Assembly (NCBI RefSeq): GCF_002741035.1
Contig: NZ_CP016808.1
Span: 3,038,001 to 3,102,000 of the forward strand
Direction: 5' to 3'
Origin: Paenibacillus sp. BIHB 4019
Lineage (GTDB): Bacteria > Bacillota > Bacilli > Paenibacillales > Paenibacillaceae
DNA: 64,000 nucleotides
Shown: piece after piece, positions 1 through 64,000 of the stretch
How the letters are laid out: each line of letters starts with the position of its first letter
Position numbering within the stretch: position 1 is the first letter of the stretch
Position numbers and translations under genes: made by a program
The notes under the pieces: model-generated
Seen by the model: only the letters and a program-made list of their open reading frames with translations
The model's database searches: none
Told to the model about the DNA's origin: nothing

Positions 1-2632
1 CTGCCGCAACCATGTCCGCCATTTGCTCGCGGGTAAGCGGCTGGCTGTCCACGGCATAGGACGCCGGGAGCGCATTTGCGCCGAGCGCCCGTGTCAGCAT
101 TGCTGTGAATTCCGCTCGCGTTACAGTCCGCTCAGGAGCAAACTTGCCGCCGCCGATGCCGTTTACCAGCCCCTTCGCTGCGGCCAGCCGGGCCAGCGGT
201 TCGCCCCAATGCTTAGACATGTCACTGAAGACGACGTTATTCTCCGTAACGACATACGTGCCGTCAGACGCAGAACGGATCGCTGCGAACGAGATGCCGC
301 CGATATTCAGCTTGCGGGCGGGAACGAATGCGAGCTGCTTGGTTGCTTCGTCAAAGCGGAAGGCCCCCCAATATTCCGGTATCTCCTTCATGTCGCCAGT
401 CAGCGGAAGGAGAATTGTCATTTCGGAGCTGAATGTGGCCAATGCTCGCAGCACCATGCCAGTCTTGGCATTGATTATATCCATGCGAGCATGGACTGGA
501 GCTCCGAGCAGCTTGCCGTCAGGCAAGCTGCTCGTAAGTGTGCCTCGCAGCGCAGAATCGCCGGATTTATCGGTCAAGGTGAGTTTAAAGCTGATGTCCT
601 GAGCGCCAAGCTTGTTTTCGGCAAGCAGCTCCTGCAGCCCGGGTATTAGCGAAGCAAGCTGAACCGGGATGCGGTAGCTGCCATATGGCGCCTTAATCTC
701 AAGAAGAAAAGCTTCATTTTTACTCGCGAAGCCTGCAAGCACGCTTGCCGGAATGCTGGCATAGACGGCGCTGCTGCCAGTATGCGGCGAAGCCTCCAGC
801 ACAGCAATCGGCTTCGTCGTGTCGATGGTGCTCGCCGGAACGAGAGTGCCGTTCAGATTGATGCCTGCCACGGCAGCAGGTGAGGATGTGCCCCCGCTGA
901 TGCCGCCTCCGCTTATCGGCGATGGGGTGGGCGCAGGAGTAACTGTTGGAGTGGGACTAGCCGTTGGGCTTGGCGTGGCCGCTGCTCTAGTCACGGTTAC
1001 GGTGTACGTCTTCGTTGTTCCAATTTGCGCAGTCACTTTCACTTCAATAATATTAGCGCCCTCAGTCAAGGGCAGCGGGCCGAAAGGCGCGCCGCTGGCG
1101 GCAGCCTCACCGTTAATCGTGACCGCTGCCGTACTGGCCGATACCTCTGGCGTAACCGTAATCTCGCTCACATTGCTGCTTACAGCTGCTGTATAAACCG
1201 TCGTACTCTCATCAAACACTGGATTAAGAGAGCCGTCTGACAATGCAAGATGGCTAAGGTTCGCGTCGGTGGACAGCGGAATAGCGCTCACTTCATTGGA
1301 CGCGGAGCTGTCCCGCCCGGCAAAAGCAGCTTTAACCGAATAATAATAGGTCATGCCATTGGTCAATCCGGTTACTGTGCGGGAATAGACGGAGCTGCCG
1401 ACAGTAGCGATCTCGGCTCCGCTGCTCCCCATCGTCTGGCTCTGATAAATTTTATAACCGATTGCGCCGTTTACCGGCTCCCAGGCCAAATCAGCCTGCA
1501 TATCCCCAGCTATAGCAGGCTGCATAACAGGCACACTGGACACCCGAATGACTTGAGTGGAAGCTAAAGGAATAAGCCAAACGTTGAGGCCGTCAAACAT
1601 GGCGGAATACATGGGATTAGCATTAACGCCTGCCGGCCAATCCGAGAAGCCCTCCATTTCGCCAGTCGTTGTGTCAATTCTGAATAATTGGCTGTAGGAG
1701 CTGGCCTTTACCCAAATATATCGCCCGTCAAAGGCGCTTTCGCCCAATAGGCTTCCGGCTTTATTGAAGCCAGCGGGCCAATCGTCATAGCCGGTCATTT
1801 CGCCGGTGCTCGTATCCAGCTTCACGACCTGGTTTGCGCTATAGGGGGTCATCCACATGCTGTCTCCGTCAAATATGGCTCCGTTGAAAGCATAAGCCCC
1901 TTTCACAAAGCCGCTAGGCCAGTCGTCGTAGGCGGTCATATCTCCCGTAGCTGTGTCGACCTTGATAACGCTGCTCGCCGTATTAGGAACGAGCCACAAA
2001 TTTTGGCCGTCATAAATACCGTCGGAAAAAGCATAATTCGGCAGCGTAAAGCCGCTAGGCCAGTCATTATAGCTGGTCATGCTGCCGGTTGACGGATCGA
2101 GGCGAATCAGGCTGTTAGCATTGGAGGGAACGAGCCAAATATATTGCCCGTCAAAAACGCCTCCACTAAATCGGGGAGAATGGTTGTTAAAGCCGGCTGG
2201 CCAGCTGTTATAGCCGGTCATGGCACCGCTCTCCGGGTCAAGTTTAATAATCCGGTCAGCTAATGACGGGATCATCCATAGCGATTGCCCGTCAAATACG
2301 ATGTCGCTGAATGCCCCGTTCCCCTTCGTAAAGCCTGCTGGCCAATTGTTATAGCTGGTCATGGCTCCCGTTACAGGATCCAGCTTGACTACCTTATCCG
2401 TTTCTTGCGGGGCCATCCATATGGCTTGACCGTCCGAAACGCCGCCCGCAAAAAGCGTGTAGCTCAGGCTCACGTCGCTTGGCAGTTCGTAAGCCGCCAT
2501 CTCGATAGCTGGTCCGAGAGAGGTTGACACGGTTCCTGATGCCGCAGTTGGCGAGCCTGCTGGCCACAAGCCTGATACCAGCAGCAGAGCGGCGAGACAT
2601 ACCGAGATTTGGCGCTGTATTTTGCTAAACAT
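1..2632 (-). CDS. SLH-domain surface protein with seven-repeat beta-propeller (3' end beyond window)
   Basis: The reading frame opens at an ATG (2630-2632) preceded by AGGAGG and runs leftward without a stop to base 1, giving about 877 residues of an unfinished protein. An N-terminal signal peptide (about 1-30) is followed by seven repeats of about 47 residues with the shared pattern FDGxxxWxxP...KLDxxTGxMTxYxDWPxGF (about 45-360), which suggests a seven-bladed propeller. Next come a fibronectin-III-like module (about 365-450), a cadherin-like sandwich (about 455-550), a Thr/Pro linker, an unassigned region, and one SLH motif beginning FSDMSKHWG (about 797) with a second starting at the window edge. 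SLH modules bind secondary cell-wall polymer, so the protein should be anchored outside the cell. The ligand of the propeller is unknown. Confidence 0.85.
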   Translation of the reverse strand, partial: MFSKIQRQISVCLAALLLVSGLWPAGSPTAASGTVSTSLGPAIEMAAYELPSDVSLSYTLFAGGVSDGQAIWMAPQETDKVVKLDPVTGAMTSYNNWPAGFTKGNGAFSDIVFDGQSLWMIPSLADRIIKLDPESGAMTGYNSWPAGFNNHSPRFSGGVFDGQYIWLVPSNANSLIRLDPSTGSMTSYNDWPSGFTLPNYAFSDGIYDGQNLWLVPNTASSVIKVDTATGDMTAYDDWPSGFVKGAYAFNGAIFDGDSMWMTPYSANQVVKLDTSTGEMTGYDDWPAGFNKAGSLLGESAFDGRYIWVKASSYSQLFRIDTTTGEMEGFSDWPAGVNANPMYSAMFDGLNVWLIPLASTQVIRVSSVPVMQPAIAGDMQADLAWEPVNGAIGYKIYQSQTMGSSGAEIATVGSSVYSRTVTGLTNGMTYYYSVKAAFAGRDSSASNEVSAIPLSTDANLSHLALSDGSLNPVFDESTTVYTAAVSSNVSEITVTPEVSASTAAVTINGEAAASGAPFGPLPLTEGANIIEVKVTAQIGTTKTYTVTVTRAAATPSPTASPTPTVTPAPTPSPISGGGISGGTSSPAAVAGINLNGTLVPASTIDTTKPIAVLEASPHTGSSAVYASIPASVLAGFASKNEAFLLEIKAPYGSYRIPVQLASLIPGLQELLAENKLGAQDISFKLTLTDKSGDSALRGTLTSSLPDGKLLGAPVHARMDIINAKTGMVLRALATFSSEMTILLPLTGDMKEIPEYWGAFRFDEATKQLAFVPARKLNIGGISFAAIRSASDGTYVVTENNVVFSDMSKHWGEPLARLAAAKGLVNGIGGGKFAPERTVTRAEFTAMLTRALGANALPASYAVDSQPLTREQMADMVAA

Positions 2633-2719
2633 CCGATAATCCTCCTATTCGTTCCCCTGATTGTAAATGCTGCAATCTATATTCTACTATCTATATTTTA
2701 CTTATTTTAGCAGCAAAAA

Positions 2720-2741
2720 AAATCCCCCTTTAGGGGGATTT
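2720..2741 (-). terminator. Rho-independent terminator of the 78-residue gene
   Basis: A perfect stem of AAATCCCCC and GGGGGATTT around a four-base loop is followed, read on the minus strand, by a run of seven to eight T. It lies just downstream of the stop of the gene at 2762-2998 and upstream of the SLH gene. Confidence 0.85.
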
Positions 2742-2761
2742 AGCGAAAAAAAACATCTATT

Positions 2762-2998
2762 TTACGCAAGCTGCACGTTTTTGCCGTTCATGGACGAAGG
2801 AAGCAGCGAATAAACGTTTTGCAGGTGAAATACGCGCGGGCTAAGCTTGAAGCTGGAGCCCTTGAAGGTGCAGCGGTCATAATTGAAATGCAGGGACGAT
2901 ATTGTAATGGTGCAGTTGTTGAACGTGCAGCCAATGTAGTGGTTTCCATCGAAGCAAATATGCTCTCCGTCAAAGCGTTTGTTAATAATATATTCCAT
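2762..2998 (-). CDS. small hypothetical protein, beta-strand rich
   Basis: 78 residues with a strong ribosome site (GAGGAGG) before the ATG and a terminator after the stop, so it is a well-formed single gene. The sequence alternates hydrophobic and polar residues (HICFDGNHYIGCTFNNCTI), a pattern like the short strands of pentapeptide-repeat or beta-helix proteins. There are four cysteines and no signal peptide or membrane segment. I do not recognise a characterised family and infer no function. Confidence 0.65.
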   Translation of the reverse strand: MEYIINKRFDGEHICFDGNHYIGCTFNNCTITISSLHFNYDRCTFKGSSFKLSPRVFHLQNVYSLLPSSMNGKNVQLA

Positions 2999-3109
2999 CC
3001 TATATTCCTCCTCGAAATGTATATCGAATTACTTTGTATTTACCCTAGTAAACAGATATGAAACAGGTATGGAGCGGCATTAATTTCCGAATGCAGCTAG
3101 CCCTTTCCT

Positions 3110-3994
3110 TTATTTGACGAAAAAGGTGCCTGTCCGGTTTTGCGGCGTGCGCTCTTGCAGACTGGGCTTGGATGGGCGTGAACGAGCCAGGCACGCATTC
3201 ATTTCCCCGCCTAAAATAATGATATGCGACGTAATGAATAACCAGACCAGCAAAATAATAATGCCGCCAATGCTGCCGTACGTTTTGGAGTAGCTGCCGA
3301 AATTATTAATGTAGAACTGGAACAGCATCGAGGCTGCAACCCAGCCAATTGTCGTAAACAGCACGCCGGGCAGCACTTCCTTAATAGTCAGCCTGCGGTT
3401 AGGAGCAATCCAATACAGCATCGTAAATACGATAAGCATAGCGGCGAGCGGAATCGCATATTTCACCAAATTCCATACCCACTCGCTTTCACTGGGCACA
3501 TGAAGCAGGTTGAACAAATAGCTGCTGATCGTCTGGCCAAAAACGAGCATAAGCATGACGAGCGTGATGACAAGGCCGAGCACGAGCGTGGCAATCAGTG
3601 CAATGCCGCGTATCTTCCAGAAGGGGCGGCTTTCCTGCTCCTCATAGGCTGTATTCAAGCCTTTTATTATGGCATTCATGCCATTGGACGCCGACCAGAC
3701 CGTCGCCAGCATTCCGACCGATAGCAGCGTCCCATTGCTGCCCTGCGTAATTTCTTCAAGCACCTTGCTGATCGCCTCGCCCGTCTCGGCAGGAAGCAGG
3801 CGAATAAGCTCGGCCACGAGGCTGTCACCCGATAACTGAACGAAGCCGAGCAGGCTGACCACAAACAGCAAAAAGGGGAAGAAGGCCAAAATCAAATAAA
3901 AAGTCAGCTGCGCCGCTACCCCCGGCACATCATCATCGCGGAAACGGACATACATATCGAGGAAAAACCGCATCGTTTTTGATTTAGGAGCCAT
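3110..3994 (-). CDS. YihY/BrkB-family inner membrane protein
   Basis: 294 residues, the usual length for the YihY family (once mis-assigned as ribonuclease BN). About six hydrophobic segments are visible, beginning with the family-typical GVAAQLTFYLILAFFPFLLF near residue 25, and the conserved WSASNGMNAIIKGLN stretch lies near residue 100. The charged C-terminal tail is probably cytoplasmic. A GGAGGT ribosome site supports the start. Family members are polytopic membrane proteins of poorly defined role; nothing nearby suggests a partner. Confidence 0.88.
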   Translation of the reverse strand: MAPKSKTMRFFLDMYVRFRDDDVPGVAAQLTFYLILAFFPFLLFVVSLLGFVQLSGDSLVAELIRLLPAETGEAISKVLEEITQGSNGTLLSVGMLATVWSASNGMNAIIKGLNTAYEEQESRPFWKIRGIALIATLVLGLVITLVMLMLVFGQTISSYLFNLLHVPSESEWVWNLVKYAIPLAAMLIVFTMLYWIAPNRRLTIKEVLPGVLFTTIGWVAASMLFQFYINNFGSYSKTYGSIGGIIILLVWLFITSHIIILGGEMNACLARSRPSKPSLQERTPQNRTGTFFVK

Positions 3995-4322
3995 AAGCAG
4001 CTACCTCCGTTTATGATCTATTTTTTTAAGTTATTTAAATATGATCATGTGGGCGGGTTAAGCCCTGACATTGCCTGCCGTTTATGCTGTTGCTTATGCT
4101 TACCCGCACAGGCGGCAGCTCAAGCGAAATAGGACGTATGCTATTCCAAAACCAAGTTGGAAAACTGGATGAGTATGGAGGCGGGTGTCAAGGAAATGAA
4201 AGGATGGAGAGAAAGGAGAGGAGCTGGGGCAAGATGATTCGTACAATTAATCGCGCGGCAGGTACAACTTTTTCCAAATGATCATCGTCTATAGAATAAA
4301 TGGGCGGACAGGAAGTGATCGT
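3995..4322. other. intergenic stretch without a supported gene
   Basis: Between the divergent YihY gene and the small membrane-protein gene I see no convincing coding sequence. A 65-codon frame from 4084 has no ribosome site and low-complexity content. A ribosome-site-like AAAGGAGAGGAG precedes a 15-codon frame ending at 4281. This could be a short leader, but nothing else supports it. Confidence 0.4.
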
Positions 4323-4547
4323 TTGGACGTATATTTGCAAGCAAGCGTCGTCATAGCGCTGCTGCTAGGAGTGGGCCTATTGTTTATTGCTTCTACTAAA
4401 AAGCGTCATGGGCAGGGCGAGCACTTGACCGAGCGCCAAAAAACGCTGCGGCGAATCGGCGCCTGCATCGTGATTTTCACAACGCTGCTGATCGTATTCG
4501 GCTTGTTGTCCTATAACGCCGATGAAGTGCATCAGATGGGGCATTGA
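4323..4547 (+). CDS. small two-helix membrane protein, hypothetical
   Basis: I start this at TTG 4323 because AGGAAGTG lies five bases upstream; an ATG at 4278 in the same frame would add 15 residues but has no ribosome site. The 74-residue product has two hydrophobic segments (VVIALLLGVGLLFIA and IGACIVIFTTLLIVFGLL) separated by a basic, polar loop. It ends in front of a strong hairpin shared with the convergent monooxygenase gene. Family not recognised. Confidence 0.55.
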   Translation: MDVYLQASVVIALLLGVGLLFIASTKKRHGQGEHLTERQKTLRRIGACIVIFTTLLIVFGLLSYNADEVHQMGH

Positions 4548-4560
4548 ATACTGACGCACA

Positions 4561-4613
4561 AAGGGGTTATCGTTAAGCCGCGCTTGAATAAGGCGGCTTA
4601 ACGATAACCCCTT
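4561..4613. terminator. bidirectional terminator between convergent genes
   Basis: A perfect 20-bp inverted repeat (arms 4561-4580 and 4594-4613) around a 13-base loop sits between the ends of two convergent genes. The U-tracts on both sides are weak, but the stem is very stable and well placed to end transcription from either direction. Confidence 0.75.
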
Positions 4614-4627
4614 CTATTGGTTGCGGC

Positions 4628-6001
4628 TCAGCTAGTGGTTCTGCTATTGGGAAAACGGTAGGCTGCGCCAGCATGAGTATCCGGCAGGCGTGTATTTCCT
4701 TTGCCGAACAGGCGCTCGCGAAGCGTATCCTCCTCGTATTGTTGTCTGAACATGCCGCGCCGCTGAAGCTCTGGCACAACGAGATCGACAAAGTCGATAT
4801 GCGTCCCGGGCAGTACATAACGCTCCAAATTAAAGCCGTCAATACCGGTTTCCTCTACCCAATATTGCATTTGGTCCGCAATTTCCTCAGCTGTTCCGGC
4901 TATTACAATACCGCGAAACTCCTTCTCGGCAAAATTATCGCTCACTTCACGGACGCTCTGAACTTTGCCGCTATGCTTCGTATAGCGCTCGGTATGCGTG
5001 CGTCCTTGCTCGGTTTTTATTTGTTCGAACGGCGCATCGGGATCGAGCGCGGACAAATCAATGCCCGTCGCGTTCTCATAGGTGAGCAAAGCCGCCTCCC
5101 GGCTGCGATGGGCTTTGTATTCGGCAAGCTTGCCCTCAGCTTCCTCTCGCGTACGGCCAACCACAGCCGACAGTCCCGTGAAAATTTTAATTTCCCCGGC
5201 TCCTCTGCCATAAGCGGCAGCCCGCTTGCGAATATCCTGCACCTGAGCTCTTAGCGCTTCTACAGTCGGGGCTTTCAAAAAAACACCCTCGGCATGCTTG
5301 GCGGCAAAATCTCGCCCACGATCCGAGCTGCCCGCCTGAAACAGGACAGGCGTACGTTGAATTGAAGGCTCACTGGCATGGGAGGCCTTCATTTTATAAT
5401 ATTTGCCGCTGTGTTCAATGACATGAACCTTGTCCGCATCGGCATAAATGCGGCGCTCGCGATCAGCGATGACAGCGTCATCCTCCCAGCTGCCCTCAAG
5501 CAGCTTATAGCTGGCTTCCATAAATTCCTCGGCCTGCTCATAGCGTTCATCATGCGGCAATATGCCGCTGCGCCCAAAGCTTTCCGCACCGCTGATGCCG
5601 CCTGTAGCCACGACATTCCAGCCTATGCGGCCGCTGGTCAAATGGTCAAGCGTCGAGAAGCGGCGGGCGTTGGGAAATGGCAGCTCGTATACAGGCGAGG
5701 CCGTGGTGACGAAAGCGAGATGCTTCGTGCTGGCAGCGAGTGCGGAAATGACCAGCATCGGATCGTTGGAGGGCGTGTACACAGCTTCGCGATACGACAG
5801 CTCGCGCTTATGATGGGGATAGCCATAGGAATCGGCAAAAAACATAAAATCGAATTTGCCGCGCTCCAGCACTTGCGCCAGCTCAATCCAGAAAGCCAGC
5901 TCCTTGTAGCGTGTAGATTGATTGGCGGGATGGGTCCATAAGCCCTGCGTCATTTGATTAGGGGTATGAATATCGAAAATGCCTAAATGGATTTTTTTCA
6001 T
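4628..6001 (-). CDS. LLM-class FMN-dependent monooxygenase, NtaA/SnaA/DszA type
   Basis: 457 residues, typical of the nitrilotriacetate monooxygenase component A / DszA branch of the bacterial luciferase-like family. The N-terminus (MKKIHLGIFDIH), the RGKFDFMFFADSYG block near 45 and the RRFSTLDHLTSGRIGWNVV block near 120 are family signatures. These TIM-barrel enzymes use FMNH2 from a separate reductase and O2; relatives cleave C-S or C-N bonds. The gene lies downstream of the LysR regulator on the same strand. It is clearly similar over its whole length to the enzyme at 14887-16257, so the locus holds two paralogues. The substrate is inferred only from context: an organosulfur compound or modified cysteine is likely. 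Confidence 0.85.
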   Translation of the reverse strand: MKKIHLGIFDIHTPNQMTQGLWTHPANQSTRYKELAFWIELAQVLERGKFDFMFFADSYGYPHHKRELSYREAVYTPSNDPMLVISALAASTKHLAFVTTASPVYELPFPNARRFSTLDHLTSGRIGWNVVATGGISGAESFGRSGILPHDERYEQAEEFMEASYKLLEGSWEDDAVIADRERRIYADADKVHVIEHSGKYYKMKASHASEPSIQRTPVLFQAGSSDRGRDFAAKHAEGVFLKAPTVEALRAQVQDIRKRAAAYGRGAGEIKIFTGLSAVVGRTREEAEGKLAEYKAHRSREAALLTYENATGIDLSALDPDAPFEQIKTEQGRTHTERYTKHSGKVQSVREVSDNFAEKEFRGIVIAGTAEEIADQMQYWVEETGIDGFNLERYVLPGTHIDFVDLVVPELQRRGMFRQQYEEDTLRERLFGKGNTRLPDTHAGAAYRFPNSRTTS

Positions 6002-6038
6002 CGCAAGCAGCGCTCCGTTCCACTATTTAAATATCAAG

Positions 6039-6055
6039 TTATTCACTCGGAATAA
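6039..6055. promoter_or_regulatory. palindrome upstream of monooxygenase gene, possible operator
   Basis: TTATTC and GAATAA arms form a perfect dyad with a five-base centre about 35 bases upstream of the monooxygenase start, in the gap between it and the LysR gene. It could be bound by LysR or another sulfur regulator. The assignment is inference. Confidence 0.35.
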
Positions 6056-6144
6056 TAGTTATAAGTGAGCATAGCGGAAGGGGGAGCGTTTGTACAATTG
6101 AAAATGCTAAAGCGCCGCTTTAATAAACGTAAAGATGGACGCCG

Positions 6145-7041
6145 TTACCACTCGGGATCGGGAGTGAGCGCCTGCTTAATATCGGCAATCAGCTCTTTAT
6201 TGATTTGGCTCAGCGTCGTGCTGTTCCGCTTAATGAGGATGCCCAGCTCAGGCCCCTCGGCTAAATCGATAACCTGCTTGATGATCGTCCCCGGCAGCGG
6301 CGGCGAAATAGCGACGACGGGCGATAGGGCAATGCCTAGCTGAGCTTGTACATAATATTTGAGCGCGGATATGCTGGCGACCTCAATGCTGTTATGCCGC
6401 AGCTTGCCGATCTTTTTCGTAATCATTTCCTCGATGCGAATCCGAAACGAGCAGGTTCCCGGCGTGAACAGAAACTTTTCATTCCGCAAATCCTTCATCC
6501 GTATTTCCGCGCGTTCAGCAAAGGGATGCCCAGCAGGGAGCAGCAATGAAAATTGTTCCTTCATTAAACCGTGAAATTCAAGCTCGATATGCGGTTCAGG
6601 CTGATTGCACAGCGCCAGATCAATTTCATCGTCGATGACCATCTGCATCAGCTCTTTGGTCGTGCCGACCTTGACTTTAATTTGCACCTTCGGCTTTTTT
6701 TGCGTATACGCGGACAGAATGCCAGGCAGGCGGCTGCTGGCGGAAGGCTCTGATGCGCCTACCCGCACAACGCCGGCGTCCCCTTGAATGAAATCCGTTA
6801 AGGAGCTGTTCAGCTCGTCGTATTCCCGCAGCAGCATATCGGCCCGTTCATGGAACAGCCGTCCGGCGCTGGTGAGCGTTATCGTTTTGCCCCGCTCGAA
6901 CAGCTTCATGCCGAGCTCCTCTTCGAGCTTCTTGATTTGTATCGTAATGGTAGGCTGCGAATATTGCAGTGCCTCGGCAGCACGCTGGAAATTACCGAGC
7001 TTAACAATGGTCTGGAACGTTTTAATTAACCGAATTTCCAT
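6145..7041 (-). CDS. LysR-family transcriptional regulator
   Basis: 298 residues with the classic N-terminal winged helix (residues 1-60: IRLIKTFQTIVKLGNFQRAA followed by SQPTITIQIKKLEEELG) and a C-terminal inducer-binding domain. The gene is divergent from the AhpD/amidohydrolase/ABC operon starting at 7196 and co-directional with the monooxygenase gene downstream, so it probably controls both arms. In B. subtilis, LysR proteins such as CysL and YtlI (AscR) govern sulfur genes of similar content; assignment to that branch is inference. An AGGGGTG ribosome site supports the ATG. Confidence 0.88.
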   Translation of the reverse strand: MEIRLIKTFQTIVKLGNFQRAAEALQYSQPTITIQIKKLEEELGMKLFERGKTITLTSAGRLFHERADMLLREYDELNSSLTDFIQGDAGVVRVGASEPSASSRLPGILSAYTQKKPKVQIKVKVGTTKELMQMVIDDEIDLALCNQPEPHIELEFHGLMKEQFSLLLPAGHPFAERAEIRMKDLRNEKFLFTPGTCSFRIRIEEMITKKIGKLRHNSIEVASISALKYYVQAQLGIALSPVVAISPPLPGTIIKQVIDLAEGPELGILIKRNSTTLSQINKELIADIKQALTPDPEW

Positions 7042-7195
7042 GCGATTTCACCCCTATGCTTAAAAAATACTAAATTGGCTATTTAAATCTTTCAATTATA
7101 CACGTTCAGCTTTATGCCCTATTATAACAGATATAAACCCGATTAAATCAAGTGGATTACACATATTTAAAATGGAAAATGGAGGTTTTACCCTA

Positions 7196-7855
7196 ATGTC
7201 GAACGAAAGCTTGTACACCAGACACGCCCCTAGCTTCTCATCCAAAATATTCAGCTATGCCCCTGATGCCTTTAAGGCGTTCGGCGAATTTAACAAGGAA
7301 GCACTTGCTGATGGCGTAATTTCAGTCAAAGTCAAAGAGTTTATAGCCGTTGCCGTTGCCCATGTTACAGGCTGCCCTTATTGTATCGAAGCCCATGTCG
7401 GCAAAGCGAAGGCGCTGTCTGCATCGTTCGAGGAATTGTTCGAGGCTGCGGCTGTCGGTGCGGCGGTCAATGCTCATTCCGCCTTTTTTCATTCAGTCAA
7501 TGCGCTTAATGCGTTCAACGGCAGCAAAGAAACGGACTTGTACAGCAGAAGCAATATCGAGCTGGTCGAGCAGCTGGAGGACGTAAATGAGGGGCTGTAC
7601 AATGCTTTCTTCGAATATGTGCACAAGTCGCTTAAGCCGCAGCATATCGAAGCGAAGGAAAAGCTGCTCATCGCAGTTGGCTCGGCCCATGTGACGGGAA
7701 GTGCTTACAGCATTGAGATTTTTACAAAGCAGGCGAAGGAAGCGGGAGCAACACTGGAGGAGCTGGCTGAGACGATCGTTGTAGCAACGGTGTTGAAGGC
7801 AGGCTCTGCGATGGCACACCGGGTGAATGCCCTGCAAGCCTACGAGCGGGAGTAG
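7196..7855 (+). CDS. AhpD-like / carboxymuconolactone decarboxylase family protein
   Basis: I choose ATG 7196 because GGAGGT lies nine bases upstream; an in-frame ATG at 7172 has none. The 219-residue product contains two copies of the AhpD-like fold. The first has the redox motif CPYCIEAH, matching the CxxC...H active site of AhpD alkylhydroperoxidases. The second repeats the context (TGSAYSIEIFTKQAKEAG) but both cysteines are replaced, so only the first half can be redox active. It is the first gene of the operon leading into the M20 hydrolase and transporter. Such proteins often accompany flavin monooxygenase clusters and may reduce peroxides formed by uncoupled turnover. Confidence 0.8.
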   Translation: MSNESLYTRHAPSFSSKIFSYAPDAFKAFGEFNKEALADGVISVKVKEFIAVAVAHVTGCPYCIEAHVGKAKALSASFEELFEAAAVGAAVNAHSAFFHSVNALNAFNGSKETDLYSRSNIELVEQLEDVNEGLYNAFFEYVHKSLKPQHIEAKEKLLIAVGSAHVTGSAYSIEIFTKQAKEAGATLEELAETIVVATVLKAGSAMAHRVNALQAYERE

Positions 7856-7923
7856 CAGCCGATTTCTAGCCATTAATAGCCTGATAATCGAATGAATAAG
7901 AAGAGGAAGAAGGGGAAGCAAGC

Positions 7924-9117
7924 ATGTCAGAGGAAAATAAAGGCTGGAGCGGACAGCTCCCCGAGTGGGTTCATGAGCAGGTTGTCGCATGGCGAAGGCA
8001 TTTGCATCAGCATCCGGAGCTGTCCTTTGAGGAGACGGAGACGGCGCAGTTTGTGGAAGATACGCTGCGCAGCTTTGGCGGGCTGATCATCAGCCGCCCA
8101 ACGAAGACGAGTGTGCTGGCGAGGCTTGTCGGTGCTTATCCGGGCAAAACGCTGGCGCTGCGGGCGGATATGGATGCTCTGCCGATAGCGGAAGAAAACA
8201 CGTTTGATTATGCTTCGCAAAATCCGGGCGTCATGCATGCCTGCGGGCATGATGGACATACCGCTGTACTGCTCGCGGCAGCGCGTCTGCTTGTAGAGCA
8301 GAAGGAGCGGCTGCACGGCGAAATCCGCTTTATTTTTCAGCATGCAGAGGAGCTTCCTCCGGGGGGAGCGCGCGAGCTGGTCGAAGCTGGCGTACTGGAC
8401 GGCGTGGATTGGATCGTAGGCGAGCATCTGGCCGCCCAATTGCCGGTTGGACAAATCGGCATCGTCTATGGGCAGATGTCGGCTTCGCCGGATAATTTCA
8501 CTATTACGGTCAGCGGGGTTGGCGGCCATGCCGGTTTCCCTCACCGCTCGGTCGATACGATTGCGATTGGCGCCCAGATCGTGACGAATATTCAGCATAT
8601 TGTGGCGCGTTATACCGATCCGTTGGAGCGGCTAGTCGTTTCCGTGACCCAATTCACGGCGGGAGCCTCCCATAATGTCATACCCGATAAGGTAACCCTG
8701 AAAGGAACGGTGCGGAGCTTCAGCGAGCAGGTGCGCCAGCAGGCGGAGGAGCAGCTGCAGCGCATTGTCGCAGGTATTGTTTCGGCACATAATGCGCAAT
8801 TCGAGTTCCAGTATGTGTACGGCTATGATCCTGTCGTTAATGACGAAGCATTGACCCGCATCGTGGAGGAGGCGGCGATTGAAGTCGTCGGCAAGGAGCA
8901 TGTCGTTCAAAACCCGCCGGGCATGGGCGGCGAAGATTTCTCCGCCTACCAGCGCAAGGTGCCTGGCACATTTATTAATATAGGCGCAGGCAACCTTGAG
9001 AAAGGCATCGTTTATCCGCATCACCATCCACGATTTGAGATTGATGAGGATGCATTGGCAAACGGAGTGGCCTTATTCGTAAAAGCAGCAGAAAAGCTAG
9101 TGGATTGGCAGTCATAA
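7924..9117 (+). CDS. M20-family amidohydrolase (N-acyl amino acid deacylase type)
   Basis: 397 residues, normal for the M20D / hippurate hydrolase family. Metal-site motifs are all present: HACGHDGHTA near residue 103, the paired glutamates of QHAEELPPGG near 140, GEHL near 165, GGEDFSAY, and a late HHPRFEID near 370. The SGVGGHAGFPH segment is the family's dimerisation-domain signature. Its place beside DszA-type monooxygenases parallels B. subtilis YxeP and SndA, which deacylate N-acetyl-S-(2-succino)cysteine and related thioethers. Deacylation of an N-acyl cysteine derivative is therefore the best guess for the substrate. Confidence 0.88.
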   Translation: MSEENKGWSGQLPEWVHEQVVAWRRHLHQHPELSFEETETAQFVEDTLRSFGGLIISRPTKTSVLARLVGAYPGKTLALRADMDALPIAEENTFDYASQNPGVMHACGHDGHTAVLLAAARLLVEQKERLHGEIRFIFQHAEELPPGGARELVEAGVLDGVDWIVGEHLAAQLPVGQIGIVYGQMSASPDNFTITVSGVGGHAGFPHRSVDTIAIGAQIVTNIQHIVARYTDPLERLVVSVTQFTAGASHNVIPDKVTLKGTVRSFSEQVRQQAEEQLQRIVAGIVSAHNAQFEFQYVYGYDPVVNDEALTRIVEEAAIEVVGKEHVVQNPPGMGGEDFSAYQRKVPGTFINIGAGNLEKGIVYPHHHPRFEIDEDALANGVALFVKAAEKLVDWQS

Positions 9118-9145
9118 TGCACAATAACAGGGAGGCACTTTATTT

Positions 9146-10753
9146 ATGAAGCATTATCAAAAGTTAGGAATAATCGGATTGCTCGGCGCATTGCTCATCG
9201 TTTTCGGCTGCTCCAGCAACAGCTCTGCACCTGCAAGCTCGGAAGGAGCGGCTTCGCCTGCCGAATCAGCGGCGGCTGGCACGGCAGCAGGCGAGAAGCT
9301 GGCGACCGAACTGAAATATCCGCTCGCGCAAACGATTCCGACGCTTGATCCGCATCTGTCGCTTGGCGGAAGCAATTCCACGATAGCGGTCAATATTTAT
9401 GAGGGGCTATTCGCCTTTAATGCCAAGTATGAGCCGGTTCCTATGCTCGCAGAGTCTTATGAGCTGAGTGAAGACGGGAAAGTATACACCTTTCACCTTC
9501 GTAAAGGTGTCAAGTTTCACAACGGCAAGGAGATGAAGGCAGAGGATGTAGCCGCCTCGCTCAATCGCTGGAAAAATACGGCGCCGCGCGCAAAAAGCTC
9601 TTTTTCCGATCGCGAGTTCGAGGTCAAGGATGACTATACGGTCGTGCTCAGCTCGGACGTGCCGAGAAATGATACATTGGCGCAGCTTAGCCATGTGCTT
9701 AATTTTGCGGCGATTATGCCGAAGGAGGTCGTGGATGCGGCTGGTCCGGATGGCGTAACCGAGTATATTGGAACCGGGCCGTTCAAGTTTGCGGAGTACA
9801 AAACCGACCAATACGTGCATTTGCAAAAATTTGCGGATTACCAGCCTGTCGATGCGCCAGCTGACGGTTTTTCCGGCAAGAAGGAAGCGCTCGTGAACGA
9901 TCTGTATTTCACTTTGGCAACGGATAATGCGACGCGTTTCTCCTCTTTCCTCGCGAAGGACTTTAACAATGTCGACGTCAGTCTGGATAATTTGCCGCAG
10001 GTTGAGAGTGACCCTGATGTGGAAATCATCAAAAACCTGTCTACCGATTTCAATTTGGTTTTCAATAAAAAAGGGCCGCTGTTCTCGCAGCTGAAATACC
10101 GCCAGGCTGTCGCATCGGTGCTCGATGTGGACCAGGTTTTGCTTGGAATCGTGTCCACACCGGAACTGTACCGCTTGAATCCAAGCTACATGTACAAGGA
10201 AAATGCGAAATGGTACAGCGAGGCAGGCAGCGAAGCCTACAACCAGAAAAATCCGGACAAGGCGAAGCAGCTTCTTCAGGAAGCGGGCTACAATGGCGAG
10301 GAAATTACGCTACTGACGACCAAGGATACAGGCACCTTCTATAATGCAACGTTGATGGTGCAGGCGCAGCTGGAGCAAATCGGCATCAAGACGAAAATCG
10401 ACATTTCCGATTACGCCACGATGCTGACGAAGCGGGCTGACCCGAATGGCTGGGATATTTATGTCGGTCCATTCCTCGTGCCTTCAACGCCTTCACAGCT
10501 GCTTTATTTGAACCCGACCTATGGTTTTGCTGATGATGCCAAGCTTGCGGAGCTGCTTGAAGCTTCTACCTCGGCTATTAGCGACGATGCGATTAAAGCG
10601 GCGAATGATGCGCTGCAAGCTTATGAGTGGGAGTATTTGGCGGCGATTAAGATCGGCGATATTTACAACTATAATGCGGTTCGCAAAAATCTCGTCGGCT
10701 TGACGTACCTCAGCAACATACCGAATCTTGCAAATACGAAGCTGGTTGAATAG
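9146..10753 (+). CDS. ABC transporter substrate-binding lipoprotein, peptide/nickel (SBP_bac_5) family
   Basis: 535 residues. A lipoprotein signal ends at the lipobox IVFGC (Cys about 22), followed by a Ser/Ala-rich tether. Family 5 motifs are visible: AQTIPTLDPHLS, NIYEGLFAFNAKYEPVPMLAESYELSEDG split across the early domain, YTFHLRKGVKFHNGK, and EYIGTGPFKFAEY. It would capture a peptide-sized or amino-acid-derived substrate outside the membrane and deliver it to the two permeases encoded next. With the neighbouring hydrolase and monooxygenases, the ligand is probably an organosulfur compound or a short peptide. Confidence 0.9.
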   Translation: MKHYQKLGIIGLLGALLIVFGCSSNSSAPASSEGAASPAESAAAGTAAGEKLATELKYPLAQTIPTLDPHLSLGGSNSTIAVNIYEGLFAFNAKYEPVPMLAESYELSEDGKVYTFHLRKGVKFHNGKEMKAEDVAASLNRWKNTAPRAKSSFSDREFEVKDDYTVVLSSDVPRNDTLAQLSHVLNFAAIMPKEVVDAAGPDGVTEYIGTGPFKFAEYKTDQYVHLQKFADYQPVDAPADGFSGKKEALVNDLYFTLATDNATRFSSFLAKDFNNVDVSLDNLPQVESDPDVEIIKNLSTDFNLVFNKKGPLFSQLKYRQAVASVLDVDQVLLGIVSTPELYRLNPSYMYKENAKWYSEAGSEAYNQKNPDKAKQLLQEAGYNGEEITLLTTKDTGTFYNATLMVQAQLEQIGIKTKIDISDYATMLTKRADPNGWDIYVGPFLVPSTPSQLLYLNPTYGFADDAKLAELLEASTSAISDDAIKAANDALQAYEWEYLAAIKIGDIYNYNAVRKNLVGLTYLSNIPNLANTKLVE

Positions 10754-10851
10754 CAGCCTTGCACAGCACAATACAGCATTGCAGCGGCATAAAGCAGGCA
10801 TACAGCAGCTGCTTGCCGTGCGGAATTCTACTTTGGAAGGAGGTAAACGGT

Positions 10852-11799
10852 TTGACCGCTTTTATTGTAAAACGGGTGTTATCGTTGATCCCCATTCTTT
10901 TCATCATGTCGGTTATTGTCTTTCTGATCATTTACCTCATTCCGGGTGATCCCGCGCGCGTCATGCTGGGCGATGGCGCAGACGAAGCGACGATTCAGCA
11001 GCTGCGTGCCAATATGGGGCTTGATCAGCCCCTTGTTTTGCAATATGGCCAATGGATAGGCTCGGCGCTGCAAGGAGATTTAGGCGATTCTTATTTTTTG
11101 AAAAAATCGGTGTCCGCCGTCATAGGCGAGCATCTTCAGCCTACTTTGTCGCTCGCGCTGCTTGCCGAGCTGATTGCAATTGCCATTGCGCTGCCGTTCG
11201 GCATTTGGGCAGCCGTGAATCGCGGAGGCTGGGCGGATAAAGCATTGGCTGCCTATACGCTGCTCGGCATAACGATTCCCGGCTTTTTGCTTAGCATGTT
11301 TCTTGTGCTTCTGTTCGCCGTGCAGCTGAAATGGCTGCCGGTATCCGGCTATGCGCCAATTAGTGATGGACTTTGGAATTTCTTGAAATATTTAATTTTG
11401 CCCGGCATTTCAGTCGGCGTCGTCATGTCGTCGGTCATTGCCAGAATCGTTCGCTCCTCCTTTCTGGAGGTCATGAACCAAGGGTATGTGAAGACAGCGC
11501 GCTCGAAGGGGCTGCGTGAGCGGAGCATCGTATATAAGCATATTTTGCGCAATGCGCTCATTCCCATTTTGACGGTCATTGGCGGAACGTTCGGTACGCT
11601 GCTCGCAGGCGCGGCGGTCGTAGAGAGCATTTTTAACATTCCGGGACTGGGGCAGCTTCTGGTCCATTCGGTATCGCGCCGGGACTATACCGTTATTCAA
11701 GGCTTAGTACTGTTTATCGCGTTCACCTATGTGCTTGTTAATTTGGTCGTTGACCTGCTTTATGCGGTCGTCGATCCCCGGATTCGGTTGAATAAATAA
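10852..11799 (+). CDS. ABC transporter permease, DppB/OppB type
   Basis: I start at TTG 10852, eight bases after GGAGG; the frame is open for 31 more codons upstream but those give an implausible Cys/His-rich leader. The 315-residue product begins TAFIVKRVLSLIPILF, has about six membrane segments, the GDPARVMLGDGAD block, and the ATPase-contact loop around VKTARSKGLRERSIVYKHI. It pairs with the permease at 11821-12723. Confidence 0.88.
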   Translation: MTAFIVKRVLSLIPILFIMSVIVFLIIYLIPGDPARVMLGDGADEATIQQLRANMGLDQPLVLQYGQWIGSALQGDLGDSYFLKKSVSAVIGEHLQPTLSLALLAELIAIAIALPFGIWAAVNRGGWADKALAAYTLLGITIPGFLLSMFLVLLFAVQLKWLPVSGYAPISDGLWNFLKYLILPGISVGVVMSSVIARIVRSSFLEVMNQGYVKTARSKGLRERSIVYKHILRNALIPILTVIGGTFGTLLAGAAVVESIFNIPGLGQLLVHSVSRRDYTVIQGLVLFIAFTYVLVNLVVDLLYAVVDPRIRLNK

Positions 11800-11820
11800 C
11801 AGAAAGGAGGCTGGGCGCGG

Positions 11821-12723
11821 ATGGAAAAAGCACAGCCCTCGCTGCATCTGGCAAAGCGCAAGCGCACTATCGGCAATCGAAGGCGCGGACTGCTCAAGAA
11901 GCTGCTGGCAAGCAAAACAGCATCGGCAGGCAGCGTACTGATAATAGTGGTCGCCTTTATTTCCTTTTTTGCGCCATGGATATCCGTTTACGGTCCGCTC
12001 GACGTCGATATCGTCAACCGTTTGTCGCCGCCGGGCGCGGAGCACTGGTTTGGCACGGATAATTTGGGCCGGGACATTTTCAGCAGAGTGATGCATGGCA
12101 CGCAAATATCGGCGCAGGTTGGCTTTGCCGTCGCTTTGTCGGTCGCCGTTCTGGGGCTTGTCGTCGGTTTGTATGCGAGCATGTACAAGTGGCTGGATCA
12201 ATTGCTGATGAGGACGATGGACGCTTTGTTTGCTTTCCCGGCGATTTTGCTGGCGATTGCCATTATGGCCGCGCTCGGGCCAAGCGTTTCCAATCTGATT
12301 ATTTGCCTGATTATCGTGTTTATTCCTTCGGTAGCCCGAATCGTCCGTTCAGCCGCGCTCGTTGCGAAGGAGCAAACCTATGTGGAAGCGATGCACGCCT
12401 TAGGCGCGTCACAGACGAGGATTTTGTGGCAGCATATTATGCCCAGCACGGTTTCGCCGCTTATTGTGCAGAGCTCCTTTATTTTTGCCGAGGCGATTAT
12501 TGTGGAAGCCGCCCTTAGCTTTCTAGGGGCAGGCATTCCGGCTCCGATGGCAAGTCTCGGCAATTTGCTGGCCGATGGAAAAATGTATATATACAACTCA
12601 TGGTGGATGACGCTGTTTCCCGGCTTTGCGCTCATTATTTCGGTACTGGCGATGAATTTGTTTGGGGATGGAATCAGGGACTTGCTCGACCCTCATGTTA
12701 GACAGGGCAAAGGGAAAAAATAG
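11821..12723 (+). CDS. ABC transporter permease, DppC/OppC type
   Basis: 300 residues with a basic N-terminal tail, a first membrane segment near residue 40, the HWFGTDNLGRDIFSRV motif typical of the OppC branch near residue 75, and the EAA loop EAMHALGASQTRILWQHI near residue 190. It starts 21 bases after the partner permease with an AAAGGAGG ribosome site, so the two are clearly one operon. Confidence 0.9.
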   Translation: MEKAQPSLHLAKRKRTIGNRRRGLLKKLLASKTASAGSVLIIVVAFISFFAPWISVYGPLDVDIVNRLSPPGAEHWFGTDNLGRDIFSRVMHGTQISAQVGFAVALSVAVLGLVVGLYASMYKWLDQLLMRTMDALFAFPAILLAIAIMAALGPSVSNLIICLIIVFIPSVARIVRSAALVAKEQTYVEAMHALGASQTRILWQHIMPSTVSPLIVQSSFIFAEAIIVEAALSFLGAGIPAPMASLGNLLADGKMYIYNSWWMTLFPGFALIISVLAMNLFGDGIRDLLDPHVRQGKGKK

Positions 12724-12770
12724 GGCATCGCAGCCGGCGGGTTGGAGTCCGACTAAGGAGGGTGGAAGAA

Positions 12771-13865
12771 ATGCCGGAGGAGCTTTTGCTTGAGGTTAAA
12801 GCTTTACGAACTTATTTTCATACAGCACGCGGGAAGCTGGCCGCAGTCGACGGCGTTTCCTTTGATGTTAGGCGTGGGGAAATCGTCGGCGTTGTTGGAG
12901 AATCCGGGTGCGGCAAAAGCGTCACTGCCCAGTCCGTGCTGCGGCTGCTCGATGAGAAGCATGACGTGAGCTATGAAGGGGAAATCCGATTTGCAGGCAG
13001 CAATCTGCTTGGGCTGAAGCAGCGGCAAATGCGGGAAATTCGGGGCAATGAAATCGCGATGATCTTCCAAGACCCGCTTAGCTCGCTCAATCCGGTATAC
13101 ACCATTGGCGAGCAAATTATCGAGGCTATAGTGCTGCATCAGAAAATCAGACGCAAGGAGGCGGTTCGCAAAGCGATCGAGCTGCTAAAGCTGACGGGCA
13201 TTCCTTCGCCGGAGCAGCGGGTGTGGGAGTATCCCCACCAGCTTTCTGGAGGCATGCGCCAGCGCGTCATGATTGCGATTGCACTGGCCTGCGAGCCGCA
13301 GCTGCTTATTGCTGACGAGCCGACGACAGCGCTGGATGTGACGATTCAAGCGCAAATTATGGAGCTGATTACGGAGCTGAATCGCAAGCTGGCGATGAGC
13401 GTTCTGCTCATCGCCCATGATCTGGGTGTCGTCGCGGAAACATGCCAGCGCGTCGTTGTCATGTATTTGGGACAGGTCGTTGAAATGGCTGATGTCGCCA
13501 CCTTATTCGCCCGCCCGCTGCATCCATATACGATTGGGCTGATGGGAGCCATACCGCGAATGGATGGCGACAGAACGCAGGATTTGCAAGTAATTGAAGG
13601 CAGTGTGCCTTCGCTATCGAATGTGCCGACGGGCTGCCGCTTTGCGCCGCGCTGCGCCTATGCCGACGACCGGTGCCGCCGGCACATGCCGGAATTAACG
13701 CGCGATGCGGCTAGTGGAACGATGGTGCGCTGCTGGCATGCTGGTACCTTGGCCGAAGCAGCTGAAGCAGCTATAGCAGTCGTAGCAGCTGAAACGGCCG
13801 AGTCAGCCGAAGCATCCGAAAGAGTCGCAGCGAAAGGAGGCGTGCAGCATGCCATCTGCCCATGA
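12771..13865 (+). CDS. ABC transporter ATP-binding protein, DppD/OppD type
   Basis: The start at ATG 12771 is favoured by AAGGAGGG eight bases upstream; a GTG at 12762 overlaps that ribosome site. The product (364 residues) has Walker [10 protein letters not shown]-loop, signature LSGGMRQRV, Walker [13 protein letters not shown] and the oligopeptide C-terminal region with four cysteines ([14 protein letters not shown] and a later Cys). An unusual Ala/Glu-rich tail of about 40 residues extends past the normal end and overlaps the next gene by 17 bases. Confidence 0.9.
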
Positions 13866-14838
13866 ACAGGAAGGCGGGCCCATGCCGCTGCTGGAAGTGA
13901 AAGGCTTATCCAAGCATTATAGTACGAAGCGTCCGGCATCCTTTCGCAAAAGTCTCGTTAAAGCCGTTGATGATGTTTCCTTTCACATTTATGAAGGGGA
14001 AACCTACGGGCTGGTCGGGGAATCGGGCTGCGGCAAAAGCACGCTCGGCAAGGCGCTGCTGCGCCTTGTTGAGCCTACTGCCGGAGAAGCGCTGTATCAG
14101 GGCGAGGATTTAAACCGCATGCCGAGCCGCCAGCTTCGGGCCAGCCGCCGGCAGCTCCAGATGGTTTTTCAGGACCCGTATTCCTCGCTGAATCCCCGAA
14201 AGACCATCGGCAGAACGCTGGAAGAGCCGCTCATCATTCACGGTATAGGCAGCCCGCAGGAACGAACGGAGCTTGCGCTGCGGATGCTGGCGACGGTGGG
14301 CTTGCAGGAGGAGCATTATGACCGGCTGCCGCATGAGCTGTCCGGCGGCCAGCGCCAGCGAATTGGCCTTGCCCGGGCTCTAATTCTTGAGCCGCGGCTC
14401 GTCATCTGCGATGAGCCCGTTTCGGCGCTGGACGTCATTATTCAATCGCAAATTATTAACCTGATGCGCAAGCTGCAGCGTGAATTAAAGCTGACGTATT
14501 TATTTATCGCCCACGATATTGGCGTCATCCGCCATATATCTGACCGTATTGGCGTCATGTATTTAGGCAAAATGGTTGAAGAGGCCCGAACGGACGACCT
14601 GTTCGCCCAGCCGCTGCATCCTTACACGCAGGTGCTGCTGTCGGCTGTGCCGATTCCCGATCCTGCGATGAAGAAGGAGCGGATGGTTTTGCAAGGCGAC
14701 ATACCCTCTCCACTGGAGACGGTCAGCGGCTGTGCTTTTCATCCGCGCTGCCCGTATGCGGTTGAGGCCTGCCGTAAGCAGGTGCCGCTCAAGCGGGAGG
14801 TTGCGCCGGGCCATTTTGCAGCGTGCCATCTTGCGTAA
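13849..14838 (+). CDS. ABC transporter ATP-binding protein, DppF/OppF type
   Basis: 329 residues with Walker [10 protein letters not shown], signature LSGGQRQRIGLA, Walker B LVICDEPVSALD, H-loop FIAHD and the cysteine-containing C-terminal domain (CAFHPRCPYAVEAC). It starts at ATG 13849 behind AAAGGAGG, inside the 3' end of the partner ATPase gene, so the two are translationally linked. It completes a five-part importer: binding protein, two permeases and two ATPases. Confidence 0.9.
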   Translation: MPSAHEQEGGPMPLLEVKGLSKHYSTKRPASFRKSLVKAVDDVSFHIYEGETYGLVGESGCGKSTLGKALLRLVEPTAGEALYQGEDLNRMPSRQLRASRRQLQMVFQDPYSSLNPRKTIGRTLEEPLIIHGIGSPQERTELALRMLATVGLQEEHYDRLPHELSGGQRQRIGLARALILEPRLVICDEPVSALDVIIQSQIINLMRKLQRELKLTYLFIAHDIGVIRHISDRIGVMYLGKMVEEARTDDLFAQPLHPYTQVLLSAVPIPDPAMKKERMVLQGDIPSPLETVSGCAFHPRCPYAVEACRKQVPLKREVAPGHFAACHLA

Positions 14839-14886
14839 GGCCTGTGCACACAAGCTAAGCTATTGAGGGATAGGAGAGAGTAGACG

Positions 14887-16257
14887 ATGAAGAAGAAAAT
14901 TCATTTGGGCGTCTTCGAGGTGAACGCCGTCAATCATTTAACCCAAGGCATCTGGACGCATCCCGAGCAAAATCGCATTCATTATAATAGCATGGATTAT
15001 TGGATTGATATCGCCCGAACTTTGGAGCGGGGCAAGTTTGATTTTATGTTTTTCGCTGACAGCTACGGCTATCCGAAGGAGAGGACCGAGCTTGCGTTCC
15101 GCGAGGCATCGGGTGCAGTAGGGAATGACCCGATGCTGCTCATTCCAGCGCTTGCGCAGGCGACCGAGCACCTCGCTTTTACGATGACGACCTCGACGAC
15201 GTATGAGGCTCCATATGCGAATGCGCGCAGATTTTCAACGCTGGATCATATTACGAAGGGGCGAATCGGCTGGAACGTCGTGACGACGAGCAGCAAATCG
15301 GCCGCCGATTTGTTCGGCAGAAGCGAGTTTCTGCCGCATGATGAGCGTTATGATATGGCAGATGAATATATGGATGTCAGCTATAAGTATTGGGAGGGCA
15401 GCTGGCAGGATGATGCGCTGCTCGTTGATCGCGAGAAGCGGATATTTGCCGATCCGCAGAAGGTTCATAAGGTGAAGCATGAAGGGAAATATTTTAAATC
15501 GGAGGGGTACCATGCTTCGACGCCTTCCCCGCAGCGGACGCCGGTTATTTTTCAGGCGGGCAGCTCCGGAAGGGGACGCGCTTTCGCCGCGAAGCATGCG
15601 GAGGGCATCTTCCTCAAGGCGCCGACGACGGAGGTGCTGCGGGACCAGATCGCAGATATTCGCAGGCGGGCCGCAGAATATGGACGTGATCCGGCAGCGG
15701 TGAAAGTGTTCACCGGGCTGTCGGTTGTGGTGGCACAGACGCGTGAGGAAGCACAGCGCAAATTCGACGAGTATATGCGGCATCAAAGCGCTGAAGCAAC
15801 GCTGTCCAGCTATGCCGGTGTAACGGGCATCGACCTGACGCAGCTTGATCCGAACGCTTATTTTGAAAATATTCATACCGAAATGGGCCAAACGCATACC
15901 GACCGTTTTACGAAGCACAGCAAGACGAAGAAGACGGTGCAGGAGGTCATGGACGATTTTGTGCAAAAGGGCTTCCGCGGACTGACCGTTGTCGGCACGC
16001 CGGAAGACGTTGCCGATCAAATCGAACGCTGGACGGAGGAAACGGACGTGGACGGCTTTAATTTGGAGCCGTATGTGCTGCCTGGCTCCTATGTCGATTT
16101 TGTCGATCTGGTCATTCCGGAGCTGCAAAAACGCGGGCTGTTCAAAACCGATTACGAAGCAGGCACGCTCCGCGAGCGGCTGTTCGGCAAGGGTGAGGCG
16201 CGCCTGCCAGAGCATCATCCGGGCGCTTCGTTTCGCACGCCGGCCGCTCTTGTCTAA
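14887..16257 (+). CDS. LLM-class FMN-dependent monooxygenase, second copy
   Basis: 456 residues, similar end to end to the product of 4628-6001 (shared NARRFSTLDH, GRIGWNVV, LPHDERY, FLKAPT, LPG...DFVDLV blocks). It belongs to the DszA/NtaA branch of the luciferase-like family and should need FMNH2 from a separate reductase; no reductase gene is seen nearby. It follows the transporter genes in the same direction, so the imported compound is its likely substrate. Two diverged copies in one regulon suggest related substrates or successive steps. Confidence 0.86.
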   Translation: MKKKIHLGVFEVNAVNHLTQGIWTHPEQNRIHYNSMDYWIDIARTLERGKFDFMFFADSYGYPKERTELAFREASGAVGNDPMLLIPALAQATEHLAFTMTTSTTYEAPYANARRFSTLDHITKGRIGWNVVTTSSKSAADLFGRSEFLPHDERYDMADEYMDVSYKYWEGSWQDDALLVDREKRIFADPQKVHKVKHEGKYFKSEGYHASTPSPQRTPVIFQAGSSGRGRAFAAKHAEGIFLKAPTTEVLRDQIADIRRRAAEYGRDPAAVKVFTGLSVVVAQTREEAQRKFDEYMRHQSAEATLSSYAGVTGIDLTQLDPNAYFENIHTEMGQTHTDRFTKHSKTKKTVQEVMDDFVQKGFRGLTVVGTPEDVADQIERWTEETDVDGFNLEPYVLPGSYVDFVDLVIPELQKRGLFKTDYEAGTLRERLFGKGEARLPEHHPGASFRTPAALV

Positions 16258-16277
16258 TCGAAAGAAAGTAGGAGACG

Positions 16278-17498
16278 ATGATGTTTAACGACGAGTTGCT
16301 CCTCCAGCTTGTGGAGCAGACCGAATACACGCAGCGCCAAGCGGAGCTTCTCGCCCAGCTTCGCCGAATAGGCAAGCAAAGCATTGGGCCCGCTGCCATA
16401 CAGGTGGATAACGAAGGAACGTATCCTTATTCCTCGCTCGCTGCGCTTAAGAGCGAAGGCTTGCAAAATCTGTCTGTTCCTGGGGCGTTCGGCGGTTTCG
16501 GCGCTGGCTACAAGGGAGATGCTGTGCTGCTCGTATTGGCGCTGATGGAGCTAGCTTCATGGTGCTCATCCACCTCGCAAGTATTTGCCTTGCACAATAC
16601 GGGGGTACAACTGGTTCATGCGATGGGGGATGCGGGGCAGCAGCGATTTTTTTTCGAGGAAGTCCGGCGCGGCCACCTATTCGGGAGTTTTGGGAGCGAG
16701 GCAGGGGCGAATCGTTTCGTATTGGCTAATACGCTTCGCAAAGCAGAGGGAGGCTACCGGCTGAATGGAAAAAAGATTTTTGCAACCGGCTCGCCCGGCG
16801 CCAAATGGGCGTTTTGGCGCTCGGTGTCCGATGATGCGCCGGGCAATCAGGATGAACGGTATATGATGCCTATAGCAGAGCTTAATGGAGCAGGCATTAC
16901 GATCCATAATGATTGGGACGGCATCGGGCAGCGCGGAACCGGAAGCGGAACCGTCATTGCCGAGGATGCTTTTATTCCAGAAGCGCATGTAATGGGAGGG
17001 CCAGGCGCTTATGCCGCCCATGCTCCTTTTTTTGCAGCACAGTTTCATATTCATTTTGCAGCCCAATATGTCGGGATTGCGATTGGCGCTTTTCGGGAGG
17101 CTGCTGCCTATTTGAAGGAGAAAGCAAGGCCTTGGTCAGAGGCCAAGACGGCGGCTGAGGACCCGATTGCGCAGCTCCGGGTAGGCGAAATGGCGGCCAA
17201 GCTGTCCTCCGCACAGCAGCTGGTAGTTCGCGGCGCACGTCTGCTCCAAGCAGTCAATGTGCGGCAAGGTGATCCGGAACTGCACAGGGCTGTTCAAGCA
17301 GCTGCGTCCCACGCCAAAATCATCGCAACCGACACCGCGCTCGACGTAACGAATGCAATTTTTCAAATTATGGGTGCCCGCTCAGCGACCAGAAGCTGCA
17401 ATTTCGACCGCTATTACCGCAACGCCAGAACGCTCACGCTGCATGACCCGGTAGACAAGCAGCGCGAGGCGGCGGGCAAGCATGAGCTGGGACTATAG
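16278..17498 (+). CDS. acyl-CoA-dehydrogenase-fold flavoenzyme, DszC/SfnB-like
   Basis: 406 residues with the acyl-CoA dehydrogenase fold: an N-terminal helical domain, a central beta domain (FGSFGSEAG, YRLNGKKIFATGSPGA, GQRGTGSGTV) and a C-terminal helical bundle ending at ARTLTLHDPVDKQ. The catalytic-base glutamate region of true dehydrogenases is not obvious. The pattern matches flavin-dependent monooxygenases of this fold such as DszC and SfnB, which act in sulfur acquisition. It is the last gene before a terminator-like hairpin and starts 20 bases after the monooxygenase. Two ATG codons (16278, 16281) are possible starts. Confidence 0.78.
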   Translation: MMFNDELLLQLVEQTEYTQRQAELLAQLRRIGKQSIGPAAIQVDNEGTYPYSSLAALKSEGLQNLSVPGAFGGFGAGYKGDAVLLVLALMELASWCSSTSQVFALHNTGVQLVHAMGDAGQQRFFFEEVRRGHLFGSFGSEAGANRFVLANTLRKAEGGYRLNGKKIFATGSPGAKWAFWRSVSDDAPGNQDERYMMPIAELNGAGITIHNDWDGIGQRGTGSGTVIAEDAFIPEAHVMGGPGAYAAHAPFFAAQFHIHFAAQYVGIAIGAFREAAAYLKEKARPWSEAKTAAEDPIAQLRVGEMAAKLSSAQQLVVRGARLLQAVNVRQGDPELHRAVQAAASHAKIIATDTALDVTNAIFQIMGARSATRSCNFDRYYRNARTLTLHDPVDKQREAAGKHELGL

Positions 17499-17535
17499 CT
17501 TAGAAATGCAATCAAACACGAACAAGCATAAACAA

Positions 17536-17570
17536 GGAAGCAATCCGAATGTCCCATTTGGATTGCTTCC
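17536..17570 (+). terminator. terminator-like hairpin ending the sulfur cluster
   Basis: Arms of 16 bases (17536-17551 and 17555-17570) pair with one mismatch around a three-base loop, followed by a mixed T-rich tail. It sits 37 bases after the last gene of the cluster. Confidence 0.7.
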
Positions 17571-17631
17571 TTATGTGTGTTTAGGTAGTGATTAGCTAGG
17601 CCCGAAGAAGCAAGCAGGAATAATGATATTA

Positions 17632-17660
17632 TTGAAAACGCTTGCAAAAAATACTATACT
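17632..17660 (+). promoter_or_regulatory. sigma-A promoter overlapped by a cre-like (CcpA) site
   Basis: TTGAAA (17632-17637) and TATACT (17655-17660) are separated by 17 bases. TGAAAACGCTTGCA at 17633-17646 matches the catabolite-response-element consensus TGWAANCGNTNWCA at 13 of 14 positions and covers the -35 box. This placement predicts repression of the two-component genes when preferred sugars are present. Confidence 0.6.
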
Positions 17661-17693
17661 TTGATCAAGCGGCAGAAGAGAGAGGGGTAAAGC

Positions 17694-19439
17694 ATGAAAA
17701 TCAGACATCCGTTTTTTTATCGCACGCTCCGCTTTAAGCTTTTGTTCGGCTTCCTGCTGCTTGTCATTCCGATTGTATCCTTCATGATCTACAACAATCT
17801 GTATGCGATTAATGTCGTACGGAATCAGGTCGCCCAGTCCAATAAAAATCTGATCAGCCTCTATATGGGTCAAATTGACCGCAACTTGGAGGATGTGGAG
17901 AAATATTTGTTTAATATAGCGGCGATGGAGACGGGCCTGCTCGTACTGGAGCAGCCGCGCGAGCAAAATCCCGACAGCTATACGTTCGAGAAAATCCAGC
18001 TCAGCAACCAAATGAGAAAGGAACTGCCCAATTATAAGTCGATGGACATCTTTTTCATTTACTCGCCGGTGAACGATGATATGATGAGCGTGTTCAGCAT
18101 AGTCCCGGATTATGCTACCCGAGCCGCGATGGAGCAGGACATTTTAGATCATATCAAGCTTGCGAAGAAGCCGCTTGAGAAGGACTGGTTCGTCCAGCAT
18201 ATGGCTGACGGTGATTATTTAGCCTATGTCATTCAATACGGCGACATTTATATAGGCGCGATGGGCAATGTCGATCAGTTGATGGTACCGCTGCATTTAA
18301 TTGATTTGGGTGAAAATGGCCGGGCCTTTCTGACGGATGACCGTATGAAGCCCATTATCGATACGCCGCTGGATGGCGGCATTTCGATTGAACCAAGCGG
18401 CAGCGGGAATGAAGGCTACCAGCTTACGGGAAGCGATGACCAATTTATCGCAGTCGGCGAGCGCTCCTCGCGAGGCCGCTTCGGGCTTGTCGCCCTTATT
18501 CCCGACAGCGTTGTGCTGCAGAAGCTTCCCTTTCTGCGCAGCATCGTCTCGCTCATCTCCTTTGGAGCGCTGATCATTTTGCCGATTATTTTGCTGCTGC
18601 TGCGCAAGCTGGTGCTTGTTCCAGTCAATCGCATTATTATGGCGATGCGCCGCATCGAGGATGGCAATCTCGATGTGCGGATTACGAAACCGTCCTCCAC
18701 GTTCGAATTTGAGGTGATGAACGAATCGTTCAACCGCATGATTACGCAAATTCAGGAGCTCAAGGTCAATGTGCTGGAGGAGCAGCTGAATAACAAAAAA
18801 GCACAGCTTAAGCATTTGCAGCTGCAAATCAATCCCCATTTTTTTCTTAACTCGCTTAACATTGTTTATAATTTGGCCCAGGTGAAGGATTTTCATCTTA
18901 TTCAGGAAATGACGCATTGCCTGGTCCAATATTTCCGGTTTATGTTCCGCAGCAATCTGTCGTTCGTGTCTCTGTCTGATGAGCTTGCCCATACGATGAA
19001 TTATTTACGCATTCAGGAAATGCGCTTTCCGGGCGATTTGACCTTCGCTTTCCATACAGATGACAGTCTTGGCAGGGTGCCTATCCCGCCGCTAGTCATT
19101 CAATCGTTTGTGGAAAATACAATTAAGCATGCGGTAAATACGGATACGCAGGTTCACATTGCCGTTACTGCCAAAGCGCACAATGAAGATACGCTTTATG
19201 TCCGCATCGAGGACACGGGGGAAGGCTTCCCGCCGCAGGTGCTGGCACTTCTCCAGCGAGATATGGAGCTGAGCAATGAAGAAGGCGATCATATCGGCAT
19301 TCAAAATGTGAAGCAGCGGCTCGGGCTGCTGTATCAAGACGCAGCACGCATGGCGCTTAGCGGCAGCTCTGGTCAAGGGGCGGTCGTAGAGCTGTGGCTG
19401 CCGATGCAACCAGAAGAGACAGGGGGACGACGAGGATGA
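17694..19439 (+). CDS. YesM-family sensor histidine kinase
   Basis: 581 residues. Two membrane segments (about 18-38 and 283-305) bracket an extracytoplasmic sensor region of about 240 residues; a HAMP domain follows. The Pfam His_kinase motif INPHFFLNSLNIVYNLAQ places the phospho-accepting His near 382, and the ATPase domain has VENTIKHAVN (N box) and EDTGEGFP (G1 box). YesM kinases usually sense carbohydrates or cell-wall signals and control adjacent transporters. Its stop overlaps the start of the response-regulator gene. Confidence 0.9.
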   Translation: MKIRHPFFYRTLRFKLLFGFLLLVIPIVSFMIYNNLYAINVVRNQVAQSNKNLISLYMGQIDRNLEDVEKYLFNIAAMETGLLVLEQPREQNPDSYTFEKIQLSNQMRKELPNYKSMDIFFIYSPVNDDMMSVFSIVPDYATRAAMEQDILDHIKLAKKPLEKDWFVQHMADGDYLAYVIQYGDIYIGAMGNVDQLMVPLHLIDLGENGRAFLTDDRMKPIIDTPLDGGISIEPSGSGNEGYQLTGSDDQFIAVGERSSRGRFGLVALIPDSVVLQKLPFLRSIVSLISFGALIILPIILLLLRKLVLVPVNRIIMAMRRIEDGNLDVRITKPSSTFEFEVMNESFNRMITQIQELKVNVLEEQLNNKKAQLKHLQLQINPHFFLNSLNIVYNLAQVKDFHLIQEMTHCLVQYFRFMFRSNLSFVSLSDELAHTMNYLRIQEMRFPGDLTFAFHTDDSLGRVPIPPLVIQSFVENTIKHAVNTDTQVHIAVTAKAHNEDTLYVRIEDTGEGFPPQVLALLQRDMELSNEEGDHIGIQNVKQRLGLLYQDAARMALSGSSGQGAVVELWLPMQPEETGGRRG

Positions 19440-21064
19440 GACAGCTGTTAATAGTCGATGATGAGCGGCATGCGGTACGGGGCATTAAGGCAGGCGTCGA
19501 ATGGGAGGAGCTTGGCATATCGGTCGTGCATGAAGCTTACAATATCCGAACGGCTAAGGAAATTATGAGCGACAGCAAAATCGATGTGCTTATTTGCGAT
19601 ATTGAAATGCCGCAGGGCAACGGCTTCGAGCTGCTCGATTGGGTGAAAATCCATTACCCGCAGACGGAGGCGATGTTTCTTACTTGCCATGCGGATTTCT
19701 CCTATGCGCAAAAAGCGATTCAGCTAGGCAGCTGCGATTATATGCTCAAGCCCGTCCGTTACCCCGAGCTGGCCAGCACGGTCAAGCGCGCGCTGGACAA
19801 GCTGGCGAAAGCCGATCATGATCGCGAGAAGCTGCAATTCGCAGACATGTACGAGCATTATTACCGGCTGTGGGAATCGTACCAGCCGATGTTTATGGAG
19901 CGCTTCTGGCAGGATCTGCTTAGCCGCTCGATTCCTTCGACGAAGGATGGAATTCGCGAGGCGCTGGCGAAGCATAACATTGCTTATGAGGAACTGCCGC
20001 TCTATAAGCCGGTGCTCATTAGCGTTCAGCGCTGGCATAAGGAGCTGACGCTGCGCGAGGAGAAGATTATGGAATATGCGCTGCGCAATTCATTTGAGGA
20101 AATGATACTCGCGAAATCCGGGCTGGGACGAATTATTCAGGTGCGCAGCGGGGCACTGCTCGCGCTGCTGCCTATTCGCCAGGAGGGGGAAGGCGAGCAG
20201 CTGCATGAGCAGATCGATTCCTATATCGAGGCGTGCAACCGTTATTTTTTCTGCGACTTATGCTGCTATATGGGAAGCTCAGTACCTGTAGAGGAAATAT
20301 GCGAGATGTACGAGCAGCTCGTTGAGATGGAGTCGCGCAATGTAACGCGCACGAACGAAAGGCTTAGTCCCGTCAATTGCGGCATCAGCACGGATGTTGC
20401 CCCGCTTCCTGTGATGAGCGGCTGGGCGGAAATGCTCAAGCTCGGCTGCGGGAAGGAAATGCTGGAGGAAATCGCTCAATACTTGGATGGCGTGAAACAG
20501 TCGGGGCAGGCGGATGCCAAGTGGCTGCGCAGCTTTTATGAGGATTTTCTGCAAATGGTGCATCAGGTGCTGCATGCGAAGGGACTGCGGGCGCATCAGG
20601 TATTTTCCGCAATGGTATTGATGAAGCGGGTAGATGCCGTAACCCGGTCTATTACTGACTTGTCGGAGTGGGTAGCTGTGCTCATTCATGAGGTCAGCGG
20701 CAATCTGAATAGCGTAGATGAGACGCAGACCGTCGTCGACAAGGCCAAGCATTACATCGCCAAGCATATGAGCGACGATTTATCGCGTGAGGATATTGCC
20801 AGCCATGTATGCCTGCATCCGGATTATTTGGCCCGCCTGTTCAAGAAGGACACAGGGCTGACAATTTCCGAATATTTGCTGCAGGAGCGGGTAGCGCTCG
20901 CGAAGCAAATGCTGGCGAAGACGGAGCTGGCGATTACAAGCATTGCCTATGAGCTGGGCTACGGCAACTATTCGCATTTTTCGAAAATGTTCAAAAAAGC
21001 GACTTCGGTCGGGCCGCAGGAATATCGCAAGCTCCAGCAAAGTGGGCAGGCAAAGGGAAGCTGA
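19436..21064 (+). CDS. YesN-family response regulator (receiver plus AraC DNA-binding domain)
   Basis: I start at ATG 19436, which overlaps the kinase stop in an ATGA junction. The 542-residue product has a receiver domain with the phospho-acceptor Asp near 55 (VLICDIEMPQGNGFELL) and Lys in LKPVRYPEL near 106, a long middle region, and a C-terminal AraC domain with two helix-turn-helix motifs (EDIASHVCLHPDYLARLFKK, then TSIAYELGYGNYSHFSKMFK). It should act with the upstream kinase. The likeliest target class is a sugar transporter; the nearest is the operon at 26235, beyond the peptide island. Confidence 0.9.
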   Translation: MRQLLIVDDERHAVRGIKAGVEWEELGISVVHEAYNIRTAKEIMSDSKIDVLICDIEMPQGNGFELLDWVKIHYPQTEAMFLTCHADFSYAQKAIQLGSCDYMLKPVRYPELASTVKRALDKLAKADHDREKLQFADMYEHYYRLWESYQPMFMERFWQDLLSRSIPSTKDGIREALAKHNIAYEELPLYKPVLISVQRWHKELTLREEKIMEYALRNSFEEMILAKSGLGRIIQVRSGALLALLPIRQEGEGEQLHEQIDSYIEACNRYFFCDLCCYMGSSVPVEEICEMYEQLVEMESRNVTRTNERLSPVNCGISTDVAPLPVMSGWAEMLKLGCGKEMLEEIAQYLDGVKQSGQADAKWLRSFYEDFLQMVHQVLHAKGLRAHQVFSAMVLMKRVDAVTRSITDLSEWVAVLIHEVSGNLNSVDETQTVVDKAKHYIAKHMSDDLSREDIASHVCLHPDYLARLFKKDTGLTISEYLLQERVALAKQMLAKTELAITSIAYELGYGNYSHFSKMFKKATSVGPQEYRKLQQSGQAKGS

Positions 21065-21097
21065 TTTGCCCCCTTTCCTCTTACGAATCTAAAATAG

Positions 21098-21175
21098 CCC
21101 TTCAGTTCCACGGGTAGCGAGGCGTATGGCAAGCTAGTAAGCCATCTCCCATCCGCTGTGGAATGGAGGGTTTTG
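21098..21175 (+). terminator. structured hairpin with T-tract, terminator or RNA leader
   Basis: An imperfect outer stem (around 21098-21111 with 21158-21170, core TTCCAC/GTGGAA), a middle stem AGCG/CGCT and an inner stem ATGGC/GCCAT stack into one element of about 73 bases followed by TTTTG. It could simply end the two-component operon, but its length and internal loops are more elaborate than the other terminators in this window, and it precedes the exporter gene. Confidence 0.45.
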
Positions 21176-21277
21176 TGCGTTTACCAAAAAGCATCCGGGC
21201 GGCTGCGAATTAGTATTGCTTTTTTTCCAGTATTCAACTATAAATAGATCAGACTTAGGGCGGAGGTGCTGGCGGAT

Positions 21278-23422
21278 TTGCAAGCAATGATCAAAATAAT
21301 GCGCCGATTTGCCGAATACAAGCTGCTGAGCAGCGTATTCTTATTCACACTATTAATAGAAGTAGCCTATACAGTGGCTTCGCCGCTTAGCTTGAAATAT
21401 TTGGTGGATGAAGCTTTTACACCGCGAGACTTTCAGGCGTTTATTATCATTATGCTTATTTTGCTAGGCGGGGGCATCTTGAATGTCATTGCCGGTGCAG
21501 TGTCGGACTATTCATTAGGCAAGCTGGCTGGAGAGGTCGTTCGCAAGCTGCGAACGGAGCTGTTTGCTCATATCCAGCTCCAGTCCTTGCCTTTCTACGA
21601 GCGTTATCGGGTTGGTGATTTAGTGACCCGCTTCTCGGCTGATATGGGCTCCATTGAACGGGTGATTCGCGGCTCCAGCCCGATGCTGCTCAAAGAATTG
21701 CTTGCTGTAGCGCTTGGGCTTATTATGCTGTTTACACTGGAATGGAAGCTGACGCTTGCCATGCTCGGGGGCTCGGTTCTCATGTTTGTGCTGCCGCAGC
21801 TTGTGCAGAAGCGCTCGGAGCGGGCGAATCGGGAGTACAAGGAGGCGCAGGAGCGCTTCTCCAATATGATCGATGAGATGGCCAAGGGGCACAAAACGAT
21901 TCGGGGCCTGCATCAGCAAAGCCGGTTTCGCATAAGGGGCGACAACAAAATTACGGCTTTGTTTAAGACAGGCATGAATCTTCATATTAGTAACTCTTTA
22001 ATGGAACGGCTGCCTTTAACGGCTTTGCTGCTACTCAATGGAATTATGATGGGCTTCGGCGGTTATTTAATTTTTCATGATGCGATGACTGTTGGCGGCT
22101 TTATCGCCTTCTTCACCTTGTTTATGAGCGTGGGGCAGTCGGGCTCGAATCTGGCCTTTCTCGTTCCCCAATTAATCGAATCAAACATCAGCTTCCAGCG
22201 TATCGATGAAATGATGGCCTGCAAGCCAGATTTGCCAGCAGCCGGGCACCCTGCATTACTGCCGGACACGAGCTTATCCCTGCGCATGGAACAGGTCACC
22301 TTTGGCTACAACGCGGGCATTCCGCAGCTGAAAGATGTCAGCCTCCAGATCGAAGCTGGCAGCTATGTTGCTTTCGTTGGCCCAAGCGGATCGGGCAAAA
22401 GCACAGCGCTCCAGCTGTTATCCCGCTTTTATGATCCCCAGCAGGGAAAAATATTTATCCAAGATGTCCCCCTTCAGGACATTAGCGAAGCCTCGCTTAG
22501 ACAGCACGCTGCGCTTGTTTCGCAGGACACATTTTTGTTCCATATGACGGTGAGGGAAAACCTGCTGCTTGGCGACGATATCGCGGAAGCGGACATGATT
22601 GCAGCTGCGAAGCAGGCGGGCATCCACGACACCATAGCAGGCTGGCCGGATGGCTACGACACCTGGATTCGCCATGAAGGCGGCTCCTTATCAGGCGGGG
22701 AGCGGCAGCGTATTGCCATTGCACGCGCTCTGCTTCGCAGGCCGCAGCTGCTGCTGCTTGATGAAGTAACATCGGCGCTGGACCCGGCAGCTGAGGCGGA
22801 TATTAACCACCTTATTGAACAATTAAAGGGTACTCAGACAATCGTAGCAGTCACCCACCGTCTCTCTTCTGTCGTAAATGCGGATCGAATTTTTGTATTT
22901 CAGGGCGGTCAAGTGGCAGAGAGCGGTTCCCATCAGCAGCTGATTAGGGAGCAAGGGCTTTACAGCAGCCTATGGGAGAAGCAGCATGGCTTCCATGTAT
23001 CGGGAGATGGACGTTATGCGTCGGTGAGAGGAGAGCGGCTTGCGAAGCTGCCGTTTTTTGCCGGAATGGGTCCCGAGCTGCTGGAAGGCGCAGCTGAATT
23101 ATTCACCTCCGAAACGTGCAGGGAAGGCGAAGCGGTTGTACGGGAAGGCGAGGAGGGCGATAAGTTTTATATTATCGTTCGCGGCATTTTTGAAATATGG
23201 AAGATGTTTGAGGGTCAAGAGGATAAGAAGGTAGCGGTATTGCAGGACGGCGACCATTTCGGAGAAATTGCCCTGCTGCGGAACATTCCGCGCACTGCCA
23301 CGGTAAAGGCAGCCGGTTCCGGCGTCCTGCTGTCGATGCGGCGCGAAGCGTTCCATCGGCTGACGAAGGAGCATCCGCAGCTGCTGCATATGCTGGAGCA
23401 AACGCTTCAGCAAAGAATATAG
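21278..23422 (+). CDS. ABC exporter (membrane plus ATPase domains) with C-terminal cyclic-nucleotide-binding domain
   Basis: I favour TTG 21278, eleven bases after GGAGG; GTG 21266 overlaps that site and ATG 21287 is farther away. The product (about 714 residues) has an exporter-type membrane domain (about 15-310), then an ATPase domain with Walker A GPSGSGKST, signature LSGGERQRIAIARAL, Walker B LLLLDEVTSALD and the switch His in VTHR. From about 590 it continues into a cNMP-binding fold (FGEIALLRNIPRTATV phosphate-binding cassette). It has no N-terminal C39 peptidase, so it would not itself cleave a leader. It heads the GNAT/peptide genes, separated from the next by 55 bases, and is the likely exporter for their product. 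Confidence 0.88.
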   Translation: MQAMIKIMRRFAEYKLLSSVFLFTLLIEVAYTVASPLSLKYLVDEAFTPRDFQAFIIIMLILLGGGILNVIAGAVSDYSLGKLAGEVVRKLRTELFAHIQLQSLPFYERYRVGDLVTRFSADMGSIERVIRGSSPMLLKELLAVALGLIMLFTLEWKLTLAMLGGSVLMFVLPQLVQKRSERANREYKEAQERFSNMIDEMAKGHKTIRGLHQQSRFRIRGDNKITALFKTGMNLHISNSLMERLPLTALLLLNGIMMGFGGYLIFHDAMTVGGFIAFFTLFMSVGQSGSNLAFLVPQLIESNISFQRIDEMMACKPDLPAAGHPALLPDTSLSLRMEQVTFGYNAGIPQLKDVSLQIEAGSYVAFVGPSGSGKSTALQLLSRFYDPQQGKIFIQDVPLQDISEASLRQHAALVSQDTFLFHMTVRENLLLGDDIAEADMIAAAKQAGIHDTIAGWPDGYDTWIRHEGGSLSGGERQRIAIARALLRRPQLLLLDEVTSALDPAAEADINHLIEQLKGTQTIVAVTHRLSSVVNADRIFVFQGGQVAESGSHQQLIREQGLYSSLWEKQHGFHVSGDGRYASVRGERLAKLPFFAGMGPELLEGAAELFTSETCREGEAVVREGEEGDKFYIIVRGIFEIWKMFEGQEDKKVAVLQDGDHFGEIALLRNIPRTATVKAAGSGVLLSMRREAFHRLTKEHPQLLHMLEQTLQQRI

Positions 23423-23477
23423 CGCAGCGGCAGAGCAGAGCGGGAACATTTTCAGGTGCAGAGAGGGGGGATTTAAG

Positions 23478-23996
23478 GTGGCAATGGCGTATTTTAAACG
23501 GTGTGAAAATGATGAGGATTATGCAAAGGCCAGCTTGTTTCTATTGAAGCACAGGCGGGATTTGCATCCCGCTTATACGACAATGGACACGTTGTCGCTG
23601 CTGTACGCTTATTTGACAGAGGGACAGATCATTGTAGGATTGGATGAGCTGCACCAGATAAATAGCATTTCCGGTTTTTATTATGGGACGCCGGAGCAGG
23701 ATTTTCAGAATAAAGCAGTAGTTTTTGTGGATATGGTCATTGTTGAGCAAAAGCATCGGGGAACGCGCTTGTTTGCAGAAGGGCTGAATTTTCTAGTCCA
23801 TCATGTGTTGGAGAGTCGACCGGAGGTACAGGAGCTGAGCCTCGCAGCCTTGTCGGAAAATAAGCGGCTTTGCCGGATGTATGCCAAGTTTGTACAAGAA
23901 AAGTACAAGCGCGAGGGTGCGCTTGGAGAAGAAACGGTTTTTAGCGGTGAAATTAGAAAAATTGGTACTATGCTAAGAAAAACCAATCCAGTATAA
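23478..23996 (+). CDS. GNAT-fold acyltransferase-like protein 1
   Basis: 172 residues. The central segment (VVFVDMVIVEQKHRGTRLFA) has the beta-strand followed by a degenerate acetyl-CoA-binding motif A (KHRGTRLFAEGLN), and the C-terminal half ends in a GNAT-like helix/strand pattern. The block RGTRLFAxGLN is shared with the product of 24140-24667, so the two are paralogues. The start may be GTG 23478 or ATG 23484; a G-rich ribosome site precedes both. It lies between the exporter and the first small peptide gene, which suggests it modifies or otherwise serves the peptide. The acyl donor and the target are unknown. Confidence 0.68.
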   Translation: MAMAYFKRCENDEDYAKASLFLLKHRRDLHPAYTTMDTLSLLYAYLTEGQIIVGLDELHQINSISGFYYGTPEQDFQNKAVVFVDMVIVEQKHRGTRLFAEGLNFLVHHVLESRPEVQELSLAALSENKRLCRMYAKFVQEKYKREGALGEETVFSGEIRKIGTMLRKTNPV

Positions 23997-24038
23997 TCGT
24001 TTTTGTAGGAAAAATTATCTAGGAATGGAGGCGGACAA

Positions 24039-24140
24039 ATGATTCCACCAATCGGATTTGGCAACAAAGACACCAAAAAAGGCAGCGGTTTCGGCAAGAT
24101 TGTTAAGGTTAATGAAGCATTGAGAGCCCAAGCGAACTAA
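24039..24140 (+). CDS. small peptide 1 (33 residues), candidate modified and exported product
   Basis: ATG 24039 follows a GGAGG ribosome site by seven bases. The peptide begins MIPPIGFG, contains KKGSGFGKIV and NEALR, and carries five lysines. Its stop TAA shares a base with the ATG of the next GNAT gene, so the two are translationally coupled. A second peptide at 24808-24906 matches it at 26 of 32 residues, with nine synonymous codon changes, which argues for selection on the protein. It has no signal peptide and no double-glycine leader. I know no characterised family that matches. Confidence 0.75.
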   Translation: MIPPIGFGNKDTKKGSGFGKIVKVNEALRAQAN

Positions 24141-24667
24141 TGTCGTTTATATTTCGTCCCTGTGCGCTTGAAATGGATGAAGAGGCGTACGCTGCGTTTC
24201 TGATTCAGCATCATGCTGAACTGAATCTGCCTTATTCCTTCCCGATGAAGCTAAGCTTTATGGGAGGGCCGCTCATTTTGGGAAAAGGCCTGCTGCTTTT
24301 TAGTGAGGAGCCTTATGAGATTGCAGGCGCTGCGGGCTTCGTCTGCGGGACGGGCGAGCATGATTATGAGGATCAGCATATTTGCCAGATCGAGATTGCT
24401 TTTATCCGCAAGGAATATCGTGGCACCAGGCTGTTTGCTCACGGCTTGAATGCGCTCATTGAATTAATGAAGAAATCAAGCCCTGACGTCCAACAGGTAC
24501 AGTTTTGGGTGAGGGCGGATGATCGCCAGCTTGACAAGCTGCTGTCCAAATTTACAGCGCTGCGAGACGCATCGAAGTCACCCGTAATTCATCTTATGCT
24601 TTACAAAATCCCCTTTAGCGAGCTCGAAGGCTACGTTCAGAAACGAACTGCTAGGACTCGCCCCTAA
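24140..24667 (+). CDS. GNAT-fold acyltransferase-like protein 2
   Basis: 175 residues. The core CQIEIAFIRKEYRGTRLFAHGLNALIEL is the counterpart of the motif A region in the product of 23478-23996, here split by no gaps over the RGTRLFAxGLN block. The first 60 residues differ more, which may reflect peptide specificity. The start codon overlaps the stop of peptide 1, so peptide and enzyme are made together. A frame-shifted relic of a third copy lies behind peptide 2. The enzyme reaction is inferred from fold only. Confidence 0.68.
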   Translation: MSFIFRPCALEMDEEAYAAFLIQHHAELNLPYSFPMKLSFMGGPLILGKGLLLFSEEPYEIAGAAGFVCGTGEHDYEDQHICQIEIAFIRKEYRGTRLFAHGLNALIELMKKSSPDVQQVQFWVRADDRQLDKLLSKFTALRDASKSPVIHLMLYKIPFSELEGYVQKRTARTRP

Positions 24668-24807
24668 CCTTTGATAATGAAGGTTATCCGTATGTATTAC
24701 TTTCCCAAACAGCTAATCTATTATGAAGCAAGCTTTTGATTGTTTAGCGCTCTCAGAGGCGCTTCCTAAAAGCGATAGTGAAATGAAGCACGAACGGAGG
24801 CGAGCAC

Positions 24808-24906
24808 ATGATCCCGCCAATCGGTCTTGGCAAGAAAGATATCAAAAAAGGCAGCGGTTTTGGCAAAATCGTTCAGGCAAATGAAGCCTTGCGAGTACAA
24901 GCGTAG
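24808..24906 (+). CDS. small peptide 2 (32 residues), paralogue of peptide 1
   Basis: ATG 24808 lies seven bases after CGGAGG. The peptide begins MIPPIGLG, keeps KKGSGFGKIV and NEALR, and differs from peptide 1 at six positions, mostly conservative. Unlike peptide 1 it is followed by a broken GNAT-like sequence rather than an intact gene. A weak promoter-like pair (TTGATA at 24671, TATTAC at 24695, 18-base gap) lies upstream, so it may be transcribed separately or by read-through. Confidence 0.72.
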   Translation: MIPPIGLGKKDIKKGSGFGKIVQANEALRVQA

Positions 24907-25036
24907 AGGCTGCACATCCTCTTAGGCTAAAGAAGCTTGCGATGGCTAAAAATTGAATTTTGCGTTTCATATCCGGCTTCATGATGAACTGAATTCGCCA
25001 AATATTCCCTATGGAGCTGAGCTTCATGGGGAATAT
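24907..25036 (+). pseudogene. decayed third GNAT gene behind peptide 2
   Basis: Bases 24936-25036 align with codons 10-43 of the intact GNAT gene at 24140. Shared runs include CTTG..ATGG near 24936, GCGTTT at 24962, TGAACTGAAT at 24984, and AGCTT.ATGGG near 25017. The distance from the peptide stop to the GCGTTT landmark is 56 bases here and 54 in the intact copy, so the layout is the same. A two-base deletion near 25005 breaks the frame, stop codons precede it, and homology fades after 25036. Confidence 0.65.
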
Positions 25037-25169
25037 TTATTTTCTTTCCCAAATAACCGATATCCTTCAAGTGGTAAGCTTATTATAGATTGTGTCATAT
25101 AGTGGCCTGCCTGAAAGAAGCCTGTTCTGTTCAAGCTATTGTACGGGGGCCAGAAGAATATAAATGAAT

Positions 25170-25186
25170 CTCATTAGGCTAATGAG
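25170..25186. promoter_or_regulatory. palindrome just upstream of phosphotransferase ribosome site
   Basis: CTCATTAG and CTAATGAG form a perfect eight-base dyad with a one-base centre, ending two bases before GGAGGAGG. It could be an operator or a hairpin limiting translation. Confidence 0.35.
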
Positions 25187-25204
25187 CTGGAGGAGGTAGG
25201 CATA

Positions 25205-26011
25205 GTGACTGAGGAAGAAGTATTAAGAGGCGGGAATGTTAATCACATTATTCGAAAGGAAAATACTGTTCTCCGACCCACTGGTTATTGGAGTCATAGT
25301 GTTCATGAACTGCTCAAACATTTAGAGAAGCAAGGGTTTGAGGGAGCGCCAAGATTTCTCGGAATCGACGATTCTGATCGTGAAATATTAACATTCGTTC
25401 CAGGTGAATCTCCAGGTAACGATTACCCTGAACTTGAATCTTACATGTGGTCGGATGAAACGCTTGTGGGTCTAGCAAGTCTTTTACGGCGTTTCCATGA
25501 TGCGACTGTAGGATCTAATCTTATAACAAAGAGCAAATGGCAGCTTAGTTATATTGACGATCGTGAGCACGAAGTGATCTGTCATAATGACGCAGCGTTG
25601 TACAATGTGGTTTTTCAAGAGGGGATTCCTGTGTCGCTGATTGATTTTGACATGGCTGGCCCCGGTCCGCGCATGTGGGACATTGCGTATGCTCTTTACA
25701 CATCAGTTCCGCTTGCGAGCTTCGCACCAGACCATTCTTCGGGAACAACGGTAGAGTATCAATCGAATGTACACTCAGCTGAGCGCCGTCGGCGGATACA
25801 GTTGTTTTTTGATTCGTATGGAACTCCCGTCCCTAACGAGCTTTGTAAGTGGATTATTCAACGATTGACTACCATGTATGATACGTTGAGAAAGGGTGCT
25901 GCCGAAGGAAATCTTGCCTTTAAGAAAATGGTTGATGAGGGTCACTTGGCCCACTATGAGAGCGAGATTCAATTTGTAACCGATCATTTCAATGATTGGA
26001 TATTGAATTAA
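25205..26011 (+). CDS. aminoglycoside phosphotransferase (APH) fold protein
   Basis: 268 residues starting at GTG behind GGAGGAGG. The catalytic loop is HNDAALYNVVF (the HxDxxxxN pattern near 127) and the metal-binding Asp lies in LIDFDMAGPGPRMWDIAYAL near 145. The N-terminal ATP-binding lobe is short. Members phosphorylate small molecules such as aminoglycosides, choline or sugars; the substrate cannot be read from sequence. It is downstream of the peptide island and ends before a strong terminator, so it may be part of that island (self-protection is one option) or an independent gene. Confidence 0.78.
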   Translation: MTEEEVLRGGNVNHIIRKENTVLRPTGYWSHSVHELLKHLEKQGFEGAPRFLGIDDSDREILTFVPGESPGNDYPELESYMWSDETLVGLASLLRRFHDATVGSNLITKSKWQLSYIDDREHEVICHNDAALYNVVFQEGIPVSLIDFDMAGPGPRMWDIAYALYTSVPLASFAPDHSSGTTVEYQSNVHSAERRRRIQLFFDSYGTPVPNELCKWIIQRLTTMYDTLRKGAAEGNLAFKKMVDEGHLAHYESEIQFVTDHFNDWILN

Positions 26012-26038
26012 ATATTAAGCTAGCATTATTTCAAAAAG

Positions 26039-26092
26039 CCAGCGGTATGCTAGAACTTTATTTTCCAGTTCTAGCATACCGCTGGTTTTTTT
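26039..26092 (+). terminator. strong Rho-independent terminator
   Basis: A perfect 19-bp stem (26039-26057 with 26067-26085) around a nine-base loop is followed by seven T. It separates the peptide/phosphotransferase region from the sugar transporter operon. Confidence 0.92.
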
Positions 26093-26234
26093 GTGTTGGC
26101 GCCAGTCTCATACGTATTATTCGCCCCGTTCCTTCAAGATGTCGGAAGATGACAACGAAGAAGTCGGTTTAGTCGTAGTGTGCTTGCCCGCGAAAAACTA
26201 AGATAGAGGTAGAAGAAGTGAAGGGGGAACCGCG

Positions 26235-27218
26235 ATGGCGACGACTGCAAGCACAGCGACAGCAAAACCAGCGGAGCAGCAGACGGAAGTAAGACGGGCA
26301 CAAAATCCCGTATTGAAAAGGCTGAAACGTTACGCACCATTATTCATTATGATTATTCCCGGAGTCATCTATTTGTTCATTAACAACTACTTGCCGATGC
26401 TGGGGCTCATTATTGCGTTCAAGGATGTCAACTTTGCCAAAGGCATTTTGGCCAGCGATTGGATCGGCCTTAAAAACTTTGAATACTTGTTCAAAACCGA
26501 AGATGCCTGGATTATTACCCGCAATACGCTGCTCTACAACATATCTTTTATTATACTAAACCTGATTATAGCGGTGGGCATTGCCATCTTGCTTAATGAA
26601 GTGAAGAAAAAAGTGGCCGCCCGTTTTTATCAAAGCATCGTGCTCATTCCTTATTTGATCTCAATGGTTATTGTCGGTTATTTGGTACTCGCCATGCTGA
26701 GCGGTGAAACCGGATTCATCAATAAACAGATCCTTCCGCTCTTCGGAATTGATCCAATCTCATGGTATAGCGAGCCTAAATATTGGCCGATCATTCTAGT
26801 CATCGTCAACGTTTGGAAAAATGTCGGCTACCTCTGCATCATCTATCTTGCAGCGATCATCGGCATTGATCCGGAATATTATGAAGCCGCTACCATCGAC
26901 GGAGCAGGCAAATGGCGCCAAATTACGCAAATTACGATTCCGCTTATTGCACCCGTAATTACGATCATGACGCTGCTGCAAATTGGACGTATTTTCTACT
27001 CGGATTTTGGTTTATTCTATCAAGTACCACTGAACACTGGCGAGCTGCTTTCCACAACGAATGTTGTTGATACGTATGTGTACCGTGCGCTCATTAATCT
27101 TGGCGATATCGGGATGTCCTCAGCTGCAGGCTTGTACCAATCCGTTGTTGGCTTTGTGCTCGTGCTGCTGTCCAACTATATTGTAAGTAAACGAAACCGC
27201 GACAATGCGCTGTTCTAG
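26235..27218 (+). CDS. sugar ABC transporter permease, LplB/UgpA type
   Basis: 327 residues behind AAGGGGGA. A polar N-terminal tail precedes six membrane segments, the first being YAPLFIMIIPGVIYLFI. The ATPase-contact EAA loop reads EYYEAATIDGAGKWRQITQI near residue 220. This type works with the permease encoded 12 bases downstream and the binding protein after it. No ATPase gene is present; these systems commonly share a general MsmX-like ATPase encoded elsewhere. Confidence 0.9.
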   Translation: MATTASTATAKPAEQQTEVRRAQNPVLKRLKRYAPLFIMIIPGVIYLFINNYLPMLGLIIAFKDVNFAKGILASDWIGLKNFEYLFKTEDAWIITRNTLLYNISFIILNLIIAVGIAILLNEVKKKVAARFYQSIVLIPYLISMVIVGYLVLAMLSGETGFINKQILPLFGIDPISWYSEPKYWPIILVIVNVWKNVGYLCIIYLAAIIGIDPEYYEAATIDGAGKWRQITQITIPLIAPVITIMTLLQIGRIFYSDFGLFYQVPLNTGELLSTTNVVDTYVYRALINLGDIGMSSAAGLYQSVVGFVLVLLSNYIVSKRNRDNALF

Positions 27219-27230
27219 GAGGTTAGGGCC

Positions 27231-28124
27231 ATGGTAAATACGAAGGAAAAAATATTTCAAGCCGCGATTCATATTTTCTTTATCGCTGTAGTGCTCATGT
27301 GTCTAATGCCATTCGTGCTGCTGCTCACAACTTCCTTTACGAGCGAAGCGTCCATTGTCAAAGACGGTTATTCGTTATTCCCTAGCGAGTGGAGTCTGGA
27401 TGCTTACAAGTTTTTATGGAATGATGCTGAAAATATTACGCGTTCATACGGGATTACGATTTTCGTCACGTTAATTGGAACGTTCATCGGGCTGTCGATA
27501 TCCGCGCTGTTGTCCTACCCGATGTCGCGCAGCGATATGCCCATGAAAAAGCAGCTCGCCTTCTACGTCTTTTTCACGATGCTGTTCAATGGCGGACTCG
27601 TGCCGACTTATCTGATTTACACACAGGTATTCGATATGAAAAACTCTCTGCTGGCGCTAATTATTCCAGGCTTGCTGACGAACGGTTTCTTCGTCCTCAT
27701 TATGCGGACGTTTTTCCAAAATTCGATCCCGCATGCGATTATTGAATCCGCTTCTATTGACGGTGCTGGAGAATTCAAAATTTTCTTCAAGATGATTTTG
27801 CCGCTGTCGCTGCCGATCCTCGCAACGATTGGCCTTATGCAGACGATTGGCTATTGGAATGACTGGTTTAACGGGCTCATTTATATTACCGACAGCAAGC
27901 TGTTCAGTTTGCAAAACCTGCTGAACCGGATTTTGCTCAACGCCCAGTTTATTCAGAACAACGCCTCAACGCTGAATGCGGGGGAAGTAGCCAATGCGCA
28001 AATTCCGCTGGAAACGGTAAGGATGGCCATGGCGGTTATCGGCGTAGTGCCGCTGCTGTGCGCATACCCTTTTTTCCAAAAATATTTCGTCAAAGGGCTT
28101 GTTATTGGTGCCGTTAAAGGTTAA
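27231..28124 (+). CDS. sugar ABC transporter permease, LplC type
   Basis: 297 residues with six membrane segments and the EAA loop ESASIDGAGEFKIFFKMILP near residue 180. The N-terminus includes the usual long stretch LLLTTSFTSEASIVKDGYSL. It is the partner of the upstream permease in one operon (12-base gap, AGGAGG ribosome site). Confidence 0.9.
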   Translation: MVNTKEKIFQAAIHIFFIAVVLMCLMPFVLLLTTSFTSEASIVKDGYSLFPSEWSLDAYKFLWNDAENITRSYGITIFVTLIGTFIGLSISALLSYPMSRSDMPMKKQLAFYVFFTMLFNGGLVPTYLIYTQVFDMKNSLLALIIPGLLTNGFFVLIMRTFFQNSIPHAIIESASIDGAGEFKIFFKMILPLSLPILATIGLMQTIGYWNDWFNGLIYITDSKLFSLQNLLNRILLNAQFIQNNASTLNAGEVANAQIPLETVRMAMAVIGVVPLLCAYPFFQKYFVKGLVIGAVKG

Positions 28125-28200
28125 TGCTGTTAAACGTCTGGCTATTCACGGCTTTCAGCCGGTTAGCATACAAGCTTGAACAAACAGGGAGGTTGCAGAG

Positions 28201-29736
28201 ATGAGAAAACGGACAAATGGAATAGTGGCGATGCTGCTGACGGTTATGCTGGTGCTTGCAGCATGTGGCGGCAACAGCGGCGGTTCAACATCGAATGCCG
28301 GAGCAACGAATGCTGCAGGTGGAGAAACAGGCGGAGCGTCTGAACTCAAGCCTTATGAAATGACGGTGGCTTTCTTAAGCATCGGCAATACGAAGGATTT
28401 GGCTGAGGTTCAAGCCGAAGTCAATAAAATTACCCAAGCCAAAATCAATGCAACCGTTAAATTCCTTCCTATTGATATCGGGGCATGGCAGCAGCAGATG
28501 AACCTGATGCTGGCGGGCAATGAGCCGCTGGATATTCTCGTAACGGGCACAGGACTTAACTTTGGCACGCAGGCTGCTAAGGGCCAGCTCGTAGAGATGG
28601 ATGACCTCCTGGCAAAATACGGACAAGATATTCAAAAGGTTGTTGGCGGAGATGTCATCAAAGCCGGCTCCTCGAATGGCAAAATTTACGCGATTCCAAG
28701 CGTGCGCGACTGGGCAGCAGATTATGGCCTCGTTATGCGCCAAGACATCGTAGACAAATACAAAATTGATGTCAATGCGATTAAGACGCTGGATGATTTG
28801 ACGGCTGTTTACCAAACGATTAAAGACAATGAACCGGGCATGGCAGCTGTATTGCCGGAAGGCCCAAGCTTCTCGGTTATCCAATCGATGGTGGGCAGCG
28901 TCATTGACCCGCTTGGCGACGAGAATGGTGTACTGGTCGGCTTTGATGGCGAGCTGAAAGTCGTAAACTGGTACGAAACCCCTGAATATGCGAGCTTGGT
29001 GAAAAAAGCAAGAGATTGGTACAACGCGGGCTTTATTCCTAAAGATATTTCAACGAATCAAACGACTTCCGAGCAATTGATCAAGGCTAACAAGGCGTTT
29101 GCTTTCATGGCGCATATGAAGCCTGGCTACGAGAGCAAGGAGTCGCTGCTTACAGGTACACCGCTCGTTGCAGCACGTATTTCCCCAGCGATTTCGACGA
29201 CTTCCTCGATCGCTAACATTATGTTCGGCATTGCAAGAAACTCCGAGGACCCTGAGCGCGCCATGATGTTCCTGAACCTGCTTTACTCGGATGCTGACCT
29301 CATTAACCTGATCGACTACGGCATTAAAGGCAAGCACTATGAAGTGAAAGAGGGCAATATTATCGGCTTCCCGGCTGGCGTAGATTCCTCCAGCTCGACT
29401 TACAACCCGACGCATGGCTGGATGTGGGGCAATCAGTTGCTTTCCCATATTTGGGAAGGGGACAGCGCAGATTTGTGGACGAAGCTAGATGAGTTCAATA
29501 AATCGGCGGTTAAATCGAAAGCGCTGGGCTTCAGCTTTACAGCAGATCCTGTCAAAACAGAAGTGGCAGCTGTTCAGAACGTGAAGGAGCAATTCAAGAT
29601 TGGTTTGGAAAACGGTACGCTTGACCCGGATAAATATTTGCCAGAATACATCGCGAAGCTAAAATCAGCAGGCATGGATAAAATCGTGGCCGAAAAACAA
29701 AAGCAGCTGGATGAGTGGGCGGCAGCCAATAAATAA
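28201..29736 (+). CDS. sugar ABC transporter substrate-binding lipoprotein (family 1)
   Basis: 511 residues. The signal peptide ends at the lipobox VLAACGG (Cys about 21), followed by a Gly/Ser/Asn tether. The body (PYEMTVAFLSIGNTKDLAEV, MNLMLAGNEPLDILVTGTG) is typical of the LipO-type binding proteins that accompany LplB/LplC permeases. The ligand is probably an oligosaccharide, possibly a product of surface glycosidases such as the GH43 enzyme at 34261; that link is inference. Confidence 0.9.
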   Translation: MRKRTNGIVAMLLTVMLVLAACGGNSGGSTSNAGATNAAGGETGGASELKPYEMTVAFLSIGNTKDLAEVQAEVNKITQAKINATVKFLPIDIGAWQQQMNLMLAGNEPLDILVTGTGLNFGTQAAKGQLVEMDDLLAKYGQDIQKVVGGDVIKAGSSNGKIYAIPSVRDWAADYGLVMRQDIVDKYKIDVNAIKTLDDLTAVYQTIKDNEPGMAAVLPEGPSFSVIQSMVGSVIDPLGDENGVLVGFDGELKVVNWYETPEYASLVKKARDWYNAGFIPKDISTNQTTSEQLIKANKAFAFMAHMKPGYESKESLLTGTPLVAARISPAISTTSSIANIMFGIARNSEDPERAMMFLNLLYSDADLINLIDYGIKGKHYEVKEGNIIGFPAGVDSSSSTYNPTHGWMWGNQLLSHIWEGDSADLWTKLDEFNKSAVKSKALGFSFTADPVKTEVAAVQNVKEQFKIGLENGTLDPDKYLPEYIAKLKSAGMDKIVAEKQKQLDEWAAANK

Positions 29737-29760
29737 AATTCGAAGGAGTGAAGGTCTGGC

Positions 29761-30630
29761 ATGAGCATTCAAGCAGGCATCAACATTTATTCCGTCTATG
29801 AGCAGCTTGCTCAAGATTATTACGGCACTTTGCGCAAGCTTGCGGAAGCAGGCTATACCCATCTGGAAATGCTAGGCTTCAATATGGTGAAAATGTCGCG
29901 GTTCAGCGATGAGTTTCCGGCCAAGGAGGTTGCCGCCGAGCTGGCGGCCTCCGGCCTAAAGGCCATCGCAGCCCATGAGGGGCCGATGCCCGGCGAGGAA
30001 CTGCTCGCCCATCGTTGGGATGAGCTAATGGATTATTATGAACAGCTTGGCTGTACGTCGCTGGTGCTGCCATCCGTATGGATGGACGACCGTGACAGCA
30101 CGCTGCGTCTCGCCGAGCAGCTGGAGCAGCTTGGCGGCAAGCTTGCACAGCGCGGCTTCCAGCTTTACCTCCATAATCACGCCCATGAATTTAAGGCGGA
30201 TGGCGACACGACGCTGTTTGATATACTAGCCGCACATACCGATCCGTTGCATTTGAAATTTGAGCTTGATCTCGTGTGGGTGATGCGGGCCGGGGTTGAT
30301 CCAATTGCAGTAATGGAGCGAGTCGGCGACCGCTGCGATATGATTCATCAGAAGGATTTCAGCAAGCAGCTGTCCGGCCCGCTTAATTTATTCGAATCCA
30401 TTCAAGCGAACGGCGACGAAGGGCTTGGGCTGATGGATGTTTACCGCAAATATATCGTGCCCTCGGACTTTGTCGATCTCGGTACAGGAGCTTTCGATTT
30501 TGCCCATGTGTATGGGAGGATCAAGGAGCTTGGCCATGTGAAATATGCATTGGTTGAAAATGAAGGGAAATCCGCGGATAAGCTTGCCAGCGTCCGCAAC
30601 GATCTGGAGTATTTGCGCACATTCATTTAA
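29761..30630 (+). CDS. sugar phosphate isomerase/epimerase (xylose-isomerase-like TIM barrel)
   Basis: 289 residues with the AP-endonuclease-2/xylose-isomerase-like barrel. Candidate metal ligands are in YLHNHAHEFKADG near 140, LKFELDLVWVMRAGVDP near 165, and DMIHQKDFS near 197, with a final Glu in YALVENEG near 265. It starts 24 bases after the binding-protein gene, so the sugar taken up is probably isomerised or epimerised by it. Confidence 0.85.
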   Translation: MSIQAGINIYSVYEQLAQDYYGTLRKLAEAGYTHLEMLGFNMVKMSRFSDEFPAKEVAAELAASGLKAIAAHEGPMPGEELLAHRWDELMDYYEQLGCTSLVLPSVWMDDRDSTLRLAEQLEQLGGKLAQRGFQLYLHNHAHEFKADGDTTLFDILAAHTDPLHLKFELDLVWVMRAGVDPIAVMERVGDRCDMIHQKDFSKQLSGPLNLFESIQANGDEGLGLMDVYRKYIVPSDFVDLGTGAFDFAHVYGRIKELGHVKYALVENEGKSADKLASVRNDLEYLRTFI

Positions 30631-30744
30631 AATATAAAAATTTATATGCTCACATTTATAACTATGCTTATATTTCATCGCGAAACGGTTGCTTTGCCGC
30701 CAAAAGACGGCTTTCGGCCGTTTCATCTTAGGAGGCTGCAAACG

Positions 30745-31836
30745 ATGGGGAAATTGAAAGCAGGCATTATAGGCTGTGGAGGCATCGCCTTTCAGAAGCA
30801 TATGCCGTCACTGAAAAACAATAGCGATTTGGTTGATATGGTTGCATTCTGTGATATTATCCCGGAGCAGGCAGAGAAAGCGGCGCAGCAGTTCGGCACA
30901 GAGGATGCCAAAACGTATACCGACTATAAACAGATGCTCGAAGACAGCTCTATTGATATCATCCATGTGCTGACGCCCAACTTGCAGCATTCATTTATTA
31001 CAGTAGATGCGCTGGAGGCAGGCAAGCATGTAATGTGCGAGAAGCCGATGGCGATTAACTCGGCAGAAGCGCGTAAAATGCTGGATGCGGCAGATCGGAC
31101 AGGCAAAAAGCTGACGATTGGCTATCAAAACCGTTGGAATGACGATTCCCAGACGCTGCATCAAGCTTGCCGGGAAGGCGCGCTCGGTGAAGTGTATATG
31201 GCGAAAGCCCATGCGATCCGCAGGCGGGCGCTCCCGACATGGGGCGTATTTGCCGACAAGGAGCAGCAAGGTGGCGGCTGCTTGATCGATATTGGCACGC
31301 ATGCGCTTGATTTGGCGTTATGGTTTATGGACAATTACAAGCCGAAGTCCGTCAGCGGCTCGGTGTTCTACAAGCTGCGGGATAAGCCGGAGGGCAATAT
31401 GTTCGGTCCGTGGAAGCCAGAGGAGCTGGAGGTAGAAGATTCCGCATTTGGCCTCATTAAGATGGAAAATGGCGCAACGATTTTCCTTGAAAGCTCCTGG
31501 GCTTTGAATACGACAGATGTGAAGGAAGCGAAGGCATCGCTCTACGGCACGAACGGCGGCGCAGAGATGAAGCAAGGCGCGGATTATGCTGGAGAGCTGA
31601 TCTTCAACAACGTCCAGTTCGGCAAGCTGATGGAAACGAAGGCGGCTGCAGGTCCCGGCATTGCGTATTTCGGCCCCGGCTCGAATGATCCGGGTACGAA
31701 GGAGGCTCGGCAGTGGCTGGAGGCGGTTATCCATGATAGGGAACCGCTTGTGAAGCCAGAGCAGGCTTTCGTGGTGACGCAAATTTTGGAAGCGATCTAC
31801 GAATCGGCAGCGACAGGCAAAGAGATTTATTTGTAA
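30745..31836 (+). CDS. Gfo/Idh/MocA-family NAD(P)-dependent oxidoreductase
   Basis: ATG 30745 follows TAGGAGG; the frame is open farther upstream but without a ribosome site. The 363-residue product has the Rossmann motif IIGCGGIAFQKHMPSL at the N-terminus, the catalytic CEKPMA near 95, and the DIGTHALDLALWF block near 180. These enzymes oxidise or reduce sugar hydroxyls. Together with the isomerase/epimerase it suggests catabolism of a sugar or inositol through a keto intermediate. A small hairpin (ACGGC/GCCGT near 30707) lies in the 114-base gap before it. Confidence 0.9.
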   Translation: MGKLKAGIIGCGGIAFQKHMPSLKNNSDLVDMVAFCDIIPEQAEKAAQQFGTEDAKTYTDYKQMLEDSSIDIIHVLTPNLQHSFITVDALEAGKHVMCEKPMAINSAEARKMLDAADRTGKKLTIGYQNRWNDDSQTLHQACREGALGEVYMAKAHAIRRRALPTWGVFADKEQQGGGCLIDIGTHALDLALWFMDNYKPKSVSGSVFYKLRDKPEGNMFGPWKPEELEVEDSAFGLIKMENGATIFLESSWALNTTDVKEAKASLYGTNGGAEMKQGADYAGELIFNNVQFGKLMETKAAAGPGIAYFGPGSNDPGTKEARQWLEAVIHDREPLVKPEQAFVVTQILEAIYESAATGKEIYL

Positions 31837-31849
31837 AAAGCATGCAAAG

Positions 31850-31893
31850 AAGCCCGCAGCGATATTCGGCCTAGCCGAAGCTGCGGGCTTTTT
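31850..31893 (+). terminator. Rho-independent terminator ending the sugar operon
   Basis: Arms AAGCCCGCAGC and GCTGCGGGCTT (31850-31860 and 31880-31890) enclose a second small stem TTCGGC/GCCGAA, and a T-run follows. Confidence 0.9.
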
Positions 31894-31924
31894 TGCATAT
31901 TAATGAAGCTTATCGTTATTTTCA

Positions 31925-31954
31925 TTGTAAATGAGAAGATTTATCAATTATAAT
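31925..31954 (+). promoter_or_regulatory. sigma-A promoter for the AraC gene
   Basis: TTGTAA (31925-31930) and TATAAT (31949-31954) are 18 bases apart, about 60 bases upstream of the TTG start of the AraC gene. Confidence 0.5.
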
Positions 31955-32015
31955 ATAGGGACTAAGAGATAGATCGAGCGGTTCTTTTAAGGCAGGGAGT
32001 GGGGAGGTTGGGGAA

Positions 32016-32972
32016 TTGAAGCTGGACGAGCATATAAAGTTATGGAATCAGGCGGCTATAAAAATATGGGATATTCGCCATGCCGTCATGCAGCCAGGGG
32101 AGCTGTTGGAGGATTATTTGCTGCCGTCAAGCGGCTTCATTTACAGTGTGCGCGGTGCTGGGCATTTGAAGCTGGACGGCGACGAGCATGAGGCTCAGCG
32201 GTTTCATATCTTGCATGGCGGCAAGGGCATGCGGCTGGATGTGTGGGCGGAGGAAGAGTTTGAATATTATTTGCTATTGTACCGGGCGGTATATGCATTG
32301 CCGGGCAATAAAGAGCTGGCGCGGCTGATGGAACGGCATCAGCCATTTGCGCTGCAATATGGTTTTCAGCCGCAGGAGCCGCTGCCCTTGCTTCGTCCGC
32401 TGGATTTGATTCGGAAAGCGTGGCAGCAAGCAGATGATTTGGACCGTATCCAGATTAAGGGGCTATTTTATCAATTTATCCATGAGCTGCTCCGGCAAAT
32501 GAAGACGCAGGGCATTAAAGTGAGCAAGCCGGACCTCGTTACGCAGGCCATCCGCTACATAGAGGAGCATTTTCAGGAGGCCATTACGCTGGAGTCGCTG
32601 GGTGAAAAGCTGAATTACAGTTCCCGGCATCTATCGATGCGCTTTAAAGAACATACGGGAGCAAGTCCGATCCATTATTTGATTCAAATCCGGGTGAAGC
32701 GTGCGGCTGAGCTGCTCATTGGCACGGATGCGGCACTGAATGATATTGCGCTTGAGGTTGGTTACGCGGATGTGTATTATTTCAGCCGAATTTTCAAAAA
32801 ACATACCGGCTTATCGCCCGTTCGTTTTCAAGAGCGGGAACGCAACAAGCGGCTTTCAGAAGATCGTCCATTCATCTTATCTGAAAAATCCATTGGAACG
32901 GGCAAGCTGGCGCGTTATATTGGTAATTATGATAATCATTATCAATATAAACGTGGAGGGTCTGTTCGAATG
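32016..32972 (+). CDS. AraC-family regulator reading in frame into the next gene
   Basis: Start TTG 32016 behind GGGGAGG. The first 280 residues form a cupin-like sensor part and a C-terminal AraC domain with two helix-turn-helix motifs (LESLGEKLNYSSRHLSMRFK, then DIALEVGYADVYYFSRIFKK). No stop codon follows: the frame continues through a Fur box and ribosome site into the lipoprotein gene, so a 658-residue fusion is formally possible. I list the AraC part up to the internal ATG at 32970 as one product and note the ambiguity. B. subtilis Btr, an AraC protein with a siderophore-binding C-terminal domain that activates iron uptake genes, is the closest known design, but it lacks a lipoprotein signal in the middle. 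Confidence 0.75.
32893..32921 (+). promoter_or_regulatory. internal promoter for the siderophore-binding lipoprotein
   Basis: TTGGAA (32893-32898) and TATATT (32916-32921) are 17 bases apart inside the 3' end of the AraC reading frame and immediately upstream of the Fur box, so the lipoprotein gene can be transcribed on its own. Confidence 0.5.
32925..32943. promoter_or_regulatory. Fur box inside the AraC reading frame
   Basis: AATTATGATAATCATTATC matches the 19-base Fur consensus at 17 positions. It lies directly downstream of a promoter-like pair, at about the transcription start and 27 bases before the lipoprotein ATG, and should give iron-dependent repression. Confidence 0.8.
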
Positions 32973-33992
32973 AAAAGAAATACAACATCGGGTCTCGCTA
33001 TTAGCTTATTGCTTACGTTAACGCTATTGCTAGGTGCCTGTTCATCAGGCACTGCGAATACGAGCACGAACGCTGGAGCTTCTCCTTCGCCGGGCAATAC
33101 GACGGAATCAGCGTCACCTGCGCAAAATGACAGCAGCCAAGCGTCTCCTGCGGAAGCAGCAACACGCATCGTCAGCACAGAGAAAGGCGATGTGGAAGTG
33201 CCTGCCGAGCCGAAACGCGTTGTTGTACTTTACATGCTTGGCGATGTAGTGGCCATGGGCGTGAAGCCGGTCGGTGTTTCGGATGTATACGAAGGAGCGG
33301 CGTTCGAGCAGGAGCTTGCAGGCATTCAAACGCTTGGCAAATGGTTCGAGCCGAATCCTGAAGCGGTGCTTGCGCTTGATCCTGACTTGATTATTACACC
33401 TTCTGAGGAAACGTATAACATGCTGCGTGATATTGCTCCAACGGTTTTCATTCAGCCGTTTAACGATAAGACGACGGAATCACGAATGAATATGCTGGGC
33501 AAGGTGTTTAATAAGGAGCAGGAAGTTAAGGCGCTGCTGAACAACTTCAATAAGAAAGTGGAAGAGAGCAAGGAGAAGCTGAAAGCAGCAGGCGTTTATG
33601 ACAAGACCGTTTCTATTATTGAAGGCGGGAAGAAGGAAATGTCAGTTGTCGCCAGCAAGCAGTTTGGCCGCGGCTCGCAAATTATTTATGAATACCTCGG
33701 AATGAAAGCTCCGAAAGTAATTCAAGATATAATCGATTCGGGGAAAGGCGACAACCAGATCGTATCGATGGAAGTGCTGCCGGAATACATGGGCGATTAT
33801 ATATTCCGCTCCTCGTATTCAGGTATGGATGATCTGTCCGAAAACGCAATTTGGAACAGCATCCCAGCCGTAAAAGAAGACCGCTATGTCGAAATTGAAT
33901 TTGGACTTGCATATTACAGCGATATTTATTCGATGGACAAGCAGCTTGATTTTATCGTGGAGAAACTGCTCGAGGGTGCGCCGAAGGCATAG
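32970..33992 (+). CDS. iron-siderophore ABC transporter binding lipoprotein
   Basis: The start at ATG 32970 is supported by GGAGG ten bases upstream, a Fur box, and a lipoprotein signal peptide that would be meaningless inside a fusion (lipobox LLLGAC, Cys about 24). The 340-residue product has the FecB/FhuD-type fold: RIVSTEKGDVEVPAEPKRVV, then GDVVAMGVKPVGVSD, then LDPDLIITPSEETY. No permease or ATPase gene is adjacent, so it must work with a transporter encoded elsewhere. Expression is probably repressed by iron through Fur. Confidence 0.87.
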   Translation: MKRNTTSGLAISLLLTLTLLLGACSSGTANTSTNAGASPSPGNTTESASPAQNDSSQASPAEAATRIVSTEKGDVEVPAEPKRVVVLYMLGDVVAMGVKPVGVSDVYEGAAFEQELAGIQTLGKWFEPNPEAVLALDPDLIITPSEETYNMLRDIAPTVFIQPFNDKTTESRMNMLGKVFNKEQEVKALLNNFNKKVEESKEKLKAAGVYDKTVSIIEGGKKEMSVVASKQFGRGSQIIYEYLGMKAPKVIQDIIDSGKGDNQIVSMEVLPEYMGDYIFRSSYSGMDDLSENAIWNSIPAVKEDRYVEIEFGLAYYSDIYSMDKQLDFIVEKLLEGAPKA

Positions 33993-34010
33993 CAACTTTA
34001 TATTAAAGCT

Positions 34011-34040
34011 AGCCAGCTGTTCTATAACAGCTGGCTTTTT
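34011..34040 (+). terminator. Rho-independent terminator after the lipoprotein gene
   Basis: A perfect 11-bp stem (AGCCAGCTGTT with AACAGCTGGCT) around a four-base loop is followed by TTTTT. Confidence 0.9.
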
Positions 34041-34149
34041 GCTGAGTGAATGCCCGTTCACATGCGCGAATAGCGAAGTGTGAACAAATGAAACTTGGGT
34101 GAACAAATTGCGGGAACAGCAGTGGTTCAGCTTGCTCCGAATTGTTCAA

Positions 34150-34178
34150 TTGAAGGATTGCGAATGGTTGGTTACAAT
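34150..34178 (+). promoter_or_regulatory. candidate promoter of the GH43/SLH gene
   Basis: TTGAAG and TACAAT are 17 bases apart, about 80 bases upstream of the TTG start. Agreement with the sigma-A consensus is moderate. Confidence 0.35.
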
Positions 34179-34260
34179 CCATTGTGACGCTCCAGCACTC
34201 TTTTTTTGTAAACGCATACATGTTTGGGGTGATCTATATACAGAGAGGGGATTCATCGTA

Positions 34261-37200
34261 TTGAACAAGCGAAAATGGCTTTCGGCCGCATGCTCCTGTT
34301 TATTGGTGCTGTCCATGTTCGTATCTGCTGTTCCTGCCTATGCGGCAGATGAACCGCAAAACGGAGACAATTCGGTTAATGTGAGCGCAGCGGTACGTGA
34401 TGATTTTACTGAGCAGCAATTGAAGGATAACGACTATATTCTTTATTTTGTGAATGCAGGGGACCCAACGCCATCTACAGTAGAAGGCACCGATAAGTTT
34501 GGGCTGTATTCCTCCGTAACCGAGCAGGTATATGGAGTGGATGCCGTAACCGGGAAAAAATGGGGGTTAGTGACGACTGCAACAGCTGCAAGAACAGGCG
34601 ATGCTTCTACGAAGCTGGGGACGCTGCGTTATTATAATGGCACGCAAGTAAGGGATAAGGCGATCGAATACAAATTCGAGCTGCCGGAAGACCGCTATGA
34701 TATTACGTTTGGATACAAAAATCCGTGGAGCGGCCGCAGTGTCAATATGGTTGTGAACGGAACAAATCTCTCTGGTGAATACAGCATTGGCGAGTATGAC
34801 GCAGTGAAGGAGGTTACTTATCGAAATGTAAGCCTAACGGGCAATGAAATGCAGGTTCGCGTTCAAGGTCCGGCTACTGCAGCATTAAGCAATTATAATG
34901 ATCCAATGCTTAGCTATATTATTGTCCGTCTGAATGTCACAATCCCGTTATCCGATCTGGGAGATAAGCTGGATGAGGCAAGAAGCGAGGCATTGGATGT
35001 GAAATACACACGCTATAGCGTACAGGTGCTAAATGATGCAATCGCTGCTGCTTCGGATGTGTTTGATGCACTATCTGCGAATGGCACAGACATGCAGGAC
35101 CCGGCGGTGCAGGAGCAGGTTCGCGCGGCTATCGCTTCATTGAATGCGGCGCTTGCCCAGCTATCGCTGGATGTGCCGAATACATCGTTTAAGCCGGGCG
35201 CGGTATGGAATGATACGAGCGGTGCGCTTATTCAGGCGCATGGCGGCGGCATCATTTATGATGAGCATACGCAAAAATATTATTGGTATGGCGAGGATAA
35301 AACCAATGGCTATTTGCCGGCACGCGGCGTTCGGGTATACTCCTCAACCGATTTATACAATTGGGAGGATCATGGTCTGGCGTTGACTGCGATTGAGTCG
35401 ATGGATGATTTTACGAATGATCCGCTTATTTCCCAGCTTTATGCAGGGAGAACCGATCAAGCCAGCATTTTCAATGATATTGGGACGAATCGCATTATCG
35501 AGCGCCCAAAGGTCATTTACAATGATGCAACCGGGAAATACGTCATGTGGATGCATACGGATGGTCCGTCGGAAACATCGACAGCCAACTATGCAAAGGC
35601 GGAAGCTGGGTATGCCTTGAGCGATTCGCCAACAGGACCATTCGTCTATGGCGAAAGCCACCGGATGGACCGTGCTCCTGCGGACGCCACCTACAATGGG
35701 CAGCCTAACCAGCCGGGAATGGCGCGGGACATGACGCTGTTCAAAGATGATGATGGCACAGCTTACCTCGTCTATTCCAGCGAGGAAAATATGACGATGT
35801 ACATCTCCAAGCTGAATGAAGAGTACACCGATATTGTCGGTTGGCATAAAGACGGCAATGTCGAGCGCGATACCGTATACAAAGCCGAATATGGTGTCGA
35901 TTACGTCCGGGTATTTCCGGGAGGACAGCGCGAGGCGCCTGCCTTGTTCAAATATCAAGGCAAATATTATATGATTACGTCCGGGGCAACCGGTTGGGAT
36001 CCAAACCTTGGGAAATACACCGTTGCCGATAATATTTTCGGCGAATGGAAGCCAATGCGCGATGTAGCGCCGGGCAGCTCCACGACGTTTGGCTCGCAAA
36101 GCACGCATGTTCTTCCGATTGATCCAGCAGCGGGCAAGTTCCTCTATATGGGTGATCGCTGGGACAAAAATGACCTGAAAAATTCGCGTTACATCTGGCT
36201 GCCGATCGAATTTGGCCAAAATGATGAAATCGCGCTGCGCTGGCGCGATGAATGGACGCTGGATGAGCTAAGTGCAATGGGACGTATTACGATTGATACG
36301 CCATTGCCTACGCAAACCTCGATTGGCAAAGTGCCTGTACTGCCCAATACGGTGCAAATTACAGTGTCTGGCGGTTCGCAAACGACGGCTGCAATTGCTT
36401 GGAATGCAACGCCGGAGCTATTCGCCAAACCGGGCATCGTGACGCTGAAGGGTACGCTTAGCGGGGCGAGCACCAAAACGATTGAACAGCAAATTTATGT
36501 GGTACCGGATCGCAGCGCTTATTTCGTTCATGCCGGAGGCGCGGCGACAGCCGATTATAACGACATGATTTCCTACATGGAAGATACGCTTATTAATAAA
36601 GAAGCGATCGATCAGCAATATGACCCGGATAACGGCCGGAATTGGGGTTATGTGGGTAACAATACATTAACCTCTGGTACGGCTAGTGGCGATTTGTTCG
36701 CTTCGCTGCGTTATTTAAAGTCTGGAACAGGCGATGATTTGCCGTACCGTTTTGATATTGCGAATGGCGAATACGATGTTTATGTCGGTTTGTATGATCC
36801 ATGGTCGCAATATAATCCTGGCACACGCAAAGCTCAAATCATTATTAATGATGAAATTAAAACGAACAGCTATACATTCAGCGCTTCGCGAGATGTACTT
36901 GGCTACGAAGATGTGAATGTGTCTGACGGCAAGCTGGCGCTGACGATTCGTCGGGCGGTCAGCGGCGCTCCTGATCCGCAAATTAGCTGGATTATGATTG
37001 TTGCTAAGGAGCAGACAGCGGCGCAGGCGGCTAACCGTCTGGGCGAAATAGCGGCACCAGCTCAAGGAGCGGTACAGTTGACGCTGCCGGAAGCCCCAGA
37101 AGGCTTCACAGTAGCGATCAAATCTTCCAACAGTGCGGTAATTGGTACCGATGGTACGATTACGCCGCCAGAGCAAGCGACAACGGTTCAATTGGAGCTG

Positions 37201-37983
37201 GAAGTGACGCGGCTGTCGGATCAGACCAGCGCTGTCATCGTTCGTTCCGTTATCGTTCCTGCCAAAGCAAGCAGCGGCGGCGGAACGGATCCGGGAACGA
37301 ACCCTGGGACAGATCCGGGAACGAATCCGGGAACGAATCCAGGCTCGGGCTCAGGAAGCGGCTCAGGCAATGGGACGAATCCAGGCACTACGCCGGGCAC
37401 AGGAACGGATCCGGGAACAAATCCAGGAACAGGTACGAATCCGCCTTCATTCCCGGATGTCAGCAATCACTGGGCAGGAGCGGCAATTGGCAAGCTGACG
37501 GCCCAAGGCCTTATGAAAGGTTATCCCGATGGTACATTCCAGCCGGATAGAAAGATGAATCGTGCAGAGTTTATGACGATTATTTTCCGCTTATTGAAGC
37601 TGGATGCGGCTGCTGGCTCATCGAAATTTAATGATGTGTCAGAAGGAGCTTGGTATGCGGGTTCGGTAAATGCTTTGGCCAATGAAGGAATTGTGAGCGG
37701 ATTTGCTGACGGCAGCTTTAAGCCAAATCAGGAAATTACCCGCGAGGAAGCTTTTGTCATTTTGTATCGTGCGATTAAGGGGCAGCTTGCTGCTGGCACA
37801 GCAAGTGGCGAAGGCGGCTTCAAGGATAGCGACAGCGTTTCGGCCTGGGCAGCGGAAGCGGTTCAAGCGTTAGCAGAACATGGACTGATCAGCGGTTATA
37901 AGGATGGTTCCATCAAACCGGAGCAATCGATCAATCGGGCTGAAATAGCTACAATTATTGCGAAGCTTTTGCAAGAGCAATAG
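34261..37983 (+). CDS. secreted GH43-family glycoside hydrolase with SLH anchor
   Basis: TTG 34261 is chosen because it opens a clear signal peptide (MNKRKWLSAACSCLLVLSMF, cleavage near AYA-AD) behind GAGGGG; the frame is open upstream but not signal-like. The 1240 residues hold a carbohydrate-binding-like domain (about 45-235), a FIVAR-like helical segment (about 240-300), a five-bladed GH43 catalytic domain (about 310-675, beginning HGGGIIYDEHTQKYYWYGED), a Big_4 Ig-like domain (about 680-750), a second binding-like domain (about 755-915), a Pro/Gly/Thr linker (about 1003-1063) and three SLH motifs to the end. It should sit on the cell wall and trim plant or microbial polysaccharide. The exact sugar specificity cannot be read. 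Confidence 0.87.
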   Translation: MNKRKWLSAACSCLLVLSMFVSAVPAYAADEPQNGDNSVNVSAAVRDDFTEQQLKDNDYILYFVNAGDPTPSTVEGTDKFGLYSSVTEQVYGVDAVTGKKWGLVTTATAARTGDASTKLGTLRYYNGTQVRDKAIEYKFELPEDRYDITFGYKNPWSGRSVNMVVNGTNLSGEYSIGEYDAVKEVTYRNVSLTGNEMQVRVQGPATAALSNYNDPMLSYIIVRLNVTIPLSDLGDKLDEARSEALDVKYTRYSVQVLNDAIAAASDVFDALSANGTDMQDPAVQEQVRAAIASLNAALAQLSLDVPNTSFKPGAVWNDTSGALIQAHGGGIIYDEHTQKYYWYGEDKTNGYLPARGVRVYSSTDLYNWEDHGLALTAIESMDDFTNDPLISQLYAGRTDQASIFNDIGTNRIIERPKVIYNDATGKYVMWMHTDGPSETSTANYAKAEAGYALSDSPTGPFVYGESHRMDRAPADATYNGQPNQPGMARDMTLFKDDDGTAYLVYSSEENMTMYISKLNEEYTDIVGWHKDGNVERDTVYKAEYGVDYVRVFPGGQREAPALFKYQGKYYMITSGATGWDPNLGKYTVADNIFGEWKPMRDVAPGSSTTFGSQSTHVLPIDPAAGKFLYMGDRWDKNDLKNSRYIWLPIEFGQNDEIALRWRDEWTLDELSAMGRITIDTPLPTQTSIGKVPVLPNTVQITVSGGSQTTAAIAWNATPELFAKPGIVTLKGTLSGASTKTIEQQIYVVPDRSAYFVHAGGAATADYNDMISYMEDTLINKEAIDQQYDPDNGRNWGYVGNNTLTSGTASGDLFASLRYLKSGTGDDLPYRFDIANGEYDVYVGLYDPWSQYNPGTRKAQIIINDEIKTNSYTFSASRDVLGYEDVNVSDGKLALTIRRAVSGAPDPQISWIMIVAKEQTAAQAANRLGEIAAPAQGAVQLTLPEAPEGFTVAIKSSNSAVIGTDGTITPPEQATTVQLELEVTRLSDQTSAVIVRSVIVPAKASSGGGTDPGTNPGTDPGTNPGTNPGSGSGSGSGNGTNPGTTPGTGTDPGTNPGTGTNPPSFPDVSNHWAGAAIGKLTAQGLMKGYPDGTFQPDRKMNRAEFMTIIFRLLKLDAAAGSSKFNDVSEGAWYAGSVNALANEGIVSGFADGSFKPNQEITREEAFVILYRAIKGQLAAGTASGEGGFKDSDSVSAWAAEAVQALAEHGLISGYKDGSIKPEQSINRAEIATIIAKLLQEQ
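37276..37442 (+). repeat. degenerate short tandem repeats encoding the Pro/Gly linker
   Basis: Units related to GATCCGGGAACGAATCCGGG recur through the linker-coding segment, giving NPGT/DPGT and SGSG repeats in the protein. The period is a multiple of three, so this is a flexible-linker repeat rather than a DNA-level element. Confidence 0.75.
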
Positions 37984-37990
37984 GAAATGA

Positions 37991-38034
37991 AAAAAAGCAA
38001 GGTTCCCCGAATCGTTGGGGAGCCTTGCTTTTTT
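37991..38034. terminator. bidirectional terminator between GH43 and chemotaxis genes
   Basis: An 18-base stem (37991-38008 with 38017-38034) with one G-T pair has A-rich and T-rich flanks on opposite sides, so it can serve both convergent genes. Confidence 0.9.
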
Positions 38035-38072
38035 GCTTTATTTTTGAGCGGTCCCGTTAAACGGAGCCTTCG

Positions 38073-39803
38073 TTAGTTCACTTTAAAGCTGGAAATAGCC
38101 GCCTCCAGATCGCCGACAATGCGATTCAGCGCTTGGGCCGATGATGCGATATGCTCCATCTGTGCAAGCTGCTCCTCCGTTGCGGCCGCCACGTCATCGG
38201 TTTTCTCCAAATTGGAGGAAGCTCCTGCCGCAGCTGATTCTGTCGAAGCGCTAATTTGCTGTGAGCCTGCGGATAATTGCTCAGCAATAGCCGAATTATC
38301 ATGGAGCTGATTCGCAATTTGCTCAATCGCGATAGAGATGGCATTAAGCCGCTCCTGCACGACGTTCAGCTGTCCGCCGCCATTTTCGACCTCTTGGACG
38401 GTTGTCGCCATATAGCTCGATGCACTGGCAATTTCACTGCGCGTGCCAGCTACGAGCGTATTGATGCTTTCTGCTGATTCCAGCGAGGCTGCTGCCAGCT
38501 TGCGAATTTCCTCTGCCACAACGGCAAACCCTTTGCCTTGATCCCCTGCACGTGCAGCCTCAATGGAGGCGTTCAGTGATAAAATATTCGTTTGACCGGC
38601 GAATGCGGTAATATTTTGAGCGATTTTGCCGATTTGCTGCGAGCGATGCTCAAGGGAATGAATGCTTTCGGACAGCTTCGTTATGACGGCGCGAATGTCC
38701 TCCATCTGGTTAACGAGCGTATTCAATGCCTGCTGGCTTTGCTCGGTTTGCTCTGACGTTCCAGAGGAATGCATCGCAATGGAAGTTGTATTTTCGGCAA
38801 TCCGCTGAATGCCTACCGCCATCTCTTCAATCGCACGGGACGTCTCCTGCGCCGTTCTTGCTTGAACCATCGAGCTTTGAGCAACCTCCTGAATCCGAAT
38901 CGCGGTATGCTCTGCCGCCTCAGTCGATTCCTGTGATGCGGCTGTCAGCTGGGAGGAGGCAGCGCTCACCTCGATCGCAGACTCCGAAATGCCGCTAATG
39001 AGCTTGCGCATCGTGTCAATCATATGATCGACGGCAGCTGATATGCGGCCAAGCTCATCGGTTCCAGGATTTTCATCTCGCTGCACGGTCAAATCTCCCG
39101 CCGCTACTTGGTTGGATTTGGCGACAATCGTGCGGACTGTCCGCATAATTTGACGGACGGTGAAGATAACAACGACGACTAAAAGAAGCGTAACTAAAGT
39201 AGTTGCTATGAAAGCTACAAGTTGATTTTGCTTTACTTGCTTGTTGATGGCCGCAATTGTCAGCTCCGAATGCTTGTCTAAGCTTTCTCCAATCTCGTCA
39301 ATGCCGGAGCGGCTGGATTTAAAAGCGTCGTCAATTTCGGCATTGCGGAACTGGTGCTGGCCCCCGGCAGCAGCCTGTACGGCAGCAGAGGACCATAATT
39401 CAAATTTCGGCTGAAACTGGCCCAAAATATCCTCAATCGTGCGGCCAGACTCGCCATATGCCAATTTTTTCAAAGATTGCGCTTCAATAATAACATTTGC
39501 TTGTCCAACACGTTCGGATACCTGCGCGATATTCTCGGACAACTCTTTGCGGGCTTCCTCTGTTTCAGCCGCGTTCAACGTACCAGACTCCACTTTTAAA
39601 TACGCTTGATAAGCTTGATACATGTCACGGTCTGCATTCAAAATCAGTGAATTGACCTGATTGGATGTGTCATAAATCTCCTCTGTCATCGTACGCACAA
39701 TTTGCTGCTGCCCGTTCAGGTAGTACAAGCTCGACAGCACATACGCAATAAGCGGAATTGCAGCAAGCAGAGCAAGCCGCCAGCGTAAAGATAGTTTTAA
39801 CAT
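38073..39803 (-). CDS. methyl-accepting chemotaxis protein
   Basis: 576 residues. A first membrane segment (about 8-30), a helical extracytoplasmic sensor of about 165 residues (four-helix-bundle type) and a second membrane segment (about 190-212) precede a HAMP domain and a long signalling coiled coil. The hairpin tip is conserved: [20 protein letters not shown], then [15 protein letters not shown]. It would transmit an external signal to CheA/CheW at the cell pole. It is the last host gene before the prophage integrase. Confidence 0.93.
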
Positions 39804-39907
39804 GGAATCCCGCCCTCTCTTTCTAAGTCACCTAGCATGTAATATATATCGGTGAAATGTAGATTTACCCTTTATATACTGGGGTTTTTCTGGTATGGAA
39901 GTGTCTA

Positions 39908-39926
39908 ATGGTCACAAAATGGTCAC
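39908..39926. repeat. direct repeat next to integrase, possible attachment-site arm
   Basis: ATGGTCAC occurs twice, 11 bases apart, between the chemotaxis gene and the 3' end of the integrase gene, where a prophage left junction is expected. The right junction is outside the window, so the core cannot be confirmed. Confidence 0.3.
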
Positions 39927-39939
39927 CGCGGTATGAAAT

Positions 39940-41115
39940 TTAAGTGGATCGCATGAATTCTCCGAATTTTATTGCTGCTTCTTTTTTGCGTTTTTTAGTC
40001 ACGTGCAGGTAGACTTGTCTGGTTACCTTGTCATCTTTATGTCCAAGCCGTTCCATGATTTCGTGCAATGGCACTCCTGCCTCTGCTAACAACGATGTGT
40101 GAGTGTGACGCATAGAGTGGGGGGTTAGGCTAGAATTAAGGCCAGCTAATTTCAAAATCCTTTTCATACGAGTTTGATAGTGGCCGGTAGGCATTGGGTA
40201 ACCAGGGTATTTGTTTTGATTAATAAATATATATCCCTTGTCGTAATACGTGTTGCGATGGAGCATTTTAAAAGATTTTATCTTTTTAATATAACTGGTG
40301 ACAACATCAACAACGAGAGGATCTACTTGCAGATTTCTTTTTGACGTTTTAGTTTTTGGCGTTTGTAGCTTGTATTCACTTATCTTTCCAGCGGGATTGT
40401 AGTAAGTTTTGGATATACTCAATGACTCCTCAGCAAAATCAAAATCAGTTTCACGTAAAACGCTGAACTCCCCAATTCTAATGCCGGTATATGCAAGTGT
40501 TAAGAATGTTTCGTAATCCCCTTCTAATCCTTGTTCTAACGCTATTTTTAGGAATAGATCAAGTTCTTCTTTTTCTAGATATTTTGGAATATGAACATGG
40601 TTTTCAATATCGTCGACGGTCTCTAATTTTCGAGGTATTTTAGCATATTGCGTAGGGTCCTCTTTAATTATGCCATCTTCCATCGCACTTTTGAAAATCA
40701 TGCGCGCTGTACCGTGTGTACCTCTGATTGAGGTGTCTGCCATCCCAGACTTTTTCATATCTGTGATAGCCGCTTGATACATCTTTTTTGTAATATCTTT
40801 TATTTTCACTAGCTTAAAATATCGCAATAATACTTTCACTTCAATTTTGCGTATTCTAACGGTGCTTTCTTTTACACCACCAAGCAATTCATACTTTTCT
40901 AACCAGTGGCTACTGTATTGTTCAAATGTTTGATCGGTTTCTTCTACATGTATGCCATTCGATAATTCGTACAAAACAGTAGCAGCTGCAGCCTCAGCCT
41001 CTTTTTTTGTTTTGAAACCACGCTTCTTTTTCTGGCGCCTAGCATTAGTTACGGGATCGCGAGGTAAATCAATGACATATCGCCAAGTGTTACCTTCCTT
41101 CTTGATGCTGGCCAT
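39940..41115 (-). CDS. int: tyrosine recombinase / phage integrase
   Basis: 391 residues. The N-terminus has the AP2-like arm-binding pattern WRYVIDLPRDP...GFKTKKEAEAAAA, then a SAM-like core-binding domain, then the catalytic domain with Arg in TGIRIGE near 230, His-x-x-Arg in HSMRHTHTSLL near 330, His in RLGHKDD and the nucleophile Tyr in VTRQVYLHVT near 372. It marks the left end of the prophage and is transcribed toward the host gene, as in many lambdoid Firmicute phages. Confidence 0.93.
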   Translation of the reverse strand: MASIKKEGNTWRYVIDLPRDPVTNARRQKKKRGFKTKKEAEAAAATVLYELSNGIHVEETDQTFEQYSSHWLEKYELLGGVKESTVRIRKIEVKVLLRYFKLVKIKDITKKMYQAAITDMKKSGMADTSIRGTHGTARMIFKSAMEDGIIKEDPTQYAKIPRKLETVDDIENHVHIPKYLEKEELDLFLKIALEQGLEGDYETFLTLAYTGIRIGEFSVLRETDFDFAEESLSISKTYYNPAGKISEYKLQTPKTKTSKRNLQVDPLVVDVVTSYIKKIKSFKMLHRNTYYDKGYIFINQNKYPGYPMPTGHYQTRMKRILKLAGLNSSLTPHSMRHTHTSLLAEAGVPLHEIMERLGHKDDKVTRQVYLHVTKKRKKEAAIKFGEFMRST

Positions 41116-41190
41116 AACGCCACCTCCTTTGAATTAAGGTTTAAGGAAATCTAAGTTAGGAACCCTATAAACAGGCATCCTTTCCTTCAA

Positions 41191-41212
41191 TAAAAGCCCC
41201 GGTTAAGGGGCT
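41191..41212 (-). terminator. terminator overlapping the stop of the small membrane protein gene
   Basis: AGCCCC and GGGGCT pair around a six-base loop; read on the minus strand a T-rich tail TTTATTG follows. The stem overlaps the stop codon at 41211-41213. Confidence 0.7.
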
Positions 41213-41594
41213 ATTGATTAATTTCGTCATCGTTAGATAACGAATCATGATATTTCTTCCACTCTCTCTTCATATATAACATCGCTGCGAATAATGCAAT
41301 GGGTATTGGAACTACGGCAACAGCGTCAGGGTTTGATTCTCCCAATAATGCGGCTACTACGAAAAATAGAAAGAAGTAAAATAGAAATGCACTGACAATG
41401 AATGCAACTATGGAGTATAGGTTTATTATATACCCCTTGTTGTAAAGATAATTTCCTAACAAAGATGATAACACACCAGTTATTGCGCCGACTATTATTC
41501 CAGCAATTAAAGATGGAATACCTAAAGATTTGGCGAGCAACAAACCTGGAAAAAATCCTATAACATAAAATATTATGTACACCTTTTCTTTCAT
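41211..41594 (-). CDS. hypothetical prophage membrane protein
   Basis: 127 residues with a GGAGG-type ribosome site. Four hydrophobic segments are visible (around 5-22, 25-45, 55-85 and 88-108), ending in a charged tail (YMKREWKKYHDS). It lies between integrase and the lysogeny switch, a common place for genes expressed by the lysogen. Family not recognised. Confidence 0.65.
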   Translation of the reverse strand: MKEKVYIIFYVIGFFPGLLLAKSLGIPSLIAGIIVGAITGVLSSLLGNYLYNKGYIINLYSIVAFIVSAFLFYFFLFFVVAALLGESNPDAVAVVPIPIALFAAMLYMKREWKKYHDSLSNDDEINQ

Positions 41595-41627
41595 TTATAA
41601 TTCCTCCTAACGTTTTTCTCGTTTAAT

Positions 41628-42149
41628 TTAAAACGAAGCTAAAGCTTTCTTTTTAGACTCAGATATGGTATTCAAAAGAGCCAAAATACCTGCTGTCATT
41701 GTCAAAATTCCTTCGTACACTAATTTCCAAACAGGAACTTCGAGAGGGTTGTATATAGCAGAGGCCGCAACAAAACCTATAAACAAAATAATTATTGCGA
41801 GATAAATGGAAGACAGAACTATTTTACCTTTTGGAACCATCTCACAACTAATATAAATACACGCATACATGGCACAGCAATTATAGGCAAACCTATGAAT
41901 GAGATATGAGACAAGAGAATCCTCTGGGCCCAACGTTCTAGTAAGGAAAAACTGAATACAGATATATGCGATAATTGCAGTTACCAGAGTTGCGGGCAGA
42001 AATGAAATCCATCTCAAAAAAATTGGCCATCCACCAAAATAACCAGATTTATCTTTAACTTCGATATTGGAACTGTTATCGATATTAATTTCAAAAGGGT
42101 TTACTTTACTTGATTCTTCACTTGTATGAATATATTTTTCTTTTTCCAT
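41628..42149 (-). CDS. hypothetical prophage membrane protein
   Basis: 173 residues with an acidic cytoplasmic N-terminus of about 40 residues and four hydrophobic segments (WISFLPATLVTAIIAYICIQ and three later ones). It is 33 bases upstream of the next membrane-protein gene in the same direction, so the two are probably co-transcribed. Exclusion of other phages is one possible role for such lysogen genes; the sequence does not show it. Confidence 0.65.
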   Translation of the reverse strand: MEKEKYIHTSEESSKVNPFEINIDNSSNIEVKDKSGYFGGWPIFLRWISFLPATLVTAIIAYICIQFFLTRTLGPEDSLVSYLIHRFAYNCCAMYACIYISCEMVPKGKIVLSSIYLAIIILFIGFVAASAIYNPLEVPVWKLVYEGILTMTAGILALLNTISESKKKALASF

Positions 42150-42262
42150 ATACGTCCCCTTGGTTTCATTTTTTTCGAATCTAACCTCATATATGTAATC
42201 GGCGCCATATCGACTAAAAGTTACATCAATTGGGCAACATGACCTAAAAAGGAGATGATGCC

Positions 42263-42613
42263 ATGCCTATGCCGGTATTTAACGACAATAATGATCTTGT
42301 ATACATCGAAATACAAGAAATATACAGTATCCATAAGGATTCTAAATCTAGAAAAATTATCGTAACAGCTGCTTGTGGAAAGTATTACTTACCATCCACA
42401 ATCGAGCAGGTGGATTCCATTATGTCTGATGCAGGTTTTTTCCTTATCGACAAGAACAGGATAATCAATGTCGATCAAGTAAAGGAGTACTACGACGGAC
42501 AGGTTCATGTAGACGGTTCGTATTATGATGTAGCAAAACGCAAACGTCGCAAGCTTCAAAATCTAATTGAGAAACGTTCTCGTGACACGAACGGTCACTA
42601 TAGTTCGACATAA
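42263..42613 (+). CDS. LytTR-type DNA-binding domain protein
   Basis: 116 residues behind AAAAGGAGATGATG. The body fits a stand-alone LytTR domain: IEIQEIYSIHKDSKSRKIIV, then YYLPSTIEQVDSIM, FFLIDKNRIINVDQVKEYYDGQ, ending with a basic RKRRKLQNLIEKR helix. No receiver domain is present. It is divergent from the two membrane-protein genes and may regulate them. Confidence 0.65.
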   Translation: MPMPVFNDNNDLVYIEIQEIYSIHKDSKSRKIIVTAACGKYYLPSTIEQVDSIMSDAGFFLIDKNRIINVDQVKEYYDGQVHVDGSYYDVAKRKRRKLQNLIEKRSRDTNGHYSST

Positions 42614-42751
42614 TACGACATACAGTTTGGAAAATATAGTTTACAATGGCAAGACACCTAGTAGATTGTACGCGATTACATTTTGTCGTAGAATGGCTGT
42701 ATGATCCGTTATAATTAACGAATCAGTTCTACATTTGTTGTACATATCCCG

Positions 42752-42770
42752 TGAAGTAGCTGAGCTACTT
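42752..42770. repeat. palindrome at the end of the small XRE gene
   Basis: GAAGTAGCT and AGCTACTTC form a perfect nine-base inverted repeat with a one-base centre, overlapping the stop of the XRE gene. There is no T-tract, so a terminator role is uncertain. Confidence 0.35.
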
Positions 42771-42986
42771 CTGCTGCTGAATATTCCAGACATAAATATC
42801 GTCCACTTTACATTTTAGGTAATGAGATAAAAGGACTGCTGTCCTGAAATTCATCACCTTTCGCATTGTGCAGTAGTCTGATATTTGTGTTTTACTCTTC
42901 CCGCTTTGATCGGCAAGCCACTGCTGATCTTTACCAATGCGCAAGAGTAAATCCGGTATTCGGCAGCGGACGGGATAAACATCCAT
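42765..42986 (-). CDS. small XRE-family helix-turn-helix protein
   Basis: 73 residues, a single Cro/CI-type fold: IPDLLLRIGKDQQWLADQSG then KSKTQISDYCTMRKVMNFRT. An AAGGTGG ribosome site and a TATAAT box at 43006-43011 (minus strand) precede it, with a LexA-type box over the -35 region. It may be a second repressor or modulator in the lysogeny switch. Confidence 0.78.
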   Translation of the reverse strand: MDVYPVRCRIPDLLLRIGKDQQWLADQSGKSKTQISDYCTMRKVMNFRTAVLLSHYLKCKVDDIYVWNIQQQK

Positions 42987-43022
42987 ATCCGTGCCACCTT
43001 TTTCAATTATAACCTCTAATTC

Positions 43023-43036
43023 AGAACATGTGTTCC
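43023..43036. promoter_or_regulatory. LexA/DinR-type SOS box
   Basis: AGAACATGTGTTCC matches the Bacillus LexA consensus CGAACRNRYGTTYC at 13 of 14 positions with intact GAAC/GTTC arms. It lies between the small XRE gene and the tiny gene at 43100 and overlaps the -35 region of the XRE promoter. Confidence 0.65.
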
Positions 43037-43099
43037 TATTGTTCGGTCGATGTGCTATCCTGTAATTACATTACAAACGGCTGTAAGGGGTGACTGTGT

Positions 43100-43213
43100 T
43101 TGAACGATAACTCAAAAGAAATCATCCGTAATTCGTTGTCCGGACTTACAGAAAAAGAGATTGCACTTGTGAAAGCTGCTATTGATAACTTGAAGTCTAA
43201 AAAGGGCGGCTAA
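43100..43213 (+). CDS. 37-residue prophage protein in the lysogeny region
   Basis: TTG start behind AAGGGGTGA. The peptide is a predicted amphipathic helix (SGLTEKEIALVKAAIDNLKS) with a basic C-terminus. Its stop overlaps the stop of the convergent repressor gene by a few bases. Being downstream of a LexA-type box it could be SOS-induced and act on the repressor, but that is inference. Confidence 0.5.
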   Translation: MNDNSKEIIRNSLSGLTEKEIALVKAAIDNLKSKKGG

Positions 43214-43518
43214 TGTCGTTCTTTTTTCAATCTATCTATTAAATCTAAAATATAACTTTGGTCCTTATCACTTAAATGTACGAAATCTTCTATCATCTGT
43301 TCTAAATCCTCGTTTACATTCTGCTTTACTCCAGTTATAAGCCAGTTTAAATCTTCTTGATAAAACGCAGAAATTTTTGCTAATGTCTCAAAGTCTGGTT
43401 CTGATGTTCCTCTTTCGTAACCTGAATATGTAGTCCTCGCCATCCCCAATTTGTTCGCAGCTTCCTCCTGTGTTAATTTTTTCCTCTTTCTTAATGATTT
43501 CAATCTCTCCGAAAACAA
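43210..43518 (-). CDS. CI-like phage repressor (XRE family)
   Basis: I start at TTG 43518, a few bases after GAGGTGG; an in-frame GTG at 43527 overlaps that ribosome site. The 102 residues have a clear helix-turn-helix (RLKSLRKRKKLTQEEAANKL then MARTTYSGYERGTSEPD) and a short acidic C-terminal helix, without a LexA-like self-cleavage domain. It is divergent from the Cro-like gene and surrounded by three matching operators. Confidence 0.87.
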   Translation of the reverse strand: MFSERLKSLRKRKKLTQEEAANKLGMARTTYSGYERGTSEPDFETLAKISAFYQEDLNWLITGVKQNVNEDLEQMIEDFVHLSDKDQSYILDLIDRLKKERH

Positions 43519-43540
43519 AATTACCACCTCTTTCTAGTTC

Positions 43541-43569
43541 ATTATAATGTCGAGTAATGCGTCATTAAA
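43541..43569 (-). promoter_or_regulatory. leftward promoter with operator O1 in its spacer
   Basis: On the minus strand TATAAT (43541-43546) and a weak TTTAAT (43564-43569) are 17 bases apart. Operator O1 (43548-43564, TGTCGAGTAATGCGTCA) fills almost all of that spacer. Repressor binding would block its own promoter. Confidence 0.65.
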
Positions 43570-43609
43570 CAGATTAAAAACTAAATACTAGATAATCGTA
43601 ATTTACTTG

Positions 43610-43638
43610 TTGACATGACGAGTAACTAGTCATATACT
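43610..43638 (+). promoter_or_regulatory. rightward early promoter with operator O2 in its spacer
   Basis: A perfect TTGACA (43610-43615) and TATACT (43633-43638) are 17 bases apart, and the spacer is exactly the operator O2, TGACGAGTAACTAGTCA (43616-43632). Repressor bound here would exclude RNA polymerase. Confidence 0.85.
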
Positions 43639-43650
43639 AAGTTTAAGAAA

Positions 43651-43667
43651 TGACGAGTTACTAGTCA
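43651..43667. promoter_or_regulatory. operator O3 downstream of the early promoter
   Basis: TGACGAGTTACTAGTCA is a near copy of O2 (one base different) and lies just after the expected transcription start and one base before the Cro-like gene's ribosome site. The shared dyad is TGACnAGTnACTnGTCA. Confidence 0.75.
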
Positions 43668-43682
43668 GGAAGGAGAATGAAG

Positions 43683-43910
43683 ATGAGAGAATGGTTAAAA
43701 GAAATACGTAAGCAAAAAGGGCTTACACAGCTTCAAGCTGCTAAATTAAGCGGAATATCTCGTAGTTACTATGCCGATATCGAGCGCGGAAGTGCAAACG
43801 CAAGCGGAGCGGCAGCAAAGCTAATCGCTGATGCTTTAGAATTTGAAATGTCCATTTTTTTTGCTGATGTTCGACGAGTATCTAGTCAAAATAAGAAAAA
43901 ATCTGCTTAA
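43683..43910 (+). CDS. Cro-like XRE-family regulator
   Basis: ATG 43683 is preferred because GGAAGGAG lies seven bases upstream; ATG 43677 is too close. The 75-residue product has the helix-turn-helix LTQLQAAKLSGISRSYYADI and the following YADIERGSANASG. It is the first gene of the rightward early operon and faces the repressor gene, the classic position of Cro. Confidence 0.85.
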   Translation: MREWLKEIRKQKGLTQLQAAKLSGISRSYYADIERGSANASGAAAKLIADALEFEMSIFFADVRRVSSQNKKKSA

Positions 43911-43960
43911 CTCAATGTATTTTACCCCATTAATTAACAATTTGAAAGGTGGTCTAACAA

Positions 43961-44716
43961 ATGAACCTTATGTCTATCAATGGTGTTCGAGGATACATCG
44001 ATGAAAGTGGAACGGCTCAATTGAAGTTGGAAGATGTATCGCGAGGTCTGGGCTTCACGGAAGGAAAGGACGGAAAGATTTATGTTATGTGGCGTCGAGT
44101 AGACAAATACCTGACTGATTTATCTTTCGGCACTTCTGCCGAAAACGAGTTTGTACCAGAAAACATTTTTTATCTACTTGCAATGAAGGCGAGCAATCAA
44201 GCGGCTATTTCCTTTCAAATGAAAGTAGCAAACGAAATACTTCCTTCGATCCGTAAGCATGGCGCCTACATGACACCAGAAACCATTGAAAAGACGTTAA
44301 CTGATCCCGACTTCATTATTAACTTAGCTACTCGCTTAAAGGAAGAAACGGCTGAAAAGATGAGGTTGAAGGAAAAAATCGAATCTGACCGACCGCTTGT
44401 CCTGTACGCCGAATCCATGCAGGTGTCGAAAGACTCCATTTTAGTGGCTGACATGTCGAAGCTGCTTAAGCAAAACGGAATCGATATCGGAGAGCGTAGA
44501 TTGTTCCAATATCTCCGCGAAGAAGGTTACCTGATCAAGTCGGGCAGCGAGTATAACATGCCGACACAGCGCTCCATGAACCTAGAAATCATGGAGGTAA
44601 AGGTAGGGCAGCGAGCAAGCGCAAGTGAAGGCGTTAAAATCACTCGTACACCGAAAATAACAGGCAAAGGTCAGATTTACTTCATTAATAAGTTTTTGAA
44701 GAAGCAGTCAGCATAA
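43961..44716 (+). CDS. phage antirepressor (Bro-N plus KilAC type)
   Basis: 251 residues. The N-terminal part (LKLEDVSRGLGFTEGKDGKI and the later FVPENIFYLLAMKASNQAA) is a Bro-N-like domain, and the C-terminal 110 residues have the KilA-C pattern (KLLKQNGIDIGERRLFQYLR, then EVKVGQRASASEGVKITRTP). Antirepressors of this build bind phage repressors or DNA and promote lytic growth. It follows the Cro-like gene behind a GGTGG site. Confidence 0.87.
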   Translation: MNLMSINGVRGYIDESGTAQLKLEDVSRGLGFTEGKDGKIYVMWRRVDKYLTDLSFGTSAENEFVPENIFYLLAMKASNQAAISFQMKVANEILPSIRKHGAYMTPETIEKTLTDPDFIINLATRLKEETAEKMRLKEKIESDRPLVLYAESMQVSKDSILVADMSKLLKQNGIDIGERRLFQYLREEGYLIKSGSEYNMPTQRSMNLEIMEVKVGQRASASEGVKITRTPKITGKGQIYFINKFLKKQSA

Positions 44717-44737
44717 CACCGACAGGAGGCATAATCC

Positions 44738-44944
44738 ATGAAAGAATACCGCATCGAGAACTACCCACACTTGCTGGCAGCAAGTCATGTATCCGAAATA
44801 TGCAGCTGCCACCTGACAACGGCCTACGAAATCATGAAAGAGCCGCACCGCCCACGCTGGCAGAACGGTAGGAAAGTACGGCTGCATCGTGACGTGTTTT
44901 TCGAACAAATCAAAGAAGAATCGATGGTGAAGGTTTCGCAATGA
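44738..44944 (+). CDS. small excisionase-like DNA-binding protein
   Basis: 68 residues behind ACAGGAGG. HLLAASHVSEICSCHLTTAY followed by EIMKEPHRPRWQNGRKVRLH fits a short winged-helix or excisionase-like helix-turn-helix. It overlaps the next gene by four bases (ATGA). A role in excision or early gene control is plausible but unproven. Confidence 0.6.
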   Translation: MKEYRIENYPHLLAASHVSEICSCHLTTAYEIMKEPHRPRWQNGRKVRLHRDVFFEQIKEESMVKVSQ

Positions 44945-45135
44945 CCGTAGCAACAGGAACAGACCAAGAAATAGCCAGCAAGACGCATGCGCATGTACTC
45001 ACGCGCTTTAAGCAGTCGGACAAGCACACGGCGATGGAGATCGCATACAACTACTTCCTGCACGATGCAGATGCGGTAAACAGGGCGCTTGAGCTGGCTG
45101 TCGCCGAACATAAACCGAAAGGGATAGGTGATTGA
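44941..45135 (+). CDS. hypothetical early phage protein
   Basis: 64 residues, charged and predicted helical (HVLTRFKQSDKHTAMEIAYN). Translationally coupled to the gene before it by an ATGA overlap. No family recognised. Confidence 0.5.
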   Translation: MTVATGTDQEIASKTHAHVLTRFKQSDKHTAMEIAYNYFLHDADAVNRALELAVAEHKPKGIGD

Positions 45136-45136
45136 A

Positions 45137-45328
45137 ATGGACGAGCAAACAATGAAGAAACTGCTTAAGCAGCTGGTTGATGAGGAATACAGCCTTGACG
45201 AATCAGCCAAATACGGTGAGACACAGGAATACCTGATGGACACCTTGGATGATCGGCGCAAACTCAACGTTAAATTGATCGGCCTGCTAGAGATTATGTT
45301 GAAAGGTGGCGAGCAGCATGCAGCTTAG
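45137..45328 (+). CDS. hypothetical early phage protein
   Basis: 63 residues from ATG 45137; a GTG at 45128 in the same frame would overlap the previous gene and is an alternative. Acidic, helical sequence (EQTMKKLLKQLVDEEYSLDE). It overlaps the next small gene. No family recognised. Confidence 0.5.
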   Translation: MDEQTMKKLLKQLVDEEYSLDESAKYGETQEYLMDTLDDRRKLNVKLIGLLEIMLKGGEQHAA

Positions 45329-45455
45329 ACGTATCGAACCTGTTCACCCTGTTATCCGCGTGCATAATCCAAAAGGCTCCGAATTGTGGCTGCCTAATCA
45401 ACGCAAACGCCACAACGATTTTGACTCTTTATTAGAAGGGAAGATTCGCTTATGA
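45318..45455 (+). CDS. hypothetical 45-residue phage protein
   Basis: Starts behind AAAGGTGGCGAG inside the 3' end of the previous gene and ends in an ATGA overlap with the next. Basic, proline-containing sequence (RIEPVHPVIRVHNPKGSELW). The tight coupling on both sides is the main support. Confidence 0.5.
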   Translation: MQLRRIEPVHPVIRVHNPKGSELWLPNQRKRHNDFDSLLEGKIRL

Positions 45456-45817
45456 ACGCATGGGCCATTTTACAACCTCAAATCGAAGAAACGATTCGCG
45501 AACTTTACTATAAAGGCTGGGACGCGGAGGAACTTTCAGACAAAGTAAGCCATCCAGATTGGCTGCGTAAAGGAAACTTTAACCGCTCGCCGTTTGCCGA
45601 AGTCGAATTCAATTGCGGCGCTGCTCGCTTCACGCTTCAAGGATTCGTTGACATCATGGACGCTATGGTTGATTCTGGCATGTCTTTTGCGGACATCCTG
45701 CGGATGCATGTGCTGGGCCTGCTGCGAGTTGAGTATGAGCGCGAAGTGAAGGAGCAGGAAGCGCAGCGCGAGCTTGTATGGAGCCATGAGAGTGTGCTGG
45801 GGAGGGAAATTGCATGA
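45452..45817 (+). CDS. hypothetical phage protein
   Basis: 121 residues, mostly helical, beginning MNAWAILQPQIEETIRELYY. One cysteine, no motif recognised. Coupled by ATGA overlaps to genes on both sides. Confidence 0.6.
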   Translation: MNAWAILQPQIEETIRELYYKGWDAEELSDKVSHPDWLRKGNFNRSPFAEVEFNCGAARFTLQGFVDIMDAMVDSGMSFADILRMHVLGLLRVEYEREVKEQEAQRELVWSHESVLGREIA

Positions 45818-45984
45818 CAAATCTAAAATTCGACCCTAGTAAACAAAGCCATAGATTAATCATGTCTGCACTGTTCTTTATGTTTTACGATGAAGGATTG
45901 ACCATTCAAGAAGTTCAAGAGGTTTTGGAAGATATAAAGAGGCAGGCTGTCTATGCTCTGTTGGATGGGAAGGGTAAATCATGA
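45814..45984 (+). CDS. hypothetical 56-residue phage protein
   Basis: ATG 45814 behind GGGGAGGG, overlapping its neighbours by four bases at each end. Contains an aromatic hydrophobic patch (LIMSALFFMFYDEGL) and an acidic helix (IQEVQEVLEDIKRQ). No family recognised. Confidence 0.55.
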   Translation: MTNLKFDPSKQSHRLIMSALFFMFYDEGLTIQEVQEVLEDIKRQAVYALLDGKGKS

Positions 45985-46226
45985 CCAAAGAAATTCCATT
46001 TTTCGAACGGGTGCAGACGGAGCGTACAGAGATTTTGTCAGCCTTAAAGATGCAGATACGTGTTTACGTGGATCAGGAGATAGATGAAGGGAACGAAGTG
46101 TCATGGCATGATTTCATTGCAAAATACAGCGAATGGAACCATGAACCACTTTACGAAATCATTGTTCAGGAGATTGTGAAATGCATGAGGGAGGATTCAA
46201 ATCATGGACTATCTCTCCTTGGCTAA
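45981..46226 (+). CDS. hypothetical phage protein
   Basis: 81 residues, ATGA overlap with the preceding gene. Acidic helical sequence (QIRVYVDQEIDEGNEVSWHD). No family recognised. Confidence 0.55.
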   Translation: MTKEIPFFERVQTERTEILSALKMQIRVYVDQEIDEGNEVSWHDFIAKYSEWNHEPLYEIIVQEIVKCMREDSNHGLSLLG

Positions 46227-46323
46227 ACGGTTCAAAGGTCATAGGTCAGGGCGAAGGATAGCCATCGTATTGCTGAAAAACGCCAAAAGAAAAGGCGCTG
46301 CTGCTACAGCGCCAGTCAAGTAA
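46204..46323 (+). CDS. possible 39-residue basic phage protein
   Basis: A frame from ATG 46204 behind GAGGGAGG gives a strongly basic peptide (LAKRFKGHRSGRRIAIVLLK). It overlaps the previous gene by 23 bases. Its 3' part contains a perfect hairpin GGCGCTG/CAGCGCC (46294-46313) without a T-run, so part of this stretch may instead act as RNA structure. Confidence 0.42.
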   Translation: MDYLSLAKRFKGHRSGRRIAIVLLKNAKRKGAAATAPVK

Positions 46324-46371
46324 AGGTGAAAGATAATACGGTCATTATAGACCAAAAGGAGAGATTGTTCA

Positions 46372-47004
46372 ATGAACATCTATCAAAAATTGCTGGAAGT
46401 GCGAAAAGCTGTGCCGTTTTTGCAGAAGGACGCTTCGGGCCAGCAATATAAATATAATTCCAGCAGCCAAGTCATATCGGCAGTGCGCGCTAAGTTGGAT
46501 GAAATGGGGATTTTGCTCATTACGGAAGTAGTAGGTCATTCCCTTACTGGCGAAACAATCGAGTATATGGACAAGGATCGCCCAAAGAAGACAACCACAT
46601 ATTTCACTGAGGTTGACCTATTAATGACATGGGTTAATGCGGCTGAACCTGCCGAGCAAATAAAAATCCCGTGGTACGCCCAAGGTGTTGATATTGCAGG
46701 GGAAAAGGGTGTCGGTAAGGCCCTAACGTATGGCGAAAAGACGTTCATGCTCAAACAATTCAACATCCCTACAGATCAAATGGACGTAGACGCCTTCCAG
46801 CAGCGCATGGAGAAATCAGTAGGGCGGATTACATCAAACGCAATCGCACAGCTTAAATCAGCTTGGGTGGGCGCTGGATACAAAATAAATCAATTGGCTC
46901 CACGAATTAAACAGCTTTATGACTGCTCTATTAATGACCTTAACGAACAGCAAGTTGATGAGTTACTGGCAAAAATTAAGGAGAAACGGAGCGAGCCAGC
47001 ATGA
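46372..47004 (+). CDS. ERF-family single-strand annealing recombinase
   Basis: 210 residues behind AAAAGGAGAG. The ERF signature is present: YKYNSSSQVISAVRAKLDEM near 25, then GVDIAGEKGVGKALTYGEKT near 105 and FMLKQFNIPTD. ERF proteins anneal single-stranded ends during phage recombination and genome circularisation. The exonuclease-like gene overlapping its stop is the expected partner. Confidence 0.87.
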   Translation: MNIYQKLLEVRKAVPFLQKDASGQQYKYNSSSQVISAVRAKLDEMGILLITEVVGHSLTGETIEYMDKDRPKKTTTYFTEVDLLMTWVNAAEPAEQIKIPWYAQGVDIAGEKGVGKALTYGEKTFMLKQFNIPTDQMDVDAFQQRMEKSVGRITSNAIAQLKSAWVGAGYKINQLAPRIKQLYDCSINDLNEQQVDELLAKIKEKRSEPA

Positions 47005-47804
47005 AGCTGACAGAGGAAAACTATTATTCGCAGGAAGCTAATCTCCATTATATGAGCGTGAGTCAGTATAAAGACTTCCTTAAATGTGAAGCGGCTGCAA
47101 TTGCCAAGCTAGACGGGAATTACACCGAACCTAAAGCGGATTGCTTCCTGATCGGATCATATGTAGGCGCCACGATTGAAGGGGACTGGGCACTGAAAAA
47201 GTTCATCAAGGAGAATCCTGAGATAATCTCCACTCGCGGCGACTCGAAAGGCCAATTGAAGTCCGAATATAAACTTGCTGACAAGATGGTTAGCGTGTTG
47301 CTAGACGATCCAGTTTGCCGCCAAATGCTTGAAGGTGACAAAGAGGTAATTGTAACAGCCGAATTGTTTGGGGTGCTGTGGAAGGCGAAGCTGGACGTGC
47401 ATAGCCCTGATGATGGTCGGATAGTGGACTTAAAGACGGTTAAAGGCGTGCATGAACGGTATTGGCAGCATGGCAAATGGGTATCGTTTATCGAGAATTT
47501 CGGCTATGTGCTGCAAATGGCGGTATATGCAGAATTAGAGCGCAGATATAACGATCGATTCGCATCGTTAGAACCGTTGATTGTGGCTGTGAGTAAGGAA
47601 GAAACGCCCGACAAGGCAGTCATTTGCTTCGATGAAGAATCTTTAGCCTACGAGTTGGAACGTGTAGAGGAGCAATTACCGCGCATCATAGCAGTAAAAG
47701 AAGGCATTGAGCAGCCGACGCGCTGTGGTAGGTGCCGGTATTGCAGGCTGACTAAGCGGGTAAACGGACTTATCCACTATATGGACTTGATCGGAGATGC
47801 GTAA
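47001..47804 (+). CDS. PD-(D/E)XK nuclease-like protein (recombination exonuclease)
   Basis: 267 residues. The catalytic block is DVHSPDDGRIVDLKTVK near 133-149 (the DLK triad end), preceded by a glutamate-containing helix. A C-terminal CGRCRYCRLTK cluster recalls the cysteine-bound iron-sulfur sites of AddB/RecB-like nucleases. It overlaps the ERF gene by four bases, matching the usual recombinase-plus-exonuclease pair of phages. I infer a 5'-3' exonuclease role. Confidence 0.83.
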   Translation: MKLTEENYYSQEANLHYMSVSQYKDFLKCEAAAIAKLDGNYTEPKADCFLIGSYVGATIEGDWALKKFIKENPEIISTRGDSKGQLKSEYKLADKMVSVLLDDPVCRQMLEGDKEVIVTAELFGVLWKAKLDVHSPDDGRIVDLKTVKGVHERYWQHGKWVSFIENFGYVLQMAVYAELERRYNDRFASLEPLIVAVSKEETPDKAVICFDEESLAYELERVEEQLPRIIAVKEGIEQPTRCGRCRYCRLTKRVNGLIHYMDLIGDA

Positions 47805-48128
47805 ATGAACCTATCCAACCAACCTATACGCGCAGTATCCAAGCCGTCACACGCCCGTAATAAGCCTAAACGAGCTGCTAGAGGTAAATTTAGTGCTAAG
47901 ACCATCAATACCATCGTAGAGCGTGACAAGGCCAGTTGTGTGCGCTGCGGTAGCCCTTATATCGAGTCGGTACCGCACCACATTATTTATAAATCTCAGG
48001 GCGGATTGGGCACGGTAGACAACGGTGTATGCGTGTGCCGTCCGTGCCATACAGAGGCTCACAGTAAGCGCGAGGTAAGGCAATGGTTTGAGCAATATCG
48101 CATTAATCATCTATTGGATGCAAATTAA
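47805..48128 (+). CDS. HNH endonuclease-like protein (NinG-like position)
   Basis: 107 residues. CVRCGSPYIESVPHHIIYKS and later VCRPCHTEAHSKRE give the Cys-x-x-Cys / HH / Cys-x-x-Cys / H pattern of zinc-bound HNH proteins. A basic N-terminus (NKPKRAARGKFS) fits DNA binding. It starts at the base after the previous stop, and the location beside recombination genes suggests a DNA-processing role. Confidence 0.82.
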   Translation: MNLSNQPIRAVSKPSHARNKPKRAARGKFSAKTINTIVERDKASCVRCGSPYIESVPHHIIYKSQGGLGTVDNGVCVCRPCHTEAHSKREVRQWFEQYRINHLLDAN

Positions 48129-48253
48129 CTAATTGGACGAAGGCCTCTAAATCGACTGAATTACCTAGCGAAGCGGAGGCCGAATGAACATATTTTTTTG
48201 TAGGGATAACCCCTATAGCTCCATACCCATCAAATATGAGGAGAGTGTTTTAG

Positions 48254-48907
48254 ATGGAACCTTGGGATGATGATTTTTACTGTGAGCCTAGCGAGTTTGA
48301 GCGGCAGATTGAGGAGTTTAGGCAATCGCTCATGAACTCGGTGAAGGATGAATACAAAGCGGAAATGGAGCGGCTTCGGACGGAAAACGCGGAGCTGCAG
48401 CAAGTGAAAAACCGCATGAAGGATATTGAAAGAGAGCGGAGCCATGAGAAAAACGATGTGGAGCGCGCCAAACGAGATGCACTGAAAGAAGCTAAGCAAT
48501 TGCGCCTCAGTGAGTTGTTGCGAGACTATAAGCATGTAATTTACAGAGCAGATTACAACCATGAATATCTGGAAAAGTGCGGTAATTGTGATGAGAAACG
48601 CAAAGTTCGATACATTACCCCACTTGGTAGGGAAGAAAAAGAAGAATGCACATGTGCAAAACATATAAAACGGTATTTCATCCGGGAAGTTCATGCGAGC
48701 CGAATAGAACATTATTCAGCTGCTGGGGATATATCTGTCACTTATTACGATGATATCGACGAAGAAAGGATCATTCGATCCACAATTCACAAGGCAGGAA
48801 CCGATGTGAAAAAAGCTAAAGAGTGGTTCTGCTTTGAGGAAAAAGAAGATTGCGAAAAATTCATTGACTGGATGAACGCGCAGGAAGCTGCCAAAGAAAG
48901 CAAATAG
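48254..48907 (+). CDS. hypothetical phage protein with coiled coil and cysteine cluster
   Basis: 217 residues. Residues about 15-85 form a charged coiled coil (DEYKAEMERLRTENAELQQV); a CGNC...CTC pattern in the middle (KCGNCDEKRKVRYITPLG then ECTCAKH) could bind zinc. The C-terminal part is acidic and aromatic. AGGAGAG lies nine bases before the ATG. Family not recognised. Confidence 0.6.
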   Translation: MEPWDDDFYCEPSEFERQIEEFRQSLMNSVKDEYKAEMERLRTENAELQQVKNRMKDIERERSHEKNDVERAKRDALKEAKQLRLSELLRDYKHVIYRADYNHEYLEKCGNCDEKRKVRYITPLGREEKEECTCAKHIKRYFIREVHASRIEHYSAAGDISVTYYDDIDEERIIRSTIHKAGTDVKKAKEWFCFEEKEDCEKFIDWMNAQEAAKESK

Positions 48908-48987
48908 CTGGTATAGCTCCATACAGAGAGGAGGACACACCAGCACGACCATTTTAACCCCCTATAGAGGGGAAAGGAGACAGGTAA

Positions 48988-49404
48988 ATGCAATGTAAAC
49001 ATGAACTGGAGTACAAACAGTGTGCGGATTGCCAAGCTGAGGATTACGTGGAGATGGTCAATGCACTACCACGCTATGTAATTGTATGCATGAGGCACAG
49101 GGATATGTTATTCGGAGGGAATGCTCATTTATTCTGGAGCCTAGACAGCAACGGGTACACGGCGGCGTTAGAAACAGCGGGACTGTATACCGAAGAAAAA
49201 GCGCGGGAGATTGCTGCAGGCACTCATGGACAAGAAATTCCGATCAACATTGCCGAATTGGGGCTGGAACAAGAATTCTTCCGAACGGCGGAATCTGGAC
49301 TAAAGGAGTTAAGCACTTTAACCATATTCAACGTCCATAATCCGAGAAATAAAGAAATAATTGAGCGCAACAAACGGATTTATTACAGCGACAGCGCGGG
49401 TTAG
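48988..49404 (+). CDS. hypothetical phage protein
   Basis: 138 residues behind GAAAGGAG. The N-terminus carries two cysteine pairs (QCKHELEYKQCADCQ) that may bind zinc; the rest is an alpha/beta sequence including LFWSLDSNGYTAALETAGLY. No family recognised. Confidence 0.6.
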   Translation: MQCKHELEYKQCADCQAEDYVEMVNALPRYVIVCMRHRDMLFGGNAHLFWSLDSNGYTAALETAGLYTEEKAREIAAGTHGQEIPINIAELGLEQEFFRTAESGLKELSTLTIFNVHNPRNKEIIERNKRIYYSDSAG

Positions 49405-49427
49405 AGGGGAAAGGAGGCGGACACACG

Positions 49428-49718
49428 ATGGCAAAAATATTGAAATATAAAATTAAACCAGAGCTGGACGTTCAGACTTTATCCGTTCCAGTTGGGGCGA
49501 AATTTGTTTCTGTTATTGAGCAGCGCGGTGAAATCGTTGTTTACGCGATGGTTGACGGCGATGTTGAAAGGAAGGACAGACACATCTACTGCGTAGGTAC
49601 TGGATGGGATTTTGATATGAGTAATTTGCATGTCGTTAACTTTATCGGCACTGCTCAGGTGCAGGGTTTTGTCGCTCATGTGATTGAGGTAAGCGGGCTT
49701 TATTCTTTCAGAATTTAA
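49428..49718 (+). CDS. DUF7352-like small phage protein
   Basis: 96 residues behind AAAGGAGG. The pattern KILKYKIKPELDVQTLSVPV, then GAKFVSVIEQRGEIVVYAMV and HVVNFIGTAQVQGFVAHVIE resembles a family of small beta-rich phage proteins of unknown role. The assignment is from memory of the pattern and is tentative. Confidence 0.6.
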   Translation: MAKILKYKIKPELDVQTLSVPVGAKFVSVIEQRGEIVVYAMVDGDVERKDRHIYCVGTGWDFDMSNLHVVNFIGTAQVQGFVAHVIEVSGLYSFRI

Positions 49719-49745
49719 GGGCATCCAATACAGGAGGGAACAAAC

Positions 49746-50186
49746 ATGAAAGCTATTACGATCATACAGCCATGGGCGACACTCATCGCAATTGGTGCCA
49801 AACAATATGAAACGCGCAGTTGGCCGGCGAAGCATCGGGGAGCACTAGCAATTCATGCTGGTAAAAAAATCGACCTTGAAGCCTGTAAGGAACCGGAGAT
49901 TTGCAAAGCACTCGCCGAATATGGGTACACGGCCGACAATCTGCCAACTGGAGCGGTTGTTGCTACCACGCAATTGGTTAATTGCCTCAAGTCGGTAGAC
50001 ACTTGGACAGACGGATATGAGCTAGAAGGTAGGCGGTTTGTATATTCTCCAGAATACGAGTTTGGAGATTTTACGCCAGGACGTTACGCATGGGAGCTTA
50101 CAGAGGTTCAGCGGCTTGCAGAGCCGATAGCAGCCAAGGGGCAGCAAGGGCTCTGGAATTGGGATAGTCAGGCTAACGGGTACTAG
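49746..50186 (+). CDS. ASCH-domain protein
   Basis: 146 residues behind CAGGAGGG. The ASCH/PUA-like signature is clear: ITIIQPWATLIAIGAKQYET, then RSWPAKHRGALAIHAGKK, and a late GRYAWELTEVQRL. ASCH domains bind RNA or modified nucleosides. In phages they appear among early genes with unclear role. Its 3' end overlaps, tail to tail, the minus-strand gene at 50173-50376. Confidence 0.83.
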   Translation: MKAITIIQPWATLIAIGAKQYETRSWPAKHRGALAIHAGKKIDLEACKEPEICKALAEYGYTADNLPTGAVVATTQLVNCLKSVDTWTDGYELEGRRFVYSPEYEFGDFTPGRYAWELTEVQRLAEPIAAKGQQGLWNWDSQANGY

Positions 50187-50376
50187 GAGGGCTTTTTAAT
50201 ATCTCCGAAACAGTATTAACCTTTCTCGCGATGTCCGAGTTTTGTTGGGTGTATTCGCGGAATGCTTCCTGCAGGAGAGTGCCTTTATCTTTCTTAGTGG
50301 CGTATGACCATGCATCCAGTAACTTAATAAAATCATCATCAAATTTGTAACTGGTCGTTGTATCTGATTTTGTCAT
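50173..50376 (-). CDS. small ribbon-helix-helix-like protein on the opposite strand
   Basis: 67 residues, the only minus-strand gene inside the long rightward early region. SYKFDDDFIKLLDAWSYATK followed by a helical stretch (GTLLQEAFREYTQQNS) fits a ribbon-helix-helix or similar small DNA-binding fold. GAGG lies seven bases before the ATG and an extended -10 box (TGCTATAAT) lies about 25 bases upstream, so it has its own promoter. Confidence 0.6.
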   Translation of the reverse strand: MTKSDTTTSYKFDDDFIKLLDAWSYATKKDKGTLLQEAFREYTQQNSDIARKVNTVSEILKSPPSTR

Positions 50377-50400
50377 TATGTACCTCGATTTTTTAGATTG

Positions 50401-50409
50401 ATTATAGCA
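50401..50409 (-). promoter_or_regulatory. extended -10 promoter of the opposite-strand gene
   Basis: Read on the minus strand, TGCTATAAT is a perfect extended -10 element. The transcription start would fall about 18 bases before the ATG at 50376. No good -35 box is seen, which extended -10 promoters can tolerate. Confidence 0.55.
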
Positions 50410-50443
50410 CGGATACAGAAATACATGGGAGGGCTATACACCA

Positions 50444-50746
50444 ATGATCGAATGGAAAAAATACGATCCAACTAGCAGGGAAATCGAAAGCCACATAAAT
50501 CACTTAGTCACCGATGGTCATCGTGTGCTGATTGCACAGCTTGCCAGCGTGGTCGGTGCTGTTAAATATAGTTGGATGATCAATAACTCTTGGATAAATT
50601 GGGTGACGCATTACGCACAAATAAACCTGCCAGCGAAGTGCATCTTTTGCAAGAAGGGTCTGGTTGGCGAGGAACATGAGCGCGACGAAGAAGGCAATGC
50701 AATATGTAGACCTTGCTTCTTGAGTGAATCAGATATTGGCGAATAG
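50444..50746 (+). CDS. hypothetical phage protein with zinc-ribbon motif
   Basis: 100 residues behind GGGAGGG. The C-terminal half has CIFCKKGL and CRPCFLSE, two Cys-x-x-Cys pairs that probably bind zinc. The leader AATACATGGGAGGG is repeated before the next gene, so the two may share translation-control sequence by duplication. Confidence 0.58.
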   Translation: MIEWKKYDPTSREIESHINHLVTDGHRVLIAQLASVVGAVKYSWMINNSWINWVTHYAQINLPAKCIFCKKGLVGEEHERDEEGNAICRPCFLSESDIGE

Positions 50747-50781
50747 ACTGTTAGGTCTGAATACATGGGAGGGAACGACAA

Positions 50782-51063
50782 ATGTACGATAAAGAATCTA
50801 TTTACGACAATGAGATAGAGCCGCTGATGAAACAGATCATTGAAATTTGCAAACGTGAGCAATTGCCTATGGCAGCTACATTTTATCTGCAAGAGCATCG
50901 TAATGACGGGGATCATGACGGCGAGCCGATGTATTGTACAACGGAGCTGCCGTTTCCGGGAGACACAGTAGGTCACGAACATATCAAGTATGTAAGTGAG
51001 GCTATGAGGTACGGTAAGCAAGGAAAGCCATTTGTAGCAAGTTACATGATAACGAGCGGTTAA
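50782..51063 (+). CDS. hypothetical phage protein
   Basis: 93 residues behind the repeated AATACATGGGAGGG leader. Acidic N-terminal helix (DNEIEPLMKQIIEICKREQL) then a beta-rich part. No family recognised. Confidence 0.58.
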   Translation: MYDKESIYDNEIEPLMKQIIEICKREQLPMAATFYLQEHRNDGDHDGEPMYCTTELPFPGDTVGHEHIKYVSEAMRYGKQGKPFVASYMITSG

Positions 51064-51114
51064 GGGGCATCACCCCATATAACCACCCATACAGCCAGAT
51101 TGGAGGGTTAAGTC

Positions 51115-51231
51115 ATGAACAACGACGCAAAGACAGGCTGCGGGTGCCTACTCATATTCATGGGAATAGCAATCCTTATATCGTTCCCGCGCATATTGAG
51201 CATCATCGAAAAGTTGGTAGATAAAATCTGA
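51115..51231 (+). CDS. 38-residue single-helix membrane peptide
   Basis: ATG 51115 follows TGGAGGG. A single hydrophobic segment (CGCLLIFMGIAILISFP) with two cysteines is followed by a short charged tail. Function unknown; such peptides are common in phage early regions. Confidence 0.5.
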   Translation: MNNDAKTGCGCLLIFMGIAILISFPRILSIIEKLVDKI

Positions 51232-51319
51232 TATAACAGCCGTACCCACGAGCTGGCGCCCTGTCACGCTTGTCGATAGAACGTCAGTTCGTGGATTAAC
51301 CATTAGGGAGAGATGATAG

Positions 51320-51790
51320 ATGAGCACTAGGGAGATTAAGTTTCGGGGCAAGCGTACAGACAACGGTGAGTGGGTAGTCGGGAATCTTATAAACATGAAA
51401 TCAGCTCAACATTACGGTGAGTATGACAGAGATGAAACAATATTCTCAAAATGCTGGATTGTTGAAATAGCTGAGTATCTAGAAGTAAGAGCATTTTCGA
51501 GTGGGAATGCGGTGTGGGCTGACAATGAGTTTATACAGGTTGATCCTGAGACGGTCGGGCAATACATCGGTCGTAAAGACGATACGGAAACAGAGGTATA
51601 TGAAGGCGACAAGGTGATGGCGATTTTGACAGGCGAGGTGTTCGAATTGATTTGGGATGGGGATGGATTCCTGTTTCAAAAAGGAAATTATGCGATTGAT
51701 CCCTTGGAATTTGAGGATGTATGCGCGGCCTTTGGTTATCGCATAGTTGGCAATGTCCACGATGATAAAGGGGTGAGCGGTAATGACTGA
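51320..51790 (+). CDS. YopX-family phage protein
   Basis: 156 residues behind AGGGAGAG. The family pattern is clear: REIKFRGKRTDNGEWVVGNL, then VDPETVGQYIGRKDDTETEV and YEGDKVM. YopX proteins are widespread in Firmicute phages, small beta-rich proteins without a known function. It overlaps the next gene by eight bases. Confidence 0.85.
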   Translation: MSTREIKFRGKRTDNGEWVVGNLINMKSAQHYGEYDRDETIFSKCWIVEIAEYLEVRAFSSGNAVWADNEFIQVDPETVGQYIGRKDDTETEVYEGDKVMAILTGEVFELIWDGDGFLFQKGNYAIDPLEFEDVCAAFGYRIVGNVHDDKGVSGND

Positions 51791-52538
51791 ACCTAAATAC
51801 CCAAGGGCTGAAATGACATCACACCTCCTGCAGCCTGCTCCTGACCTGATGGAGATACGCAAGGCGCTGGATGCTGCTACGCCGGGTCCGTGGGAAGTGG
51901 CATACCTTGACCCCCTACAAATGGCGAAGGGATACGATGTAGATGGACAGCATGTAGCATATTGGATAGCGGAAATTTACAGAGACGAAGAGAATGAGCG
52001 GCGGCACCAAGACGCCCACCTCGTAGTCAACGCTCCAACATGGATAGCGCAGCTGCTGGCAGAGGTAGAGAGGCTGCAACAGGAACGCGACGGGGAACGG
52101 AATTGGCGCGAAGATGTCCAAGCGTATAACCTCAAGCTTGCTGGGATGATAGCTGAGGAGCATTCAGTCAACGCCGCGCTGCAAGAGGCACATGAGCGTG
52201 AAATAGCTGTCGTCAGGGCCGAGAACGCCACGCAGCTTGTTACAGCGGCTGAGGAGATACGCGAGCTGCAGGAAGTGCGGGAAACATTAAAAGAAGCCGT
52301 GACTGCCTTAGTTGAGAATGGTCGCATAGATAGAGCGAAAGAAGAAGCGTGGAAACAATCGGTTGAAAGCGAGGCTCGCAGACTTAGTAAATCCAACACC
52401 GCGCTGCTGGAAGGGATGAGGTTTTACGCCACCGAGAGGAATTACATTTTTCCATGGGGATCGGTTGTACAGGACGCAGGCCAGCGAGCTCGCGATCTGT
52501 TAGCCCTATACGGGGGTAAGGGGGATACAGAAACATGA
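51783..52538 (+). CDS. Ead/Ea22-like phage protein
   Basis: 251 residues. DLMEIRKALDAATPGPWEVA near 27 and the block HLVVNAPTWIAQLLAEVERL near 80 fit the Ead/Ea22-like family of phage early proteins. Two coiled-coil stretches follow (to about 200). It is coupled to neighbours at both ends. The function of the family is not settled. Confidence 0.72.
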   Translation: MTEPKYPRAEMTSHLLQPAPDLMEIRKALDAATPGPWEVAYLDPLQMAKGYDVDGQHVAYWIAEIYRDEENERRHQDAHLVVNAPTWIAQLLAEVERLQQERDGERNWREDVQAYNLKLAGMIAEEHSVNAALQEAHEREIAVVRAENATQLVTAAEEIRELQEVRETLKEAVTALVENGRIDRAKEEAWKQSVESEARRLSKSNTALLEGMRFYATERNYIFPWGSVVQDAGQRARDLLALYGGKGDTET

Positions 52539-52849
52539 CTCCTGAAAGTGTAAGAAAACATGTCGAAGCTCAAACAGAAGAGTTAAAAAGACACATAGAT
52601 GCAGAATTATCCAAAATCCCTCATGAAGATCAGTGGAGGCGCGCTTTATCTGAAGTGTTTTCAGAAATTCCAAACGAAAGTCAATGGAGAGCATCCATTA
52701 ACGAAGTTTTTGGAGGAAATACTTCATCAAAAGGAGCAGATATGAAAATTAATGAACAAGGTAAGCGGCAAATTATGATCATGCATTGGACGGATTACTT
52801 TAGATATTTTCCGATGGCGCTGGAGACTTTGTTCAGGAGGCGTAAATGA
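52535..52849 (+). CDS. hypothetical phage protein
   Basis: 104 residues, ATGA overlap with the gene before it. Two short repeated helices share the pattern PxExQWRxxxxEVF (HEDQWRRALSEVFSEIP and NESQWRASINEVFGG), pointing to an internal duplication. No family recognised. Confidence 0.55.
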   Translation: MTPESVRKHVEAQTEELKRHIDAELSKIPHEDQWRRALSEVFSEIPNESQWRASINEVFGGNTSSKGADMKINEQGKRQIMIMHWTDYFRYFPMALETLFRRRK

Positions 52850-53022
52850 TGGAGTATAAAAACAAATATCAAGACGGTCAGAAAGTTAGGTTATTGTTTA
52901 CGAGTGAAATTGTCACGGTTGACGAATGGTCGTACACACCTAGTTTGAGGAGTTATACCTATACGATTATTGAGCATCCAGGTACTTTTTACTTTGAAAG
53001 AGAGTTAGAAGAATCAAATTAA
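52846..53022 (+). CDS. hypothetical 58-residue phage protein
   Basis: ATG 52846 overlaps the previous stop (a second ATG follows directly); CAGGAGG lies seven bases upstream. Beta-rich, aromatic sequence (YKNKYQDGQKVRLLFTSEIV). No family recognised. Confidence 0.55.
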   Translation: MMEYKNKYQDGQKVRLLFTSEIVTVDEWSYTPSLRSYTYTIIEHPGTFYFERELEESN

Positions 53023-53090
53023 ATAATATACAGCCCTCGCTGATTCGGGGGCCAAGAAGAAAATACTAGGAGGCACAAGGTGGTGTAAGT

Positions 53091-53915
53091 GTGGCGTACA
53101 TCGGTTTAGATCGGGGCATCGTAGACCACTGGATATACCAAGATGCGGAATATTTCAAGGTGTGGTTTGAGATGTTGCACCGAGCGAGGTTCGCAAAAGA
53201 GCCTCATATTGAGCTAGTGGATGGCGAAATGGTGACCGTCAATTACAGCGAATTTATCTATGGACGCATCAAATGGAGCCAACGTTTGAAGGTCAGCGAA
53301 CAGCGATTAAGGACGTTAATTAAGAAGCTGAAAACAGACGAAATGATAGAGGTCGTTTCGGAGCATCGAAAGTGCACTCTATATAGAATCAAAAATTACG
53401 CAAAATTCAACCAGCAGAGCAACCAGCAGGAAACACAGGTATATCAAGGTTTTGAACAACATGTCAACCAGCAGAGCAACCAATCATCAACCAGCAGTCA
53501 ACCAGCAGTCAACCACGAGTCAACCACGAAAGAAGAAGGTAGTAATAAAGAGAAGAATGTAAAGAAGGAAAAGAAAGATAAAAAAGAATATGTCGATTAC
53601 GTTTTCCTGACGGAAACCGAATACGCAAAACTCACTGAATTATTGGGCGAGGATGAACGGGATAATTATTTTCTAAGATTCGCCTCATGGATAAGCGGAC
53701 AAACAAAACGAGTCCAACAAAATAGAAGTGCTTACCTAACAATTCTCAACTGGCACAAAGAAAGTCAGCAGAGCAAACCGAAGCCAGTTTTCCAACAGCA
53801 ATTATCCGGTTATCAGAAAACTAAAAGTAGGCTAGACCAAATGCTAGCCGAGGAGGAGGCGAAGAAAGATGGAGCGCGAGGATATAATCCGACTGGTACG
53901 GATACTTTCCGCTAA
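53091..53915 (+). CDS. phage replication initiator (DnaD/RepO-like), containing iterons
   Basis: 274 residues from GTG behind GGTGG. The N-terminal winged-helix part (about 1-105) reads like phage replisome-organiser proteins: FKVWFEMLHRARFAKEPHIE, then FIYGRIKWSQRLKVSEQRLR and LIKKLKTDEMIEVVSEHRKC. A low-complexity Gln/Ser/Asn then Lys/Glu linker (about 108-165) is encoded by the iteron and purine-rich DNA described separately. The C-terminal part is a DnaD-like helical domain. It precedes the helicase-loader-like gene, the expected order in a replication module. Confidence 0.75.
   Translation: MAYIGLDRGIVDHWIYQDAEYFKVWFEMLHRARFAKEPHIELVDGEMVTVNYSEFIYGRIKWSQRLKVSEQRLRTLIKKLKTDEMIEVVSEHRKCTLYRIKNYAKFNQQSNQQETQVYQGFEQHVNQQSNQSSTSSQPAVNHESTTKEEGSNKEKNVKKEKKDKKEYVDYVFLTETEYAKLTELLGEDERDNYFLRFASWISGQTKRVQQNRSAYLTILNWHKESQQSKPKPVFQQQLSGYQKTKSRLDQMLAEEEAKKDGARGYNPTGTDTFR
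53407..53530 (+). repeat. 11-bp iterons, candidate phage replication origin
   Basis: Eight copies of TCAACCAGCAG or close variants start at 53407, 53419, 53464, 53476, 53487, 53498, 53509 and 53520; the last five are spaced exactly 11 bases, one helical turn. Because 11 is not a multiple of three, the encoded protein is not repeated, so the repeat is maintained as DNA. An A/G-rich tract of about 70 bases follows, like a strand-opening element. The layout copies the origin inside lambda O. Confidence 0.65.
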
Positions 53916-54381
53916 CTATCGCAAATGGCCCGAGGAAGGGAAAGAAGACGACACCGTAACCCTTTGGGAAATGATGCTTGATGATTTGCCATTAAATGTG
54001 GCACAGCAAGCCGTGAAATACCATTTGAGCAAATCAGTGTTTCCTCCGACTGTTGCAGACATCAGGGAAGCTGCGGCAAAGGTTTCATCTCCTCGCGCTC
54101 TCGATTGGATTGAAGCGTGGGAGAAAATCAGCACAGCCATTCGAAAGTTTGGATATTATCGGGAAAAAGAAGGCATGGAGTCGCTGCCAGATGAAGTGTC
54201 AAGAATGGCGAAACAATTCACTTGGCGAGAACTTTGTCTGAATGAGAACATTGACACCTTGCGAGCTCAGTTTAGGATGGCTTGGGAAACTCAGTTGAAA
54301 AGGAATCATGAGCAAAACATTTTGCCTGTTGGGCTGATGGACGCGCTTGAATCACCAGAATTAGTTAAGAGGTTGTTGTGA
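53869..54381 (+). CDS. helicase loader / loader-inhibitor-like protein (G39P type)
   Basis: 170 residues starting 47 bases inside the end of the initiator gene, with GGAGGCGAAG before the ATG. The N-terminus (REDIIRLVRILSANYRKWPE, then WEMMLDDLPLNVAQQAVKYH and FPPTVADIREAA) is typical of phage G39P-like loaders that bring the replicative helicase to the origin. Context with the initiator agrees. Confidence 0.72.
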   Translation: MEREDIIRLVRILSANYRKWPEEGKEDDTVTLWEMMLDDLPLNVAQQAVKYHLSKSVFPPTVADIREAAAKVSSPRALDWIEAWEKISTAIRKFGYYREKEGMESLPDEVSRMAKQFTWRELCLNENIDTLRAQFRMAWETQLKRNHEQNILPVGLMDALESPELVKRLL

Positions 54382-54382
54382 T

Positions 54383-54583
54383 ATGGATAAGCCGGAGCTA
54401 ATAAGCAGATTGGATGCAGCGCAGCATTACCTAAGTCGATGTGATTTGACGAAGGACCAGCGAGCGAAAGCCGAGAAAAGGCGCAACGAACTAAGCGAAT
54501 CTCTGAAAAATCTGGAATGTTCTGACGAAAGAGTCGTGAAATCCATATCAGCGATAAGAGATTTGCTAAAAATCAAGGCTTGA
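54383..54583 (+). CDS. hypothetical phage protein, helical
   Basis: 66 residues beginning two bases after the loader gene's stop. Predicted to be two charged helices (ELISRLDAAQHYLSRCDLTK and RAKAEKRRNELSESLKNLE). No family recognised. Confidence 0.52.
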   Translation: MDKPELISRLDAAQHYLSRCDLTKDQRAKAEKRRNELSESLKNLECSDERVVKSISAIRDLLKIKA

Positions 54584-54613
54584 AGGGTATAAACCTAAGG
54601 GGGGAGATGTGGA

Positions 54614-54946
54614 ATGAATTGGGAACAAGTGATGGGGCTAGAATCAGGAATTGAAACGGATGTTTTAATCGCGGAAATGATTTTCGGATTAGAAGTAGAT
54701 GCTAGGTTCAGTATCCACCTAAAAGACGGGGTGTGGGAACCGTTGTCAAAATACTCATCCGATATTTCTGCAGCTTGGCTGGTAGTCCAACATTTTGTGC
54801 AGCGAGATTGCGAGGTAGATGTTAGATACAGCGGCGAATGGGAGTGCTCAATTGATACTCCCAGCATCAGTTCCACCGGCAGCGGTAATGCAGCGCCAAC
54901 TGCAATATGCAGGGCAGCACTATTAATAACGACCATAAGGGGGTAA
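54614..54946 (+). CDS. phage ABA-sandwich (BC1872-like) protein
   Basis: 110 residues behind GGGGGGAGATG. The pattern ETDVLIAEMIFGLEVDARFS, then PLSKYSSDISAAWLVVQHFV and ICRAALLITTIRG fits the small alpha/beta phage family of this name. Function unknown. Confidence 0.7.
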   Translation: MNWEQVMGLESGIETDVLIAEMIFGLEVDARFSIHLKDGVWEPLSKYSSDISAAWLVVQHFVQRDCEVDVRYSGEWECSIDTPSISSTGSGNAAPTAICRAALLITTIRG

Positions 54947-54950
54947 CGAC

Positions 54951-55097
54951 ATGAAACACGGAAGAGCTCGCACAAGCAGATCGGCAACGGTGGAGTTCAA
55001 GCGGAAGACGCAGGCGCTAAAGTCTAAAGAGGAGCAGGAGCGCGAAAAAGCATCGCTCAGGACTTACTTCATTGGCGGGGGAGACGACATCGCATGA
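54951..55097 (+). CDS. 48-residue basic phage protein
   Basis: ATG 54951 behind AAGGGGG, four bases after the previous stop and overlapping the RusA gene by four bases. Rich in Arg/Lys (GRARTSRSATVEFKRKTQAL). No family recognised. Confidence 0.52.
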   Translation: MKHGRARTSRSATVEFKRKTQALKSKEEQEREKASLRTYFIGGGDDIA

Positions 55098-55495
55098 AAA
55101 TAACCGTAGATATAGCCCCGATGGGCGCGGTGCGGATGACTCAGCGGAGCAAATTTACGAGCGCAGCAGCTCAGCGGTACCTCAATTACAAAAGGTTGAT
55201 AGGGTACACGGTTAAAAACCACATCAAGACCGCCATAAATGGCCCCGTAAGCGTTCGGATGCGATTTTACTACCCGATACCGCAAAGTTTTACAAAGGCG
55301 CAGAAACAGGCAGCTAGGGACGGCAGCAAGCGTCCGGTAGTGAAGCCTGATATCGACAACGTGGTAAAGGGGTGTTTCGACGCGCTTAACAAGATCGCGT
55401 GGACGGATGACAATCACGTTGTCGAGGAGTCCAGCAGCAAATGGTATAGCGATAGGCCGCGCATTGAGATTGAGATCGAGGAGTTGGGCGCATGA
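55094..55495 (+). CDS. RusA-family Holliday-junction resolvase
   Basis: 133 residues. The active-site pattern KPDIDNVVKGCFDALN near 82, followed by AWTDDNHVVE, gives the conserved Asp residues of RusA, and the N-terminal strand and basic middle match. RusA dimers resolve four-way junctions during phage recombination. Coupled by overlaps on both sides. Confidence 0.88.
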   Translation: MKITVDIAPMGAVRMTQRSKFTSAAAQRYLNYKRLIGYTVKNHIKTAINGPVSVRMRFYYPIPQSFTKAQKQAARDGSKRPVVKPDIDNVVKGCFDALNKIAWTDDNHVVEESSSKWYSDRPRIEIEIEELGA

Positions 55496-55641
55496 CGCTG
55501 CAAACCGAGCGCGACGTCTTACAACGCAAACTGGATTGGCTGGGGGTGCGCTCGACCGGATATGAGAGAATAGAAAAGCGCATCAAAGAGATAGATAGAG
55601 AGCTAGGACAGTCACATGCGCTGTTTAAGCCTCCACGATGA
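55492..55641 (+). CDS. hypothetical 49-residue phage protein
   Basis: ATGA overlap with the resolvase gene. Charged helix-turn-helix-like peptide (RDVLQRKLDWLGVRSTGYER, then EKRIKEIDRELG). No family recognised. Confidence 0.5.
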   Translation: MTLQTERDVLQRKLDWLGVRSTGYERIEKRIKEIDRELGQSHALFKPPR

Positions 55642-55740
55642 CCGTAACGGCGTTTAAATGTGTTGGTTGGACAAATATGTGTCTAGTAATTAAAGTTCGT
55701 TAGAAATCAATTTGAGAGGTTTGGAGGTGGAGTTGCAGTT

Positions 55741-55902
55741 ATGAAAATAACGATAGAGCGAAACGAAAAAGGTCTGAATATCGAATTAGGAACTACTGAA
55801 TGGGATCATTACGAGGTAATCGGCATGCTGGAAATGGCGAAGGTCACGGTTCAAAAGGAAGTTGAAAGGTTGGTTAAGGAGCGGGCGGTGACAAGGCAAT
55901 GA
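55741..55902 (+). CDS. hypothetical 53-residue phage protein
   Basis: ATG 55741 behind TGGAGGTGG. One beta-rich half (KITIERNEKGLNIELG) and one helix (VIGMLEMAKVTVQKEVERLV). A 23-codon frame from 55899 follows with ATGA overlap and may be a further tiny gene. No family recognised. Confidence 0.52.
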   Translation: MKITIERNEKGLNIELGTTEWDHYEVIGMLEMAKVTVQKEVERLVKERAVTRQ

Positions 55903-56061
55903 AAAGAAAATTCACTATCTGTCGGTATGTCAGTAACATGGTCAAAAGTGACTTAATTAATAAGATGTAAAAACGCCGTAAACCCTTGATAACAATGGAT
56001 TTATAACGTTTTTTAAGGTATAATATAGCTAGATAAATATGACTACGGAGCGTGTTGTCAA

Positions 56062-57051
56062 ATGGAAAATTTGCAGAATGAATTGACCGAATTGCAAACA
56101 AAAGAAGCGACATTATCGGCAGAATGGGAACAGATTAACAGTGAGCCAAACGTTAACGTGAGCAGATTTAACGAGGTGAGTTCGCAGCTTAATACAGTTC
56201 GTGATCAAATCAAGGAAAAGCAGGGCGAAATTGAGCGCCAGAGAGGCACGCAGTTTGACAACATTTCTGTTGGGGGATATCCGTTCACGCTCCGGGAATT
56301 ATGCGCCAGTGAAGATGATTACCGGATATTGTCTGGGTGGCTGCAAGGATATGTAGGCGATATGTCGAGTGCTCATGAGGCTGTTGTATCTAGCTTGCAT
56401 TCGGAAGTGGCCGCGCTTAAATCTGACGTTTCGGAAATGGAAGCTGTACGCAGCAATAATTTTGACCTTGAATTACGCTGCAAAGATATCGAATCGAAGC
56501 GTGATGCAGCTGCTGCGGAGTTGGAAGCGGCGCAGGAAGAATTGAAACGACTTAATGCGGACAATAATGCATTGCGTATGCAAATAGAGTCTGTGAATAA
56601 GCCAGTTTCCACGAATCTCACAGGCGATCTGGAAGAAAGGGCTAAAAAACGGCATAACGCTAAGCCTGGTATTTACAACAAACGATGGGTAGATGAGATT
56701 CGTCAAACGCATTACGTAGCGACTCTTTTGGAGACTGGCGAAGAAATCACGTTCGGATACCTCGAAGCCGGTAAGTACCGGGAGGTAACCGCGGAGGAAG
56801 TAGAACGATTTCGGGCCGAGGAAGAGACGAAACGACTTGAAGCAGAAGCTGCAGCCGTCGCTGTGGAAGAAGCTGTTCCAGATAGCCCATTGGTAGATTA
56901 CCCTAAACCGCCAGCGTTACCCAGTGACGGACTGGAAGTGGATGAACACGCCGCTGTACCAACGGGCGATGGAACGGATTTTGAAACAGAAGTGAAGCGC
57001 CGTTTAGCAATGCTGGAACTGCATGTATTTGGGCGGTCGGAAGTTGCATGA
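56062..57051 (+). CDS. hypothetical coiled-coil phage protein
   Basis: 329 residues with a weak ribosome site. Coiled coils span about 1-55 and 105-180 (LQNELTELQTKEATLSAEWE and KRDAAAAELEAAQEELKRLN); a compact domain in between starts YPFTLRELCASEDDYRIL. The C-terminal 80 residues are acidic and proline-rich. A TATAAT box at 56019-56024 is upstream with no good -35. No family recognised. Confidence 0.6.
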   Translation: MENLQNELTELQTKEATLSAEWEQINSEPNVNVSRFNEVSSQLNTVRDQIKEKQGEIERQRGTQFDNISVGGYPFTLRELCASEDDYRILSGWLQGYVGDMSSAHEAVVSSLHSEVAALKSDVSEMEAVRSNNFDLELRCKDIESKRDAAAAELEAAQEELKRLNADNNALRMQIESVNKPVSTNLTGDLEERAKKRHNAKPGIYNKRWVDEIRQTHYVATLLETGEEITFGYLEAGKYREVTAEEVERFRAEEETKRLEAEAAAVAVEEAVPDSPLVDYPKPPALPSDGLEVDEHAAVPTGDGTDFETEVKRRLAMLELHVFGRSEVA

Positions 57052-57173
57052 TATGGGACTGCAACGATTGTTTTAAACAATTCACTCAATGTCCATGCTG
57101 CGACCATGAATTTTGCGATGGTTGCGGCAAGACGGTGAGAGATGCGGACGCAGAGTCGGAAGATAGTAATTAA
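57048..57173 (+). CDS. 41-residue zinc-ribbon peptide
   Basis: ATGA overlap with the gene before it. Four cysteine pairs in sequence (CNDC, CPCC, CDGC patterns) suggest one or two zinc sites; the tail is acidic. No family recognised. Confidence 0.55.
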   Translation: MIWDCNDCFKQFTQCPCCDHEFCDGCGKTVRDADAESEDSN

Positions 57174-57222
57174 CCACATATCAGAGCGTTCCTATACGGG
57201 GCGCTCTAAAGAGGTGAACACA

Positions 57223-57720
57223 ATGGGTCGCGAGAACGTGACAGAGCTCCTTAAAAATTATCCGAGCTATAAATACGCAGTACGTCAGTTTGAAAGACAT
57301 CAGCCGAGTGCATCAGCTGGCATAGCTAATTATAGCGGAATGTCTGGGGGATCAGGAGCGCCAGAAAGATTCTTCGAGATGGTCGGCAAGCCTGCTGATA
57401 TGGGCCATACAAGCTACAATGACAGGATAGACTATCTGAAATACTCCGATGTAATCAAGGACATTGACGGAGCGCTAGACACGCTAACGGACGAAGAAAG
57501 AAGCGTTGTGTTGCTGAAATGGATTGAAGGAGTATCGCTCAAAGATATATCCGAACGGAAAAGGTATAGCGTGGAGACGGTCAAGCGCAATCATAAAAGG
57601 GCACTGGAAAAGCTGAGCATCTGTTTCCGCTTCATCCGTCCGCCGCAGATAGAAGATATACACGCGCCTGGTTCTCAGCATCATCGTTACCCCGAAAAGG
57701 ACGGAATGACACTTTTCTGA
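57223..57720 (+). CDS. sigma-70 region-4-like phage transcription regulator
   Basis: ATG 57223 follows GAGGTG; the frame is open upstream but that part overlaps the zinc-ribbon gene and has no ribosome site. Of 165 residues, the last 70 form a sigma region-4 fold (LTDEERSVVLLKWIEGVSLK then DISERKRYSVETVKRNHKRA). The N-terminus is not sigma region 2. Placed between replication and packaging genes, it resembles ArpU/late activators that switch on structural genes. That role is inference. Confidence 0.7.
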   Translation: MGRENVTELLKNYPSYKYAVRQFERHQPSASAGIANYSGMSGGSGAPERFFEMVGKPADMGHTSYNDRIDYLKYSDVIKDIDGALDTLTDEERSVVLLKWIEGVSLKDISERKRYSVETVKRNHKRALEKLSICFRFIRPPQIEDIHAPGSQHHRYPEKDGMTLF

Positions 57721-57904
57721 CACTAAAGTTTAACCTTTATTGACACTTACAACATGTTAAAATCCTTATATAGACAGCTGTGATGAATGAATCTTGATGA
57801 TCACGGGGCATTTACGCAGCTGTTTAATTAGCACAATAATGACTGGTATATCCCAACGAACCCAATCCGTTGGATATCATAAATTTGGATCGATCAATCC
57901 TTGG

Positions 57905-57926
57905 AGAGTCCGAAAGGGCTCTTTTT
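57905..57926 (+). terminator. intrinsic terminator between early and packaging genes
   Basis: AGAGTCC and GGGCTCT pair through a GAAA tetraloop, followed by TTTTT. It lies between the sigma-like regulator and the zinc-ribbon gene, where the transcription plan would change from early to late. Confidence 0.82.
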
Positions 57927-57944
57927 GCTTTGTGGAGGTATCGC

Positions 57945-58235
57945 ATGAGACGACATAGTTGCTATAACTGCGGAGGCAGGATAGACCACCAAGGATACTG
58001 CGACACATGCACAAACGCCACGTACAAATGCGATGATTGCGGCACGCGGCTGAAACCGCCACATTACGGGCGAAGGTATTGCGAGGACTGCGACATCATA
58101 CGACGTAAATGCACGGTATGTGGCGAGGTGACAGCACGTAATGAGTTATGGGTCAGTTATAAGCAAGTAGGGGATAAACATATTTGGTCTCAAGGTCATA
58201 AGGATTGTGTTTGGAGGTGGGCGGATTGCGAATAG
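57945..58235 (+). CDS. multi-zinc-ribbon phage protein
   Basis: ATG 57945 behind TGGAGG; the frame upstream crosses the terminator and is rejected. In 96 residues there are five Cys-x-x-Cys pairs (CYNC, CDTC, CDDC, CEDC, CTVC), so it should hold two or more zinc ions. It may bind nucleic acid. It is the first gene after the terminator and overlaps the next small gene. Confidence 0.62.
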   Translation: MRRHSCYNCGGRIDHQGYCDTCTNATYKCDDCGTRLKPPHYGRRYCEDCDIIRRKCTVCGEVTARNELWVSYKQVGDKHIWSQGHKDCVWRWADCE

Positions 58236-58354
58236 CTTATACTCTGCCGACTCATAACGTATTGGCATGGAAAGCGCAATCGATGGTCAACACAGATGCG
58301 GATGAGGGCTTAGATGTTGAGGAGTTGCTGAACACAATAACTTTTAGAGGATGA
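58226..58354 (+). CDS. hypothetical 42-residue phage protein
   Basis: TTG 58226 behind GGAGGTGGG. Ordinary soluble composition (PTHNVLAWKAQSMVN then EEGLDVEELLN pattern). It ends 9 bases before the terminase small subunit. Support comes from ribosome site and spacing only. Confidence 0.45.
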   Translation: MRIAYTLPTHNVLAWKAQSMVNTDADEGLDVEELLNTITFRG

Positions 58355-58363
58355 GGTGATAGC

Positions 58364-58843
58364 ATGGCATTGTCAGATAAGCACAGAAGATTTGCTGATG
58401 AGTACCTAAAAGACATGAATGGAGCAGCAGCTTATCTGCGTGCTGGATATAATTGCACGGAGAGTGCTGCAAGGGTAAATGCTTCAAAGTTACTAACAAA
58501 TGCTAACATTTCGGCTTATATTGCTACAAAACAAGAGGAAATTGCTAAGGAATCAGGAATTTCGGTTAAATGGGTGCTGGATAACCTGAAATATGTAGCA
58601 GAACGTTGTTTGACTCCTGAGCCGATGGTCGATAGAGAAGGAAATATTATCGAATGGCGCTTTGACTCATCGGGGGCGAACAAGGCTCTGGAAACGATAG
58701 GTAAGCACTTGGGAATGTTCAAGGAGAAGATCGAGCATTCTGGCGCCATAGCTCACACCCATAAACATGATCTGAAAAAGCTCAGTGCAAAGGAGTTGGC
58801 GCAGCTTGAACAGATTATTGGAAAATCTGCCGACACTGGATGA
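58364..58843 (+). CDS. terS: terminase small subunit
   Basis: 159 residues behind GATGAGGTG. The N-terminal helix-turn-helix region (DKHRRFADEYLKDMNGAAAY then AGYNCTESAARVNASKLLTN and ISAYIATKQEEIA) is the standard small-terminase pattern. It recognises the packaging site on phage DNA. It overlaps the large subunit gene, as usual. Confidence 0.9.
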   Translation: MALSDKHRRFADEYLKDMNGAAAYLRAGYNCTESAARVNASKLLTNANISAYIATKQEEIAKESGISVKWVLDNLKYVAERCLTPEPMVDREGNIIEWRFDSSGANKALETIGKHLGMFKEKIEHSGAIAHTHKHDLKKLSAKELAQLEQIIGKSADTG

Positions 58844-60329
58844 GGTGCGAGCTGCTAGGGCCTATGTCGACTTTAGCTACTTTGTCGACTATGACAGCGA
58901 AGGTCGGGACCGCGAAGGAAAACACCTTGACGTGCTGGATGAGACGCTTGTCAAAGTCTCGTTAGGCGAGCTTAAGCGAGTGATTGTCACTATGCCACCG
59001 CGACATGGTAAGAGCGAGCGAGTAAGCAAAAAGTTCCCTGCATGGCATATAGGACGCAACCCAACGGACGAAATCATTCTAGCCTCGTACTCGGTTGATC
59101 TGAGTCGGGGCTTTTCTCGTATTGCTAGGGATACGCTAACCACGAATAAAGTCGTATTTGATGTGGGGGTTGATCCTGCTAATCAATCGGCTGAGTCGTG
59201 GGGTATCGATGGTTACCGAGGCGGAGTTACAGCTGCAGGTGTCGGCGGTGCTATTACGGGTAAGGGTGCGAAGATAGCGATCATAGATGATCCGGTCAAG
59301 AATGCGGAGGAAGCCAATTCAGAGGTTATGCGTGAGAAGGTTTGGGATTGGTACCAATCGACCTTGTACACTCGCTTGACGCCTGATGGGCGTATCATAG
59401 TCGTTATGACGCGTTGGCATGAGGATGATTTAGTCGGTCGGCTCTTGAAAAAAGAGTCAGACGAGATCAAGGAAGGCACTCACAAGGGGGAACAGTGGAC
59501 GGTCATCAACTTCCCAGCAATTGCAGAAGATGACGATTTTCTTGGCAGAATAGAAGGCGAACCGTTGTGGCCTGAATTCGGTTTCGATGCGCACCGCCTG
59601 GAGCAAATCAAATCAGATGTTGGTTCGTACGTTTTCAATGCCCTGTATCAGCAACGGCCGTCAGCTGCAGGCGGAACAATATTCAAGCGCGAGTATTTCC
59701 GATACTTCCGCGAGGAATTGATCGGGAATATGCCGTACATCGTAGTTGGTGAAAAGAGGTATCGCAAGCATGACCTATGGTCGTTTCAGACGGTGGATAC
59801 GGCGAACAGCGAAAAGACGATTAATGATCCCTTTGTGGTGAGCACATGGTATGTGACGCCATCGAGGGATTTACTTTTGTACGACGTATATCGAACGCAC
59901 ATAACAGGACCGGATCAGAAACCGTTAATGCGTCAAATGATTAATCGTTTCCGTCCGCGCTTCCAAGCAATTGAGGATAAGACATTCGGCACCAACCTCA
60001 TACAGGAATGCAAGCGTGAAGGAATGACCGTCCGCGCCGTTAAGGTGGACAAGGATAAGGTCACTAGATCGCTTGTCATAGCTGCTAGATACGAGGTAGG
60101 TATGGTTTATCACCGCGAAGATGCGCAATGGCTCACAGATTACGAGGATGAGCTATTAAGCTTCCCGCGAGGCAAGCACGATGATCAGGTTGATACAGCT
60201 TCAATGGCTGGAGAGATAGTCCACACGCTGCCGCCAAGCACCATGGAAGAACGGAAGGTGTCGAGGTCAGACAGATTCGACAACGACAACGACGAAGAAG
60301 AACGAGAACAATCAAATTCATTTTGGTGA
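58806..60329 (+). CDS. terL: terminase large subunit
   Basis: I suggest TTG 58806, eleven bases after AAAGGAG; GTG 58785 is an alternative. The product (about 507 residues) has the ATPase motor: Walker A-type MPPRHGKSE near 75, Walker B IAIIDDPVKNAEEAN near 165. The C-terminal nuclease has Asp in QTVDTANSEK near 330 and the HDDQVDTASM pair near 462. It cuts and pumps phage DNA into the procapsid. Confidence 0.92.
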   Translation: MNRLLENLPTLDEVRAARAYVDFSYFVDYDSEGRDREGKHLDVLDETLVKVSLGELKRVIVTMPPRHGKSERVSKKFPAWHIGRNPTDEIILASYSVDLSRGFSRIARDTLTTNKVVFDVGVDPANQSAESWGIDGYRGGVTAAGVGGAITGKGAKIAIIDDPVKNAEEANSEVMREKVWDWYQSTLYTRLTPDGRIIVVMTRWHEDDLVGRLLKKESDEIKEGTHKGEQWTVINFPAIAEDDDFLGRIEGEPLWPEFGFDAHRLEQIKSDVGSYVFNALYQQRPSAAGGTIFKREYFRYFREELIGNMPYIVVGEKRYRKHDLWSFQTVDTANSEKTINDPFVVSTWYVTPSRDLLLYDVYRTHITGPDQKPLMRQMINRFRPRFQAIEDKTFGTNLIQECKREGMTVRAVKVDKDKVTRSLVIAARYEVGMVYHREDAQWLTDYEDELLSFPRGKHDDQVDTASMAGEIVHTLPPSTMEERKVSRSDRFDNDNDEEEREQSNSFW

Positions 60330-60339
60330 GGTGGAAGTT

Positions 60340-60729
60340 ATGAAATTAAGCGAACTGCATGAATGGTTAGGAAAATACCCTAGAACAACAGTAAGTGGTG
60401 AGTCTTTGGGTTGCGATGATGTTAGCGTTAGAAGTAAAACAGAGGATGCTGAATTTATCGAGATGTTTCCGGGTGAAGGGGTAGGAAGTGCTGAGCTAAT
60501 TGAGGCCCACTTCAAAAAAATAAAGAAATTAATTTCGGAAAGAGATGGTCAAGTAGTATACGTAAGGTTGATGACTAATCTTGTATCCATCTTAGATAGC
60601 GATGGAGAAATTGAAGGTTATTCAATGAGGACAAGATTGCAGTTCGGTAATCCTGAACTCTGTATTACTGAGAAGCAATTTCGTCATCTTGAATCGATAA
60701 AGCAAAGATCGGTGATGAACCATGAGTAA
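60340..60729 (+). CDS. hypothetical phage protein
   Basis: ATG 60340 behind GAGGTGG. 129 residues, alpha/beta, with KLSELHEWLGKYPRTTVSGE at the N-terminus. It lies between terminase and portal genes and overlaps the next gene by eight bases. No family recognised. Confidence 0.58.
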   Translation: MKLSELHEWLGKYPRTTVSGESLGCDDVSVRSKTEDAEFIEMFPGEGVGSAELIEAHFKKIKKLISERDGQVVYVRLMTNLVSILDSDGEIEGYSMRTRLQFGNPELCITEKQFRHLESIKQRSVMNHE

Positions 60730-60964
60730 CATCATATTCCTAACGTCTAGCGCTATGTTCTGCATGTCTGTCATCAGCTTTATCTCATACAAGATCATAA
60801 TCGCCCAGCAGCGCACCATAAACGCGCTGACAGACAAGTTAATGTCCAAGGATTATTCGGAGTACAAGCGATTTGAGCGGCATGCAGATCGAGATAATCA
60901 GCCGCAGCGCAAACCGTTAAGTTATTACGATGATCCAAGTATTGAGACAGATGAGGTGCAGTGA
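60722..60964 (+). CDS. small membrane-anchored phage protein
   Basis: 80 residues with one N-terminal hydrophobic segment (IIFLTSSAMFCMSVISFISY) followed by a charged cytoplasmic-type tail. Possibly a membrane-attached helper, but function is unknown. Confidence 0.58.
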   Translation: MSNIIFLTSSAMFCMSVISFISYKIIIAQQRTINALTDKLMSKDYSEYKRFERHADRDNQPQRKPLSYYDDPSIETDEVQ

Positions 60965-60995
60965 TGCGCCTTATTTTTATTTAGGGGGTGAGTGA

Positions 60996-63125
60996 GTGGC
61001 AGCGATAATTGATAAGGCGAAAGAAAAGTTCGCGGGTATATTCGGAGCATCGGATACGGCTGAGAAAGAGCCTATCAATACGCCAGAGCAGCAAAAGCTT
61101 GTTGGCATGGCGGTTAATGACTACCAGTATTTCAAGAGCGAGCGGCAGCGTCATGAGCCTATCTGGCGTCAGGAGCAGCGATTCTACCGCGGTGATCACT
61201 GGTTCGGGCTGCGTCCGGAAGAAGTGACTAAGCGGAGACCGAACAGCGTGGACAACATAGCTTGGAGCCAAGTGGAGAGCATTACAGCAAAGCTTTGTTC
61301 GTGGATGCCTTATCCAGAGTTTGAGCCGCAGGAACAGAACGACGAGCAGAAGGCGCAGGAGCTCACTACATTCATGCCGCATGAATTGAAGTGCATCAGG
61401 TTCCAACAGAAACATATACGAGCTGTGCGGCGCATGGTCATACACGGGCCGCTAATCTATAAGACGCCTTACGATCCAACGATTGAAGGCGGATCTGGCA
61501 TGTATCGGTACATCGGTCAAAACGACATCATCCCTGTTGATTTGGGAACATTCTTCCCTGATCCGCGCATAAGGGATTTCATCGATATGCAAAAAGGCGC
61601 AGCTCACATGTTCCATTTCCGCAAGACAATGGAGTATTTCAAGCAGCGTTGGCCTAAACAGGGTCGCAAGGTACAACCTGACCAAGACCAGGATGACGTG
61701 TACATTTACGACCAGGACGAATACTCGACGCGTAACTTCAATGCAGACCGTACCGCTGGAGATGGCACGAGTGACATTCAGACGGCTGGTTTAATCGAAT
61801 ACTGGTACCGTGGCAAACCGAAGCTCATGACCAAGGAAGATAAGGATATGTTCACTGAAATGGCGCAGGATAGGCTTATGGAGGGCAAAGACCCTGCTGA
61901 GGCAATAGCCAAATCAGAAGGGAAAATGAACGGCATACACTGCCTGTACATCACTTCTGGCGGCGTGTTCTTGGAGCACAAGTCCTACGTTTATGACCAT
62001 GGTTGCTTTCCAATCGTAGCTCGCACGCTTTTCCCTGATGAGGATAACCCATGGGGCAAGGGTTATATGCGGGATATGATCAAACCTCAGATCATGCTCA
62101 ATAAGTTTGCTGAGCTTTCCGTTGAAACAATGGCTAAACAAGGAACTTCGGGAGTTATGTATGAGACTGGAGCGATACAGCGGCCAGAAAAGTTTCGACA
62201 GCAGCGTGCTGAAAGTGGCTACATGATCGAGGTTGAAGACCTCAACCGGATCAAGGAAATGCAAGGAGTCAATGTTCCTAACACAATATTTAACCTGCTA
62301 GAGTATTACAAAGAAATGCTGCAAAAGATACCCGGTCAATTTGATTCGGCAAATGGTCAGGCAAATGCCAATGTTAAATCAGGCGAACAAGCAAAGGCGT
62401 TGATATCGGCAGCTAACAACCGACTCATCGTAGCTACTGAGCTTATCGAGGATGCACTGAGCGAGGTTTTCGAGCAGTATATCTACAACATGGCCCAGTT
62501 TTACACGACTGAGCGTATAGCGCGTGTGACGGGTAAATCCGTGAAGTTTAGTCGTGACAGCATGATCAGCACCATGCCGGCAGAAGCATCGATACAGAAC
62601 GCTGAAACTGGTGAGGAATCGACTATACAGGTGCAAGAGGAATACGTACCTAAGTTTGACATAAACGTCAAAATCGGAGTTGAAAAGCCTACGGATCGTG
62701 AGTATTACATCCAAACGGCGTTCAACCTTTTTAATATGATCAATCCAATGACGGGATTGCCAATGATTGATGCCAAGGCCGTGCAGTATACGGTCGAGAA
62801 TGGGCGCATGGAGCCATTCTCTATCATCGACGAGCGCATGAATACAGAGGCACAAATTAAGCAGCAGATGGATCAGCAGCAGCAACAGATCGAGCAGCTG
62901 AGCCAGCAACTTCAACAGATGCAGAAACAACTTGGTCAGGTTGACGCTGTGAAGCAGCAGACAGACGCCGCTAAGATCGAGACGGACCAATACAAAGCGC
63001 AAACAGAGCGCATGCGAGCGGAAGGCGATTATGCTCTTAATTCAGATAAAATGGCTCAAGCACAGCAGCAAACTCAATTTGGGAACGTGATGCAAATAGC
63101 ACAAGCGCAAAACAATAGAACGTAG
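60996..63125 (+). CDS. portal protein
   Basis: 709 residues from GTG behind GGGGGTGAG. The N-terminal body (YFKSERQRHEPIWRQEQRFY then SVDNIAWSQVESITAKLCSW) and the middle wing domains look like large P22-type portals; the C-terminal 80 residues are a Gln-rich coiled coil (MDQQQQQIEQLSQQLQQMQK). The portal dodecamer is the DNA channel and docking point for terminase; the gene order terminase-portal-scaffold supports the call. Confidence 0.83.
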   Translation: MAAIIDKAKEKFAGIFGASDTAEKEPINTPEQQKLVGMAVNDYQYFKSERQRHEPIWRQEQRFYRGDHWFGLRPEEVTKRRPNSVDNIAWSQVESITAKLCSWMPYPEFEPQEQNDEQKAQELTTFMPHELKCIRFQQKHIRAVRRMVIHGPLIYKTPYDPTIEGGSGMYRYIGQNDIIPVDLGTFFPDPRIRDFIDMQKGAAHMFHFRKTMEYFKQRWPKQGRKVQPDQDQDDVYIYDQDEYSTRNFNADRTAGDGTSDIQTAGLIEYWYRGKPKLMTKEDKDMFTEMAQDRLMEGKDPAEAIAKSEGKMNGIHCLYITSGGVFLEHKSYVYDHGCFPIVARTLFPDEDNPWGKGYMRDMIKPQIMLNKFAELSVETMAKQGTSGVMYETGAIQRPEKFRQQRAESGYMIEVEDLNRIKEMQGVNVPNTIFNLLEYYKEMLQKIPGQFDSANGQANANVKSGEQAKALISAANNRLIVATELIEDALSEVFEQYIYNMAQFYTTERIARVTGKSVKFSRDSMISTMPAEASIQNAETGEESTIQVQEEYVPKFDINVKIGVEKPTDREYYIQTAFNLFNMINPMTGLPMIDAKAVQYTVENGRMEPFSIIDERMNTEAQIKQQMDQQQQQIEQLSQQLQQMQKQLGQVDAVKQQTDAAKIETDQYKAQTERMRAEGDYALNSDKMAQAQQQTQFGNVMQIAQAQNNRT

Positions 63126-63154
63126 GGCATTGGCTGAGACGCTAATGCCCTTTT
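63125..63154 (+). terminator. hairpin with T-tract between portal and scaffold genes
   Basis: GGGCATTGGC and GCTAATGCCC (63125-63134 and 63141-63150) pair with one mismatch, followed by TTTTAATTT. The motif GGGCATT recurs at 63182 just before the scaffold ribosome site, so alternative pairing is possible. It may attenuate rather than stop transcription. Confidence 0.6.
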
Positions 63155-63208
63155 AATTTACTTACCCCTAGCCCCAGCCATAGGGCATTCGATAAGGAGG
63201 CAATACCC

Positions 63209-64000
63209 ATGAGTGAGGAATCCGGCAGCCAAACCGTAACCGAACAGCAAGACGATCACCAAACCGCTATATCGGACGCATTCTCTGCTTTTGGATTGGA
63301 TACGCCATCCGAAGCAGCAGCGCCAGAAAACGAACAAGCTGAAATGAGCGAACCTCCTGCCATAGAGGAAGCGCCAGCAGCTAAAACCATTAAGGTTAAG
63401 CACAACAAGGAAGAAATCGAAGTTGACATAAGCGACGATAAGCTTCCTGAATATGTGCAAAAGGCTCTAGCCTTGGACAAGGAGCGCAGCAAGAAGACTG
63501 AGCTTGAAAAGAGTCTCGAACGAGCAGCCAAACTCAACGGGTTTGACAAGACTGAGGACTATCTCGCTAACCTTGACCAGCTTGAGCAACAGGCCAAGCA
63601 ACGGCAACAAGATCAATTCAAGGATTTGCACGATCAGCTACGTGAGGAAGCCGAATATGCGGGTATTGACCCTGAAAAACTCGATGCCTTCCTCGATGCT
63701 CACCCATTACTGCAAGAGGCTAATAAGGCCATTGCAGAGCGTCAGAGGGCAGATGAAGAACGGTCACTGCAAGTAGCACAGCAAGCGGAGATTGCTAAGT
63801 GGGGGGAACTGTTTACTGCATACCCTGATTTAGTCGTTCCCGAAGACGGTGTTGCTCCTGATTGGCTAACTCCTGACATGTCCGATCGTATCGAGCGTGG
63901 ATATGACCCGAAAGATGCCTATGAACTAGCTCATCGCAATACCATTACAGCGCAAACGAGAAAGCAAGCTGAACAGAAAGCAATTAAAGATCAACGGCTA
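63209..64000 (+). CDS. scaffold-like phage protein, 5' part (gene runs past window)
   Basis: The frame opens at ATG 63209 behind AAGGAGG and stays open for 264 codons to the window end. The N-terminal 90 residues are acidic, Ala/Glu/Pro rich; a KVKHNKEEIEVDISDDKLPE segment and a long charged coiled coil follow (ELEKSLERAAKLNGFDKTED and later KQRQQDQFKDLHDQLREEAE). Composition and place after the portal fit a capsid scaffold. Confidence 0.72.
   Translation, partial: MSEESGSQTVTEQQDDHQTAISDAFSAFGLDTPSEAAAPENEQAEMSEPPAIEEAPAAKTIKVKHNKEEIEVDISDDKLPEYVQKALALDKERSKKTELEKSLERAAKLNGFDKTEDYLANLDQLEQQAKQRQQDQFKDLHDQLREEAEYAGIDPEKLDAFLDAHPLLQEANKAIAERQRADEERSLQVAQQAEIAKWGELFTAYPDLVVPEDGVAPDWLTPDMSDRIERGYDPKDAYELAHRNTITAQTRKQAEQKAIKDQRL

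Follow-up and report, generated by a model that had tools for sequence, protein, structure and literature searches.

A short peptide gene tied to two GNAT-like genes and an ABC exporter in Paenibacillus-like bacteria

As described in two reports (PMC9505594, PMC13060382), selidamides and nostolysamides are ribosomal peptides lipidated by GNAT enzymes, the selidamide GNAT placing a fatty acyl group on the side chain of Lys or (hydroxy)Orn. In its account of these enzymes, the second report describes NpuN as a tandem GNAT, states that a tandem-GNAT enzyme acylates a peptide, gives the CoA P-loop consensus of GNATs as [Q/R]-x-x-G-x-[G/A], and treats lipolanthines such as microvionin as N-terminally lipidated (PMC13060382).

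Here, we analyze a cassette in a 64,000-nucleotide stretch of DNA from Paenibacillus sp. BIHB 4019 (the window), in which, as in the selidamide and nostolysamide loci, genes for a GNAT-fold protein, a ribosomal peptide, and an ABC transporter lie together. NpuN is a tandem GNAT, and this cassette similarly has its two GNATs in tandem, though as separate genes. Selidamides have a long leader of the NHLP or Nif11 type with a Gly-Gly site, as well as a transporter with a C39 protease. By contrast, the 106 peptides, at 30 to 45 aa, have no room for such a leader, and no C39 family is listed for 45 exporters. The recurrent neighbors include neither a lanthionine synthetase nor an arginase or hydroxylase, and the P-loop consensus is not kept in the GNATs. 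The chemistry would be similar to that of lipolanthines if the N terminus were the acceptor, but no class III lanthipeptide synthetase recurs nearby and the main-type peptides lack cysteine. More generally, no lanthionine synthetase was seen in the recurrent neighbor clusters, which were judged by their first residues and scanned in part, and the 106 main-type peptides have no cysteine for a Cys/Ser/Thr core of the lanthipeptide kind. N-alpha-acetyltransferases (NatC, NatE, Ard1, and RimI) share ~9 to 15% identity with the GNATs, which differ from them in not keeping the P-loop consensus and in having a dedicated peptide partner gene. In the literature covered, which contains few subscription journals, we found no description of a peptide/GNAT-pair/ABC unit. 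The gene set, which is present in many Paenibacillus-like bacteria, is apparently undescribed, in line with the suggestion of an earlier sequence-only reading that the system may be new. Judged from its genes, it seems to make a modified and exported peptide of a new kind, which may serve as a signal.

Layout and variability of the cassette

When the ORFs were re-read, all the genes were found in the order proposed by the sequence-only reading: exporter, GNAT1, peptide 1, GNAT2, and peptide 2 (Table 1). The good ribosome sites claimed for both small genes are indeed of the GGAGG type. For the exporter, TTG at 21278 is the better start because GTG at 21266 overlaps GGAGG. The start of GNAT2 and the stop of peptide 1 overlap in TAATG. 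The two GNAT genes had been described as paralogous; GNAT2 has a predicted GNAT fold, and the two proteins are 23% identical. Calling the two peptides near-identical was generous, since they are alike at 81% identity. The "broken GNAT" stands as a remnant of ~70 bases and as nothing larger: it corresponds to bases 54 to 125 of GNAT2 with 76% identity over 72 columns and scores 51.8 bits, whereas none of 50 shuffles exceeded 24.7. The phosphotransferase-like gene, whose tie to the peptide system is putative, is present in G047 and was not found in G002.

Table 1. Features of the peptide cassette and its surroundings in the window
Feature	Coordinates	Strand	Basis
Cassette, missing at the matching site in G048	21066..26125		blastn of window 20901-26400 vs L205
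Upstream block, almost unchanged among three related genomes	21210..21268	+	alignment
ABC half-exporter with C-terminal cNMP-binding domain	21278..23422	+	ORF calling, domain search; longest ORF from 21266
GNAT1, GNAT-like, 172 aa	23478..23996	+	ORF calling, weak Pfam match
Peptide 1, 33 aa, GGAGG ribosome site	24039..24140	+	ORF, conservation
GNAT2, GNAT-fold, 175 aa, start overlaps peptide 1 stop	24140..24667	+	ORF, predicted structure
Peptide 2, 32 aa, GGAGG ribosome site	24808..24906	+	ORF; intact also in G047 and G002
Remnant of a second GNAT2 gene	24961..25030	+	nucleotide alignment
Terminator-like hairpin, 18 pairs, T-rich tail, overlaps GNAT2 remnant	25000..25038	+	hairpin scan
Phosphotransferase-like gene (PF01636), inside cassette	25205..26011	+	domain search

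The cassette interrupts a transporter operon. In the comparison with G048, DNA similarity ends at 21065 and restarts at 26126, the gap being filled there by ~0.9 kb of other sequence rather than forming a clean empty site. The best explanation is that the cassette is laterally variable and encodes a ribosomal peptide product. Several other settings were considered and rejected. Plasmid or phage cargo was dismissed because GNAT2 had no tblastn match in plasmid and phage collections. As for a defense system, PADLOC matched neither GNAT, and its exporter matches concern the ATPase and cNMP parts. A spore-coat role was set aside because a transglutaminase gene (PF20085) directly adjoins GNAT2 in 4 of 142 loci, which is too few. 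The two-component pair at 17694-21064 was rejected as the peptide sensor since four genomes have this pair by the transporter genes where the cassette is absent.

The upstream block contains TTGCTT (21216-21221) and, after 17 bases, TATAAA (21239-21244), followed by the ribosome site. This is a candidate promoter judged by eye, which the promoter scan did not list. It was rejected as a family-wide promoter, its best matches beyond close relatives reaching 22/32 vs 21 in shuffles. A wider motif is another sequence, which was spotted by eye and scored later with a matrix built from 22 of its own found sites.

Linkage and conservation of the peptide family

Genetically, the peptide goes together with a pair of paralogous GNAT-like proteins, and many loci also include an ABC exporter, usually with a cNMP-binding domain. 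When loci in named genomes were fetched with GNAT2 alone, a peptide ORF was present in 43/43, GNAT1 in 41/43, and the exporter in 27/43, the remaining 16 having no exporter within 6 kb. The sequence-only reading had proposed looking for a conserved peptide frame beside these genes in relatives, and this is what all 43 loci contain, so the reading is not refuted on this point. The stop of the peptide and the start of GNAT2 often overlap, the spacing being 2 bases in most of these loci. Conversely, each of the 41 genomes with a strong peptide match, among 394 searched, has GNAT2 (Fisher p 1e-34). An adjoining peptide was found in 66 of the 77 Paenibacillaceae genomes having GNAT2. Within these 77, two carry a GNAT2 relative and no peptide (G383 and G384), one has the peptide ~20 kb from GNAT2 (G332), and in three others the locus is a fragment (G021), was left out (G024), or runs into a masked stretch (G028). 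Outside Paenibacillaceae, no peptide was detected by profile in 4 of 15 fetched loci (L178, L188, L189, and L191), although a 19 aa ORF in L189 is a candidate.

We collected 106 distinct main-type peptides, 30 to 45 aa long, using a 28 to 46 aa filter. They typically start with M-[F/I/Y/V]-P, often have KGSGFG[K/R]I in the middle, and share N-[E/D]-x-L-R near the end, where an acidic residue and an arginine are invariant. The first two residues are M-[F/I/Y/V/L] in 93/106. Conservation extends along the whole length, with no hypervariable core. There is no cysteine, and each peptide has at least one lysine, although no lysine column is invariant, the best reaching 81/106. The closest comparisons of the window peptides give dN/dS of 0 to 0.26, and some distant pairs exceed 1. 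Since peptide 1 differs from its G047 counterpart with a dN of 0 and a dS of 0.36, and dozens of species have the peptide beside these genes, this is more than chance. The peptide is real.

In addition, eight sister loci (GAPAC-type) have a diverged GNAT pair with a different peptide of 21 to 29 aa, and an exporter in 6/8. Lysine is lacking in six of the eight sister peptides.

The GNAT-like pair and the exporter

The AlphaFold2 model of GNAT2 alone (pLDDT 91.8) adopts the fold of the GNAT superfamily. It resembles NatC, NatE, Ard1, and RimI among others, with ties among many GNATs, and families outside the compared list may fit too. At the sequence level, the Pfam GNAT matches of the window proteins do not reach the gathering score (E 0.0044 and 0.042), family members match general Pfam GNAT models weakly, and none matches an NCBIfam model (0/34 and 0/35 scanned). 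A sequence search of solved structures, which could miss distant relatives, found none for GNAT2 and a best E of 0.032 for GNAT1. The full CoA P-loop consensus is absent from all members, be it GNAT1 (0/35, A3), GNAT2 (0/34, A4), A5 (0/20), or A6 (0/41), which makes the use of acyl-CoA by the GNAT pair uncertain. On the other hand, the solved GNAT 3dsb also has F at the last position. The invariant R is present in 35/35 GNAT1 and 33/34 GNAT2. In GNAT2, a loop with L28-P31-Y32-F34 is nearly invariant.

The exporter consists of ABC_membrane and ABC_tran domains and a C-terminal cNMP_binding domain. No C39 peptidase domain is listed for 45 exporter relatives. NHLP/NHLM bacteriocin export transporters are ABC exporters of peptides as well, and the window protein matches both models, but its scores fall well short of the cut-offs (305 of 853 bits for TIGR03796, 284 of 709 for TIGR03797) and it has no peptidase domain.

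Possible modification, export, and role of the peptide

Our favored reading, to which we give about even chances, is that the peptide is a precursor acylated by the GNAT pair, exported, and perhaps used as a signal, with chemistry, export, and role all inferred. The two GNATs would act as a pair, perhaps as a heterodimer that resembles the nostolysamide tandem-GNAT enzyme, and would acylate the N-terminal amine more probably than a lysine. The N terminus is favored because of the M-[F/I/Y/V/L] starts, the mostly lysine-free sister peptides, the likeness of GNAT2 to N-terminal acetyltransferases, and its near-invariant loop. The exporter would then release the peptide without a leader protease. 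Behavior expected of a precursor is seen in the doubling of peptide genes (window, G047, G002, L056, and L117) and in copies without GNATs within ~8 kb (L044, L051, and L078). In lineages with a divergent 7TM histidine kinase, the product might be sensed as a signal. This role is supported by a 7TM kinase near the module in 7/7 genomes with the module vs 0/18 without it in one genus, and by the linked kinase adjoining GNAT2 in 12/142 loci. A peptide quorum-sensing system would be expected to have a linked sensor kinase and regulator, and its peptide to be released and sensed according to cell density. Most loci have no such kinase as a neighbor, and the kinase and the module could be inherited together simply as parts of a single genomic island; in the window, no dedicated kinase/regulator pair of the cassette was found.

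The whole-length conservation of the peptide, its invariant acidic residue and arginine, its lack of a hypervariable core, and the frequent overlap of its stop with the GNAT2 start would also suit a peptide that stays in the cell and serves the GNAT pair as a small subunit, chaperone, or regulator, with the GNATs making or modifying another product that the exporter carries. We consider this unlikely, since peptide genes multiply and persist away from the GNATs, as in window copy 2, L056, L117, and the three GNAT-free loci, and the partner of the sister GNAT pair is an unrelated peptide. The sequence-only reading had stressed lysine acylation of the selidamide kind. GNATs that lipidate peptide Lys or Orn are indeed known (PMC9505594, PMC13060382), and the lysine present in every main-type peptide would make this a leaderless functional relative of selidamides. 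However, the selidamide-type likeness fades with peptides too short for a leader and exporters with no listed C39 domain, and neither the best lysine column nor the sister peptides bear out that stress. The latter, being mostly lysine-free, disfavor lysine as the general acceptor, so we retain this alternative as a rival of distinctly low probability.

The missing P-loop consensus would further fit a GNAT-like pair that transfers not an acyl group of CoA but, for example, an aminoacyl group of tRNA, the peptide serving as a scaffold that is extended. FemX-like proteins and L/F transferase transfer aminoacyl groups from tRNA. Pearlins, as presented in PMC9505594, are peptide scaffolds extended by tRNA-dependent ligases. 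However, neighbor clusters and locus maps reveal no further tailoring genes conserved around the loci, and the solved-structure sequence search, with its limited reach, returned no such enzyme; this makes it the least credible of these possibilities, and a very improbable one.

Returning to acylation and export, we tentatively propose a broader interpretation, which is possible though on the doubtful side: a new class of ribosomal natural product. It would be a short leaderless N-[E/D]-x-L-R peptide modified only by a GNAT pair lacking the usual CoA P-loop, exported by a cNMP-domain ABC pump, and sensed in certain lineages by a 7TM-DISM histidine kinase. Paenibacillus-like bacteria would then have a pheromone system based on acyl-peptides. 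Within this interpretation, the same machinery would serve a second class, namely, the GAPAC-type peptides.

The family offers ~100 distinct peptides with their partner enzymes, which annotation tends to miss, given how short the peptides are and that none of the GNAT members scanned matches an NCBIfam model. Acylation of the peptide by a pair that lacks the usual CoA loop would, if true, be new enzymology. A product that acts as a signal would mean that soil and plant bacteria have a further, new way to communicate.

The cassette and its chromosomal site

The window genome is that of a Paenibacillus, 7.25 Mb in one contig, whose nearest named proteins come from P. algorifonticola. All cassette genes lie on the plus strand, in the order ABC exporter, GNAT1, peptide 1, GNAT2, peptide 2, a GNAT2 remnant and a phosphotransferase-like gene, the last of which has a counterpart in genome G047. 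The order proposed in the sequence-only reading, from exporter to broken GNAT, is borne out, the broken GNAT being the GNAT2 remnant. The stop codon of peptide 1 shares its last base with the start of GNAT2. A C-terminal cNMP-binding domain (E 1.5e-20) is present in the exporter; of 45 related exporters scanned, some of them truncated ORFs, 39 have it as well. A terminator-like hairpin overlaps the remnant, and genomes G047 and G002 also carry an intact peptide 2. The simplest history is that the peptide-GNAT2 unit was duplicated, after which the second GNAT2 died while its peptide gene was kept.

Sequence comparison shows that the cassette splits another operon, composed of regulator and transporter genes. 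The AraC-type regulator is 94% identical in the window and in G048, where the regulator and transporter genes are separated by ~0.9 kb in which no cassette gene was found; DNA similarity between the two ends at 21065 and restarts at 26126. G037 and G026 have similarly short gaps (0.2 and 0.3 kb), and G020 one of ~2.2 kb, all without cassette genes. Since relatives keep the regulator and transporter genes without the cassette, the two-component pair beside it belongs to the transporter operon. The presence/absence pattern at this site may reflect either gain in the window or loss in relatives.

Features of the cassette, its flanks and related loci
Feature	Location	Strand	Context
Histidine kinase/AraC-type regulator pair	window 17694-21064		left flank of cassette
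Decayed piece of second GNAT2	window 24961-25030	+	sequence match to GNAT2
Phosphotransferase-like gene (PF01636)	window 25205-26011	+	within cassette
Binding-protein-dependent transporter genes	window 26235-29736		right flank of cassette
Sister peptide ORF	L136:4136-4198	opposite to GNATs	gap ORF with ribosome site
Sister peptide ORF	L138:4735-4797	opposite to GNATs	gap ORF with ribosome site
TTTACA-17-TAATCT site	L099:3092-3127		example of upstream motif

Peptide and GNATs form a genetic unit

It is firmly shown that the peptide and GNATs form a genetic unit. Across 394 Paenibacillaceae genomes, a profile built from 12 peptides hit 41 genomes at E<1e-3; relaxing the cut-off to E<=1 raised this to 108, with many chance matches. 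All 41 fall within the 77 found with a GNAT2 profile. The main-type peptide lies within 500 bases of the GNATs in 66 of these 77; five others have a sister-type peptide (G004, G013, G045, G068, G074), G332 has its peptide away from the GNATs, and G021, G024, G028, G383 and G384 are left over. At L149, the GNAT1-type gene of G028 enters a masked N stretch from about 4990. A GNAT2 scan of named genomes identified 43 loci, which belong to Paenibacillus, Cohnella, Gracilibacillus oryzae and uncultured relatives. A peptide ORF is present in 43/43 by a profile trained on partly overlapping loci (e.g., G002 and L093 denote one contig), GNAT1 in 41 and an exporter within 6 kb in 27. Beyond the family, a search of 398 genomes from the class detected GNAT2 at E<=1e-5 in 27, of which 21 belong to other families; of 15 such other-family loci fetched, 11 have the peptide, ten in the order GNAT2-exporter-GNAT1-peptide.

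Two peptide types

Among 106 distinct main-type peptides, the acidic position (E or D) and the arginine three residues after it are invariant, and 89 have N immediately before the acidic residue. At the start, 93 carry F, I, Y, V or L as residue 2 and 85 carry P as residue 3. Cysteine is absent from all. Every peptide contains lysine, yet the best lysine column reaches only 81/106. Close peptide pairs, to which this reading is limited because pooled distant pairs are near saturation, show purifying selection (dN 0 and dS 0.36 between the window and G047; dN/dS 0.16 between the window and P. algorifonticola, and 0.26 for peptide 2).

A second peptide type is paired with diverged GNATs at eight loci (L136-L143), six of which have an exporter. 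The 227-288 base gap between these GNATs contains an opposite-strand ORF of 21-29 aa, preceded by a ribosome site and matching M[G/A]APAC[N/S]xP in 7/8. These ORFs were spotted by eye, and a pattern search of every locus collected by that stage then matched L136-L143 alone. Of the eight genomes, G055, G058 and G084 contain a main-type module as well.

Regulation and proposed role

A promoter-like motif, TTTACA-17-TAATCT, matched at 11 or 12 of its 12 positions, precedes 24 of 88 modules (shuffles, 0.46%) and points to a putative common regulator. Run over loci totaling 1.83 Mb, with some redundancy among them, a matrix built from 22 of the sites it later re-found gave 37 matches >14 bits. Judged by coordinates, 35 are forward matches ahead of a module, another is the L105 site read in reverse, and the last (L192) falls elsewhere. 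The motif has conserved spacer bases and is partly palindromic (L105). Genes for an OmpR-type regulator and a 7TMR-DISM kinase adjoin GNAT2 in divergent orientation at 12 of 142 loci. Within one genus, among genomes taken from those listed in the searches, an orthologous kinase (65-100% identity) is present in 7/7 genomes with the module and 0/18 without, four of the latter having only a 31% paralogue. In L075, L091, L145 and L147, the neighboring gene divergent from GNAT2 encodes a transglutaminase (PF20085).

The peptide might be a subunit or a precursor. Extra peptide genes occur apart from the GNAT enzymes in the window, L056 and L117, and lone copies, without the GNATs within about 8 kb, at L044, L051 and L078. 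Such multiplication, and survival away from the enzymes, is easier to explain for a precursor. The L044 copy (genome G328) lies directly 3′ of an ordinary-looking GNAT ORF, upstream of 8045 on the minus strand; by eye, this ORF has the usual G-x-G/A-type loop. As for the acceptor, six of the eight sister peptides have no lysine, so if the same machinery serves both types, the common acceptor would be the free N-terminus rather than lysine. We favor, as an explanation with an even chance of being right as a whole, that the GNAT pair would acylate the precursor at its N-terminus, that the acylated peptide would then be exported and that, where the kinase is linked, the natural role of the product may be that of a signal.
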